Source: Oscillospiraceae bacterium
GTDB lineage: Bacteria > Bacillota > Clostridia > Oscillospirales > Ruminococcaceae
Assembly: GCA_014799395.1 (NCBI GenBank)
Contig: JAAVID010000065.1
Location: 1 to 40,209, forward strand
Direction: 5' to 3'
DNA length: 40,209 nucleotides
The notes below the pieces were generated by a model. That model searched no databases, was not told the origin of the DNA, and worked only from the letters and a program-made list of their open reading frames with translations. Each line of letters starts with the position of its first letter. The stretch's first letter is position 1. Of the stretch, positions 1-40,209 are shown piece after piece. Position numbers and translations under genes: made by a program.

Positions 1-3
1 TCT

Positions 4-284
4 ATGGATAAAAAACTTTCGGATTGCGGATTTCTTTCCGACAGCAATTTGAGCGCGACGGCGCGCGGAGTGTTGGCAACTGCCCTCTCGCTGCCGAGTA
101 ACACTTCGGTGAGCATTGATAGTCTTACGGCTATACTGCCCGACGGGAGAACGGCGGTATCCAACGCGCTATCCGCACTCGAAAAGCGCGGATATTTCAA
201 ACGTGAACGGAAAATACAGATAACGGTCGCTTTCGGTGGGAGTTGACATTCAGCAGCGAACCCGTTCTCGGTGCGGGCAAATAG
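4..284 (+). pseudogene. Frameshifted winged-helix/HTH protein of a mobile element
   Basis: An 80-codon frame runs from ATG 4 to a stop at 244-246. It reads as a helix-turn-helix domain: SLSATARGVLATALSLP, then an ILPDGRTAVSNALSALEKRGYF recognition region. This type is common in replication or accessory proteins of Firmicutes plasmids and integrative elements. After 'KRERK' the frame goes off track. The natural continuation (TDNGRFRWELTFSSEPVLGAGK, then TAG 282-284) is found in another frame, so a 1-2 base indel near 210-216 has broken the gene. No ribosome site is visible because the window begins 3 bases before the ATG, so the true start may lie outside. Probably non-functional. Confidence 0.55.
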
Positions 285-294
285 CTGGCGGTAT

Positions 295-331
295 TGCACA
301 TACTTTAACGGTGGAATTTGTTAAAGTGCAC
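295..331 (+). promoter_or_regulatory. Imperfect inverted repeat upstream of the DUF6075 promoter
   Basis: TGCAC-ATA-CTTTAAC (295-309) faces GTTAAAG-TGCA (320-330), giving two paired blocks around a 10-nt centre with a 3-nt bulge. It ends 40 bp before the -35 box at 371. It could be an operator or a decayed hairpin; only the symmetry is seen. Confidence 0.35.
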
Positions 332-370
332 AAAATTCCGACATTTTCAAAGAAATTCCCCCGAAACAGC

Positions 371-399
371 TTGACTTCATAGCTTTAAAGCGTTATAAT
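371..399 (+). promoter_or_regulatory. Sigma-A promoter for the DUF6075 gene
   Basis: TTGACT (371-376), a 17-bp spacer, then TATAAT (394-399). The gene starts 55 bp downstream at 455. Confidence 0.75.
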
Positions 400-454
400 A
401 TAGGCGTAAGGCAAGTTAGCGTGTGCTAACCACATTTTGAAAGGAGTTTGGCCT

Positions 455-853
455 ATGGCGATAAAATTCAGAAACACGGAGCATAAGAACCGCTTTTACG
501 GGATTTTGGAGCGAATGAGCAGCGGCGATGTGTACCATACCTCGGTTGCGTATCTTCTCGCGCTTGACAACGAGTGCTACAATCACATCGACAGTCTGTT
601 CGATTTTAAGGAAAATCTGATCAAGCCCTATGGAGCGTTGCAGCAGGCGTGGCAGACGGGAACGTCCACCAAAACAACGCGCTTGATGTTCAACCTCTGG
701 TGTAGTGCCTGTGAGGACTACGACCGCGAAAAGAACGCGGTCAAGGACAGCGGACGGAAATACACCGTTGACGAGATTTTTTCTTCAAGTCTGGCGGTAT
801 GGTACTTTGAGGCGGTCAAACTCCGCTACCCGAACATTAAGGAGGATATGTAA
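455..853 (+). CDS. DUF6075 family protein
   Basis: A 132-aa soluble protein without signal or membrane segment. The pattern MAIKFRNTEHKNRFYGIL at the N-terminus, then HIDSLFDFKENLIKPYGALQQ, WQTGTSTKTTRLMFNLW and YFEAVKLRYPN near the end, matches what I recall of DUF6075. That family is widespread on Firmicutes mobile elements and its function is unknown. I chose ATG 455, not the in-frame TTG at 437, because AAGGAG (441-446) lies 8 nt before it. The stop abuts the ParA-like start at 854, so the two were probably co-transcribed and translationally coupled. This is the only gene of the first 1.5 kb that still looks intact. Confidence 0.75.
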   Translation: MAIKFRNTEHKNRFYGILERMSSGDVYHTSVAYLLALDNECYNHIDSLFDFKENLIKPYGALQQAWQTGTSTKTTRLMFNLWCSACEDYDREKNAVKDSGRKYTVDEIFSSSLAVWYFEAVKLRYPNIKEDM

Positions 854-1264
854 ATGAAATCAATAGCTTTTTACAACAATAAGGGCGGCGTGGCAAAGAC
901 CACCTCGGTCATAAACGTAGGCTACGAGCTGGCGAGGGAGAACCGCGTACTTATCATTGACGCTGACGGACAGGCTAACTGCTCCAGATTTTTCACTGAG
1001 GAATTGAAAAGCGGTCTGGAAACGGCTCTGACGGACGGCACGTGAAATCCGGCAAGAGCGGTATGTAAAACGAGATATGAGAATATCGACATCATCACGG
1101 CAACCGCCGCACTGAACGATGCGACCGCCACATTTACGGCTTTCGATGAGCGCAAACAGGAGCGCATCGCGCGAAACATCATAGAGTACGGCAAAGAATA
1201 TGACTTGACATACACCACACACCGTTTGTCCGTGAAACATCGTGCGTTTTGCTACCGCGACTAA
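854..1264 (+). pseudogene. parA: ParA/MinD-type ATPase, broken
   Basis: The N-terminal 63 codons carry a deviant Walker A (NNKGGVAKTTS, residues 8-18) and the following LIIDADGQANCS motif, as in chromosome/plasmid partition ATPases. AAGGAGG at 839-845 gives a good ribosome site. TGA at 1043-1045 interrupts the frame. The same frame then continues as recognisable ParA (YENIDIITATAALNDAT, ERIARNIIEYGKEYDL) to about 1215, after which the sequence no longer matches and stops at 1262. The protein is therefore broken by a nonsense codon and a 3' truncation. It would have served partition or maintenance of a mobile element. Confidence 0.7.
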
Positions 1265-1344
1265 CCTTCTCGCCGCCGAACCCACCGCCGGCAAACTCAT
1301 CATATACCTCAAGTTTTACATTCTTAAGCGTTACTTTGACGTTG

Positions 1345-1551
1345 ACCAAGGCGGAAAATCTCAAGGATATGGAAACGCGCGAGTTTGTTGACAATGCGTT
1401 CCGAAACGGTGAGATCAAGACCACGGGAACGGATATCGACAAAATTATGCCGCCTGTGTCGAGGTTTGGCGGAGGGAACCGAGAGGTGAAGAAGCAAGGT
1501 GTTATTGATAGGCTTAGGGGGTTCTTTGAGAGGTTTTTCGGAATCGGGTAA
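1345..1551 (+). pseudogene. C-terminal fragment resembling a type I restriction R subunit
   Basis: An open frame ending at 1551 carries AENLKDMETREFVDNAF, then GEIKTTGTDIDKIMPP, GGGNREVKKQGVIDRL and FFERFFGIG. From memory this block resembles the extreme C-terminus of some Clostridia HsdR (type I restriction endonuclease R) proteins; I could not verify it. There is no start codon or ribosome site, and the segment directly follows the decayed ParA, so a deletion probably joined the two. The stretch 1265-1344 between them matches nothing I know. It cannot encode a functional nuclease. Confidence 0.4.
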
Positions 1552-1677
1552 AACGGAAAAAAACACTACTCTATTTTAAATGATTGGAGGTGATTTTTTA
1601 AAATACAATAACAGAAAATTTGGACGAACTCGCTATTCACAATTTAAAGTGTTAATTAAAATAACGGAGGCATTAAA

Positions 1678-2301
1678 ATGTACATAGTAAACACATATGA
1701 GCAAATTGAGCAAAAAGAAAAGGAATTGAACGAAAACCATATCATCATTCTGCTTTTTGTTAGACCAACAGTATGTGGGGCAGAAGATATAATTAAAGAA
1801 TTTAATTATATACATTATGATTCGTCAAAGTATTGCTCCATATATGCTGTTGGATATACAAATGAGCTTTCGTCAACCCAATTTACATATAATGTTATCG
1901 GTGTCGATGGGGCGGATTGGTATTTTAGTGACGAAGATTTTATAGATTTCAAAAATAAGCCGGAGGATCGGTTAAAATGGAGATATAGCGGTGAAAATGA
2001 ATTGATTGTACTTCAAAGTAATATAGAAGGTAACAACATTTTGAATTATCAGAATTATGTGGCAATAAACATAAACGAGGGATTAAGAAAGGAATATATA
2101 CCTTCTTATTCAATGTTTATGGCAAGCTTAATACGGAATTCCAAATCCGAGGTAAAGGCTAGCAACGCAGTTAAAAAGACATACCGTTTAAAAAAGAGAC
2201 AAATTGTTGAAATGGCTTTAGAAGAAATTCAAAAGGTACCTACCCCTGTTAAGAGGCTCCTAAAAAATAGAATCTTCTTTAAAACCTCAAAAGCTTGTTA
2301 A
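1678..2301 (+). CDS. AT-rich orphan protein of unknown function
   Basis: A 207-aa protein with a strong ribosome site (CGGAGG 1665-1670, 7 nt before ATG 1678). I do not recognise the family. It has a hydrophobic beta-strand near the start (HIIILLFVRPTVCG, residues 21-34), a central acidic Tyr/Trp-rich part (GADWYFSDEDFIDF, about 78-91), and a basic Lys/Arg tail (residues 153-204, including KKTYRLKKRQIVEMA). There is no signal peptide or clear membrane span. Codon and base use are far more AT-rich than in the genes from 3.4 kb onward. With fragments of mobile-element genes on both sides, this suggests horizontal acquisition. A defence or element-maintenance role is only a guess from context. 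Confidence 0.6.
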   Translation: MYIVNTYEQIEQKEKELNENHIIILLFVRPTVCGAEDIIKEFNYIHYDSSKYCSIYAVGYTNELSSTQFTYNVIGVDGADWYFSDEDFIDFKNKPEDRLKWRYSGENELIVLQSNIEGNNILNYQNYVAININEGLRKEYIPSYSMFMASLIRNSKSEVKASNAVKKTYRLKKRQIVEMALEEIQKVPTPVKRLLKNRIFFKTSKAC

Positions 2302-2370
2302 TTTGATATGATATAACATTTTAGTTGTTATGTCAAAAATATACTAAAGTTAATAGTAACACATAAGTTA

Positions 2371-2409
2371 AAATCGTCTTTGAGTTTATTGCTTGGGGGC
2401 GATTTTTAT
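2371..2409 (+). terminator. Rho-independent terminator after the orphan gene
   Basis: AAATCGTC (2371-2378) pairs with GGCGATTT (2398-2405) with one G-T wobble and a 19-nt loop. The stem runs into a T-rich tail. It lies 70 bp after the stop at 2301. Confidence 0.55.
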
Positions 2410-2494
2410 TTGTAAGAAGTCACTTCAACGGCTTATTTGTTTGATTGTTCGCTGCTGTACTCGTTCTAACCGTCCCGTTAGCCAATAAAAACTA

Positions 2495-2708
2495 GGTTAT
2501 TATGTTATCAGAGTTAGTTGTGACTACGATACAGAAGGAAAGCAAATATATCAGTATATGGTGCGGAAGTACGAACCGGGTATGACCGACAAGCAGTTCG
2601 AAAAAGAGGTAATCAGACAGGCTGTGCTCTTTGAGTAAAGCTGCAAAAACAGTTATCAGAGAGATTGCAAAGTTTGAAGTTTTCTGCAAGGAATGGTTCG
2701 AGGAATAA
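2495..2708 (+). pseudogene. Tyrosine recombinase/integrase N-terminal remnant, frameshifted
   Basis: One frame from 2495 reads GYYVIRVSCDYDTEGKQ, then YMVRKYEPGMTDKQFEKEV and IRQAVLFE, ending at TAA 2636-2638. A second frame just after reads KFEVFCKEWFEE to TAA 2706-2708. Together these match the layout of the AP2-like arm-binding and core-binding start of Firmicutes phage/ICE integrases ('...YMTW.P..GMT...EKE..RQ..LFE...KF.DF.EKWFEEY'). There is no start codon, a frameshift splits the two halves, and the whole catalytic domain is missing. It marks the scar of a lost integrative element. Confidence 0.6.
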
Positions 2709-3032
2709 GAAAAAATGAACTTGCGGAATACTGCCTACAATCCATTACCGTTTGTTTTGGCGTTGGAGATTTTTTCAATGGGGTAAGCTGAGAAAAGATC
2801 ACTATTTGGGTCTATAGGATCTACCCCGCGGATTTTTCAAGGAAAGAAGTTATTGTCGAAATCGGTTGCCTATGACTAACTTTCTATTCTGTTTTCTCTT
2901 GGCAAGATCGTCCCCCTAGAAAAATTTCTGCTCAGCTTCTCAGGAAAAATTCGAGGGGGTGTGAGTTTGCTCAACAAGTTCGCAAAATTGAAATGGACTG
3001 CTTCTTGAATTTTGAAGTCATAGCAAGCCATA
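2709..3032. other. Non-coding stretch with an imperfect C/G-capped hairpin
   Basis: I see no supportable gene here. The only structure is an imperfect inverted repeat whose ends are CCCCCT (2912-2917) and AGGGGG (2954-2959), with A/T-rich partly complementary arms inside. ATG 2993 opens a 21-codon frame (MDCFLNFEVIASHRKYT...). It faintly resembles a LysR N-terminus and could belong to the LysR remnant that follows. Confidence 0.3.
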
Positions 3033-3052
3033 GAAAATATACGTATATTTTC
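3033..3052. promoter_or_regulatory. Perfect 20-bp palindrome
   Basis: GAAAATATAC followed by GTATATTTTC is a perfect 20-bp dyad with no spacer, centred between 3042 and 3043. It lies just before the LysR remnant. It could be a dimeric regulator's operator, possibly an old LysR autoregulatory site, but that is inference. Confidence 0.4.
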
Positions 3053-3062
3053 GTTAGTTGAA

Positions 3063-3367
3063 GCGGAGAGCCGTTCAACTTGATTTTATGGAACACTGCT
3101 ATAAAATCATTGCCCATTAGAATGATAGGCAATAATTCTCTGATCTCTTCGGGAATTTTGAGCAGCGCCTTGAACGGTTCTGACATAATCGCCATTCCGT
3201 TGAAAAGCGGCGAGGTCATGGAGATAGGATATATCCATGCGGCGGGGCGGCAGCTGAGTGCTGTCGCCGGGCGGTATCTCGAGCATTTCAGGGGTATATC
3301 GAGAGCTATAAAACGGAGGGGTAGTCTTGACAAAGGTATTTTTTTGTGCTATAATAATATAGCTTAA
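3063..3367 (+). pseudogene. LysR-type regulator, C-terminal effector-domain remnant
   Basis: The open frame contains MIGNNSLISSGILSSALNG, DIIAIPLKSGEVMEIGYIH and LSAVAGRYLEHFRGIS. These match the last part of the LysR substrate-binding domain: an IPL strand, a 'meIgyi' strand, then a final 'LS..A..yle' helix. The DNA-binding domain and most of the effector domain are absent. There is an in-frame stop just upstream and no ribosome site. Its 3' end overlaps the promoter of the next gene. Likely a deletion remnant. Confidence 0.5.
3327..3355 (+). promoter_or_regulatory. Consensus sigma-A promoter for the XRE-like gene
   Basis: TTGACA (3327-3332), a 17-bp spacer and TATAAT (3350-3355) are a perfect consensus match. 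Transcription would start near 3362, leaving a short leader before the TTG start at 3405. Confidence 0.85.
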
Positions 3368-3404
3368 CATCAAATCTCAGAAAGCTGCGAAGGGCGGTGT
3401 TCAT

Positions 3405-3803
3405 TTGAAGACATCAGATCTTGAGGAAAAGCTCAATACCCCCGGAGCCTTTGACAATGAAATGGTCGAAAACAACCCGCCACCCGAGCTTCCCGATATT
3501 TTGACCCAATACATAGATGAAAAGAATATGACCAAATCCGAAGTTATCCGAATACTCAATGTTGCCCGCAATTACGGTTATCAGATATTAAACGGAACGC
3601 GTCCAATAACAAGGAATATCCTGCTTCAAATATCTTTGATATTAAAGCTGGATATAGATCAGATCAACTATTTGCTGCGGCTGGCTGAAAAACCGCAGCT
3701 GTACGTTCGCAATATCGTGGACGCGAGAGTGTTCTATGCGGTTAAGCATAATATGGGGTATTATGAGGCTCTGGATTTCATCTGGGGCAAAAGTATCGTG
3801 TAA
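3405..3803 (+). CDS. XRE-like helix-turn-helix regulator (TTG start)
   Basis: A 132-aa protein. Residues 1-35 form an acidic Pro-containing N-terminus (KLNTPGAFDNEMVENNPPPELP). Residues 38-85 form a helix-turn-helix: MTKSEVIRILNVARNYGYQI is the HTH core, then LNGTRPITRNILLQIS. A C-terminal helical part follows. I recall the same layout in small Clostridia proteins found next to Ser/Thr kinase genes, as here. The start is TTG 3405 behind GAAGGGCGG (about 3388-3396); the first in-frame ATG would remove the conserved N-terminus. It has its own consensus promoter and is convergent with the kinase operon across a strong terminator. It may regulate that cluster, but that is inference. Confidence 0.7.
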   Translation: MKTSDLEEKLNTPGAFDNEMVENNPPPELPDILTQYIDEKNMTKSEVIRILNVARNYGYQILNGTRPITRNILLQISLILKLDIDQINYLLRLAEKPQLYVRNIVDARVFYAVKHNMGYYEALDFIWGKSIV

Positions 3804-3808
3804 ACAAA

Positions 3809-3842
3809 AATATCCTCCTCGAAGATTTTCGGGGAGGATATT
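3809..3842. terminator. Bidirectional terminator between convergent genes
   Basis: A 15-bp stem, AATATCCTCCTCGAA (3809-3823) with TTCGGGGAGGATATT (3828-3842), has one T-G pair and a GATT loop. It is flanked by A-rich and T-rich sequence, so it can serve both the gene ending at 3803 and the minus-strand gene ending at 3856. Confidence 0.85.
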
Positions 3843-3855
3843 GATTTTATTGGTG

Positions 3856-5178
3856 TTACGTTTCAAACGTAATGCGAATGGCGTCGCCCGTGAACTCTCC
3901 GGTAAACCCGGAAACGGTTATCCCGTATTTTTCCGAGAGGTCGGAAATGTACGATTCCTGCAATTTTTCCCAAAGCATATCGACATATTGAAACATAAAA
4001 TAGATCTCGAACGGTCCATTCCCGCTGTCGAACCAATTTTTCGTATCCTCAAGTATGAAGTTGTAAATATCGTCGTCCATGCCTTGATACCAAACCTTGT
4101 TCAGATAATTGTCAAGGTAGTAATTTTTTAAGATCACCTCGTCGTCATCGCCTATGGAATCATCGTAAGACGGAATTATCGCCGAAAATTCCTCGCCGTA
4201 ATCTCCGAGAATTTCATAAACGCCTATATTAAACCATATATCGGAGCAAAGGAACCAGAAATGAGTGATCTCACCGCCTTCGGCAAGCGGTATCTCATGC
4301 ACAAGGCTCGCCGTCTCAATTCCGTCTGTAAATGTGTCGATATTATACCACTCGTCATCTATCTTAATACGAACGATGGCGGAATAATCCGGCTCGGCAT
4401 TCGTTTCAACGACAAAGCTGTCAAAGCCCATTCTTTGCGCGAAATCGCAGAGCGTTCTCGCAACGCCGAGGTCGTCCGCCGCGTGCTCTATCATCACGCC
4501 GTGAGTGGATGACGCGGTAGGGTCGGAATTGCGCGGAACGTGCTGAACATCTTTTAATATCATATCGTGGATATCGCAAAGAAGCTCTATCCTTGTCATG
4601 GGTTCGTTATGTCTGAACGTATCATTGATTGACTGAAGTATAAGCTCGTTCGCTTCGGCACGGTCAATTCCCGTATATATCGGAGAGATCGAATTGACAT
4701 ACTCATCGGGATCGGGTTCTTTGTTATTGTTCATATCGTTATAGCCGAGATTGTAACCCTGCGTATCATTTAAATACGGATTTTCGTTCAGTACAAAATT
4801 GAAAACCTTTTCTATATCGGCGACTTGATATGTGAGCGAGGGCAGGGCAATATTCTTCTCGTTTGCCCTGACTCCCACAAATATGTATTCGTAAAGCGCT
4901 TTTGTATCGCCGCTCAGACACGAATACAAAGGCTTGGAAAAGCCCTCCTTACTTAGATCGGGTCTGTTTCCGAAAGTGCCGACCGTTTCGTTTCCATCGG
5001 GCGTTGACGCGTCGTCTCCCGCCGTGGAGGAGCTGCCGCTTGTGTCGGGCGTGATGTCGGCAATGGGCTTGTACGCCTTTATTGCAAGAGGTATAATGAT
5101 AGCCGCGACCAGCACGCCGCAGGTGATCTCAATAAAAGTGCGCATATGCCGGCGAAAAAAGCTCTGCTTTGGCTTCAT
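3856..5178 (-). CDS. Membrane-anchored transglutaminase-fold protein lacking catalytic residues
   Basis: A 440-aa protein. It has a basic N-terminus, one membrane segment (about residues 17-36), a Ser/Thr/Asp-rich linker (40-70) and a large extracytoplasmic domain. Residues 175-285 follow a transglutaminase-like fold: the helix 'AEANELILQSINDTF...CDIHDMILKDV', then DDLGVARTLCDFAQRMGF and IKIDDEWYNIDTFTD. Aligned by eye to active relatives, the catalytic Cys falls on Asp236 and the His on Ser266, while Asp281 is kept. This argues for a binding or structural role instead of catalysis. It is the second gene of an operon, 51 bp after the kinase, and may be its extracellular partner. No clear ribosome site precedes ATG 5178; Met12 is an alternative start. 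Confidence 0.65.
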   Translation of the reverse strand: MKPKQSFFRRHMRTFIEITCGVLVAAIIIPLAIKAYKPIADITPDTSGSSSTAGDDASTPDGNETVGTFGNRPDLSKEGFSKPLYSCLSGDTKALYEYIFVGVRANEKNIALPSLTYQVADIEKVFNFVLNENPYLNDTQGYNLGYNDMNNNKEPDPDEYVNSISPIYTGIDRAEANELILQSINDTFRHNEPMTRIELLCDIHDMILKDVQHVPRNSDPTASSTHGVMIEHAADDLGVARTLCDFAQRMGFDSFVVETNAEPDYSAIVRIKIDDEWYNIDTFTDGIETASLVHEIPLAEGGEITHFWFLCSDIWFNIGVYEILGDYGEEFSAIIPSYDDSIGDDDEVILKNYYLDNYLNKVWYQGMDDDIYNFILEDTKNWFDSGNGPFEIYFMFQYVDMLWEKLQESYISDLSEKYGITVSGFTGEFTGDAIRITFET

Positions 5179-5229
5179 CGGCTTAATGGAAACATTCAGC
5201 TTCGCGGAGTTTTCGGCTGCTGCCGAGTG

Positions 5230-6249
5230 CTACGCGTCGTCTGCGTCCGATAAGTCAACCGGGTCTATTATCGGCTCGGACTTGATGTCGAGCGTGTCAA
5301 GCGCCTTTTTCAGCTCGTAAGCGTCCGGGTATCTTTCGTCAATGTTGAGCTTGGTGGCTTTGGTGATTATCTCCCACATAGAGGGCTCAACGTCAAAAAT
5401 ATTTTCTTTAAACGTGTCGTCATCATCAAAACGCCCCGAGGGATCCTCGGGAATATCTCCGGTAAGCATAAAATAAAGCGTTGTTCCCAGCGCGTAAACG
5501 TCCGTCCACGGACCTTGATTTCCCTTTTTCCTGTACTGCTCGGGCGGCGCGAATCCTGGCTTTAAAATCACCGAAAATGTCTGTGAATATTCGGCGACTA
5601 CCTGCCGCGCCGCGCCGAAATCGATAAGCTTTACATCTCCGTTTTCGCACAGGATAACATTGTCCGGCGTAATATCCCTATGCAGCACGGACGCGCTGTG
5701 CGCTACGATAAGCGCGTTTACTATATTCTTTGCCGCAAACAGCGCTTTCGGCGCGCTGAGTACGCCATGCTCGCGGATATACTCTTTCAGCGTGCAGCCG
5801 TGAAGATACTCCATGGCTATGTACACGGTGTCGTTTTCATAGAAACAATCGTAAACGCCCACGATATTGGGGTTGCCGTTAAATCTCGTGACCAGCTTTG
5901 CTTCGTTGTAGAATTTTTCCGCGCCGAGCTTAAACGCTTCCGCGCTGTCGGCGGACGTTACGGACACCTCGGCGTTTCCCGATACGCGCTGAGCGATCCC
6001 GTAAGGGAAATACTCCTTTATGGCGATCTTTTTGCACACAAGCGCGTCATAAGCCAGATATGTGATACCGAAGCCGCCTTTTCCTATCACGCGTCCAATA
6101 ACGTATCTGTTCTGCAAAACGCTTCCCGGCGCGAGCATTGTCGGGTCGGGCGCGCTGTCCGAGGAATCGAACCCGCAGCTTTTGCATACCGTTCCGGTTG
6201 CTGCTTCAAAGCAATTCTCGCAAAATTGCCTGCCGTTAATTTCGATCAT
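5230..6249 (-). CDS. Serine/threonine protein kinase with N-terminal zinc ribbon
   Basis: A 339-aa soluble kinase. Residues 10-25 hold a zinc ribbon (C10, C13, C22, C25). The kinase domain follows: glycine loop GKGGFG (56-61), ATP-anchoring Lys78 in IAIKEY, helix-C Glu116, catalytic loop HRDITPDN (190-197), metal-binding DFG (210-212), and FAPPEQY at the end of the activation segment (233-239). The 'HRDIT/S-PDN' loop is typical of a bacterial kinase group. All catalytic residues are present, so it should phosphorylate Ser/Thr. There is no membrane span, unlike PrkC/PknB. I prefer ATG 6249 behind AAAGGTGAG over an upstream in-frame ATG at 6273. It is the first gene of an operon with the transglutaminase-fold membrane protein. 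Confidence 0.9.
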   Translation of the reverse strand: MIEINGRQFCENCFEAATGTVCKSCGFDSSDSAPDPTMLAPGSVLQNRYVIGRVIGKGGFGITYLAYDALVCKKIAIKEYFPYGIAQRVSGNAEVSVTSADSAEAFKLGAEKFYNEAKLVTRFNGNPNIVGVYDCFYENDTVYIAMEYLHGCTLKEYIREHGVLSAPKALFAAKNIVNALIVAHSASVLHRDITPDNVILCENGDVKLIDFGAARQVVAEYSQTFSVILKPGFAPPEQYRKKGNQGPWTDVYALGTTLYFMLTGDIPEDPSGRFDDDDTFKENIFDVEPSMWEIITKATKLNIDERYPDAYELKKALDTLDIKSEPIIDPVDLSDADDA

Positions 6250-6274
6250 TTTTTCACTCACCTTTCCGAACATA

Positions 6275-6303
6275 AGTATACCATATTTTTTTTAAATTAT
6301 CAA
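6275..6303 (-). promoter_or_regulatory. Sigma-A promoter for the kinase operon
   Basis: Read on the minus strand: TTGATA (6303-6298), a 17-bp spacer and TATACT (6280-6275). It lies 26 bp before the preferred start at 6249. Confidence 0.7.
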
Positions 6304-6402
6304 GCACTTTTTGGAGATTTTACGGATATAAGACCGCGGCAAGGCTTTTTCGAAAAATAATTAGTATTCCTAATTTGCAGACCACAAACCCGTTTTTTCG
6401 TG

Positions 6403-6408
6403 TATAAT
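6403..6408 (+). promoter_or_regulatory. -10 box for the lipoprotein transglutaminase
   Basis: A consensus TATAAT lies 57 bp before ATG 6465. No good -35 is seen at 16-18 bp (GACCAC at the right place), so the promoter may need an activator. Confidence 0.45.
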
Positions 6409-6464
6409 GTGAATTGTAAGTATTTGTCAGTATTTGATGGAAATTTTCCCATGGAGGAGCTTAT

Positions 6465-7436
6465 ATGAAAAACAACAAAAAAATTATCGCGGCCGCCGTG
6501 CTTGCGGCGGTATGTTTTACGGGGTGCAGCGCTAACATCGAAAGCGGCAGTGCGCCGTCATCGTACTCAACAACGATGTCTTCCGATTTGTCGGGTTCGT
6601 CAAGCTCGTCAAGCTCGTCCACCTCGTCGTCCGAGGAAACGATCTCGAGCGAACCCGTCGTAAGCAGTGACAGCTCAGAGAGCGGCACCGATAACGACAG
6701 CTCCGTATCCGCTCCCGCCTCGTCCTCAAGCAGCGCGGCTTCTTCCGAGGAAGAGACCGAATCCAAGCCCCCGCGCGTAATTACCGGCACCGTAGACGTT
6801 ATAGGCGACAATAGCTCCAATTCCTATGACGACAAATCAATCGGTGTTAAGGTTCCAAAAACCGCGGAAGAAAAATTGATCGACGAGCTGATAGACGAGC
6901 TCGACTTGAAAGATGATAAAAAGTCGGATATGGAAAAGCTCTGCATTTTGGGCAAATGGTTCTGCGATAATACGGAGTATGACTATCAATTAGAGGCTAC
7001 CGGCAGTTATGGTTTGGAAACCAAAGCGAGCTATCTTCTTACCAAGCATTCCGGAGTATGTGCTACATATGCGGAAACCGCATGCTTTATTCTTTCCCAA
7101 TGCGGGATAGATACACTGTATTGTGACAATGGAAACTCCAACCATGCATGGAATGCCGTGAAAATTGATGGTCAATGGACATATACGGATTTTGTCGGTG
7201 GACCGGAACACCTCTTACTTGGTTCAAGCTATCATGGTTTACCCGACCATACTTTTATTTATTCGTGTCATACCCTAAACGGCTACGGATACGGCGGTAC
7301 TGTGCCCGATATGTCGGAGATAAATACCGATTTGCGCTTATTTGATTTTGACGGAAATGAACTGGAGGTTCACAAGGAAGCGGACGGCTTTTCGTATGTT
7401 GACAGCAATGGTAAGGGGCATAAGGTAATTTTTTGA
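6465..7436 (+). CDS. Lipoprotein with intact transglutaminase-like domain
   Basis: A 323-aa protein. A lipoprotein signal peptide ends at FTGC (lipidated Cys21). A long Ser/Glu-rich linker follows (about 22-100), which can span the cell wall. The transglutaminase-like domain (about 130-260) has the full triad: Cys199 in HSGVCATYAE, His227 in NHAWNAVKIDG and Asp242 in WTYTDFVGG. It is therefore probably an active cysteine protease or transglutaminase-type enzyme on the outer face of the membrane; the substrate is unknown. GGAGG (6453-6457) sits 7 nt before ATG 6465. It diverges from the kinase operon, whose second product is a catalytically dead version of the same fold, which suggests a functional link. 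Confidence 0.85.
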   Translation: MKNNKKIIAAAVLAAVCFTGCSANIESGSAPSSYSTTMSSDLSGSSSSSSSSTSSSEETISSEPVVSSDSSESGTDNDSSVSAPASSSSSAASSEEETESKPPRVITGTVDVIGDNSSNSYDDKSIGVKVPKTAEEKLIDELIDELDLKDDKKSDMEKLCILGKWFCDNTEYDYQLEATGSYGLETKASYLLTKHSGVCATYAETACFILSQCGIDTLYCDNGNSNHAWNAVKIDGQWTYTDFVGGPEHLLLGSSYHGLPDHTFIYSCHTLNGYGYGGTVPDMSEINTDLRLFDFDGNELEVHKEADGFSYVDSNGKGHKVIF

Positions 7437-7495
7437 TTTGCTGTTTCGGTCGACGTTTTCCGCATATGGCGTTGTAATAAAGGAGGAATTTAATA

Positions 7496-8056
7496 ATGTT
7501 TAGTAACTCCGATCATGACTACAGAGCTCGCCAAGACTTAAAAGGCGATGATAAATTTCGTTATGAAAACGGTTTGATGAACAATAATGAGCTTAGAAAT
7601 CTCGAGGCACGCTACGATTTAGATGACGCAAGCAAAAGACTTCGGGAAGAGGAAGAAAGACGTCGGGAAGATGACGGCCGCAACAGCACTTACAGCGGCA
7701 GCTCTTATAGCGGCAGCTCTTATAGCGGCGGCTCTTATAGCGGCGGCTCTTACAGCGGCAGCTCTTATAGCAGCGGCTCTTATAGCGGCGGTACTTACAT
7801 CGGCTTTCATGTGAAGAGGAGCCAAGAGTATTTGGAGCAGGCTTACTATTACAGCAAAATTGCAAATAACCCCCGCCTTCCTCAAAAAACAAGGCAGGAA
7901 GCCGCAGAAAAAGTTAAAATGTACACTAAAAAATCTCGCGCAGAAAATAAGAAGAGCGTAAAAAGAGCAAAAAAAGATTACCGCGAAGCTTCCAAGGGCA
8001 GTGTATGGGGAGTCATTATTGTTTTGGTTATCCTATATTTTGTGTTTTTTTCATGA
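7496..8056 (+). CDS. Tyr-Ser-Gly repeat protein with C-terminal membrane tail
   Basis: A 186-aa protein with no signal peptide. Residues 1-60 are charged and end in a helix (EEEERRRED). Residues 65-101 are a low-complexity run of about eight Ser-Tyr-Ser-Gly-Gly/Ser pentapeptides. Residues 105-165 form a Lys/Arg-rich helical stretch. Residues 168-186 are a single hydrophobic segment reaching the C-terminus, so it should be tail-anchored with the bulk in the cytosol. AAAGGAGG lies upstream of ATG 7496. No family recognised. The Tyr/Ser repeats beside a kinase locus could be phosphorylation or condensation-prone segments; that is speculation. Confidence 0.75.
   Translation: MFSNSDHDYRARQDLKGDDKFRYENGLMNNNELRNLEARYDLDDASKRLREEEERRREDDGRNSTYSGSSYSGSSYSGGSYSGGSYSGSSYSSGSYSGGTYIGFHVKRSQEYLEQAYYYSKIANNPRLPQKTRQEAAEKVKMYTKKSRAENKKSVKRAKKDYREASKGSVWGVIIVLVILYFVFFS
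7688..7798 (+). repeat. 15-bp coding tandem repeat (Ser-Tyr-Ser-Gly-Gly/Ser)
   Basis: Seven to eight units of a 15-bp motif (AGCGGCRGCTCTTAT-type) lie inside the gene at 7496. Units differ mostly by GGC/AGC and TAT/TAC swaps. Because the period is a multiple of 3, copy-number change would lengthen or shorten the protein without a frameshift. Confidence 0.85.
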
Positions 8057-8156
8057 TGCAGCGGTTTGGCAAACGTTTGCGATTGTCAGATCGCATTGAC
8101 TATTTTGATGTTCCCATAGCCAAAAGCTATTTGAATAGATACGCGGACACTTCCGC

Positions 8157-8204
8157 GAAAACCGAACGGCTCTTTCAAAGCGTCCGCCCGGCTGTTCGGT
8201 TTTC
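8157..8204 (+). terminator. Hairpin in the gap after the repeat protein
   Basis: Perfect 11-bp arms GAAAACCGAAC (8157-8167) and GTTCGGTTTTC (8194-8204) flank a 26-nt loop. The gap 8057-8252 has no gene. It also holds the 12-bp palindrome GCAAACGTTTGC (8069-8080) and a small GCGAT/ATCGC hairpin (8079-8094). The 3' arm ends in TTTTC, so terminator function is plausible but not certain. Confidence 0.45.
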
Positions 8205-8252
8205 ACACCTTGAGGCGGACGCGGAATTTAAATTTTTCAGGAGGAAATTATT

Positions 8253-8528
8253 ATGGTTAGTGCGAATGCAAGCGTTTATTTCAAAGCAGGTGAAATGCGT
8301 GACTTTACCGACGCGGACAAGAGCGGGATCAGTGAAAAGGTAGAGGCGGCATTGCTCAAGAAGTTCGGCGCGGACAAAAAATGGGACGTTCAGGTCACCT
8401 ATTCGGTAATAGGTGAGGGAGACGACGTTCAAGGAACTCTCAGCGTGTACTGCTACGAGGTTTCATCGCCTACCGAGGAGAGCGTCAACGCCGAGGTGAA
8501 AAACGTGCTCTCCAAGATGTTCGGCTGA
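8253..8528 (+). CDS. Small hypothetical protein
   Basis: A 91-aa soluble protein with a good GGAGG ribosome site in CAGGAGGAAATTATT before ATG 8253. The pattern is a beta-strand (ANASVYFKAG), an amphipathic helix (DKSGISEKVEAALLKKFG), then two strands (KKWDVQVTYSVIG, VQGTLSVYCYEV) and a final helix (VNAEVKNVLSKMFG). This is a compact alpha/beta fold. I recognise no family and no catalytic motif. It is followed 27 bp later by a zinc-ribbon protein gene on the same strand, so they probably form a transcription unit. Confidence 0.65.
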   Translation: MVSANASVYFKAGEMRDFTDADKSGISEKVEAALLKKFGADKKWDVQVTYSVIGEGDDVQGTLSVYCYEVSSPTEESVNAEVKNVLSKMFG

Positions 8529-8555
8529 TTTGGCGATTTAGGGGTGTGATACATA

Positions 8556-8879
8556 ATGTGCCCTAAATGTAAATCCGGCAGCTTGTCGCCCGCGACTTTG
8601 GGTTCGTCAAATTATCGCTGCAATGTCTGCGGTTACACGGAGTTCCGACCGTCGCCGTCCGTTGATACGTCGTCTTCCCGTCAAAGAATGAACAGCGCAA
8701 TGAACGGATTCAACAACGCGGCTGACAATCTTCGCCGTGCCGGACGCGCACAGAATGACGCAATGCAAAACTACCGTGATGCGCGAAAGTCGCAAAAGCA
8801 GGAAAAAAGCGGCAAGGGCGGCTGGCTCGTTGTTGTCGTTGTGGCGATCATTGTATTTTTCCTGTTGAACGGCGGATGA
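8556..8879 (+). CDS. Zinc-ribbon protein with C-terminal membrane anchor
   Basis: A 107-aa protein. Residues 2-25 are a four-Cys zinc ribbon (C2, C5, C22, C25; CPKC and CNVC). A Ser/Asn/Arg-rich linker (33-88) follows, then one hydrophobic segment (WLVVVVVAIIVFFLL, about 90-104) at the extreme C-terminus. The ribbon would face the cytosol. This is the small 'zinc ribbon plus TM' design frequent in Firmicutes, with no known biochemical role. The kinase at 5230-6249 has a similar CxxC/CxxC ribbon, a shared trait within this cluster. Confidence 0.7.
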   Translation: MCPKCKSGSLSPATLGSSNYRCNVCGYTEFRPSPSVDTSSSRQRMNSAMNGFNNAADNLRRAGRAQNDAMQNYRDARKSQKQEKSGKGGWLVVVVVAIIVFFLLNGG

Positions 8880-8892
8880 ATAAAATGCCATT

Positions 8893-8917
8893 CCCGAGCA
8901 GCACATCGCTGTTCGGG
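8893..8917 (+). terminator. Hairpin after the zinc-ribbon gene
   Basis: CCCGAGCAGC (8893-8902) pairs with GCTGTTCGGG (8908-8917) over 10 bp with one wobble and a 5-nt loop. The following ATAATT is only weakly T-rich, so this may be a pause/processing hairpin instead of a true terminator. Confidence 0.45.
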
Positions 8918-8959
8918 ATAATTCCGTAAAAGAAAAATGCGCGGCAAGGAGGAACGCTT

Positions 8960-9481
8960 ATGAAAAGACCTACACCGGAACAAATCGAGAAGCTGAAGCA
9001 TCTGATAACGGAAGAAGAATTGATCGCTTTCGCGGAGAGCGCGGCACAAGAAGAGACCGCGTTCCCAAAGGACGCGTTATGCGCCATATGCGGCGTGGAT
9101 TTCCTCGTGCGGAGGAAGCGGCTGCCAATGCTGAAGCGCGATCTGAAAAATCCGAGGATCAGACGTTTCATAGAGGATTTCGCAATCTATTTCAACCACT
9201 GCGCGATGTTTATCGGTATAAATGATAAAGGAAGTCCATACATTTCCTCGGGCGCTGTCATTCACGACCCGGAAAGATCTTGCGTAAACGGAGTAAATGT
9301 TGTTACCGAAAAGGGGACATTTGATATAAAAGATCGAAAGGAAAGGGCGCTGCTGCGGAAACTTGCATATCATTACACGAACCGGCGCGTAGCGCTTGAT
9401 TACGGGGGCGAAGCCGTATCTCGCAAGCCTCTTGTGCGTAATGTTCAAGGGCGAAGCGAATTTATGTCTTCTTGCGCTTGA
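8960..9481 (+). CDS. Hypothetical protein with one CxxC motif
   Basis: A 173-aa soluble protein. AAGGAGG lies upstream of ATG 8960. Residues 5-35 form an acidic helix (EQIEKLKHLITEEELIAFAES). C41 and C44 form a single CxxC (LCAICG). Residues 75-90 contain FAIYFNHCAMFIG, and the C-terminal part is basic. I recognise no family. A single CxxC could bind metal as a dimer or act in redox. The 3' end overlaps the promoter of the next gene, whose TTGACA begins at 9478, so the two genes are regulated separately. Confidence 0.6.
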   Translation: MKRPTPEQIEKLKHLITEEELIAFAESAAQEETAFPKDALCAICGVDFLVRRKRLPMLKRDLKNPRIRRFIEDFAIYFNHCAMFIGINDKGSPYISSGAVIHDPERSCVNGVNVVTEKGTFDIKDRKERALLRKLAYHYTNRRVALDYGGEAVSRKPLVRNVQGRSEFMSSCA

Positions 9482-9506
9482 CAATTTCAGCGGTATGTGT
9501 TATACT
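9478..9506 (+). promoter_or_regulatory. Sigma-A promoter for the propeller-like lipoprotein
   Basis: TTGACA (9478-9483), a 17-bp spacer and TATACT (9501-9506). The -35 overlaps the stop codon of the preceding gene. The start codon is 20 bp after the -10. Confidence 0.85.
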
Positions 9507-9525
9507 TTATGTCGGAGGAAGAGTT

Positions 9526-10788
9526 ATGAAAAAAAATCTGTTAATCATTACCGTTATACTTTTCTGTATTTTTATGACCGGTTGCAGCCGTTCCGAGCCG
9601 ACTAACGAACGCATGGCGTTTTCTACGGACAAAATGGGATACACCGACGAAGGCTTTGTGTTTACGCGCGGCGACAATATTCTGAGATACTTCGACATTG
9701 GGAGCGGTATGGAGACTGTTCTCTGCGCGCGCCCCGACTGTAGACACAAGCCCATTGAGGAAGGCAGAGATCGAGAGTGCTATGCGGATTATCAAGGCGG
9801 AGTAGACGCGGCTTTTATATATGATGGAAGGCTTTATGTTATTGCGCCAAGGATTGATGAAAACGGGTATGCGGGGGATTTCCTGAACAAGACTCTGTAC
9901 GTCTCCGAAGCGGGCGGTACAAACCGCAGGTCGCTCGCGGAGCTTGAAAACGTCGGAAATATACTGAGCTGTACCGTGAATGATAATTACCTTGCGGTAA
10001 CGTCGTATATAGACCTTGATTCGATAGTTATAATCGGTGCTACGGAAGCGGACGAGGAGCTGAGAAGCTCACTCCCCGAGAGGTGCGCGGCGGTAACGAT
10101 AATCGACCTCGGGAACGGAAAAACCGCGCGGCTGCAATACGAGCGCGGCTTTGGCATTACGGCAAACACACCGTATGTTGAAAACGGAAGTGTGACGTTT
10201 AAACTAAGCTATATTACCGAGGATATATTTTCCGGACTTGATGAAAAAATAGGTGAAATGACCGAAGAAGAGCTCGACGCGGCTATGTTCGAACTTAACG
10301 AAAAAATGAAGGACTATATGGCTGCCGAGCTCGTTCGATACGATATTAAAAGCGGTACGGAGGAAACGATCTGGTCGGGAGCTTCCGTTGCAGCAGTTGA
10401 CTATGGTCACGCACTAACGAGCGATGAGCGGGCTCGGTACTATGTTGTGGATCTCTCCGACGCGAATGCCGAAGCTCTTGATGAAAAATTCAACGGTTAC
10501 AGCGGCGTGATCTGCGATACGGGTATAATGCTGTACAAATATGAAAGCGGCGTAAACTCCTATCCCGCGTTTTTTTACGATTTCGAGACCAAAAAGGTCT
10601 CCGAAAGCGGCGAATATCCCGCGGGTTGTTCAATCAACGGTGTTACCGATAATATTGTCTATATATTATGCTTTGAAGATAACGGCGATCAGTTTTACGG
10701 TTGGGTAGATAAAGCAGACTTTTTTAGCGGGAAGATTGACAGCACGGACAAAATCAATCAGCTTGGAGGATTTTACGAATTTAATTAG
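9526..10788 (+). CDS. Beta-propeller-like lipoprotein (DUF5050-type)
   Basis: A 420-aa lipoprotein. The signal peptide ends at FMTGC (Cys20). The mature part consists of repeated short beta-strand units (GFVFTRGDNILRYFD, AFIYDGRLYVIAP, KTLYVSEAGG), as in propellers. A Cys/His cluster, LCARPDCRHKPIEE...C-A, at about residues 69-86 matches a motif I recall from clostridial lipoproteins of this kind. Function unknown; probably surface sensing or ligand binding. ATG 9526 follows CGGAGG (9513-9518); an upstream in-frame start at 9472 would precede the promoter and is rejected. Confidence 0.75.
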   Translation: MKKNLLIITVILFCIFMTGCSRSEPTNERMAFSTDKMGYTDEGFVFTRGDNILRYFDIGSGMETVLCARPDCRHKPIEEGRDRECYADYQGGVDAAFIYDGRLYVIAPRIDENGYAGDFLNKTLYVSEAGGTNRRSLAELENVGNILSCTVNDNYLAVTSYIDLDSIVIIGATEADEELRSSLPERCAAVTIIDLGNGKTARLQYERGFGITANTPYVENGSVTFKLSYITEDIFSGLDEKIGEMTEEELDAAMFELNEKMKDYMAAELVRYDIKSGTEETIWSGASVAAVDYGHALTSDERARYYVVDLSDANAEALDEKFNGYSGVICDTGIMLYKYESGVNSYPAFFYDFETKKVSESGEYPAGCSINGVTDNIVYILCFEDNGDQFYGWVDKADFFSGKIDSTDKINQLGGFYEFN

Positions 10789-10868
10789 CATATTTAGTTT
10801 TATACGGCGAAAAACAAACGATGCTTTGTGATATACGGAGTACAAATTCGGGAGGGTAAATTTCAATT

Positions 10869-12245
10869 ATGAATAGCATAAAAAAAACTTTTCTGTGCGC
10901 CGCCGTTTTAACATCGACGCTGCTTTCGGGCTGTGGCGGGACAATTTCGGATATAAGCGTCGGCGGTGAGTCCGAAAGCTCCTACAGCGATTTGTCGAGC
11001 AGCACGGACAGTATACCCGAAATTCCCGAGGAAAATGTTCTGAATTGGGGAATACCAAGCATTGCCGCCGTTTCCGATGAAACAGTAAACGCACTTAACA
11101 GAACGCTTTACGAAAAGGGTTATGACTTCGGGGTAAAATTTACGGAACTTGATTTCGGAGATTATAAAAACGCGCTTATGAGCGAAAAAAACGTGCTTGA
11201 TATCGCTTCTACGGGGCTTGACAACGAAAAAGATATGTCGATATACGAGATCATGAGCGCGGATATTTTCGAGAAACTCGATGACCGTCTTTCGGGCAGC
11301 GAACTGTACTCGCTTATCCCAACGCAGCTGTGGAACAGTGTTACGCTTGACGGCAGCATATATACCGTTCCGTCGGCAGGTCAATATTACGAGGGGATAA
11401 CGTTGTTCGGCAACGGTTCGGCGAGCTTGGAAGAGGGCTTTACCGCCGACGAACTGTATAATGCGCTGGGCGCGGACGGAAAAATGTTTTTCGCGAGCAC
11501 GGACGGTCTTGAGATAATGGAACTGTGCGGCTTTGAGGTCACGCACGAGGGAATGCTGATATCGGAGACCGCAAAGGCGGTAAGCCCGCTTGACTGCACC
11601 GAATGCGTTGATATGCTCCGTGCGCTGAATACGCTCAAAACCGAGGGCAGGCTCATTGAAAATTCGGGTGGAGAGAGCGAGTGTGTTCTCGCTTTTGACT
11701 ATGACAAAACTGCCGCCAACAAACCGCTGTTTTCCGTAAAGAGCCGCGTTAATACGGTATACGGTGCTTCAACGGGGATATTGAAAACTTCCGAAAAAAA
11801 AGATAACGCATTTAAGTTGCTTGAGAGCCTGCGCAAGGATGCGGAGCTTGCTAACTTGCTGATCTACGGCGCAGGTTATTCCGAAAAGGACGGACGTGCG
11901 GTAAGCGCAAGCGGAGCTCCGATAGAAACGGGCCTTTTGAAAAAGGTTGTGTTCGGTTTGAACGGAAATTTACTGTTCGCAGACGACGGCATTGCAACCT
12001 TTGGAACCACAAAGGAATTGTTTGACGCTTACAACGAGCACACCGTCGAATCAAATGTGAGCGGAATGATTTTCGACAATTATACGCTTGAACTGAAACA
12101 GGCGCTCAGCAAGGTCGGCAAGCTGTGGCAAAGCTCAGACTTTGAAAAAGATCTCGCAGACCTCCGTCAACAGCTTAACGACGCCGGTATTCAAAAACTT
12201 GTTGACGAAATGAATGAGAAAATCGGTGAGAAATATGGAGCTTAG
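10869..12245 (+). CDS. Solute-binding-protein-like lipoprotein linked to an ABC-2 exporter
   Basis: A 458-aa lipoprotein (signal peptide, lipobox LLSGC, Cys22; Ser/Glu linker to about residue 60). The rest resembles a family-1 extracellular solute-binding fold: LNWGIPS... start, KNVLDIASTGLD, YTVPSAGQYYEGITLFGNG, and a C-terminal helical region. It overlaps the downstream ATPase gene by 11 bp, so the two are translationally coupled. Such binding folds normally serve importers. The partner permease here looks like an ABC-2 (export or lipid/peptide handling) type, which is an odd pairing. It could instead be a substrate chaperone or sensor. Confidence 0.7.
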   Translation: MNSIKKTFLCAAVLTSTLLSGCGGTISDISVGGESESSYSDLSSSTDSIPEIPEENVLNWGIPSIAAVSDETVNALNRTLYEKGYDFGVKFTELDFGDYKNALMSEKNVLDIASTGLDNEKDMSIYEIMSADIFEKLDDRLSGSELYSLIPTQLWNSVTLDGSIYTVPSAGQYYEGITLFGNGSASLEEGFTADELYNALGADGKMFFASTDGLEIMELCGFEVTHEGMLISETAKAVSPLDCTECVDMLRALNTLKTEGRLIENSGGESECVLAFDYDKTAANKPLFSVKSRVNTVYGASTGILKTSEKKDNAFKLLESLRKDAELANLLIYGAGYSEKDGRAVSASGAPIETGLLKKVVFGLNGNLLFADDGIATFGTTKELFDAYNEHTVESNVSGMIFDNYTLELKQALSKVGKLWQSSDFEKDLADLRQQLNDAGIQKLVDEMNEKIGEKYGA

Positions 12246-13104
12246 TATTTCGGGTCTTACGAAAAAGTATGGGACAACGCTCGCGCTGAATAATTTTGAT
12301 TACACGTTCACGGCGGGAGTTTACGGGCTTCTCGGACCCAACGGCGCGGGGAAATCCACGCTGATGAACATCATCACCGATAATTTAAAGCCCTCGGGCG
12401 GAGAGGTGAAATTTGACGGAAAACCGACGACGGAAAACGCGAAAACGGCAGCGGAATTCCGTGCGGAATTGGGCTTTATGCCGCAGCAGCAGGGACTTTA
12501 CCCTAACTTCACGTTGGAGCGTTTTTTGTATTATATGGCGGCGCTGAAGGGTTTGGAAAAATCTATCGCTCGTGAACAAATAAAAAAAATCGTAAGATCG
12601 GTCAATCTCGAGGGCTGCGAAAAAAAGAGGCTCGGAGGCTTTTCGGGCGGAATGAAACAGCGCGCGCTGATAGCGCAAGCAATGCTCGGCGACCCGAAAA
12701 TAATAATTCTCGATGAGCCGACCGCGGGTCTCGACCCGAAGGAGCGCATCAGAATACGAAATCTGATTGCCGAGATAGCGTTTGAAAAAATCGTGATAAT
12801 CGCGACGCACGTCGTATCGGATATCGAATTCATAGCGAAAGAGGTGCTGCTTTTGAAAAAGGGTAAACTTATCGACAGCGGCGCGCCGCATTTGCTGTGC
12901 GAAAAAATTTCGGGCAAGGTATTCGAGATAACCGCGTCGGGAAGCGACCTCGGCGGCATTTCCGAAAAATATAAAATCGGGAATATCTCTAAGGACGAGG
13001 ATAATATTTACGTGCGGATCATCTCCGAAAACGCCCCCGAAGAATACAATTATAAATTCAAAAAGCCCGACCTTGAAGACCTTTATTTATACTATTTCGA
13101 TTGA
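12235..13104 (+). CDS. ABC transporter ATP-binding protein
   Basis: A 289-aa ATPase with Walker A GPNGAGKST, Q-loop region FMPQQQGLYP, signature FSGGMKQR, Walker B IIILDEPTAGLDP and switch His in ATHVV, so it should hydrolyse ATP. After about residue 215 it has an extra C-terminal domain (KVFEITASGSDLG...), as in ABC-2 export ATPases. I place the start at ATG 12235, where the protein reads MELSISGLTKKYG; it overlaps the previous gene. It energises the permease encoded 7 bp downstream. Confidence 0.9.
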   Translation: MELSISGLTKKYGTTLALNNFDYTFTAGVYGLLGPNGAGKSTLMNIITDNLKPSGGEVKFDGKPTTENAKTAAEFRAELGFMPQQQGLYPNFTLERFLYYMAALKGLEKSIAREQIKKIVRSVNLEGCEKKRLGGFSGGMKQRALIAQAMLGDPKIIILDEPTAGLDPKERIRIRNLIAEIAFEKIVIIATHVVSDIEFIAKEVLLLKKGKLIDSGAPHLLCEKISGKVFEITASGSDLGGISEKYKIGNISKDEDNIYVRIISENAPEEYNYKFKKPDLEDLYLYYFD

Positions 13105-13111
13105 GGCGCGT

Positions 13112-15298
13112 ATGAGAATTTTTTTGAACGAGACCGCGAAAATATTTCTGAAAAAATCCACGCTCGGGCTGCTTCTCGCGCTCGCAATATTGAATGGCGT
13201 ATTGCTTTGGGTGAACGAAAGCAACAATAGCGAGTATTACGCGCCGCAGCAGTACAAAGCCGTTTACGAGAATTTAGAGGGAATGTCCGCCGAGGAAGCG
13301 TGCGAATTTCTGAACTCGAAATCGGAATTGCTTGAATTGATTTTCGGGCTTTTATTCGGGAATTTGAACGACGTTTCCGATGAGAATATCGACATTGAAG
13401 AGCTGCAAAAAATTTACGAAAACGGCGAATATCTTACCTACACCAACAATTTTTTCGCCGAAAAACAGCTTTTGAGCGCGGTTCTGAACGAGGTCGGGCA
13501 GTGTGCGGATTACGAAAATTATTTGCAAAAAATCGATAGCGAAGCGGAAAAAATGCAGTCGATCTCGCTTTTTTCCGACCCGAATACCTTTGGATATAAA
13601 AACGCAGTCCGCACGCCGAGGGATTTTTCGCATTTGAAAGGCAGCGTGCTTCAAGTTGCGCCGTCAAGGGGCGTGGAGATGGCGACTGACTTTCTCGTCA
13701 CTGACCTGTTGGTTTTTGTTTTTATAGTTGCCGCCGTCGTTTCAATAGTAACGCGCGAAAAAGAACTTGGACAGATAATACTCACGCGAACGGCGAAAAA
13801 CGGGCGCGCGGCTCTTGGAATATCCAAACTTTTCGCGTGCTTTTTCACGGCGCTTGTCGGAGGAATAATCCTTTGGAGCGTGAATTTCGCGGCGGCGGGA
13901 TTTACGTACGGCTTTGGCGACATAACGCGGCAGATCCAATCGGCGTACGGCTTTGGCGGGGGCAATTTGAAAATTTCCGTCGCACAATTTTTCGCGCTTT
14001 TCCTGTTTGCGAAATTATTCGTGTATTTTATTTTAGCGGCTTTCTCGTATCTGCTTGCAGTCGTTATAAACAATTCGCCGATATTATTCGGCGCGCTCAT
14101 TGCGTTCTTGGGAGCGGAAGGCGCGCTGTATTATTCGATCGACGACGCGTCGTTTTTTTCTCCGCTGAAATATATAAATCTGATCTCCTACGCCAAAACG
14201 GACAAATATTTTTCGCGGTATTTGAACCTGAATTTCTTCGGACAGCCCGTGAACGTAATGCCGATTTTCGCGATAACGGCGGGATTTTTCTTTGTTCTGT
14301 TTTCCGCGGCGGCTGTAGTTGCTTTCTCAAAAAGATCGGCGATAAAAACGTCAAGAACGCGGCTTCCGAGAGCAAATTTATTCGCGGGCAGAACTACAAA
14401 AATCTTCCCTCACGAGTGCTATAAAATTTTTATCGGCGAAAAGGCGCTGTTTATTCTGTTCGCCTTTTTCGCACTTACAATGCTGTTTTACAAACCTATG
14501 AGGGAAAGTTTCCGCGATATGGACGCGGTTTACTACAAGCAGTATATGCTGGAATTGGAGGGCGAATTTAACGGCGAAAAGCAGCAATATTTGCTCGAAA
14601 AGCAAGCGGAATTTGAAAATATCGAGCGTGAAATGCAGAACGCGGACGGCTACGGTATTATGCGTTATCAAAAGCTCCTCGCGCCGAAAAACGCGTTTGA
14701 AAAAGTTCTCGAGCACGCGGAATATCTAAAAACCACCGACGTCGGAGAATTCTTGTACGACAGCGGATATGAGCTGCTCACGGGCGGCTCGGGAAATACC
14801 GACGTTCTGCTCGCGCTGCTTGCGATGACGATGACGCTTATCTGTCTTGCCGGAGCATATTCCGCTGAATATCAGACTTGCGCGAACGTGCTTTTAAATT
14901 CGACCCCGAACGGACGCGGACGGACGTTCCGAGCAAAATTTTTTATCGGAATTATTATCATTTCAGCTATTTTTTTGATAACCTACGCGCCGTATTTTTA
15001 CAACGTTCTGAACGCCTACGGAGTACGCGGGATAAACGCTCCCGCGTGCTCGATGGAAACGCTTTCCGACCGGAATATTTCGATCTTTCAATATTTGATA
15101 CTTCTTTCCGCAAAGCGTTATCTGGCGATGATTTTGGCGATGCTGATAATATTTTTTATTTCAACGAAACTGAAAAGCCGTGTGGCGACCTTGCTCGCGG
15201 GAGCAAGCGTTCTGATACTTCCGATTTTGATAACCCTGCTCGGCGTCGACGTTTTTAAGTACGTTCTGCTTGATCCGTTTATAATTGGAAATGTGTAA
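13112..15298 (+). CDS. Large ABC-2 type permease
   Basis: A 728-aa polytopic membrane protein. A first membrane helix (about 17-35) is followed by a long extracytoplasmic loop (36-190). Then come several helices (about 190-400), a second, similar half beginning with another helix (about 445), a second extracytoplasmic loop, and a final helix bundle to the C-terminus. The two-fold 'helix - big loop - helix bundle' layout looks like an internal duplication of an ABC-2 permease, so one chain could form the whole pore. GAGG before ATG 13112 supports this start. Substrate unknown; the lipoprotein and ATPase upstream form one operon with it. Confidence 0.8.
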   Translation: MRIFLNETAKIFLKKSTLGLLLALAILNGVLLWVNESNNSEYYAPQQYKAVYENLEGMSAEEACEFLNSKSELLELIFGLLFGNLNDVSDENIDIEELQKIYENGEYLTYTNNFFAEKQLLSAVLNEVGQCADYENYLQKIDSEAEKMQSISLFSDPNTFGYKNAVRTPRDFSHLKGSVLQVAPSRGVEMATDFLVTDLLVFVFIVAAVVSIVTREKELGQIILTRTAKNGRAALGISKLFACFFTALVGGIILWSVNFAAAGFTYGFGDITRQIQSAYGFGGGNLKISVAQFFALFLFAKLFVYFILAAFSYLLAVVINNSPILFGALIAFLGAEGALYYSIDDASFFSPLKYINLISYAKTDKYFSRYLNLNFFGQPVNVMPIFAITAGFFFVLFSAAAVVAFSKRSAIKTSRTRLPRANLFAGRTTKIFPHECYKIFIGEKALFILFAFFALTMLFYKPMRESFRDMDAVYYKQYMLELEGEFNGEKQQYLLEKQAEFENIEREMQNADGYGIMRYQKLLAPKNAFEKVLEHAEYLKTTDVGEFLYDSGYELLTGGSGNTDVLLALLAMTMTLICLAGAYSAEYQTCANVLLNSTPNGRGRTFRAKFFIGIIIISAIFLITYAPYFYNVLNAYGVRGINAPACSMETLSDRNISIFQYLILLSAKRYLAMILAMLIIFFISTKLKSRVATLLAGASVLILPILITLLGVDVFKYVLLDPFIIGNV

Positions 15299-15311
15299 AC
15301 CGCATATGCAA

Positions 15312-15344
15312 CAAGCCCCGAAACCTAAACAGTGTCGGGGCTTG
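15312..15344 (+). terminator. Terminator of the lipoprotein-ABC operon
   Basis: CAAGCCCCGA (15312-15321) and TCGGGGCTTG (15335-15344) form a perfect 10-bp stem with a 13-nt loop, 14 bp after the permease stop. The tail is only moderately T-rich. Confidence 0.7.
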
Positions 15345-15470
15345 CTACTGTTTATTATATCACTTATCCGACACAAAAACAATTTTTTTAATTGAAAATC
15401 ATCTAATAATGACAGATAATTACCAAAATATATAATATGTCAAGTAATAATTAAACGCACAAAGTGTTCC

Positions 15471-15499
15471 TTGCATTCCAATTAAAAAAATGCTATAAT
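15471..15499 (+). promoter_or_regulatory. Promoter of the ECF sigma operon
   Basis: TTGCAT (15471-15476), 17-bp spacer, TATAAT (15494-15499), 32 bp before the start at 15531. This is a housekeeping-type promoter. No obvious second, ECF-type autoregulatory motif was found in the AT-rich gap 15345-15470. Confidence 0.8.
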
Positions 15500-15530
15500 T
15501 TTTATGTAGACACCAAAAGGAGGGATGGCA

Positions 15531-16079
15531 ATGATTGAAGCTGCGTTTTCTGTGCTTGAGGACGATGGGCAAAGAAATGAGCTTGCTGCCTTTTACGCCG
15601 AGTATAAGGAGCGGTTTTGTTGTATCGCGTATTCAAAGTTGAATAATTGTGCGGACGCTGAGGACGCGGTTCAAGAAGTTTTTTCGCAGATAGCGGATAA
15701 GCCCGATAAATTCTTTGAAATTCCTTCGGATATGAGACTCGCTTATGTCGATGTAATGGTAAGGAATACCGCTGTTGACATATTCAACGCCAAAAATAAA
15801 GTTCATATTGAAGAATTAGATGAAGAACTCGAAGATGATAATGTCTCTCTCGAAGACGAATTGTTCGGAAAAGTATCGCACGATGAGATACTTGCATTTA
15901 TGGAACAGCTTCCGACAGCGCAGAAAAACGTATTGCTACTGCATTGCTATGTTGGATTAACGATTTATGAGACCGCACAAAGGCTGAATATTTCGTTGAA
16001 TTCCGCTAACAAACGACTGAAGTCGGCACGCGGGGAGATAAAGCGATTTATTGATGAAAGGAGCGCAGAAAATGAGTGA
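15531..16079 (+). CDS. ECF-type RNA polymerase sigma factor
   Basis: A 182-aa sigma-70 family protein. Region 2 is at about residues 15-90: YKERFCCIAYSKLNNCADAEDAVQEVF is the core-binding and -10 recognition part. A short acidic linker follows (EELDEELEDDNVSLEDE). Region 4 is at about 125-178 (LPTAQKNVLLLHCYVGLTIYE, then the -35-binding helix-turn-helix ETAQRLNISLNSANKRL). It directs RNA polymerase to a dedicated promoter set. ATG 15531 is chosen because GGAGG (15519-15523) is 7 nt upstream; the in-frame ATG 15525 touches it. The stop overlaps the next gene, the candidate anti-sigma factor. Confidence 0.88.
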   Translation: MIEAAFSVLEDDGQRNELAAFYAEYKERFCCIAYSKLNNCADAEDAVQEVFSQIADKPDKFFEIPSDMRLAYVDVMVRNTAVDIFNAKNKVHIEELDEELEDDNVSLEDELFGKVSHDEILAFMEQLPTAQKNVLLLHCYVGLTIYETAQRLNISLNSANKRLKSARGEIKRFIDERSAENE

Positions 16080-16788
16080 AACTGTATTTAAACAACTTCT
16101 GGGGGAAATGTTGGAAAGCGAATTTGTCAAGTTTGCCGAGCCGCCAAAGTGGAAGTTCTCATTGAAACACCGCCTTGCTATGAAACGCATTTTCGCGCGG
16201 TATGAACGGAATGTGCATGAGCTTAAAGTGAAAAAAATTACACAGAACGCACAGACCAAATCTCGTCGTTTAAGCTTTAAACAGCGTTTGATAATAGTGC
16301 TGATAATAGTATTTTTACTGACGATCACAGGGTGTGGCATTACTATGTTTATCTCAAGGGATTTTCACGGTATTGATTACAGTGAATATACATATATTTA
16401 CGCCGTTAACCTTGAAAACGCTCCGGCGACCATAGAGTATAAATATTTTTTCAAAACTGTTCCCGCGGGATTTGAATTGGATTATACAGATTCAATACCG
16501 ACAAATTCGTATACAAGATACGAAAACGAACTTACTAAACAAACAATTACTTTACAGCAATGTGTCAAATCAGACTATACACCGCATATCAACACGGAAT
16601 ACTATGTATTGGAGGACGTGGATATAAACGGCACAACCGGGGTGTGTATAGAAATCAGTGCTACAAACATCCCCCAAACATTTCTGCTTTGGGATAACGG
16701 TGATTATGTAATTGAAGTTGTAGCAGATTTAACTAAAGAAGAGCTTGTGAATTTATGCAAATCGACGAATTTCGAAATAGCAAAATAG
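16072..16788 (+). CDS. Membrane anti-sigma candidate with DUF4367-like domain
   Basis: A 238-aa single-pass protein. Residues 1-65 are cytosolic and basic (LLGEMLESEFVKFAEPPKWKF...), the usual place for sigma binding. A membrane helix lies at about 70-92 (LIIVLIIVFLLTITGCG). The outer domain ends in TFLLWDNGDYVIEVVAD then LTKEELVNLCKS, which matches the DUF4367 pattern of clostridial anti-sigma-like proteins. AAAGGAG (16057-16063) is 8 nt before ATG 16072, which overlaps the sigma gene by 8 bp. The protein most likely sequesters the sigma factor until an envelope signal is sensed; this role is inferred from family and synteny. Confidence 0.75.
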   Translation: MSETVFKQLLGEMLESEFVKFAEPPKWKFSLKHRLAMKRIFARYERNVHELKVKKITQNAQTKSRRLSFKQRLIIVLIIVFLLTITGCGITMFISRDFHGIDYSEYTYIYAVNLENAPATIEYKYFFKTVPAGFELDYTDSIPTNSYTRYENELTKQTITLQQCVKSDYTPHINTEYYVLEDVDINGTTGVCIEISATNIPQTFLLWDNGDYVIEVVADLTKEELVNLCKSTNFEIAK

Positions 16789-16872
16789 TTAGGTTTACTA
16801 AATGATGAAAAAAAAGGATTTATATTATAGAGGGATAAAAATCTCTTAATGTTTCGGAAAGGAGGTAAACCT

Positions 16873-17313
16873 ATGCAGTTTAAAAGGATTGCGGCTCCGC
16901 TTTTGGCATTGACTTGCCTATGCACAAGCTTTAATGTGGCTGCTTATGCCGATACCGTTGTTCCGCTTGCAAATAGCATTTCACCGGCATACGAAATAGC
17001 ACTCAACCCAGCTTCGAGTTTGAGTATTGTAGGTAATACAGCTAATTGTTCAAGTAGTGTTAGTGGTGCTAATAATACTATAAGCATCACAATAACACAA
17101 ACCTTGCAAAAACATTGGGGCTTGTGGGTATGGAATGATGTTGAGAATGCCGGATGGACAATAACCGAAAATCGTCATTCAGCTCAAATGTCTAATGCAA
17201 TAAGCGGTCTTGCCGGCGGTACATACCGAGTGAAGTCGGTTTTTACTTTGACCGACGCAAATGGGAAAAGTGAAACCATTACCGTTTACAGCTCGGAAAA
17301 GAAGGTTGGATAA
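16873..17313 (+). CDS. Small secreted protein, beta-rich
   Basis: A 146-aa protein with a cleavable signal peptide (MQFKRIAAPLLALTCLCTSF...AYA, cut near residue 27). The mature part is Ser/Thr/Asn-rich and beta-strand rich (NTISITITQTLQK, GTYRVKSVFTLTD, SETITVYSSEKK), like a small Ig-like sandwich. Trp-rich WGLWVWNDVENAGW lies mid-protein. AAAGGAGG (16858-16865) is 7 nt before ATG 16873. It follows the sigma/anti-sigma pair on the same strand and is probably a product or target of that regulon. I know no enzymatic motif for it. Confidence 0.75.
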   Translation: MQFKRIAAPLLALTCLCTSFNVAAYADTVVPLANSISPAYEIALNPASSLSIVGNTANCSSSVSGANNTISITITQTLQKHWGLWVWNDVENAGWTITENRHSAQMSNAISGLAGGTYRVKSVFTLTDANGKSETITVYSSEKKVG

Positions 17314-17378
17314 GGTTATCCCAACAATCAACAATTTAGGAAAAGATACCATTGTGTATCGGATTTAGGAGGACATTT

Positions 17379-17780
17379 ATGAAAAAGTTTAAGAGAATTG
17401 CAGCGGGTGTGATAGCTGTTGCGACTATGGCAGCCACAGGTGTTTCGGCATTTGCCGACGATTACAAGAGCAGAAGTTGGGCTGTAGATTATATCAAGGG
17501 CGCTCCGTCATCCGTAAGTACGCAGTTAGTTGACCGTGTCTTATACTATTATGCGGGAGGATATCAGTCGACCTGTAAGAAATTTGACGGGGGTGGAGAT
17601 GGCTATATAGGCGTCTATGTAAGTGGCACCGAAAGGTGGAAGATAACAGGTGAAGGCACTGTACCGAATAACGGGTATAGGGGGGTTAGCATCAGTGATA
17701 GCGTAGATGGTTTGGTTACGTTTAGAATTAAGGCGGATGGTAATCGTGTGATTGGCTCCGGAACGATTCATCAGCTTTAA
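17379..17780 (+). CDS. Small secreted protein
   Basis: A 133-aa protein with a clear signal peptide (MKKFKRIAAGVIAVATMAATGVSAFA, cut near residue 26). The mature 107 residues start DDYKSRSWAVDYIKGAPSS and are Tyr/Gly-rich (YYYAGGYQSTCKKFDGGGDGY), with later beta-strands (GLVTFRIKADGNRV). One Cys remains. The signal peptide closely resembles that of the preceding secreted protein, which suggests a shared origin or fast-evolving pair. AGGAGG precedes ATG 17379. Probably in the sigma/anti-sigma transcription unit. A weak CTACTT/AAGTAG hairpin (17808-17822) may end it. Confidence 0.75.
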   Translation: MKKFKRIAAGVIAVATMAATGVSAFADDYKSRSWAVDYIKGAPSSVSTQLVDRVLYYYAGGYQSTCKKFDGGGDGYIGVYVSGTERWKITGEGTVPNNGYRGVSISDSVDGLVTFRIKADGNRVIGSGTIHQL

Positions 17781-17921
17781 TATCCCGAGTCCTTAAGCAA
17801 ATGTAACCTACTTAAAAAGTAGTTTCCGGCACTTTATTGTTTATATGCAGTTGGTATGTCCAATAAAGGTTTTGTTAATGAGCATAATAGCCAATCCGAC
17901 TTTTTCTTATGTGATTTACAC

Positions 17922-17975
17922 ATTGATTACCGACAATCTCTTATATTGGATTGCCGTGGATTGTCGGTAATCAAT
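17922..17975 (+). repeat. Perfect 17-bp inverted repeat in the leader of the lipoprotein-ABC operon
   Basis: ATTGATTACCGACAATC (17922-17938) and GATTGTCGGTAATCAAT (17959-17975) are perfect inverted copies separated by 20 nt. The ribosome site (17984-17990) begins 9 nt later and TTG 18000 follows. No T-run follows on either strand, so it is not a simple terminator. It could be an operator for a dimer of dimers, or an mRNA hairpin controlling translation. Confidence 0.7.
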
Positions 17976-17999
17976 ACTATAAAAAGGGGGATAAAATTC

Positions 18000-19256
18000 T
18001 TGAAAAATATACGGAATACAACCATCGCGGCGCTCTCCGCATTTGCGATACTGCTCTTCCCGGGCTGCGAAAACAGCAACATTTTGACTGAATCCGATAG
18101 TAAACACCAAACCGAAAAAACGTCTGTATCTGTTGTGCGCGATACATTCAATGAAGAAATTGAGGCTCTCAGAACCGAAAAATTCGACAATATCTCTTTT
18201 GAGAATTTAAAAACATATTCATTCCCCGATGTCAGCGAAATAACAACATACAAGATATCAAGATATGAATTCGGCAATGGCTTGACCTCGGAGCAATTTT
18301 TTGAAAATTTCGTCACTTATTGTGATTATTTCGCGCCCGGGAAACTCTCAAAAGAGGAGATAGCCGAAAAAACTATCGTTCAGGGCGATTTCGAGAGCGG
18401 AGAATCCTATTATAATTACAAGCAGTTTCTGGAACTTGCTCAGACCGACGATTTGAGTATCCATTATATATCGCTTGAAATTTCCGATCTCTATCTCGCA
18501 TATTTTGGGCATGGACCGTATTGGTATATTGACGACACACTGATAAAACATTACAAACGCGATGCCGAGAACCCTCCTCGAAGCCCGATGTCCGTCAGTA
18601 TGATAGACGACGATCACCCCATTGTTTATTACACGGAAAATACGGACAGCACCGAGGTCTACGCTCTCGCCGACGGCGAAATTTCCATTGCCGACGCCGC
18701 GAAAAAAGTAAACGCGCTTCTGGCGGATATTGCAAAGCAATGTGACGATGATATGTGCGAGATCGGCGTATGCGCCGTAAAGGTGATCGACATAGGCGAG
18801 GGCTGCTTTGGCTATTATTTTACGATCACGCCCGTTGTGGACGGAATACGGTACGCTTATCCCTATACCGCAAGCGATGACGGAGGAGCGTATTTCTTTG
18901 AGGAGCAGGACGGTTACGGCGACATCGGAGATCACGCGGTCATGATAGAGACGGGAAAACTTCATTCGCTTACGAATTCCCACGGCTGGAAGGATAAAAC
19001 GCCCGTCGGCGTTTACGATTCGATAGTCCCTTTAAAAACCGCGGCGGAAAACGCCTCAAAGCTGCTTTCGGGTCAAATGGGCTTTAAGGCAAGATCCGTG
19101 ACGCTCGTTTACGATCTCAAGGGCGACAGCGACGATCTTGTTCCGTGCTGGAGATTTGTGCTTGAAAGCTCCCTCAATCACAACAAAATCTACCATGTCT
19201 ATGTAAACGCGCTAACAGGCGAAGCACGCGTGAAAGCTGTCCAAGGGGTCGAGTAG
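18000..19256 (+). CDS. Lipoprotein A of a paralogous pair (TTG start)
   Basis: A 418-aa lipoprotein with signal peptide and lipobox LFPGC (Cys23). The mature part begins with a charged helix, FNEEIEALRTEKFDNISFENL, then two alpha/beta modules. The C-terminal portion (AAENASKLLSGQMGFKARSVTLVYDL, then PCWRFVLESS and KIYHVYVNALTGEARV) resembles YcdB/PepSY-like domains, in which 'P.W.f......y...vna.tGe' is typical. There is no catalytic motif. The start is TTG 18000, 9 nt after AGGGGG; no ATG fits. It is paralogous to the frameshifted lipoprotein at 19411 and leads an operon with ABC permeases and ATPase. Confidence 0.75.
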   Translation: MKNIRNTTIAALSAFAILLFPGCENSNILTESDSKHQTEKTSVSVVRDTFNEEIEALRTEKFDNISFENLKTYSFPDVSEITTYKISRYEFGNGLTSEQFFENFVTYCDYFAPGKLSKEEIAEKTIVQGDFESGESYYNYKQFLELAQTDDLSIHYISLEISDLYLAYFGHGPYWYIDDTLIKHYKRDAENPPRSPMSVSMIDDDHPIVYYTENTDSTEVYALADGEISIADAAKKVNALLADIAKQCDDDMCEIGVCAVKVIDIGEGCFGYYFTITPVVDGIRYAYPYTASDDGGAYFFEEQDGYGDIGDHAVMIETGKLHSLTNSHGWKDKTPVGVYDSIVPLKTAAENASKLLSGQMGFKARSVTLVYDLKGDSDDLVPCWRFVLESSLNHNKIYHVYVNALTGEARVKAVQGVE

Positions 19257-19410
19257 GAACGTATGATCAAGCCATTTTAATAATGTTCAAGCTACGGCAT
19301 TTTCGCGCTGTCCGCCTTTTTTTCAAAAAAAGTGTAGTGAAATTTTAAAAAACGCATCTTAATATACAGAGCGGCAATATAAAAAATCCACTATCGGGGA
19401 GTGTATACGA

Positions 19411-20800
19411 ATGAAGAAAACAATACTCGGAGCATATCTGCTCGGCATACTTTTGCTGACGGGCTGCGCGGATAAGGGAACTTTGGGGCAGTCGACCCCT
19501 GTCAATAATTCGGAATTCAGTTCCGAAAAAAACCGAAAGCTCGGAGCTTGAGCTAAAACCTATTGCGGAGGTCAGGGAAAACTTTGACGAGGAAGCGGAA
19601 AAAATAAAAGCCCGAAAGTTTGACAATCTGAGCTTTGAGAACGCTGTCTTTTCATTTCCCGAAGCAAGCGAGGTCTGTACGCTGGAATATGTGAAAACAC
19701 AGTTCCCTATATCTCCCGACGAGGCTTATGACTATATGTGCGAGCGAATTGAAGAGTTTTTTCCGGGAGTGTACAGCGACGAGGAAAAGGCTGACGCGAT
19801 AAGGTTTACCGACTGCTTTATTATCGACGACGACGCGAAATATCCGTACTGTTATCCGTCTCTGGAGCAATATAAGGAAATGGGGCTTGTCACGGGCTAT
19901 CCGTTCACAATGCTTTCCGACGAAAACAATTCAATTTCGATTTATTGCGGGATATTGCATGGTTTTGTCCGCGGAGACCTTGAAAATTACGAGGGTCTTA
20001 ACTCTCCCGAATTAGACTATATGCAAGAGTTGTTAGGCGGCATTTATCCCGACAGTCTCGACGCTTTTTCCGTGTGCCCCTCCGTATATCACACGGAGGA
20101 TATGAAAAGCGAAAAAACTTTTCACCTTGAAAGCGGAGACGTTTCAATAGCCGAAGCCGCCGCTTTTACGGAAAAGTATTTGTCGGAGCTCGAGCTGTCA
20201 ATGCGCGATATTCCCGCCGAGCTTAGCCTGCAAAGCGTTTATGTGCTGGATATTGGACGCGGCTGTCATGCGTTTTATTTTACAATAGTTCCCGAATATA
20301 AAAATATACAATATGACAGCGTTATAATGGACGGGAGTTCCTTTGCAACATCGCCCGTAAGCGACTCCACAAACGTGCTGCGCATTGCGGGGCACGCTAT
20401 GATGTACAATAAAGATGTGATAAGCCGTCTGCGCACGGGAGTTCTTCCGTGTTATTACTACGACGTTATCGAGACAGGCTCGCATACCTCCGTTATTCCG
20501 CTTGAAAAGGCGGCGGAGCTTGCCTCGAAGCGCTTGGCGGGGAATATGCGGTTTAAGGCTGAAAGCGTTTCGGTCGTATATAAGGAGATGTCGGATAAAG
20601 AGCCCGGAGGCTCTTCCGATACCGGGGTTCGCGATACCGGGATAAGCGACGACCGAAAAATAAACGTAAATCCGTGCTGGAAATTTCTTCTGAAATCGAC
20701 GACCGAGCCGAAAAAATATTATCACATCTATGTGGATATGCTTACGGGAAAAGTAGATACGTTCGTTCAGATGATGTGGTCGGAGGCGGAAAATGATTAG
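19411..20800 (+). pseudogene. Lipoprotein B of the pair, +1A frameshift in an A7 run
   Basis: ATG 19411 (GGGGAG 9 nt upstream) starts a lipoprotein signal, MKKTILGAYLLGILLLTGC (Cys19). At 19526-19532 there are seven A's. Read as is, the frame stops at the TGA 26 nt further. With six A's it continues as SSEKTESSELELKPIAEVREN and runs unbroken to TAG 20798-20800, about 462 aa in all. The product is paralogous to lipoprotein A: the helix FDEEAEKIKARKFDNLSFEN, a central module, and a C-terminal NPCWKFLLKSTT...YYHIYVDMLTGKV block. Everything else is intact and it overlaps the permease gene by 8 bp, so this is a recent mutation, a sequencing error or programmed slippage. Confidence 0.75.
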
Positions 20801-21638
20801 AGCATTAAAATGCGACTTTAACAAAACGCTTTTAAGCGGCGGATTTTGGTCGGCGGTTTTTGTTACGTTTCTGCTGTGCTTTACCGAAAATGTTTATGTA
20901 GACGGCTCGACAATGCAGGCGTTCTCCGCGCTCGAGGCGCTTTTCAGATTTGACAGAACGTTTATGGAACGCTATTCCTCATTTTGCTCGCTTTCGGTAT
21001 TTAAAGATACGCTTTCGGGCTATTCGGCGATGTTTCTGCCGATATTGGCGTCGTTTCCGTTTGTGTTTTCGCATTGCGCCGAGAGAAACAGCGGGAATAT
21101 CCGTTTTTCGATTTTCCGCGGAAAACGGCTGAAATATTATTTCTCGAAATTTATCTGCGCGGTTTTAAGCGGCGGGCTCTGCGTTACGCTTGGAGTAATG
21201 CTTTACGGGATATTTTCTTTTTTCGCGTTTCCGGGAATTGAACGCTATCCGTATCTTGATCTTGAATTTTACGCTCCCAACAGCATTCCCGCGGAGATCG
21301 TAAGAAAACTTTTATCGTCGTTTATTTACGGCTGTGTAAACACGGTTCCCGCGTTTTTCCTGAGCGCGTTCTGCCGCAACCGCTATATGATCCTTTGTGT
21401 TCCGTTTCTTTTGCGGTTTATACAGGAAACGGCAGTGAAAAAAATACTTGTAAACTCAAGAGATGACAAGGTCTACCAAGCCGTTTTTCCGTTCGAGCCG
21501 TATGCGCCGTCGCGGATTCCCTATCTTGAAACAGACGTGATGCTTTATTCGACGATTGCCGTTACGGTCATATCGGCGGCGCTTATGTTATTGGGTTATA
21601 TAATTATTATGGAATGCCGAACAGACAAAGGAGAATGA
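20793..21638 (+). CDS. ABC-2 type permease subunit 1
   Basis: A 281-aa membrane protein with six likely helices: about 17-35, 75-92, 120-142, 172-190, 198-212 and 252-272. Between helices 2 and 3 is a conserved-looking cytosolic elbow (HCAERNSGNIRFSIFRGKRLKYYFSK). In ABC-2 permeases of bacitracin/lantibiotic-export type this contacts the ATPase. ATG 20793 overlaps the stop of the preceding lipoprotein gene by 8 bp. It probably pairs with the next permease to form a heterodimeric channel powered by the ATPase at 22518. Substrate unknown. Confidence 0.75.
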   Translation: MIRALKCDFNKTLLSGGFWSAVFVTFLLCFTENVYVDGSTMQAFSALEALFRFDRTFMERYSSFCSLSVFKDTLSGYSAMFLPILASFPFVFSHCAERNSGNIRFSIFRGKRLKYYFSKFICAVLSGGLCVTLGVMLYGIFSFFAFPGIERYPYLDLEFYAPNSIPAEIVRKLLSSFIYGCVNTVPAFFLSAFCRNRYMILCVPFLLRFIQETAVKKILVNSRDDKVYQAVFPFEPYAPSRIPYLETDVMLYSTIAVTVISAALMLLGYIIIMECRTDKGE

Positions 21639-21641
21639 CCG

Positions 21642-22517
21642 ATGAATAAATTCAGTTTGAAAAACTCACTCTCCTGCGCATGGGTCGAGTTCGTAAAATG
21701 GCTCATTGACGCGAGAATGATAATTGTTTTATGCCTTTGCGTTTTCATTTATTCGTTCGCCGTAGAGCCGATAAAGGAAAACGCGAAGCTTATGGGAGAG
21801 CCGATGAACGCGCTTGAGCCCTTCATCGCGGTGCTGAATTCGGGAATGATACTTCTGGTGATGCCGCTAGGGTTTTTAACACTGATTTCGGACTTCCCCA
21901 AAATTGATGGCAGTACGGTTTTTTACATTTTCCGAATAGGTAAAAAAAGCTGGCTTTGCGGACAGATCATACGGCTGTTTCTGATGACGGCGGCGTATAT
22001 TCTGTCGATATTCGCGGCGTCCGTTGTCGGCGTTATTACAAGCGGATTTACGGGCGAGGAATGGAGCCTTGTGGCGACAACGTTCGCGTCGGAATTTCCC
22101 GAACAAAGCGGAAATTTCGGAGTTCAGCTATTGCCCGAAAATTTGTATAATCAGATGATGCTCCCGACCGCCTTTGTTGAAAGCGCCTTGTTTGTGATCG
22201 CTTATTTGTTTTCACTCGGAATGATCTTGCTCGCGTTTTCAATTGCCAAAAGAAAGACGGCGGGGATAGTTGTCTGCGGACTTGTCATAGCGCTCGGCGC
22301 GGCGCTTTGCTCTATCAGCACAAAACTGATGTGGGTGTTTCCTATGGCACATTCGATCGTTTGGCTGCATTATACCGAGTTCCTGCGCGAGCCTATCTTT
22401 CCCGTTTTTTATTCGGCAATTTACTTCGCGGCGATGATATTTACGGCATTGATCTTTTGTATAGCTTTACTCAAGAAATTTGATTATGATATTATTTCTT
22501 TGGAGGTGCATTCCTGA
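21642..22517 (+). CDS. ABC-2 type permease subunit 2
   Basis: A 291-aa membrane protein with about six helices (about 25-43, 70-90, 109-132, 180-202, 207-227, 258-280). The loop LISDFPKIDGSTVFYIFRIGKKSWLCG corresponds to the coupling elbow seen in the partner permease. A 60-residue extracytoplasmic loop lies between helices 3 and 4. AAAGGAG is 8 nt before ATG 21642, and the gene starts 3 bp after the previous stop. It is followed directly by the ATPase gene. Likely one half of a transporter for a peptide or lipid-like substrate. Confidence 0.75.
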   Translation: MNKFSLKNSLSCAWVEFVKWLIDARMIIVLCLCVFIYSFAVEPIKENAKLMGEPMNALEPFIAVLNSGMILLVMPLGFLTLISDFPKIDGSTVFYIFRIGKKSWLCGQIIRLFLMTAAYILSIFAASVVGVITSGFTGEEWSLVATTFASEFPEQSGNFGVQLLPENLYNQMMLPTAFVESALFVIAYLFSLGMILLAFSIAKRKTAGIVVCGLVIALGAALCSISTKLMWVFPMAHSIVWLHYTEFLREPIFPVFYSAIYFAAMIFTALIFCIALLKKFDYDIISLEVHS

Positions 22518-23150
22518 ATGATCGAAGTTAATAACGTATTTCTGACAATAAAAAATGTTCCGATTTTAATTGACATCAACGCAAGCTTTGAACGCGGAAA
22601 AATTCACGGCTTAATCGGCAGAAACGGCAGCGGGAAAACAATGCTGATGAAATGTATGTGCGGCTTTGTAAAACCGACCAAAGGAACTATAACTGTTGAC
22701 GGAAAGCAGATCGGAAAGGACTGCGATTTCCCCGAAAATACGGGTATAATTATAGAAACGCCCGGGTTTATCCCGTATTACAGCGGATATAAAAATCTGA
22801 AGCTGCTTGCCGATCTGCGGAAAAAAATTACCGCGGACAATATCCGAAATACGATGAGGACGGTTGGTCTCGATCCCGAATTAAAACGCCACGTTCGCAA
22901 ATACTCGCTGGGAATGAGGCAAAGGCTCGGACTTGCGCAGGCAATTATGGAAAACCCCGCTCTGCTTGTCCTCGACGAGCCGATGAACGGACTTGACAAG
23001 GACGGCGTTTCCGATATGCGAAAATATCTCCTTGACCTTAAAGCACAGGGGAAAACAATTCTTATCGCCTCACATTCCGCGGAGGACATAGATATTCTTT
23101 GCGATACTGTTTGTGAAATGGATAAAGGAAAATTAGAAAAAGTAAGATAA
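22518..23150 (+). CDS. ABC transporter ATP-binding protein (short form)
   Basis: A 210-aa ATPase consisting of the nucleotide-binding domain only. Walker A is GRNGSGKT (about 35-42). The signature is YSLGMRQR, where the usual SGG is SLG, as in many antibiotic-peptide exporters. Walker B is LLVLDEPMNGLD, and the switch His is in IASHSAED. TGGAGGTG lies 9 nt before ATG 22518, which follows the permease stop without a gap. Family members are the ATPases of lantibiotic-immunity/bacitracin-type exporters, so a role in exporting or expelling an envelope-active peptide is plausible. Confidence 0.88.
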   Translation: MIEVNNVFLTIKNVPILIDINASFERGKIHGLIGRNGSGKTMLMKCMCGFVKPTKGTITVDGKQIGKDCDFPENTGIIIETPGFIPYYSGYKNLKLLADLRKKITADNIRNTMRTVGLDPELKRHVRKYSLGMRQRLGLAQAIMENPALLVLDEPMNGLDKDGVSDMRKYLLDLKAQGKTILIASHSAEDIDILCDTVCEMDKGKLEKVR

Positions 23151-23380
23151 GCGGCAGACCGCACGGACAGGGTAAGTATAATGCCGGATTCGGCGTGGAT
23201 GAGGGCGAATTCGGATATGGCACTCTTTTTAACGGAACGAAAACCTACGCTGTATATTCTCGCCCGCAAAGCGAATATAACAAACAAATTCAAGAATTTT
23301 TGCGGGCTGAATTACAGATTGTTCTAGGACGATGGTTTATAAAGCAAAAAGATAAAGGCTGTGTAGGATTAACTACATAG
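23151..23380 (+). pseudogene. Start-less coding-like remnant
   Basis: Downstream of the ATPase stop an open frame without start codon or ribosome site reads GQGKYNAGFGVDEGEFGYG, then TLFNGTKTYAVYSRPQSEY and NKQIQEFLRAEL, ending at TAG 23378-23380. It has the composition of real protein but I do not recognise it. The last residues overlap the terminator. Probably the 3' remnant of a lost gene; an ATG at 23195 would give at most a 61-aa peptide. Confidence 0.3.
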
Positions 23381-23390
23381 CCTTTTTTTA
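23354..23390. terminator. Bidirectional terminator between the ABC operon and rnfB
   Basis: AGGCTGTGTAG (23356-23366) pairs with CTACATAGCCT (23373-23383) over 11 bp with one wobble, followed by seven T's on the plus strand. On the minus strand it lies 16 bp after the rnfB stop and is followed by TTATCTTTTT. Confidence 0.85.
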
Positions 23391-23403
23391 CACCGGATTT
23401 CGA

Positions 23404-24213
23404 TTATTGACACTCGGGAAGCGTAAGTATGCACTTTCTCGGGCAAGCCGCCGCGCACGCTCCGCAGCCCGTGCACTTCGAGTGGTCGATAGTGGCGTGG
23501 TTGTCGGCGACGGCGATAGCGCCTTCGGGGCATTTCTTCTCGCATATCTTACAGCCGATACAGCTGTTATTGCAGATGTCCTTCGCGACCTTTCCGGGAT
23601 CCTTGGACGAGCAGCGCACGTCGACCTTCTGCTTTGCGGGGTGAATAACGATAAGGTGATTGGGACAAGCCGCGACGCACTTTCCGCACGCAACGCACTT
23701 CTGAGGATTTACCACCGCAACGCCGTTGATTATCGAGATAGCGTTTTCGGGGCAGACCGCGGCGCAGTCGCCGTAGCCGTCGCAGCCCGTGCGGCAGTTG
23801 CCCTTGCCGTTGTAGAAGCGCTCCGTAGCCGCGCAGGACGGCGTTCCGATAAAGGTGTAACGCTCCTCGGTCGCGCCTTTGCAGCCGTTGCAGCGCACGA
23901 ACGCGACCTCTTTTTCGCTCGCCAGAGCCTCCTGCCCCATTATCGCAGCGATCTTTTCAGCCGCCGCGGCTCCTCCGGGCTTGCATTTGTTGTTGGGAGC
24001 CTCGCCCGCCGCGACCGCCTTTGCGTAGCCCTCGCAGCCCGAATAGCCGCAGGCGCCGCAGTTCGCGTTCGGGAGCGCTTCGGCGATCTTCGCGACCGTT
24101 TCGTCCGTCTCGACCGCGAGAAACTTCGAGCCAAGCAGCAGCAGTCCGCCCGCCGCCGCGCCGATGACCGCGAAAATAATTACGGGAAGAACATAAGTCA
24201 TAAAAATTTCCAT
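23404..24213 (-). CDS. rnfB: Rnf complex ferredoxin-like subunit RnfB
   Basis: A 269-aa protein. One N-terminal membrane helix (about 6-28) anchors it. An Fe-S domain of the CGACGYSGC...C type (about residues 52-85) follows. The ferredoxin part carries repeated CxxCxxCxxxCP motifs: CDGYGDCAAVCP, CVACGKCVAACP, CIGCKICEKKCP and CTGCGACAAACP. It accepts electrons from reduced ferredoxin and passes them into the membrane part of the ferredoxin:NAD+ oxidoreductase. It is the last gene of the operon; its ATG overlaps the rnfA stop by one base and sits behind GGAGGT (24219-24224 on the plus strand). Length and motifs are normal for clostridial RnfB. Confidence 0.95.
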   Translation of the reverse strand: MEIFMTYVLPVIIFAVIGAAAGGLLLLGSKFLAVETDETVAKIAEALPNANCGACGYSGCEGYAKAVAAGEAPNNKCKPGGAAAAEKIAAIMGQEALASEKEVAFVRCNGCKGATEERYTFIGTPSCAATERFYNGKGNCRTGCDGYGDCAAVCPENAISIINGVAVVNPQKCVACGKCVAACPNHLIVIHPAKQKVDVRCSSKDPGKVAKDICNNSCIGCKICEKKCPEGAIAVADNHATIDHSKCTGCGACAAACPRKCILTLPECQ

Positions 24214-24815
24214 TATGCACCTCCGAACAATCCGTCAACCAGTCCGCCGAAGCCGACGAACGATAAGGACACGATAGAAGCCGCCACAAGAGTTATCGGC
24301 ATACCCGCAAACGTTTTGGGAACGTTGCAGCGCTCCAGCCGTCCGCGAACGCCGGAGAATATCAGCATTGCGATCATAAAGCCGAGACCCGCGCCCAAAG
24401 CGTTCACAATGCTCTCGAGGAAGTTGTAGCCCTCCAGATTGAGCAGCGTAACGCCGAGCACCGCGCAGTTCGTCGTGATAAGCGGCAGATACACGCCCAG
24501 CGACTTGTACAGCGCGGGAATGTACTTTTTCAGCACCATTTCGATAAGCTGAACCAGCATCGCGATAATGAGGATAAACAGTATCGTGTTCAGATATTCC
24601 AGCCCCATGGGAATGAGGAAAAGATAGTACAGCGGATAAGTGACCGCAGTCGCCAGAACCATAACCGCCGTAACCGCGCACCCCATACCGAGCGAGCCGC
24701 TCGAGGTCTTGGAAACGCCGAGGAACGGGCAGATACCGAGGAATTTCGACAACACGAAGTTATCCGTCAGAATACCCGTGAGGAGAATTATCATCATACT
24801 TCTTGCGAGTTCCAT
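24213..24815 (-). CDS. rnfA: Rnf complex membrane subunit RnfA
   Basis: A 200-aa, six-helix protein. Cys29 (FLGICPFLG) and Cys117 (LPLITTNCAVLG) lie in the two half-membrane repeats. In the family they help hold the intramembrane iron-sulfur centre shared with RnfE. The start MELARSMMIILLTGILTDNFVLSKF is the classic RnfA N-terminus. It forms a pseudosymmetric pair with RnfE and carries electrons across the membrane coupled to Na+ or H+ movement. Which ion is used cannot be told from the sequence by eye. Its ends overlap both neighbours by one base. Confidence 0.95.
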   Translation of the reverse strand: MELARSMMIILLTGILTDNFVLSKFLGICPFLGVSKTSSGSLGMGCAVTAVMVLATAVTYPLYYLFLIPMGLEYLNTILFILIIAMLVQLIEMVLKKYIPALYKSLGVYLPLITTNCAVLGVTLLNLEGYNFLESIVNALGAGLGFMIAMLIFSGVRGRLERCNVPKTFAGMPITLVAASIVSLSFVGFGGLVDGLFGGA

Positions 24816-25507
24816 TATTTATTCTCCTCCTTTTCCGTATTTTCGGCAGTCTCGGTTTTTTCAACGCTTATGCAGCTCTCCCTGTTCGGGCAAGCCGCGC
24901 AGCCCGTAGCCTCCGGGGGCTTGCGGTTTGCGATCTTGTTCACGAGCGCGATAACGCAGCCCAGCACGAAAAATCCTCCCGCGGGCAGCACGAATATCGT
25001 CATCGGCTGAACGAAGTCGGGATATATTTTCAGTCCGAACCACGTTCCCGAGCCGAGTATCTCGCGTACCGAGCCCACCGCTAAGAGCGCCAGCGTAAAG
25101 CCGATACCCATTCCCGCGCCGTCAAGCGCCGAAGCCGCAACGTTGTTCTTGGAAGCGAACATCTCCGCGCGTCCGAGAATGATACAGTTTACCGTGATAA
25201 GCGGCAGATAAATTCCCAGCGCGTCATATACCGCGGGAACAAACGCCTGCAATATCAGACTGATAAGCGTTACAAAGCCCGCGATAACCACGATATACGA
25301 GGGCAGACGTACTTGCTTCGGGATAAACTTTTTCAACAGGGATATAGCCACGTTGGAGCAGATAAGCACGAACGTCGCCGCCGCGCCCATTCCGATAGCG
25401 TTGCTCGCCATTGTGGTTATCGCCAGGGTAGGGCACATTCCGAGCAGCGTTACCAGCGTCGGGTTTTCTTTAACCAAGCCCTTGGTAAATTCCTTTAAGT
25501 AGCTCAC
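24815..25507 (-). CDS. rnfE: Rnf complex membrane subunit RnfE with Cys tail
   Basis: A 230-aa, six-helix homologue of RnfA. Cys25 (LLGMCPTLA) and Cys108 (LITVNCIILG) are the expected Fe-S ligands. It starts MSYLKEFTKGLVKENPTLV, typical of RnfE. After the last helix it has a charged C-terminal tail (about 195-230) with C203, C206 and C212 (CAACPNRESC), followed by a Glu/Lys-rich end. I think related tails occur in some clostridial RnfE proteins; a metal or redox role is possible but unproven. The gene overlaps rnfG by 4 bp (ATGA). Confidence 0.95.
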   Translation of the reverse strand: MSYLKEFTKGLVKENPTLVTLLGMCPTLAITTMASNAIGMGAAATFVLICSNVAISLLKKFIPKQVRLPSYIVVIAGFVTLISLILQAFVPAVYDALGIYLPLITVNCIILGRAEMFASKNNVAASALDGAGMGIGFTLALLAVGSVREILGSGTWFGLKIYPDFVQPMTIFVLPAGGFFVLGCVIALVNKIANRKPPEATGCAACPNRESCISVEKTETAENTEKEENK

Positions 25508-26091
25508 TGTGCCTCACCTCCCACTAATTTAAACGCTTCAAGCGCGATATTTACAGCGTTCGCAACGCCTCTCGAGGAGAACGTCGCCGACGTTACCGCC
25601 TGTACCTCTCCCGCATGAGACGGCGCTGTCTTAACGATAGCAGCCTTGTCCGATATTCCCTTGAAGTTATCGAGGAATTCGGGCTTGTTGGTGTTCGTTC
25701 CGAGACCGGGGGTCTCTTCGCCCACGGATACTATCGCGACGCCCGCGACCGCTCCGTCCTTAACTCCGACCATAATGTCAAAGCCGTTCTTATAGCCCTT
25801 TACCACGCACTCAAACGCAAAACTTCCGTCCGATTTTTTCCTTATCAGCTTAGTTACCTTGGACAAATCGGCATTGCCCGAATTTTCGAGAACGGACTGC
25901 CATTCCTCGGCGGGAACGACCTCGAAATCGTCCTTTACGCCGCCGTAAATAGTCGTTACCGCAGCAGCCTGTTTGTCCGTGAGGATATTCGTGGTGTCGA
26001 CATAGGTAAGATTGTACACCACTATGATAAGGCAGGAGATGATCGCCGCGATAAGTGCCAGCACATAAACGGGCTTCAATTTCTGTATCAT
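25504..26091 (-). CDS. rnfG: Rnf complex FMN-carrying subunit RnfG
   Basis: A 195-aa protein with one N-terminal membrane helix (about 8-28) and an extracytoplasmic FMN-binding domain. The covalent flavin site is the motif AVTSATFSSRGV, where Thr170 would carry FMN by a phosphoester bond. The family usually reads S/T-GAT; here the Gly is Ser, a mild variation. It passes electrons on the outer face between the RnfA/E and RnfD flavins. The gene overlaps rnfD and rnfE by 4 bp each, so the operon is tightly coupled. Confidence 0.94.
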   Translation of the reverse strand: MIQKLKPVYVLALIAAIISCLIIVVYNLTYVDTTNILTDKQAAAVTTIYGGVKDDFEVVPAEEWQSVLENSGNADLSKVTKLIRKKSDGSFAFECVVKGYKNGFDIMVGVKDGAVAGVAIVSVGEETPGLGTNTNKPEFLDNFKGISDKAAIVKTAPSHAGEVQAVTSATFSSRGVANAVNIALEAFKLVGGEAQ

Positions 26092-27101
26092 TGCTTACCC
26101 TCCTTTTTCGGCTTTACCGCTCCGAGAGCTCTTGGCGCGGTATATCTGTCAATAAGAGGAGTAAGGCAGTTCATTACCAGAATGGAGAACGAAACGCCCT
26201 CCGGCATTGAAGCGAACTGGCGTATCGCGAAAGTGATAAGTCCGCACCCAACGCCGAACACTATCTTGCCCTTAGTCGTCAGCGGGGTAGTAGCGTAGTC
26301 GGTCGCCATAAAGAACGCGCCGAGGATAAGCCCGCCCGACATCAGCTGATACAGCATAAAGTTCACATCGCAGCCGCCGTAGAAGAACGACAGCACCGCA
26401 ACCGTGCCGATAAAGCACAACGGAGTAGCGGGGCGTATCAGTCCGATAAACATAAGGTACAGACCGCCCAGCAGCAGCGCCGCAACGCAGGTCTCGCCCA
26501 GACAGCCCGCGCGGAAACCGAGGAACATATCCATAATACTTGGGATCTCCGTTCCGGTCACTGTAGAGTTGAACAGCTGACCAAGCGACAGCTCCTTAAA
26601 GTCAACGCCAGACATTGCGGCAAGCGGAGTTGCGGAAACGGTCGCGTCCACTCCGTCTTTCCACGAGAACGGCGCGGTCCATTTCGTCATTGCGCCCGCA
26701 AACGACATCATAAGCACTATTCTCGCGGTTATCGCGGGGTTCGCGAAGTTCTGACCGATACCGCCGAACAAGCACTTCACGATAACGATAGCCACAAAAC
26801 AGCCGATTATCGCCATATAAATAGGTAAGTCAACGGGCAGATTAAACGCTAAAAGCATACCCGTAACCACCGCCGAAAGGTCGGAGATCGTGTCCTCGCG
26901 CTTAGTCACCTTGTTGAACAGAAACTCCAAAAGAACGCAGGACGTGCAGCAGATGACCGTCATTAACAGCGCCTTTATGCCGAAGATGTATGTTGACATA
27001 ATGAGCGCGGGGCAAAGCGCGATAATTACGTTCAGCATTATCTTCTGCGTAGTCCACGCGCTGCGTATATGCGGCGAGGACTCGACAAACAGTTTATTCA
27101 T
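26088..27101 (-). CDS. rnfD: Rnf complex FMN-carrying membrane subunit RnfD
   Basis: A 337-aa polytopic protein of the RnfD/NqrB family. Helices occupy most of the chain. ESSPHIRSAWTTQKIMLNVIIALCP at the N-terminus and GQNFANPAITARIVLMMSF (about 116-134) are strong family signatures. The covalent FMN site is Thr158 in VSATPL. It is thought to be the subunit where ion translocation is driven by flavin redox. It lies 10 bp after rnfC in the transcript. Length fits the family. Confidence 0.95.
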   Translation of the reverse strand: MNKLFVESSPHIRSAWTTQKIMLNVIIALCPALIMSTYIFGIKALLMTVICCTSCVLLEFLFNKVTKREDTISDLSAVVTGMLLAFNLPVDLPIYMAIIGCFVAIVIVKCLFGGIGQNFANPAITARIVLMMSFAGAMTKWTAPFSWKDGVDATVSATPLAAMSGVDFKELSLGQLFNSTVTGTEIPSIMDMFLGFRAGCLGETCVAALLLGGLYLMFIGLIRPATPLCFIGTVAVLSFFYGGCDVNFMLYQLMSGGLILGAFFMATDYATTPLTTKGKIVFGVGCGLITFAIRQFASMPEGVSFSILVMNCLTPLIDRYTAPRALGAVKPKKEGKQ

Positions 27102-27111
27102 TTACCCCACC

Positions 27112-28416
27112 TCACTTTCCTTGTTGTTTAGCTTTGCTCTGCCGCAGGAAGTCCTTGGCGAGCTGATTTTTCTCCGCAAGCTGACGTTTGGCGGGGCAGA
27201 CGAAGCTGCACGCGCCGCAGTTCATACAGAGATTGATCTTGAGCTTTTCAAGCGCCTCCGCGTCGCGGGCGTCGTACGCGCTCTCAAGCTCGGTAGGCAT
27301 AAGATTTACCGCGCACGCTCTCACGCACCGTCCGCAGCGGATACAAGCGCTCGGTTTGCGCTCCTTTGTATTGCCGAACAGCAGGACCGCGTTGTTGGTC
27401 TTGCCGAGCGGAGTGTCGGGATCAAACGCGCACGCGCCCATCATAGGTCCGCCGAGAACTATCCTGTCGGGCTGACGGCGCACGTCCGCAAAGCCGACTA
27501 TCGAGTGCAGGAGCGTTCCTACGGGGATAAAGAAGTTCGCGGGTGAGTTCACAATATCTCCGTCCACGGTGATACGGCGCTTGACAAGCGGAATACCCGT
27601 CTTGACATAGCCGTAGATAAAGCCCGCCGTAGACACGTTCATAACCATACAGCCAACGTCCGAGGGGAGCTTTCCCTCTCCGACGACGCGCCCCGTAAGC
27701 GTATGCACGAGCACCTTCTCCGCGCCCTGCGGATACGCGCTCGGCAGTCTCTGTACAGAAATATTCGGATAGCGTATCGCGAGCTTTTCCAGCTTCGAGA
27801 TAGCCTGCGGCTTGTCTGCCTCGATACCGATTATCGCTTTCGGTATCTCCAGCTTTGTCATTACAAGGTCGATACCCGAAAGCACGTTGTCGGAATTTTC
27901 GATAAGCTCGCGGTAGTCGCTCGTGATGTATGGCTCGCACTCCGCGCCGTTGAGCAGGAGATAGTCGATTTTGACCTTACTGCGGTCATAAGCCAGCTTA
28001 ACGTGCGTGGGAAAGCCCGCGCCGCCCAATCCGACCGCGCCGCTCTCGCGGACAGCCTTTATAAACTCCTCGCGCGTGTCGACTTTCGGCGGCTTAATAT
28101 CGGGAGACATCTCGTTTTTGTTGTCGTTCGCGATAACGACGGTCTTGCAAAGCCGTCCGCCGACGTTCATAACGTCCTTTATCTCCTTGACGACGCCGCT
28201 TACCGACGCGTGAACGGGCGCGGACATAAACGCTTCCGTATCGCCGATCTTCTGTCCGATCTTAACGCTGTCGCCTATCGCCACGCAAGGCTCGCAGGGC
28301 GCGCCTATATGCTGGAGCATACTGATAGCTACTATCTCGGGCGCGGGTATCTTTCTGGTCAATTGCTCCGCAGAACCGCTGAAATGCGGCAGTCTGACGG
28401 AATGCAGTTTACTCAA
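27112..28416 (-). CDS. rnfC: Rnf complex NADH-side subunit RnfC (TTG start)
   Basis: A 434-aa peripheral subunit. It has an N-terminal barrel-sandwich part (CVAIGDSVKIGQKIG, SAPVHASVSGVV), an NADH/FMN-binding domain (GLGGAGFPTHVKL, LLNGAECEPYITSDYR), and a C-terminal ferredoxin domain with CIRCGRCVRAC and CMNCGACSFVCP. It reduces NAD+ at the cytosolic side. The start is TTG 28416 (MSKLHSVRLPHFSG...), preceded by AAGGATTGGTGAATT; no ATG fits. The N-terminal Cys-rich H..GAPCEPCV element is as in clostridial RnfC. It is the first gene of rnfCDGEAB. Confidence 0.95.
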   Translation of the reverse strand: MSKLHSVRLPHFSGSAEQLTRKIPAPEIVAISMLQHIGAPCEPCVAIGDSVKIGQKIGDTEAFMSAPVHASVSGVVKEIKDVMNVGGRLCKTVVIANDNKNEMSPDIKPPKVDTREEFIKAVRESGAVGLGGAGFPTHVKLAYDRSKVKIDYLLLNGAECEPYITSDYRELIENSDNVLSGIDLVMTKLEIPKAIIGIEADKPQAISKLEKLAIRYPNISVQRLPSAYPQGAEKVLVHTLTGRVVGEGKLPSDVGCMVMNVSTAGFIYGYVKTGIPLVKRRITVDGDIVNSPANFFIPVGTLLHSIVGFADVRRQPDRIVLGGPMMGACAFDPDTPLGKTNNAVLLFGNTKERKPSACIRCGRCVRACAVNLMPTELESAYDARDAEALEKLKINLCMNCGACSFVCPAKRQLAEKNQLAKDFLRQSKAKQQGK

Positions 28417-28432
28417 AATTCACCAATCCTTT

Positions 28433-28460
28433 CTTATAGTTAAATTTTTCACACTCTCAA
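28433..28460 (-). promoter_or_regulatory. Promoter of the rnf operon
   Basis: On the minus strand: TTGAGA (28460-28455), a 16-bp spacer and TATAAG (28438-28433), 17 bp before the TTG start. It is only a moderate match. The adjacent MITE and hairpin separate it from the gene upstream. Confidence 0.55.
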
Positions 28461-28472
28461 TAACAGTCTTAA

Positions 28473-28506
28473 ACCGCCGTTCGGCTTTGTACGGGCGAGC
28501 GGCGGT
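28473..28506 (-). terminator. Hairpin between the MITE and the rnf promoter
   Basis: ACCGCCGTTCG (28473-28483) pairs with CGAGCGGCGGT (28496-28506) over 11 bp with one wobble and a 12-nt loop. On the minus strand it is followed by TTTAAGACTG, so it could terminate transcripts arriving from the gene at 28764-32054 before they enter rnf. Confidence 0.5.
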
Positions 28507-28515
28507 CAAGAATTA

Positions 28516-28750
28516 AGGCAACACCGCACAATTACCGCCCTTCGGGCTTTGTCGCCTGTTGCCTTCGGCAACTGCGCAAACGTTCCGTTTGCGGCGGTTG
28601 CTTGCATATTTTCCGTCATAGCGTTGACCGAAGGTCAACCCGTGCACAATTCGTCCTAGCAAGGCATACAGCCTTGCGTCGTCCTCATTGTACAATCTGA
28701 CGAAAAATCTGACTGCGCAACCGCTCGACAATAATTGTGCGGCGTTGCCT
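28516..28750. mobile_element. MITE-like non-autonomous element, 235 bp
   Basis: The ends are inverted copies of about 19 bp: AGGCAACACCGCACAATTA (28516-28534) and TAATTGTGCGGCGTTGCCT (28732-28750), differing at one position. Inside are several short palindromes (GTTGCCTTCGGCAAC, TGACCGAAGGTCA, AAGGC-ATACA-GCCTT). There is no transposase. The flanks are A/T-rich (AATTA | AAAAATT), so a short A/T target duplication is possible but not clear. From memory, AAGGCAACACCGCAC ends recur in Ruminococcus-type genomes. A 72-codon frame inside is not a gene. Confidence 0.75.
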
Positions 28751-28763
28751 AAAAATTATTGAA

Positions 28764-31700
28764 TTACATCTGGACGTCTCCGATATTGCCGGGACGATTA
28801 GGCGCTAAGCCGTTGGACATCGCGCCCTTTTCCGAGCCGACTCTCATACGGTTTATCTCCTCGGTGGGCTTTATCTCGGTAACTATATCGTCGTCCTCCT
28901 CGGGGATCTCAAGCACAGCGCTGAGCTCCTCCTCGGGAGCCTCGGCGGGCTTTTCTACCTTAGCCGCGGCTTCCTTGATAGCCGCCTCGCGCATTTCGGG
29001 AGAAACGTTGTCCTCATACCACTTAGCCGCCATCATCGGGCTGAGCACTATGTCAAGCACCTCGGGAGCGCCGTCGTATACAGTCTCGGGAACCTTTATG
29101 TCGCCGGGCTCGACTATATCATAGGTCACCTGTCTGCGGAACTTGATACGGCAGTACATGAACTCGGGCGGGATATTGTCGATCTCCGCAATCTCCTCCA
29201 GCCACAGAAACGGCGTCATACCGCCGATGCTGACATCGTCGATAAGCCAGCCCGAAGCGGCAGCCGCGTCATTCTGACAGAGATACAGCGAGAAGTTGAA
29301 CTTCTGCTCCTTTTCGCCGTTCATAAGCCCGATCGTGAACTTCTTGACAACAAAGCTGTTCAGAACGCCCGTCTCGTATCCGCAGCACGGGCAGACACCG
29401 CCGTAGCCGTACAGCTTTGCGTTTATATCGCGCGCAAAATAGTTGCGGTAAGCCTTTCCGTTGCCCTTTTCGTATGGCGCGATCCTGCGTACCTGCCCGC
29501 TAAGATAATCGAACTCCTTGCGGCTGATAGTGGGAACGGGCTTGTAGTAATAAGGAAGCTGATCGAGCAGAACCACATTCGGCTCTTCCGTGCCCGAATA
29601 CAGCGCGGAAAGACGGTTCTTGTTGCCGCCCGTAAGCAGAAACTCCGCAAAGCCCGCGTACTGCGGCTTGGACATACCGTCGCGCAGAATAATGAGCTTG
29701 GAGCTGTTGGTCATATCCTCGGCGTCGATAGGCGCGGACAGATCAACTATCTTCTTGAGCTTGTCGTCCTTATCCAGCAGCGCGATCTTATCCATACCGA
29801 GATCGCATACATACATCTTAGCCATTACCTGCTCGACAGCGTCCGCGTTGCGTGCGTCGGGCAGTACCGACAGAACGTCCTGCGTATCGAAGTTGAACCG
29901 TCCCGCGGAATACGGGAAGTCAAATACGCGGTTGTTGAGCAGTCCGCTCTCGATAAGCGCGTAAACGTCGCCGACAATATCAAGCAGCTCCGCGTTGGTG
30001 ATGTTCGGCGGGATCATAAACTGCTTTCCGTATACCGAGAAGCGGTAGCGCTTGTTTATATCGAGCGCCAGCGTTACCTCGCCGCCCTGGCTCTTTATCT
30101 CCTGGAGGAACTGAATGGTGTCCTTACCGTTGGTAAAGGAGTTCACCATAAGCGTGATGACCTGATTGAATATCTGATGATTTTCAAATCTCATCTCGTG
30201 AGCCGCCAAGGTATCATAAGCTTTCTTGAGGTTGCCTATGTTGATCTTGGAAATTTCAAACTGAACCGTTGCCGTGCCCGATGTGATAACGAACTGGAAG
30301 TACTTCATCGAAATGCGGTAGTTCTCGCCGAACATCTCGTCGATGACCGCAAACGCGTTCGCCAGAGCGTCCTCGTCCGCAACGGAGCCGTTGACGATGC
30401 TCTCGTTGAGCTTAAGGCTTATAATGCTTCTGAAGCCCGCCGAAAGCTCATAGTCCTTTATCTTGTGACCTCCGTCGGAGGAAATATAATACTGATTTCC
30501 GTCCTGATAGAACGAATAGAGGAACTCGTTTCCGCTCTCGTCCGTTCCCGGAACCGTCCATTCATAACGTGCGACGAGGACGTGGTTGTCGTCCTTGCCG
30601 TACCAGCCGTTCATCTGCTCGATGTCCTGCTCGAGGAGCTTAATTGCGCTTCCGTCCTCGTGATCCTCCTTGGATACGTCGTCGCGCTCGGTAAAGAAGC
30701 CGTTCTTGCGCAGTGTCTCAAACAGCACGGGCTCGGGCGAGTGCGGGAACAATACGGAAACACTGTCGCCGAATTTCTCGCGCAGACCCTTTACAATGCC
30801 GCTGTTGTTGACATAGTTGTAGAAGAACTCGAAAACGTACTGCTTCGGGCGGAGCATATAGCGGTCGGGAGCGTCCTGCCGCGGCGAGAGCTCCAGTACG
30901 AACAGCTTTTTATACTCGTCCGCAACGGAGAGTATGCCCTGCTCTATCTTGCCCGAGCACTCCTCAAGCGAGTCGTATTTGATACCCGAACGGTTGTTTG
31001 TGATGTACTTATTCGGCACCGAAACGAAGAACGCGGAAAGCTGCTCGTCGACGAAATCCACGCTGTTCGCGCGGACAAAGCCCGTCAGCTCGTAGGTCGA
31101 GAAGTAGTTGTACTTGCTCATCAGCACCTTTGCCGCGTCGCGCTTAGCGCCGGAGATCGCGTACGGGATAAGGTATGTGAAGCCGTCGCGCTCCGCGTGC
31201 AGGAAATCCGCCACGCTCTTGCCGTTCTCAAAGAAACGCACCTTGGGAATATCGTTTTCGTCCTTGCGGTAAAGCTGTATCTTGTAAACGACTTCGGGCT
31301 TACCGTAGTTGATTATCGCGATATTGAACGTTCTCTGAACGCACTCGTCCTCGTCGACCGCCTTCAGATTTTTCTTTCTGATAAACGCGAAGCAGAGGTC
31401 TACCATATTGATGTAAACGCCCTTTTTCGAGGTGAGCGTCGTTAAGTTCTCGTGAAGCGTTCTCTGCTCGTCCTCGGGCAAAGCGAACACGATCTCGGTG
31501 TGGTTGAAATGCTGACCGTTAAGCTCCAGCTCGCGCACCTTAAGCGTGCCGTCGTCGTTGACAACGCGCAGCGAATAATCGTTCGAGCGCATCTTGAACC
31601 AGTCAACGTTCGCGAAAACGCTCTTAGCGCCCAGACCGAAACGACCCTCGCGCTTTTTATCGCCCTCGTTTCGTCCTACCGAAAGGTAATAGAACACCTG

Positions 31701-32054
31701 CGCCAGCGTAAAGCCCGTCTCGTTGTAGGTGAGCTTCACTTGACCCTCGTCAAGGAATTCTATCATTACTTTAATGTCGGGCGACTCGTAATCACAGCCG
31801 AAGACGTTCTGTAAAAGCTCGCGTATAATGGACTCTCTCGGGTAGTCCTTGGCTATACCGTTTACGTTTATAGCGCCTCTGCCCGCATACATACTATTGA
31901 AATAGTCCTTAAAGGGACCGCTGTCGACCTCGCCCGATTTCAGCTTCTGCTGAATATCGTCGATAACCGACTTCATTCCCTCTTTGTCGCCCGCTGTATT
32001 TCGCTCAAAAAAGTCGCCGAGCAGCTTTTCCACTGTTTCATAGCTCTCGCTCAT
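28764..32054 (-). CDS. Very large sacsin/NOV-type GHKL (HSP90-like) ATPase
   Basis: A 1,096-aa soluble protein. Residues 65-150 are a GHKL ATP-binding domain: N-box ESIIRELLQNVFGCD with Glu79 and Asn83, YNETGFTLAQV (110-120) in place of the usual DxGxG, and the lid glycines GRFGLGAKS (137-145). 'YNexgFt..qv...SVGR' followed by 'fGLGaKSVF' is the pattern of sacsin/NOV-like HATPases. The remaining 900 residues are mixed alpha/beta with no domain I recognise, except a CPCCGYETG zinc-knuckle-like motif (about 905) and an acidic Pro/Glu-rich tail. GAGG is 8 nt before ATG 32054. It is co-directional with the helicase-like gene upstream (80-bp gap). A chaperone-like or defence ATPase is possible; function unknown. 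Confidence 0.75.
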   Translation of the reverse strand: MSESYETVEKLLGDFFERNTAGDKEGMKSVIDDIQQKLKSGEVDSGPFKDYFNSMYAGRGAINVNGIAKDYPRESIIRELLQNVFGCDYESPDIKVMIEFLDEGQVKLTYNETGFTLAQVFYYLSVGRNEGDKKREGRFGLGAKSVFANVDWFKMRSNDYSLRVVNDDGTLKVRELELNGQHFNHTEIVFALPEDEQRTLHENLTTLTSKKGVYINMVDLCFAFIRKKNLKAVDEDECVQRTFNIAIINYGKPEVVYKIQLYRKDENDIPKVRFFENGKSVADFLHAERDGFTYLIPYAISGAKRDAAKVLMSKYNYFSTYELTGFVRANSVDFVDEQLSAFFVSVPNKYITNNRSGIKYDSLEECSGKIEQGILSVADEYKKLFVLELSPRQDAPDRYMLRPKQYVFEFFYNYVNNSGIVKGLREKFGDSVSVLFPHSPEPVLFETLRKNGFFTERDDVSKEDHEDGSAIKLLEQDIEQMNGWYGKDDNHVLVARYEWTVPGTDESGNEFLYSFYQDGNQYYISSDGGHKIKDYELSAGFRSIISLKLNESIVNGSVADEDALANAFAVIDEMFGENYRISMKYFQFVITSGTATVQFEISKINIGNLKKAYDTLAAHEMRFENHQIFNQVITLMVNSFTNGKDTIQFLQEIKSQGGEVTLALDINKRYRFSVYGKQFMIPPNITNAELLDIVGDVYALIESGLLNNRVFDFPYSAGRFNFDTQDVLSVLPDARNADAVEQVMAKMYVCDLGMDKIALLDKDDKLKKIVDLSAPIDAEDMTNSSKLIILRDGMSKPQYAGFAEFLLTGGNKNRLSALYSGTEEPNVVLLDQLPYYYKPVPTISRKEFDYLSGQVRRIAPYEKGNGKAYRNYFARDINAKLYGYGGVCPCCGYETGVLNSFVVKKFTIGLMNGEKEQKFNFSLYLCQNDAAAASGWLIDDVSIGGMTPFLWLEEIAEIDNIPPEFMYCRIKFRRQVTYDIVEPGDIKVPETVYDGAPEVLDIVLSPMMAAKWYEDNVSPEMREAAIKEAAAKVEKPAEAPEEELSAVLEIPEEDDDIVTEIKPTEEINRMRVGSEKGAMSNGLAPNRPGNIGDVQM

Positions 32055-32134
32055 TATCTACGCCTCGTTTCTCCGCGCTTATATAATTATCGGATCGGCT
32101 CCGCACGGTGGAGCATACGCCATAGTCTAATAAA

Positions 32135-34072
32135 TCAGATACCGTCGTTATAGATCTTGATGTAGTCCTTGAAAGAGCGATCGGAATCCTGTTCCTTTGC
32201 TCTGTATTTCCATATTCCGTACAGCACGGGATATTGTATGCAGTCGTTGAGAGAAACTATCTCCTGCTTTATCTTAAGGTGGAAATCTCCGCCCTTGTGA
32301 AGCTCGTCTATCTGCGCCTTTGCGTCGGAAAGACCCTTGAGCGCGTCCAGCGCGAACGGCTGATTGGAGTAGCTGTCGTTCGTAAACGAATCCGACATCG
32401 CTCCGCTGTCGGGAGCCTTGACGAGCTTTCCGTCGCGGACGATGCACAGACCGCTCAGCGCGTTTATCGCCGCCGCGATGTCGTCGTTTGACGAGTCCTC
32501 GCCGAGTCCGAACAGCGTATACATTCTCTCGAGCATATTCTCAGCAAATTCCGCGAGCTGCTTGCTGTTGGTGATAGCCTCGGTCTCGGGAACGGTATAC
32601 TCGCACTTGACCTTTTTGATAAGGTCGAGGCAGTTGTCTATTTCCTTGGCAACTCCGCGTATATACTTGAGGTCGCCGATAAGGTTGTTCAGACACTCAG
32701 CCTTTCCGGGAACGTCAAGCAGTATATTTCTCGCGGGGAGTTTTCCGCAGAAGCCGTTCTCAAGCTGTAAATACAGCACCTTTTCAAGCGCGCAGGTATC
32801 AAACAGGTTGTTATTGTCGCGGAAAATTACGAACTTTCTGTCCGCCTCCTTGGCGCTTCCGTGCCTTGTCATTCTTCTTTCGAGAAGCTCGGGCGACTGC
32901 GGCAGCTCATAGTTGATAATGCAGTCTATGCCGTCCATTCCGTCGCCTACCGTGCCGAGACTGTCCGTACCGATAAGTATCTTAGGATAGGCGCCCTCGG
33001 CGTTTACGGAAAGCTGTCTTACTATATCGTCGGGTCTCGACAGCTCGTCGCGCGCTACTCTTACGTCCGCGCCGTACATACAGATAAGTACCTTGCGCAG
33101 ATATTCCACCGTCTCCTTGTCGGAACAGTAGATCATTACTCTGCCCTCTTCCTTATCAAGGAGCTCAAGCAGGCTGTTCAGCTTTTTATCGAACGTTCTC
33201 AGATCCTCAACGTCCGAGCGTGTGTACGAGGGCTTTATGTAAGCGCGGCGTTCTTTTTCAAACTTCTCGCAGTCGTAAGCCTCGAAAACGTTTCCTCCGA
33301 AGCGGTAGGTAGGCAGCCCCGAACGCAGGTCTATACGCCTGCGGAGGTTCACCATAGTGTCCTCCTCAAAGCCGTAGTCGACAAACGTTACATTTCGCGC
33401 GAACCCGTCGGAATACACGGGAACATCAAAATATCTCATCACCGCCGACTCCTCGTCAAGACGGGACGCTCCCGCGTCAAAGCCTATCTCGTCAGCTTTT
33501 TCCGCCATTTCGCCGTTTGCCAGCACGCTCTTTATAAGCGCGATAAGCTCCGCCTTGTCGTCGTCCGTCTTAGCGGGGAACGGCGTATTGATAAGCAGTC
33601 TGTCGCTGCACCATACAAGGTTCTCGCGGTAGCTCTTATAATCGGGAACGCCGCTGTTAAGCTCCTCGTCGATAATTATCAGATCCCACAAAAAGCTCTT
33701 GTTGGCTTTCTTTTTGAGAACGTTTTCGCCGAAAAGCGTCTCGGAGGACATCATATACAGTCCCGCGCCGAACTCGTTGAAGAACAGCAGAGCGTTCGGA
33801 GCGCCCGTGATAATTTTGAAATCCGCGCCCAGCCCCGTCACCATAACTCTGTACCAGCTGTACAGCTCGCTGTTTGACGTAACGATAAGGATATTCGGGT
33901 TCTCCTTTTCCGCAAGCACATCGTAAATGCAGAGCCCCGCCTTGGTGTATTTTTCCGAACCGAACTCTCCGCAGTTCACCGCAAAGCCGAACCTGCGCAG
34001 CTTCTCCGCCGCCGCAAGATTAGCGGCGGACAGGTTAAACCCCGCCAGTGGCATCCATTTAAAATTGCTCAA
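32135..34072 (-). CDS. Degenerate SNF2-like SF2 helicase (TTG start)
   Basis: A 645-aa protein with two helicase-like lobes. Lobe 1 has ILIVTSNSELYSWYRV (motif Ia, about 61-76) and a Walker B-like LIIIDEELNSG (Asp135-Glu136). Where Walker A should stand, the sequence is FGSEKYTKAGL (38-48), without GKT/GKS. Lobe 2 has EEGRVMIYCSDKETVEYL, PKILIGTDSLGTVGDGMDGID and QSPELLERRMTRHG, a motif VI-like arginine segment. Loss of Walker A argues against normal ATP-driven translocation. The C-terminal 230 residues are helical. The start is TTG 34072 behind GGAGGTG. It is the first gene of an operon with the GHKL ATPase, so one protein may supply ATP hydrolysis and the other a nucleic-acid platform. Confidence 0.7.
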   Translation of the reverse strand: MSNFKWMPLAGFNLSAANLAAAEKLRRFGFAVNCGEFGSEKYTKAGLCIYDVLAEKENPNILIVTSNSELYSWYRVMVTGLGADFKIITGAPNALLFFNEFGAGLYMMSSETLFGENVLKKKANKSFLWDLIIIDEELNSGVPDYKSYRENLVWCSDRLLINTPFPAKTDDDKAELIALIKSVLANGEMAEKADEIGFDAGASRLDEESAVMRYFDVPVYSDGFARNVTFVDYGFEEDTMVNLRRRIDLRSGLPTYRFGGNVFEAYDCEKFEKERRAYIKPSYTRSDVEDLRTFDKKLNSLLELLDKEEGRVMIYCSDKETVEYLRKVLICMYGADVRVARDELSRPDDIVRQLSVNAEGAYPKILIGTDSLGTVGDGMDGIDCIINYELPQSPELLERRMTRHGSAKEADRKFVIFRDNNNLFDTCALEKVLYLQLENGFCGKLPARNILLDVPGKAECLNNLIGDLKYIRGVAKEIDNCLDLIKKVKCEYTVPETEAITNSKQLAEFAENMLERMYTLFGLGEDSSNDDIAAAINALSGLCIVRDGKLVKAPDSGAMSDSFTNDSYSNQPFALDALKGLSDAKAQIDELHKGGDFHLKIKQEIVSLNDCIQYPVLYGIWKYRAKEQDSDRSFKDYIKIYNDGI

Positions 34073-34148
34073 TATACCGCACCTCCAAAATTATGATTAA
34101 GACGGATTCAAAACGCAAATATACTTTTAAAGAAAATCCTATATCTTA

Positions 34149-34177
34149 ATTATACACCAAATGCTTAATTATTACAA
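34149..34177 (-). promoter_or_regulatory. Promoter of the helicase/GHKL operon
   Basis: On the minus strand: TTGTAA (34177-34172), a 17-bp spacer and TATAAT (34154-34149), about 77 bp before the TTG start at 34072. Confidence 0.7.
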
Positions 34178-34219
34178 GTCCGACAATACACATAATTATA
34201 TAGAAATCCAAAGGGGTGT

Positions 34220-34240
34220 TTTTGTGAATTATGCACAAAA
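34220..34240. promoter_or_regulatory. Operator-like inverted repeat, site 1
   Basis: TTTTGTG (34220-34226) and CACAAAA (34234-34240) are perfect arms around AATTATG. It shares the TTTGTGAAT...CACAAA design with site 2 at 34365-34383. It lies upstream of the helicase operon promoter. Confidence 0.4.
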
Positions 34241-34364
34241 GTAATCGTTATCATAAAATTGAGGCTCTATCAAGTCGTATTTAAAGCGGCATCGGACTAT
34301 CCGTGCCGGAAATTTTAGGTAAAAAATAACGGGATTTCAAGCTGCACAAATTTTTTGAAAAATT

Positions 34365-34383
34365 TTTGTGAATATTTCACAAA
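34365..34383. promoter_or_regulatory. Operator-like inverted repeat, site 2 (Rex-like)
   Basis: TTTGTGAA (34365-34372), TAT, TTCACAAA (34376-34383): perfect 8-bp arms. The core TTGTGAA-N3-TTCACAA is one base shorter than the Rex redox-regulator site of Bacillus (TTGTGAA-N4-TTCACAA). It also resembles CRP/FNR sites. It sits 15 bp upstream of the -35 box of the HD gene. The gap 34073-34470 holds no gene, only these sites and the two divergent promoters. Confidence 0.45.
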
Positions 34384-34397
34384 GTAAAAAATAACCA

Positions 34398-34426
34398 TTG
34401 CAATAACGGAGAAAAAGAGTTACAAT
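34398..34426 (+). promoter_or_regulatory. Promoter of the HD-domain gene
   Basis: TTGCAA (34398-34403), 17-bp spacer, TACAAT (34421-34426), 45 bp before ATG 34471. Confidence 0.7.
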
Positions 34427-34470
34427 ATAGGTACAGTAGGCAAAAAACAAACTATGTAAAGGTGATTTTT

Positions 34471-35016
34471 ATGTTCAGAGCCATACTATCAAAAAAGGAT
34501 CTGTCTAAGCAGGACGAGTATTACGCTTGTGTGCGCGATCTTCTTGACGATAAATCGGTGCTTAGTCTGAGCGGGTTCAGACATCATATTGGCACGACGC
34601 GGTTTCAGCACTCGCTGAACGTGTCCTACTACAACTTCCTGCTCTGCCGCTTCTTTCGGCTGAACGCAAGGGCGGCGGCGCGCGCCGGACTGCTCCACGA
34701 TCTGTTCTTCTACAACCGCAAGACGCACGAAAAGGTCGCGAACTCTCATCCCGCCGAGCACGCGAACATCGCGTACTACAACGCCTCGCAGATGTTCCCG
34801 CTTAACGAGATCGAAAGCGATATGATAATCAACCATATGTGGCCTATGACCCCGACTCTCCCGCGCCATCGCGAGACGTTTGTAATAACGATAGTCGACA
34901 AATTCTGCGCGGTCGCCGAGGTATTAACATACGCAATGCGGAAAACCGGCGCTAAGGTAAGGTTCGCGGGAAGCTTTGCACTTATGCTTTTTCTTAAGCT
35001 TACATTAAAATTATAA
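34471..35016 (+). CDS. HD-domain phosphohydrolase family protein
   Basis: A 181-aa protein with the HD metal-site series: His47 (TRFQHSLNV), His76-Asp77 (GLLHDLFFY), His93 and His97 (NSHPAEHA), His122 (INHMWP) and Asp143 (IVDKFCAVAE). All expected ligands are present, so it should be an active metal-dependent phosphohydrolase, for example on nucleotides or cyclic nucleotides. The substrate cannot be told. The last 17 residues (FAGSFALMLFLKLTLKL) are hydrophobic and could be a membrane tail. AGGTGA is 6 nt before ATG 34471. It is a single gene with its own promoter and terminator. Confidence 0.85.
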   Translation: MFRAILSKKDLSKQDEYYACVRDLLDDKSVLSLSGFRHHIGTTRFQHSLNVSYYNFLLCRFFRLNARAAARAGLLHDLFFYNRKTHEKVANSHPAEHANIAYYNASQMFPLNEIESDMIINHMWPMTPTLPRHRETFVITIVDKFCAVAEVLTYAMRKTGAKVRFAGSFALMLFLKLTLKL

Positions 35017-35018
35017 TT

Positions 35019-35048
35019 AAAGAAGCAGTGCCGCGGCACTGCTTCTTT
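35019..35048. terminator. Perfect 30-bp palindromic bidirectional terminator
   Basis: AAAGAAGCAGTGCCG is followed directly by its exact inverted copy, centred at 35033/35034, with A-run and T-run ends. It serves the convergent genes ending at 35016 (plus) and 35053 (minus). Confidence 0.9.
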
Positions 35049-35052
35049 TATT

Positions 35053-35922
35053 TTATATCATAAGCTCAAATTTCTCATAGAATTTAAATGTCTCGCCGCT
35101 TCCGCTTGTGACCTTGTCGACCTTAAAGCCGCCCTCCGGCTGTACCGCGAGCTTGAACGTCAGCATTTCGCCGTCGGGCTGTCCGCTAAGCTCGGTCAAG
35201 TCCTTGAAAACGCGCACCGTTATCACGGCGTTGTCCTCGTCGCAGTCGCGGACGTACAGAGGTATCGCAGCGCCGTCTCCGCCGACCGTTGCCGTCGTTT
35301 CGCCCTCGGCGCACGTTCTGTATACCGCGCCGTTCTCTTCCCACAATCTGCCTATGCCGTTGCCGTCCTTGGTGTAATCAAATCGCTCTATAAAGCCGTC
35401 GGTGAAGTATCTGCGGCGGAGCGCGTTGTACTCGTCAATGGTATCCACCGCCGTGCCCGTGTACTTTATAAGCCTGTCATTGTTGAGATTTCCCGCCGTC
35501 GTGACGGAAAAATTTTCGGGATTTGCGCCCCTGCTGTCCGCGAACAGTCTCGAGCACTCGTATTCGGTGTCTTTAAAGACCGCGAGCGCGTTTTTGCTCT
35601 CGTAATCGCTGTTGAAAAACAGCAAGTCCATTTTGGCAAAAGTATCGAAAAGCTCGGTCACGATCTCCGTCTGCTCGTCGGTGAGCTCGACAGACCGTGT
35701 ATTCTCCGCGACGACAGCCTCCATATCGGGGGCGAGTTCGGAAAGGACAGCAATGTCGGCATTTTCATCGACCGTTGAAGCGACGGCGCTTTCCCCCATT
35801 ATCTGCGAGACCGTTACGATGTCGGATGACGTTTCTCCCGAAGATACAGTGGAAGCCCCGCACCCCGTCAGGGCAATTGCCGCACCGAGCAGAGCGATGA
35901 CCGAGATCGGCTTTTTCATCAT
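35053..35922 (-). CDS. Hypothetical lipoprotein
   Basis: A 289-aa lipoprotein: signal peptide MMKKPISVIALLGAAIALTGC (Cys21), then a Ser/Thr-rich linker and an alpha/beta mature domain. Visible pieces are TDEQTEIVTELFDTFAKMDLLFF, NNDRLIKYTGTAVDTIDEYNALRR, and C-terminal strands AVITVRVFKDLTEL and MLTFKLAVQPEGGFKVDKV. No family or active site is recognised; the last part has the look of a small NTF2- or cystatin-like sheet. GGGGGA precedes two adjacent ATGs (35922 and 35919); the second has the better spacing. It is divergent from fabV. Confidence 0.7.
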   Translation of the reverse strand: MMKKPISVIALLGAAIALTGCGASTVSSGETSSDIVTVSQIMGESAVASTVDENADIAVLSELAPDMEAVVAENTRSVELTDEQTEIVTELFDTFAKMDLLFFNSDYESKNALAVFKDTEYECSRLFADSRGANPENFSVTTAGNLNNDRLIKYTGTAVDTIDEYNALRRRYFTDGFIERFDYTKDGNGIGRLWEENGAVYRTCAEGETTATVGGDGAAIPLYVRDCDEDNAVITVRVFKDLTELSGQPDGEMLTFKLAVQPEGGFKVDKVTSGSGETFKFYEKFELMI

Positions 35923-35954
35923 ACATTCCCCCTTTTTATTTATTTCTTTCTCTT

Positions 35955-35982
35955 ATTATATCACATTCCGCAAAAATTTCAA
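35955..35982 (-). promoter_or_regulatory. Promoter of the lipoprotein gene at 35053-35922
   Basis: On the minus strand: TTGAAA (35982-35977), a 16-bp spacer and TATAAT (35960-35955), 32 bp before the start. Confidence 0.65.
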
Positions 35983-36047
35983 TATTTATTACAGAATTGT
36001 AATCATTTGTAACCGCTTTGTAATATTTCGGGATTTTTATTTTGCGC

Positions 36048-36076
36048 TTGCAAATACAGGAAAAATGTGGTATAAT
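36048..36076 (+). promoter_or_regulatory. Promoter of fabV
   Basis: TTGCAA (36048-36053), 17-bp spacer, TATAAT (36071-36076), 30 bp before ATG 36107. No FapR- or FabT-like operator was recognised. Confidence 0.8.
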
Positions 36077-36106
36077 ATATCTATAATACGACAGGAGGAC
36101 ACAAAA

Positions 36107-37249
36107 ATGATAGTTCAACCCAAGGTAAGAGGCTTTATCTGCACCACCGCCCACCCCGTAGGCTGCGAGGCTGCGGTCAAGGCACAGATAGATTATGTTA
36201 AGTCCAAGGGCAGACTGAACGGCGCGAAAAAGGTGCTGGTGATCGGCTCGTCAATGGGCTACGGGCTTGCGTCGCGCATATCGGCGGCATTCGGCTGCGG
36301 AGCGGCAACCCTCGGCGTTATGTTCGACAAGGAGGGCGGCGGAAACAAAACGGGCACCGCGGGCTGGTACAACACCAAAGCGTTTGAGAAATTCGCCGCG
36401 GAGGAGGGCTTGTACGCCAAATCGATCAACGGAGACGCTTATTCCGATGAGTGCAAAAAGGAGGTAATAGACCTTATCAAGTCCGACCTCGGCAAGGTGG
36501 ATATGGTCGTGTATTCGCTTGCCGCGCCGAGAAGAACGGTAGGCGAGACCGTCTACAAAAGCGTTCTCAAGACCACGGGAGCGCCCTACACCAACAAGAC
36601 CATCGACCTGCGGAACAACACAATTTCCGAGATAACCCTCGAGCCCGCCACCGACGAGGAGATTGAGGCTACCGTAAAGGTAATGGGCGGCGAGGACTGG
36701 GAGGCGTGGATAGACGCGCTCAAAGCCGCGGACGCTCTCGAAGACAACGCCGTAACGCTTGCGTATTCGTATATCGGTCCCAAGCTCACTCACCCGATGT
36801 ACTACGAGGGCTCTATCGGCAGAGCAAAGGCGCATTTGCTGGCGACCTCGAAAAAGATAACCGAAAACGGCGTAAAAGCGTATGTTTCGGTAAACAAGGC
36901 GTTGGTAACGCAGTCGTCGTCGGCTATCCCGATAGTGCCGCTGTACATCTCCATTCTATATAAGATAATGAAAGCGCACGGCAATCACGAGGGCTGTATC
37001 GAGCAGATGTACAGGCTGTTCGACAAGCTGTTCAACAATGCGCTTAACCTTGACGGCGAGGGACAGATTCGCATGGACGATTGGGAAATGCTCCCCGAGA
37101 TACAGTCCGAGGTCACAAAGGCGTGGGAAACGCTCACCGCCGACAACTTCAAGGAGCTCACCGATATTGACGGTTACTGGAAAGACTTCTACGAGATGTT
37201 CGGCTTCGGCATTGACGGCGTTGACTACGACGCGGATGTTGAAGTATAA
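36107..37249 (+). CDS. fabV: Trans-2-enoyl-ACP/CoA reductase FabV
   Basis: A 380-aa NADH-dependent reductase that saturates trans-2-enoyl thioesters, the last step of each fatty-acid elongation round. In some clostridia the enzyme (Ter) acts on crotonyl-CoA in butyrate formation instead. Rossmann motif VLVIGSSMGYGLASRISAAF (residues 43-62), active site Tyr232-x8-Lys241 in YYEGSIGRAK, and PRRTVGETVYKSVLK (141-155) are diagnostic. AGGAGG (36093-36098) is 8 nt before ATG 36107. The length is slightly below the usual 395-400. FabV type enzymes are triclosan-insensitive. Single-gene unit with its own promoter and terminator. Confidence 0.95.
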   Translation: MIVQPKVRGFICTTAHPVGCEAAVKAQIDYVKSKGRLNGAKKVLVIGSSMGYGLASRISAAFGCGAATLGVMFDKEGGGNKTGTAGWYNTKAFEKFAAEEGLYAKSINGDAYSDECKKEVIDLIKSDLGKVDMVVYSLAAPRRTVGETVYKSVLKTTGAPYTNKTIDLRNNTISEITLEPATDEEIEATVKVMGGEDWEAWIDALKAADALEDNAVTLAYSYIGPKLTHPMYYEGSIGRAKAHLLATSKKITENGVKAYVSVNKALVTQSSSAIPIVPLYISILYKIMKAHGNHEGCIEQMYRLFDKLFNNALNLDGEGQIRMDDWEMLPEIQSEVTKAWETLTADNFKELTDIDGYWKDFYEMFGFGIDGVDYDADVEV

Positions 37250-37344
37250 ACGGAATAACTCCGATTTTTTGAAAAGGCGAATAGTGGGGCAGCGATGTAG
37301 AAGTTTTCAAAATATCGTTAGATGACAAATATGGCGGATTATGT

Positions 37345-37389
37345 AAATGGCTGTTGTAACAATTTCTTTGGTGCAACAGCCATTTTATT
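37345..37389 (+). terminator. Terminator of fabV
   Basis: AAATGGCTGTTG (37345-37356) and CAACAGCCATTT (37374-37385) form a perfect 12-bp stem with a 17-nt loop, followed by TATTT. The rest of the gap to 37559 shows nothing I can support. Confidence 0.85.
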
Positions 37390-37559
37390 TACCCCTATTT
37401 GATAACGCCCTACTAAACCTACTAGGCAAATCGGCATTTCATTTGCCATTACATAATAAAATTTTTCTCACATATATAAAATGTCGCTTGCAATTGTGTA
37501 GGTAGTGAAAGATGATTGGTTAGCAGGAAATCTATTGTAGCACAACATTCAAAAAGTAC

Positions 37560-37588
37560 TTGACAAATCTAAAAAAGTACGGTATAAT
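37560..37588 (+). promoter_or_regulatory. Consensus promoter P1 of the tRNA-Leu-like leader
   Basis: TTGACA (37560-37565), 17-bp spacer, TATAAT (37583-37588). The surrounding AAAAAGTACTTGACAAATC and GGTATAATATT blocks are repeated in P2 at 38428, so the two promoters are paralogous. Confidence 0.9.
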
Positions 37589-37594
37589 ATTATA

Positions 37595-37736
37595 CGTTCG
37601 ATGGATACATCGAATTTATATACGCAGGTGTGCTAAACCGGCAAGCCGGTTCCGAATTGGCGGACGCGTCGGCTTCGGGTCACGTCACGACAGCGGTTTT
37701 ATTTGAATATTTGAAGTCCCTATATAGGGCTTTTTT
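37595..37736 (+). ncRNA. Structured leader RNA with tRNA-Leu-like 5' half
   Basis: Between P1 and a terminator lies about 140 nt with three readable parts. The first is a hairpin TTCGATG-GATA-CATCGAA (37597-37614). The second is a tRNA-Leu-like segment beginning GCAGGTGTG at 37624, interrupted by a hairpin AACCGG-CAAG-CCGGTT (about 37636-37651), and resuming as GAATTGGCGGACGCG (37654-37668), the D-arm of tRNA-Leu. The third is an anticodon-loop-like TTCGGGT followed by GTCACGACAG instead of the 3' half of a tRNA. The transcript ends at the terminator, 20 nt before the flavoprotein start. It is either a transcription attenuator or a decayed tRNA gene with a live promoter. Confidence 0.5.
37714..37736 (+). 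terminator. Terminator ending the leader
   Basis: AAG-(T)-CCC (37714-37720) pairs with GGG-CTT (37727-37732) around TATATA, and a T6 run (37731-37736) follows. It sits 8 nt before the ribosome site of the flavoprotein gene, the typical position of an attenuator. Confidence 0.7.
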
Positions 37737-37756
37737 AATTTAAGCAGGAGTTATGT

Positions 37757-38342
37757 ATGAAAAAAAATCTTAATTATTCAAGGCGGCGGACGACCTAACG
37801 GAAATACCGATCAGCTTGTGAAAGCATTTGCCAAAGGCACTAACGACGCGGGGCATGAGGTTGAGATCGTATCTCTTATCAAGAATGAGGTCAGGGGGTG
37901 TCTTGGGTGCAACGCTTGTCGATACGGAAAGCCTTGCGTTCAAAAGGACGGCTTTAATGAAATAGTTCCGAAAATCATGGCTGCCGATCTGCTTGTATTT
38001 GCTTCTCCGCTTTACTTTTGGACTATATCTTCTCGAATTAAGGCGTTTATAGAGAGGTTTTACTGCATTGCCGAAGAAGATAAGAACCCGCCTCTGGGCA
38101 GATACGAACGGTATCCGGAAAAGGACTGCGCGCTGCTTATGACCGCGGCCGATAACTTCTTTTGGACTTTTGAACAGGCTGTGTCCTACTATAAATTTAC
38201 ATTAATAAACTATATCGGATTTCATGATAAAGGTATGTTGTTGGCAGGCGGCTGCGGTGACACAAACGGTAAACCTCAAATAGACAAAACCGAACACTTG
38301 GCTGCCGCATATAAATTCGGGAAAGAGATATACAAAGAATAG
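37757..38342 (+). pseudogene. NADPH-dependent FMN reductase/flavodoxin-fold protein, +1A frameshift at an A8 run
   Basis: CAGGAG (37745-37750) and ATG 37757 begin MKK. Eight A's (37760-37767) then put the frame one base off, giving a stop at 37797. With seven A's it reads ILIIQGGGRPNGNTDQLVKAF, the phosphate-binding loop of flavodoxin-fold reductases, and runs unbroken to TAG 38340-38342, about 195 aa. Other features are the Cys-rich CLGCNACRYGKPC, FASPLYFWTISSRIKAFIER (flavin contact), and a C-terminal FGKEIYKE helix. The protein would reduce flavins, quinones or disulfide-type substrates. The frameshift may be a recent mutation, an assembly error or slippage-controlled expression. Confidence 0.75.
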
Positions 38343-38427
38343 GTTCTCTTGCGATGCGGCATATGAATAATGAGACGGCTTTGTTAACAGTTGAGCCAAA
38401 ATTTATACAACTTTTTGAAAAAAGTAC

Positions 38428-38456
38428 TTGACAAATCGAAAATATTGTGGTATAAT
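38428..38456 (+). promoter_or_regulatory. Consensus promoter P2 upstream of the tRNA-Leu array
   Basis: TTGACA (38428-38433), 17-bp spacer, TATAAT (38451-38456). It shares AAAAAGTACTTGACAAATC and GGTATAATATT with P1. No terminator was seen between it and the tRNA at 38816, so it probably makes the tRNA precursor. The first transcribed part folds as TTCGGTGG-GAGA-CTGCCGGA (38465-38484), matching the P1 hairpin in position and shape but not in sequence. Confidence 0.9.
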
Positions 38457-38493
38457 ATTGTATGTTCGGTGGGAGACTGCCGGATTTTAATAC

Positions 38494-38575
38494 ACAGATG
38501 TACAAAATCGGCAGGTTGCTTTTTGAATTGGCAGACGCGCCAGTTTCGGGTCATGTCACGACAGGGTATTTATTT
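38494..38575 (+). repeat. tRNA-Leu 5'-half look-alike, unit 1
   Basis: ACAGATGTAC (38494) corresponds to the acceptor start, GAATTGGCAGACGCG (38525-38539) to the D-arm of tRNA-Leu, and TTTCGGGT to an anticodon loop. GTCACGACAG (38555-38564) then replaces the variable arm, T-arm and acceptor 3' strand. No anticodon stem can close, so it is not a tRNA gene. Confidence 0.65.
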
Positions 38576-38664
38576 TGATTGAAGCGGGGTTTTCGTTTTG
38601 ATATAGAATCCGCAAGGGTTCACTCGGGAATTTCAGCCGAGTAAAATTTCTGGAATCTATATTC

Positions 38665-38728
38665 GCAGGTGTGGCGGAATTGGCAGACGCGCTAGCTTCA
38701 GGCAACGTCACGACAGGGTGTTTATTTT
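38665..38728 (+). repeat. tRNA-Leu 5'-half look-alike, unit 2
   Basis: GCAGGTGTGGCGGAATTGGC (38665-38684) and the following AGACGCGCTAGCTTCAGG are almost a perfect tRNA-Leu(CAG) 5' half. At the anticodon loop it switches to CAACGTCACGACAGGGTG. It lies 152 bp after the same point of unit 1 and 151 bp before that of the real tRNA. The 88-bp spacer after it repeats the spacer after unit 1 (AATCCGCAAGGGTTCACTCG is in both), and both contain a CTCGG...CCGAG hairpin. Confidence 0.75.
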
Positions 38729-38815
38729 GATTGAAACGGAGTTTCCGTTTTGATATAGAATCCGCAAGGGTTCACTCGGGAATTTCGGCCGAGTTAAAAA
38801 TCTGAAATTTAATAC

Positions 38816-38902
38816 GCGGGTGTGTTGGAATTGGCAGACGAGCTGGCTTCAGGTGCCAGTGTCCGCAAGGACGTGTGGGTTCAAATCCCACCACCCGCAC
38901 CA
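38816..38902 (+). tRNA. tRNA-Leu (anticodon CAG) with encoded CCA
   Basis: An 87-nt gene. The acceptor is GCGGGTG (38816-38822) with CACCCGC (38892-38898), then A and CCA (38900-38902). It has the D-arm GAATTGGCAGACGAG, anticodon stem CTGGC/GCCAG with loop TTCAGGT (anticodon CAG, reads CUG), a long class II variable arm TGTCCGCAAGGACG, and T-arm GTGGGTTCAAATCCCAC. All stems pair, so it should be functional. Confidence 0.95.
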
Positions 38903-38908
38903 AACAGA

Positions 38909-38945
38909 GGGCAGATTTGTAATTTGATTACAGATTTGTCCTTTT
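38909..38945 (+). terminator. Terminator after tRNA-Leu
   Basis: GGGCAGATTTGTAA (38909-38922) pairs with TTACAGATTTGTCC (38928-38941) over 14 bp with three wobbles and a 5-nt loop, followed by TTTT. It starts 6 nt after the CCA. Confidence 0.8.
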
Positions 38946-39014
38946 GCTTTCTTATCGTAAATTATGTTGTGTATTTAAGTATCTTAAAATAGTTTAAAAG
39001 TGGGGAATATTAAA

Positions 39015-40064
39015 ATGGGAAAAACGATATTAATTCTTGGGAATGGTTTTGATTTAGCTCATTCATTACCTACGAGGTATATCGATTTTATGGATTTTTG
39101 CAAAAAAGTGGAAAGCATATGGCATGATGACTTAGAGAAATTTAATGCAATAAATAATTTTAGGAATACACATATCAATTCTTGGAACACTGATGAATCT
39201 ATCCGTGTTGCGATAGAAGAAGCATTTAAAAACAGACATGAAGAGCAAATCGGTAATGACTACATAGTCACAAGCGATAATACCGAGTTGACAGAAATTC
39301 ATGATATGTTAGAGGATAATATTTGGTATAACTACTTTAAAAAATTGCTTAAAGAAAAAAAGATAAGAGGAGAGAATTGGATAGATTTCGAATCTGAAAT
39401 TAGATTAATTATTGAAGATGTGGATAGGAAAGCTGATTCTCTTTCCGATAAGTGGGCTGATATTCATAAAGTTAATGGGTCTAAACTTTATGTTTTTGCA
39501 TTTTGCTTTCGTGATTGCGTTCAAAAGAGGAATAAATTTGACGGAGAACAATTTAAAAATATTACTGTAAAAGATTTCAGAAAAGAATCCTATGATGACC
39601 TTGTGCGGCTTATTCGGGCACTTGAAATATATTTATCTGTATTTGTTGAAAAAATAGAATTAAAATCAAAAAAACTCGAAATAGAAGCTCTTAATCCCGA
39701 TTTTGTAATCAATTTCAATTATACAACTACATATGAGAGGAACTACAGAAACACTGACATACATTATATTCACGGAAAGGCTAATGCAAAGCGTTCCACC
39801 GAGGATAGCGATTTGGTTTTGGGGATAGATGAATATTGGTCACCTTCTGAACGTGATCAGCATACATTCTTTACAATATTTAAAAAATTTTCCCAAAGAA
39901 TTCAAAAGCATACGAGAAATGACTGTTATAGATATTTAGCCGAAATAGAGAAGCTATATGTTCAAAATAAGACAAGTTGGAGTATTACTAATTTCGATAT
40001 ATTTAAAGACCATCCCATAGGCGTCTCGAGTCTGAATAACAAACCGTGTAAATGCCAAGAATAA
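39015..40064 (+). pseudogene. abiH: AbiH-family abortive infection protein, 3' end cut by an IS
   Basis: A 349-codon AT-rich frame. The N-terminal nucleotide-binding-like motif TILILGNGFDLAHSLPTRY (residues 4-22), and later NPDFVINFNYTTTYERNY, IHYIHGKANA and DLVLGIDEYW, are diagnostic of AbiH. These proteins make lactococcal and other cells abort phage infection by an unknown mechanism. The usual C-terminal 'GHSLD.tDkdil' part is missing. The last dozen codons (LNNKPCKCQE) lie in the end of an IS256-type element, so the gene was truncated by insertion. ATG 39015 is preferred over GTG 39000, with TGGGGA upstream. It sits directly behind tRNA-Leu, a typical island site. Residual activity is uncertain. 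Confidence 0.75.
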
Positions 40065-40209
40065 CCATAAAAAGATATGGAGGAAAAAGACATGAAAAAC
40101 AGAACACACGGACTGACTGAAAGAGAGATGGAGCTGGCAAAGCTCCTGATGGCAGACTGCAAGACAACGGGAGATGTTCAGTCAAAGCTGAAGCGGCTGT
40201 TCGCGGGAA
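40029..40209 (+). mobile_element. IS256-family insertion sequence, left part
   Basis: The left inverted repeat probably includes AACAAACCGTGTAAATGCC (about 40038-40056); the GTGTAAA core is as in IS256 ends. It precedes the transposase gene by about 40 bp. The boundary near 40025-40029 is estimated from where AbiH-like sequence stops. The right end lies outside the window. Confidence 0.6.
40092..40209 (+). CDS. IS256-family (mutator) transposase, N-terminal part
   Basis: ATG 40092, behind GGAGG (about 40079-40083), begins MKNRTHGLTEREMELAKLLM, then CKTTGDVQSKLKRLFAG, and runs off the window. The 'd.q..lk.lf.gtie.mLeaEmdehLGY' region that follows in this family starts at the window edge. The DDE catalytic domain is not visible. 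The encoded enzyme would move the element by a circular intermediate. Confidence 0.8.
   Translation, partial: MKNRTHGLTEREMELAKLLMADCKTTGDVQSKLKRLFAG

Follow-up and report, generated by a model that had tools for sequence, protein, structure and literature searches.

Half-tRNA arrays in front of tRNA-Leu as probable left junctions of nested, tRNA-replacing islands in Clostridia

The truncated tRNA-Leu copies that precede a complete tRNA-Leu(CAG) gene in the window, i.e. the whole stretch of 40,209 nucleotides analysed here, are very probably the left junctions (attL) of integrative islands that occur in a group of gut bacteria, use the anticodon loop of tRNA-Leu(CAG) or tRNA-Leu(UAG) as their recombination site and replace the tRNA. 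In the proposed mechanism, the tRNA-Leu gene would serve as attB and integration would split it into a 5' half joined to the element arm P' at one end and an arm P joined to the 3' half at the other. A complete tRNA-Leu situated behind P' of the island would be expressed from the host promoter or from the island's own. As this replacement would form the next attB, later islands would nest inside earlier ones and 5' halves would pile up upstream. The right part of an island would then be lost, probably by homologous recombination between the 3' half of the replacement and the displaced 3' half, leaving either scars of 5' half, P' and spacer or left cargo such as the FMN reductase gene of the window. 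It is from the comparison of loci that we infer this route of scar formation.

Half-tRNA units and the intact tRNA gene of the window

Sequence comparison revealed three copies of the tRNA-Leu 5' half (Table 1). Each match to the tRNA stops at the first anticodon base and is directly followed by the foreign arm GTCACGACAGSG, which agrees with the claim of the earlier note that all three halves end at the anticodon loop and continue into one foreign sequence. The motif GGCAGACG starts at 38530 in unit 1, 38682 in unit 2 and 38833 in the intact tRNA, giving spacings of 152 and 151 bp, as had been stated before (151-152 bp). Of the promoters that had been assigned to the units, those ahead of units 0 and 1 are borne out by perfect hexamers (12/12 bases), whereas none precedes unit 2 and the total of promoter-like sites is at shuffle level (5 versus 4.3 in shuffled sequences, i.e. 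no excess).

Table 1. Features of the half-tRNA array and its surroundings (positions in the window)
Feature	Position	Strand	Evidence
Promoter of unit 0, TTGACA-17-TATAAT	37560-37588	+	12/12 hexamer bases
Unit 0, tRNA-Leu 5' half (B), 21-nt insert 37633-37653	37624-37676	+	match to tRNA
Unit 0, putative element arm P' (attL right half)	37677-37702	+	shared arm, conservation extent
Left cargo, FMN reductase, frame interrupted near start	37757-38342	+	relative PF03358
Promoter ahead of unit 1, unit 2 and tRNA	38428-38456	+	12/12 hexamer bases
Unit 1, tRNA-Leu 5' half (B), insert 38503-38524	38494-38547	+	match to tRNA
Unit 1, putative arm P'	38548-38573	+	shared arm, conservation extent
Spacer/leader, P' of unit 1 to half of unit 2	38574-38664	+	unit comparison
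Unit 2, tRNA-Leu 5' half (B), isodecoder other than intact tRNA	38665-38699	+	match to tRNA
Unit 2, putative arm P'	38700-38725	+	shared arm, conservation extent
Spacer/leader preceding intact tRNA	38726-38815	+	unit comparison
Intact tRNA-Leu(CAG), putative current attB; deduced crossover TC 38849-38850	38816-38902	+	ARAGORN, Rfam
AbiH gene 3' of tRNA; cargo or old flank, contig ends	39000-40064	+	PF14253 1.6e-30; PADLOC 3.9e-15

The intact tRNA-Leu(CAG) is the sole tRNA-Leu recognised by ARAGORN and, at gathering scores, by Rfam, and none of the units matched an Rfam family at gathering score. Searching Rfam at E-values up to 10 added four sub-threshold matches; these, among them SNORA24 on unit 1 (18.8 bits, cut-off 40), were taken as chance. 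Readings as a group I intron, a T-box or an integron attC site were dropped on the basis of their consensus alone.

In units 0 and 1 an insert of 21-22 nt separates the acceptor from the D arm. Inserts at this place, often hairpins, can be seen by eye in at least 10 of the 72 distinct remnant 5' halves described below (e.g. at L041, L040, L043, L039 and L114). Such an insert may keep a dead half from pairing with the 3' half of the live tRNA in the same transcript.

Junctions and deduced attachment sites across the genus

A DNA search of the window's own genome and 60 relatives yielded longer matches adjoining tRNA-Leu(CAG) in several congeners. A half-plus-arm pattern with up to 3 mismatches was then run on 43 genomes of the same genus, including that of the window, and detected 47 attL sites in 21 of them, while the reversed pattern used as control gave none in all 43. 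At order level (up to 2 mismatches), 6 of 394 genomes and 3 of 168 genera were positive, and a GTDB scan with the pattern returned 28 stretches, partly identical contigs. Two copies of the window (L001 and L002) were excluded before counting, and condensing the 167 raw units left 72 distinct ones. Among the 37 loci examined, 26 hold units together with a tRNA-Leu and 11 have no tRNA-Leu. The units precede the tRNA-Leu on its 5' side and share its orientation in 25 of these 26 loci, which accounts for 52 of 53 units. The exception is L100, where a unit is located 3' of an intact tRNA-Leu close to the contig end. There (314-523, minus strand), the half-unit with its arm follows the intact tRNA-Leu(CAG) after about 70 nt, possibly representing two tandem tRNA-Leu genes of which the second was split. 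The window's own genome contains a second attL, of the UAG type (G000:C80:9736-9770, L123). The gene behind it, which we take to be HAD-like, recurs behind an attL in G014:C125 (L046).

The longest array, L113, consists of 10 in-register units whose halves derive from several tRNA-Leu genes (acceptors GCGCCCG, GCACCTG and GCGGGTA) and have the arm in common. The 5' halves align with tRNA positions 1-35; the alignment extends to position 36 if an A follows, this being the base of the tRNA as well. The last base of the half agrees with the downstream tRNA in 48 of 52 units (24 with TC at CAG loci, 24 with TT at UAG loci); the search pattern permitted, mismatches aside, only C or T at this base, and the fit could simply arise from the halves being copies of either CAG or UAG tRNAs. 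All four misfits are TT at CAG loci (two in L035, one each in L120 and L124).

The opposite junction was found by BLAST with tRNA-Leu 3' halves, which detected separate 3' halves in G066:C65, G014:C102 and G066:C10, each with the arm in inverted orientation ahead of it. A pattern derived from these three sites and taking in 9 nt of the 3' half identified 14 attR sites in 11 of the 43 genomes (control 0). By eye, a readable tRNA-Leu 3' half follows the inverted arm in 12 of the 14; the two odd sites are truncated (G036:C16) or lack a tRNA half (G006:C107). P and P' are mirror images around NT|YR with the dyad at TY, which reads TC at CAG and TT at UAG loci. Arms placed in this way around 2 bp are what integration by a large serine recombinase (LSR) would require. 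The deduced attP would span about 50 bp as a near-palindrome (P-TY-P'), approximately AAATAAATCCCCTGTCGTGACGCTGCC-NT|YR-GGCAGCGTYACGACAGGGNNTTTATTT, with TY as the putative crossover dinucleotide. In the 72 distinct units, the arm is conserved for about 26 nt beyond the crossover, the first 17 nt having belonged to the search pattern. As judged from these arms, the units of the window are attL junctions of the type B-P'. Repeated integration inside tRNA-Leu, as suggested by the earlier note, is supported by the inverted arms on separate 3' halves, by a recombinase alongside and by arrays that mix halves of several tRNA-Leu genes, and so is its view that the shared downstream sequence would be the element-side attachment arm.

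Parts of the site distribution weigh against this reading. The ratio of attL to attR is about 3:1, an excess that would require the proposed scar-forming step. Two genomes (G021 and G002) contain attR and no attL at 3 mismatches, and the pattern search found no attR in the window's own genome. The only P-P' site found is a near-perfect palindrome at G062:C94:1880-1915 (L194), on a contig that also holds AAA_25 and 143-aa genes; its core is ATTT, its direction is ambiguous and at odds with the gene order. Three stretches of viral contigs matching the P-P' pattern are palindromes lacking the core and were judged chance. The gene left of attL in G031 (an acetyltransferase by eye) had matches in 17 of the 43 genomes; none of these 17 stretches contains a tRNA, so that no fully empty site was found.

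These junctions bear on two other explanations. A recombinase-free history, in which tRNA-Leu genes were tandemly duplicated and decayed, would account for the identity of units 1 and 2 (88% across 135 nt), and duplication may indeed add units. However, one foreign arm follows position 35 of different tRNA halves, its mirror image stands on displaced 3' halves, and unrelated genes spanning kilobases separate units, which makes this explanation extremely unlikely; plain tandem duplication, named beforehand as the case that would overturn the special readings, is contradicted by attR. Just as unlikely is a tRNA leader or, in line with the alternative offered in the earlier note, a family of tRNA-mimicking regulatory RNAs. 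Either would fit the position of the arrays between promoter and tRNA in one orientation, as well as a short hairpin, TTCAG..CTGAA, before the tRNA (window 38574-38815), which displays changes on both sides in 4 of 5 pairs among 14 aligned units. Yet the RNAalifold consensus of 14 chosen units is weak (12 pairs, -5.3 kcal/mol), and the lack of Rfam matches at gathering score, the end of conservation after about 26 nt of P' and the inversion of the arm at attR leave no need for an RNA family.

Replacement tRNA, recombinase and cargo

Replacement of the split tRNA is best seen in G066:C10, where an island of 13 kb lies between the two halves of one tRNA-Leu and encloses an LSR gene and a complete, different tRNA-Leu. 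Joining the 5' halves at L115:9745/10232 (GCGCCCG..) to the displaced 3' half at L137:12737, which has 1 mismatch in 49, restores a tRNA-Leu(UAG), whereas the enclosed complete tRNA-Leu(UAG) is another isodecoder (GCACCTG..). Half and complete tRNA also differ in L121, L096 and L116. ARAGORN called no tRNA at the two attL and one attR tested and called one on the rejoined halves; since the program also accepted mismatched halves (G020), this result is weak alone and the matching acceptor stems carry the weight. The enclosure of another isodecoder in a split tRNA-Leu implies that the island supplies a substitute for the tRNA which it splits and that this substitute is the next target. From the sequences, the target tRNA is destroyed and rebuilt at neither junction; the complete tRNA that comes with the element has the isotype of the target and would presumably be required for viability of integrants.

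The fate of the right flank can be followed in three genomes, the assemblies being fragmented and the G031 element split over two contigs. In G031, the DNA to the right of the displaced 3' half matches the DNA to the right of the intact tRNA in G019 and, with lower similarity, in G016, while the DNA behind the intact tRNA of G031 is unlike this flank. G016 and G019 retain the left junction and left cargo together with the native right flank, which is what a collapse between 3' halves would leave.

The candidate enzyme, P0001, combines a Resolvase catalytic domain (PF00239, 6.4e-31), a Recombinase domain (PF07508, 2.2e-24) and a zinc ribbon (PF13408, 8.4e-15). At E<=1e-100 its clade comprises 7 copies in 6 of the 43 genomes, and none in the window's own. 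Five of the seven are devoid of internal stops; the copy in G066:C65 has one and that in G066:C10 two near its end. All seven are antisense and share a contig with a tRNA-Leu, a 3' half or an attR at a distance of 1.1 to 13.7 kb, the 3' half near the copy in G006:C22 being cut by the contig edge. The LSR of G066:C10 is located between tRNA and attR, 3.5 kb inside attR and 6.4 kb behind the tRNA, and a remnant in G002:C13 occupies a corresponding place, with tRNA and attR on the same contig. The copy in G014:C102 is situated outside the nearest attR, a position that would fit only with nesting. Relatives with 63-72% identity are similarly placed in L090, L092 and L105, and remnants in L045, L040 and L159; other LSRs (25-32% identity) near L124, L041 and L161 were set aside. 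Recurrent neighbours of the LSR are a 143-aa protein without Pfam match, an AAA_25 ATPase and an HTH protein.

A serine recombinase is most likely the enzyme behind the sites, and this LSR is inferred to catalyse the integration. Both this enzyme and the whole replacement tRNA brought by the element go beyond the first reading of the DNA. That the same islands have another driver, e.g. a tyrosine integrase acting in trans, with the LSR a mere neighbour, appears quite improbable. It would explain why many attL-bearing genomes have no LSR (21 genomes with attL, 6 with LSR), and tyrosine integrases are the usual users of tRNA genes (PMC4383910). Against it stand the constant orientation of the LSR in 7 of 7 copies and the mirrored arms around 2 bp, which suit a serine integrase, and no other recombinase was present among the 8 of 12 ORFs (>=90 aa) scanned in G066:C10.

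The best PDB sequence match of the LSR is TnpX (2mhc, 1.4e-19), and plasmid TndX is 30.7% identical, a likeness to the TndX/TnpX group of transposons, which are not known to target tRNA-Leu. An inverted repeat, TGTGTCGTAGCACC..GGTGCTGCGACACA, occurs just upstream of the LSR start at L118:4681 and is partly kept at L045:10850 and L090:3255. It has TGTCGTARC in common with the P arm and is a possible operator or relic site. A Subdoligranulum plasmid (OY725838.1:43542-45089) encodes a 53% identical LSR together with an AAA_25-like ATPase, and the LSR module may therefore also reside on plasmids. As a tRNA-targeting relative the plasmid was rejected, since neither a tRNA nor a convincing arm was seen in the 25.5 kb examined.

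Wadjet, AbiH, DNA methylase/Vsr and FMN reductase are among the genes that lie between the sites or next to them, and the cargo appears to include phage defences. In L114, Wadjet JetA, JetB, JetC and JetD lie between two units, and the same locus contains an intact relative of the window's FMN reductase (8092-8649, PF03358), against which the window gene has, by eye, one extra base in an A run that breaks the frame near its start. The cargo of G066:C10 comprises PDC-M33A, a C5 methylase and Vsr. Several scanned proteins gave no match.

Gene-bearing intervals of this kind (the window FMN reductase, Wadjet in L114, L046) recall integrons, with which the loci share an array of sites and intervals by one fixed target. 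A resident recombinase next to tRNA-Leu might accordingly capture circular cassettes ending in a tRNA-Leu 5' half and arm and shuffle them between loci. Up to 10 in-register sites per array, different tRNA-Leu halves within one array and the excess of attL over attR would be compatible with such capture, which we nevertheless regard as unlikely to a high degree. The attR and the LSR module between tRNA and attR in G066:C10 delimit a whole island, the P-P' pattern search revealed no circular cassette, and serine integrases are not known to perform a B-P' x B-B' reaction. The integron enzyme IntI belongs to the tyrosine recombinases and works on folded attC sites; no IntI was found among 20 proteins scanned with Pfam, and the arm presumably does not fit the GTTRRRY consensus (by eye). 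With less assurance than for the preferred reading of nested, tRNA-replacing islands, we lean towards viewing tRNA-Leu of this clade as a self-renewing landing pad. Each LSR island would destroy the tRNA, replace it and so restore the target, islands would stack without limit, and their collapsed left ends would build up a domesticated, integron-like cargo store, defence genes included, that is traded among tRNA-Leu loci of the same core dinucleotide.

Relation to known systems

The closest parallel is tRNA-dependent lysogeny, reported for Fionnbharth, Gaia and other actinobacteriophages with tyrosine integrases and tested at the bench; Gaia uses tRNA-Leu(CAA) (PMC10865867). Both systems enter a host tRNA gene that is not rebuilt, share a short common core with it and bring a complete tRNA of the same isotype. 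The present islands differ in their putative serine recombinase, in the absence of phage genes among the proteins scanned, in the position of the tRNA close behind the attL arm and in repeated nesting into arrays. The temperate-phage scheme with a tyrosine integrase does not appear to apply to them: the sites are linked with a serine recombinase, and viral contigs contain no match to the exact attL pattern. The authors of that report consider a wider use of the tRNA-dependent strategy plausible (PMC10865867).

Islander tDNA islands have in common the split tRNA at the ends, a crossover in the anticodon as one listed sub-site and tandem arrays; there, however, the tRNA is rebuilt at one junction and the integrases are of the tyrosine type (PMC4383910). 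LSR sites are described as containing a core dinucleotide (PMC10083194). A mycobacterial PICI with a serine integrase uses no tRNA (PMC10654092), and the Paracoccus prophage vB_PamS_Pami6 is a predicted exception, sharing a serine recombinase and a predicted tRNA (Met) site and differing as a single prophage for which that text describes no replacement tRNA or array (PMC6536676).

Among the matches listed, which cover little subscription literature, no system uniting a serine recombinase, tRNA replacement and nesting is described, and within that coverage the system would be tRNA-replacing integration in a form not described before. If this holds true, tRNA-replacing integration is not confined to phages with tyrosine integrases but also occurs in Clostridia, on islands with a serine recombinase, and nested integration is seen to build a tRNA-linked gene store. 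An LSR that recognises a tRNA gene, with its arms and core, would also become directly testable, and clusters of half-tRNAs that ARAGORN passes over would be explained.
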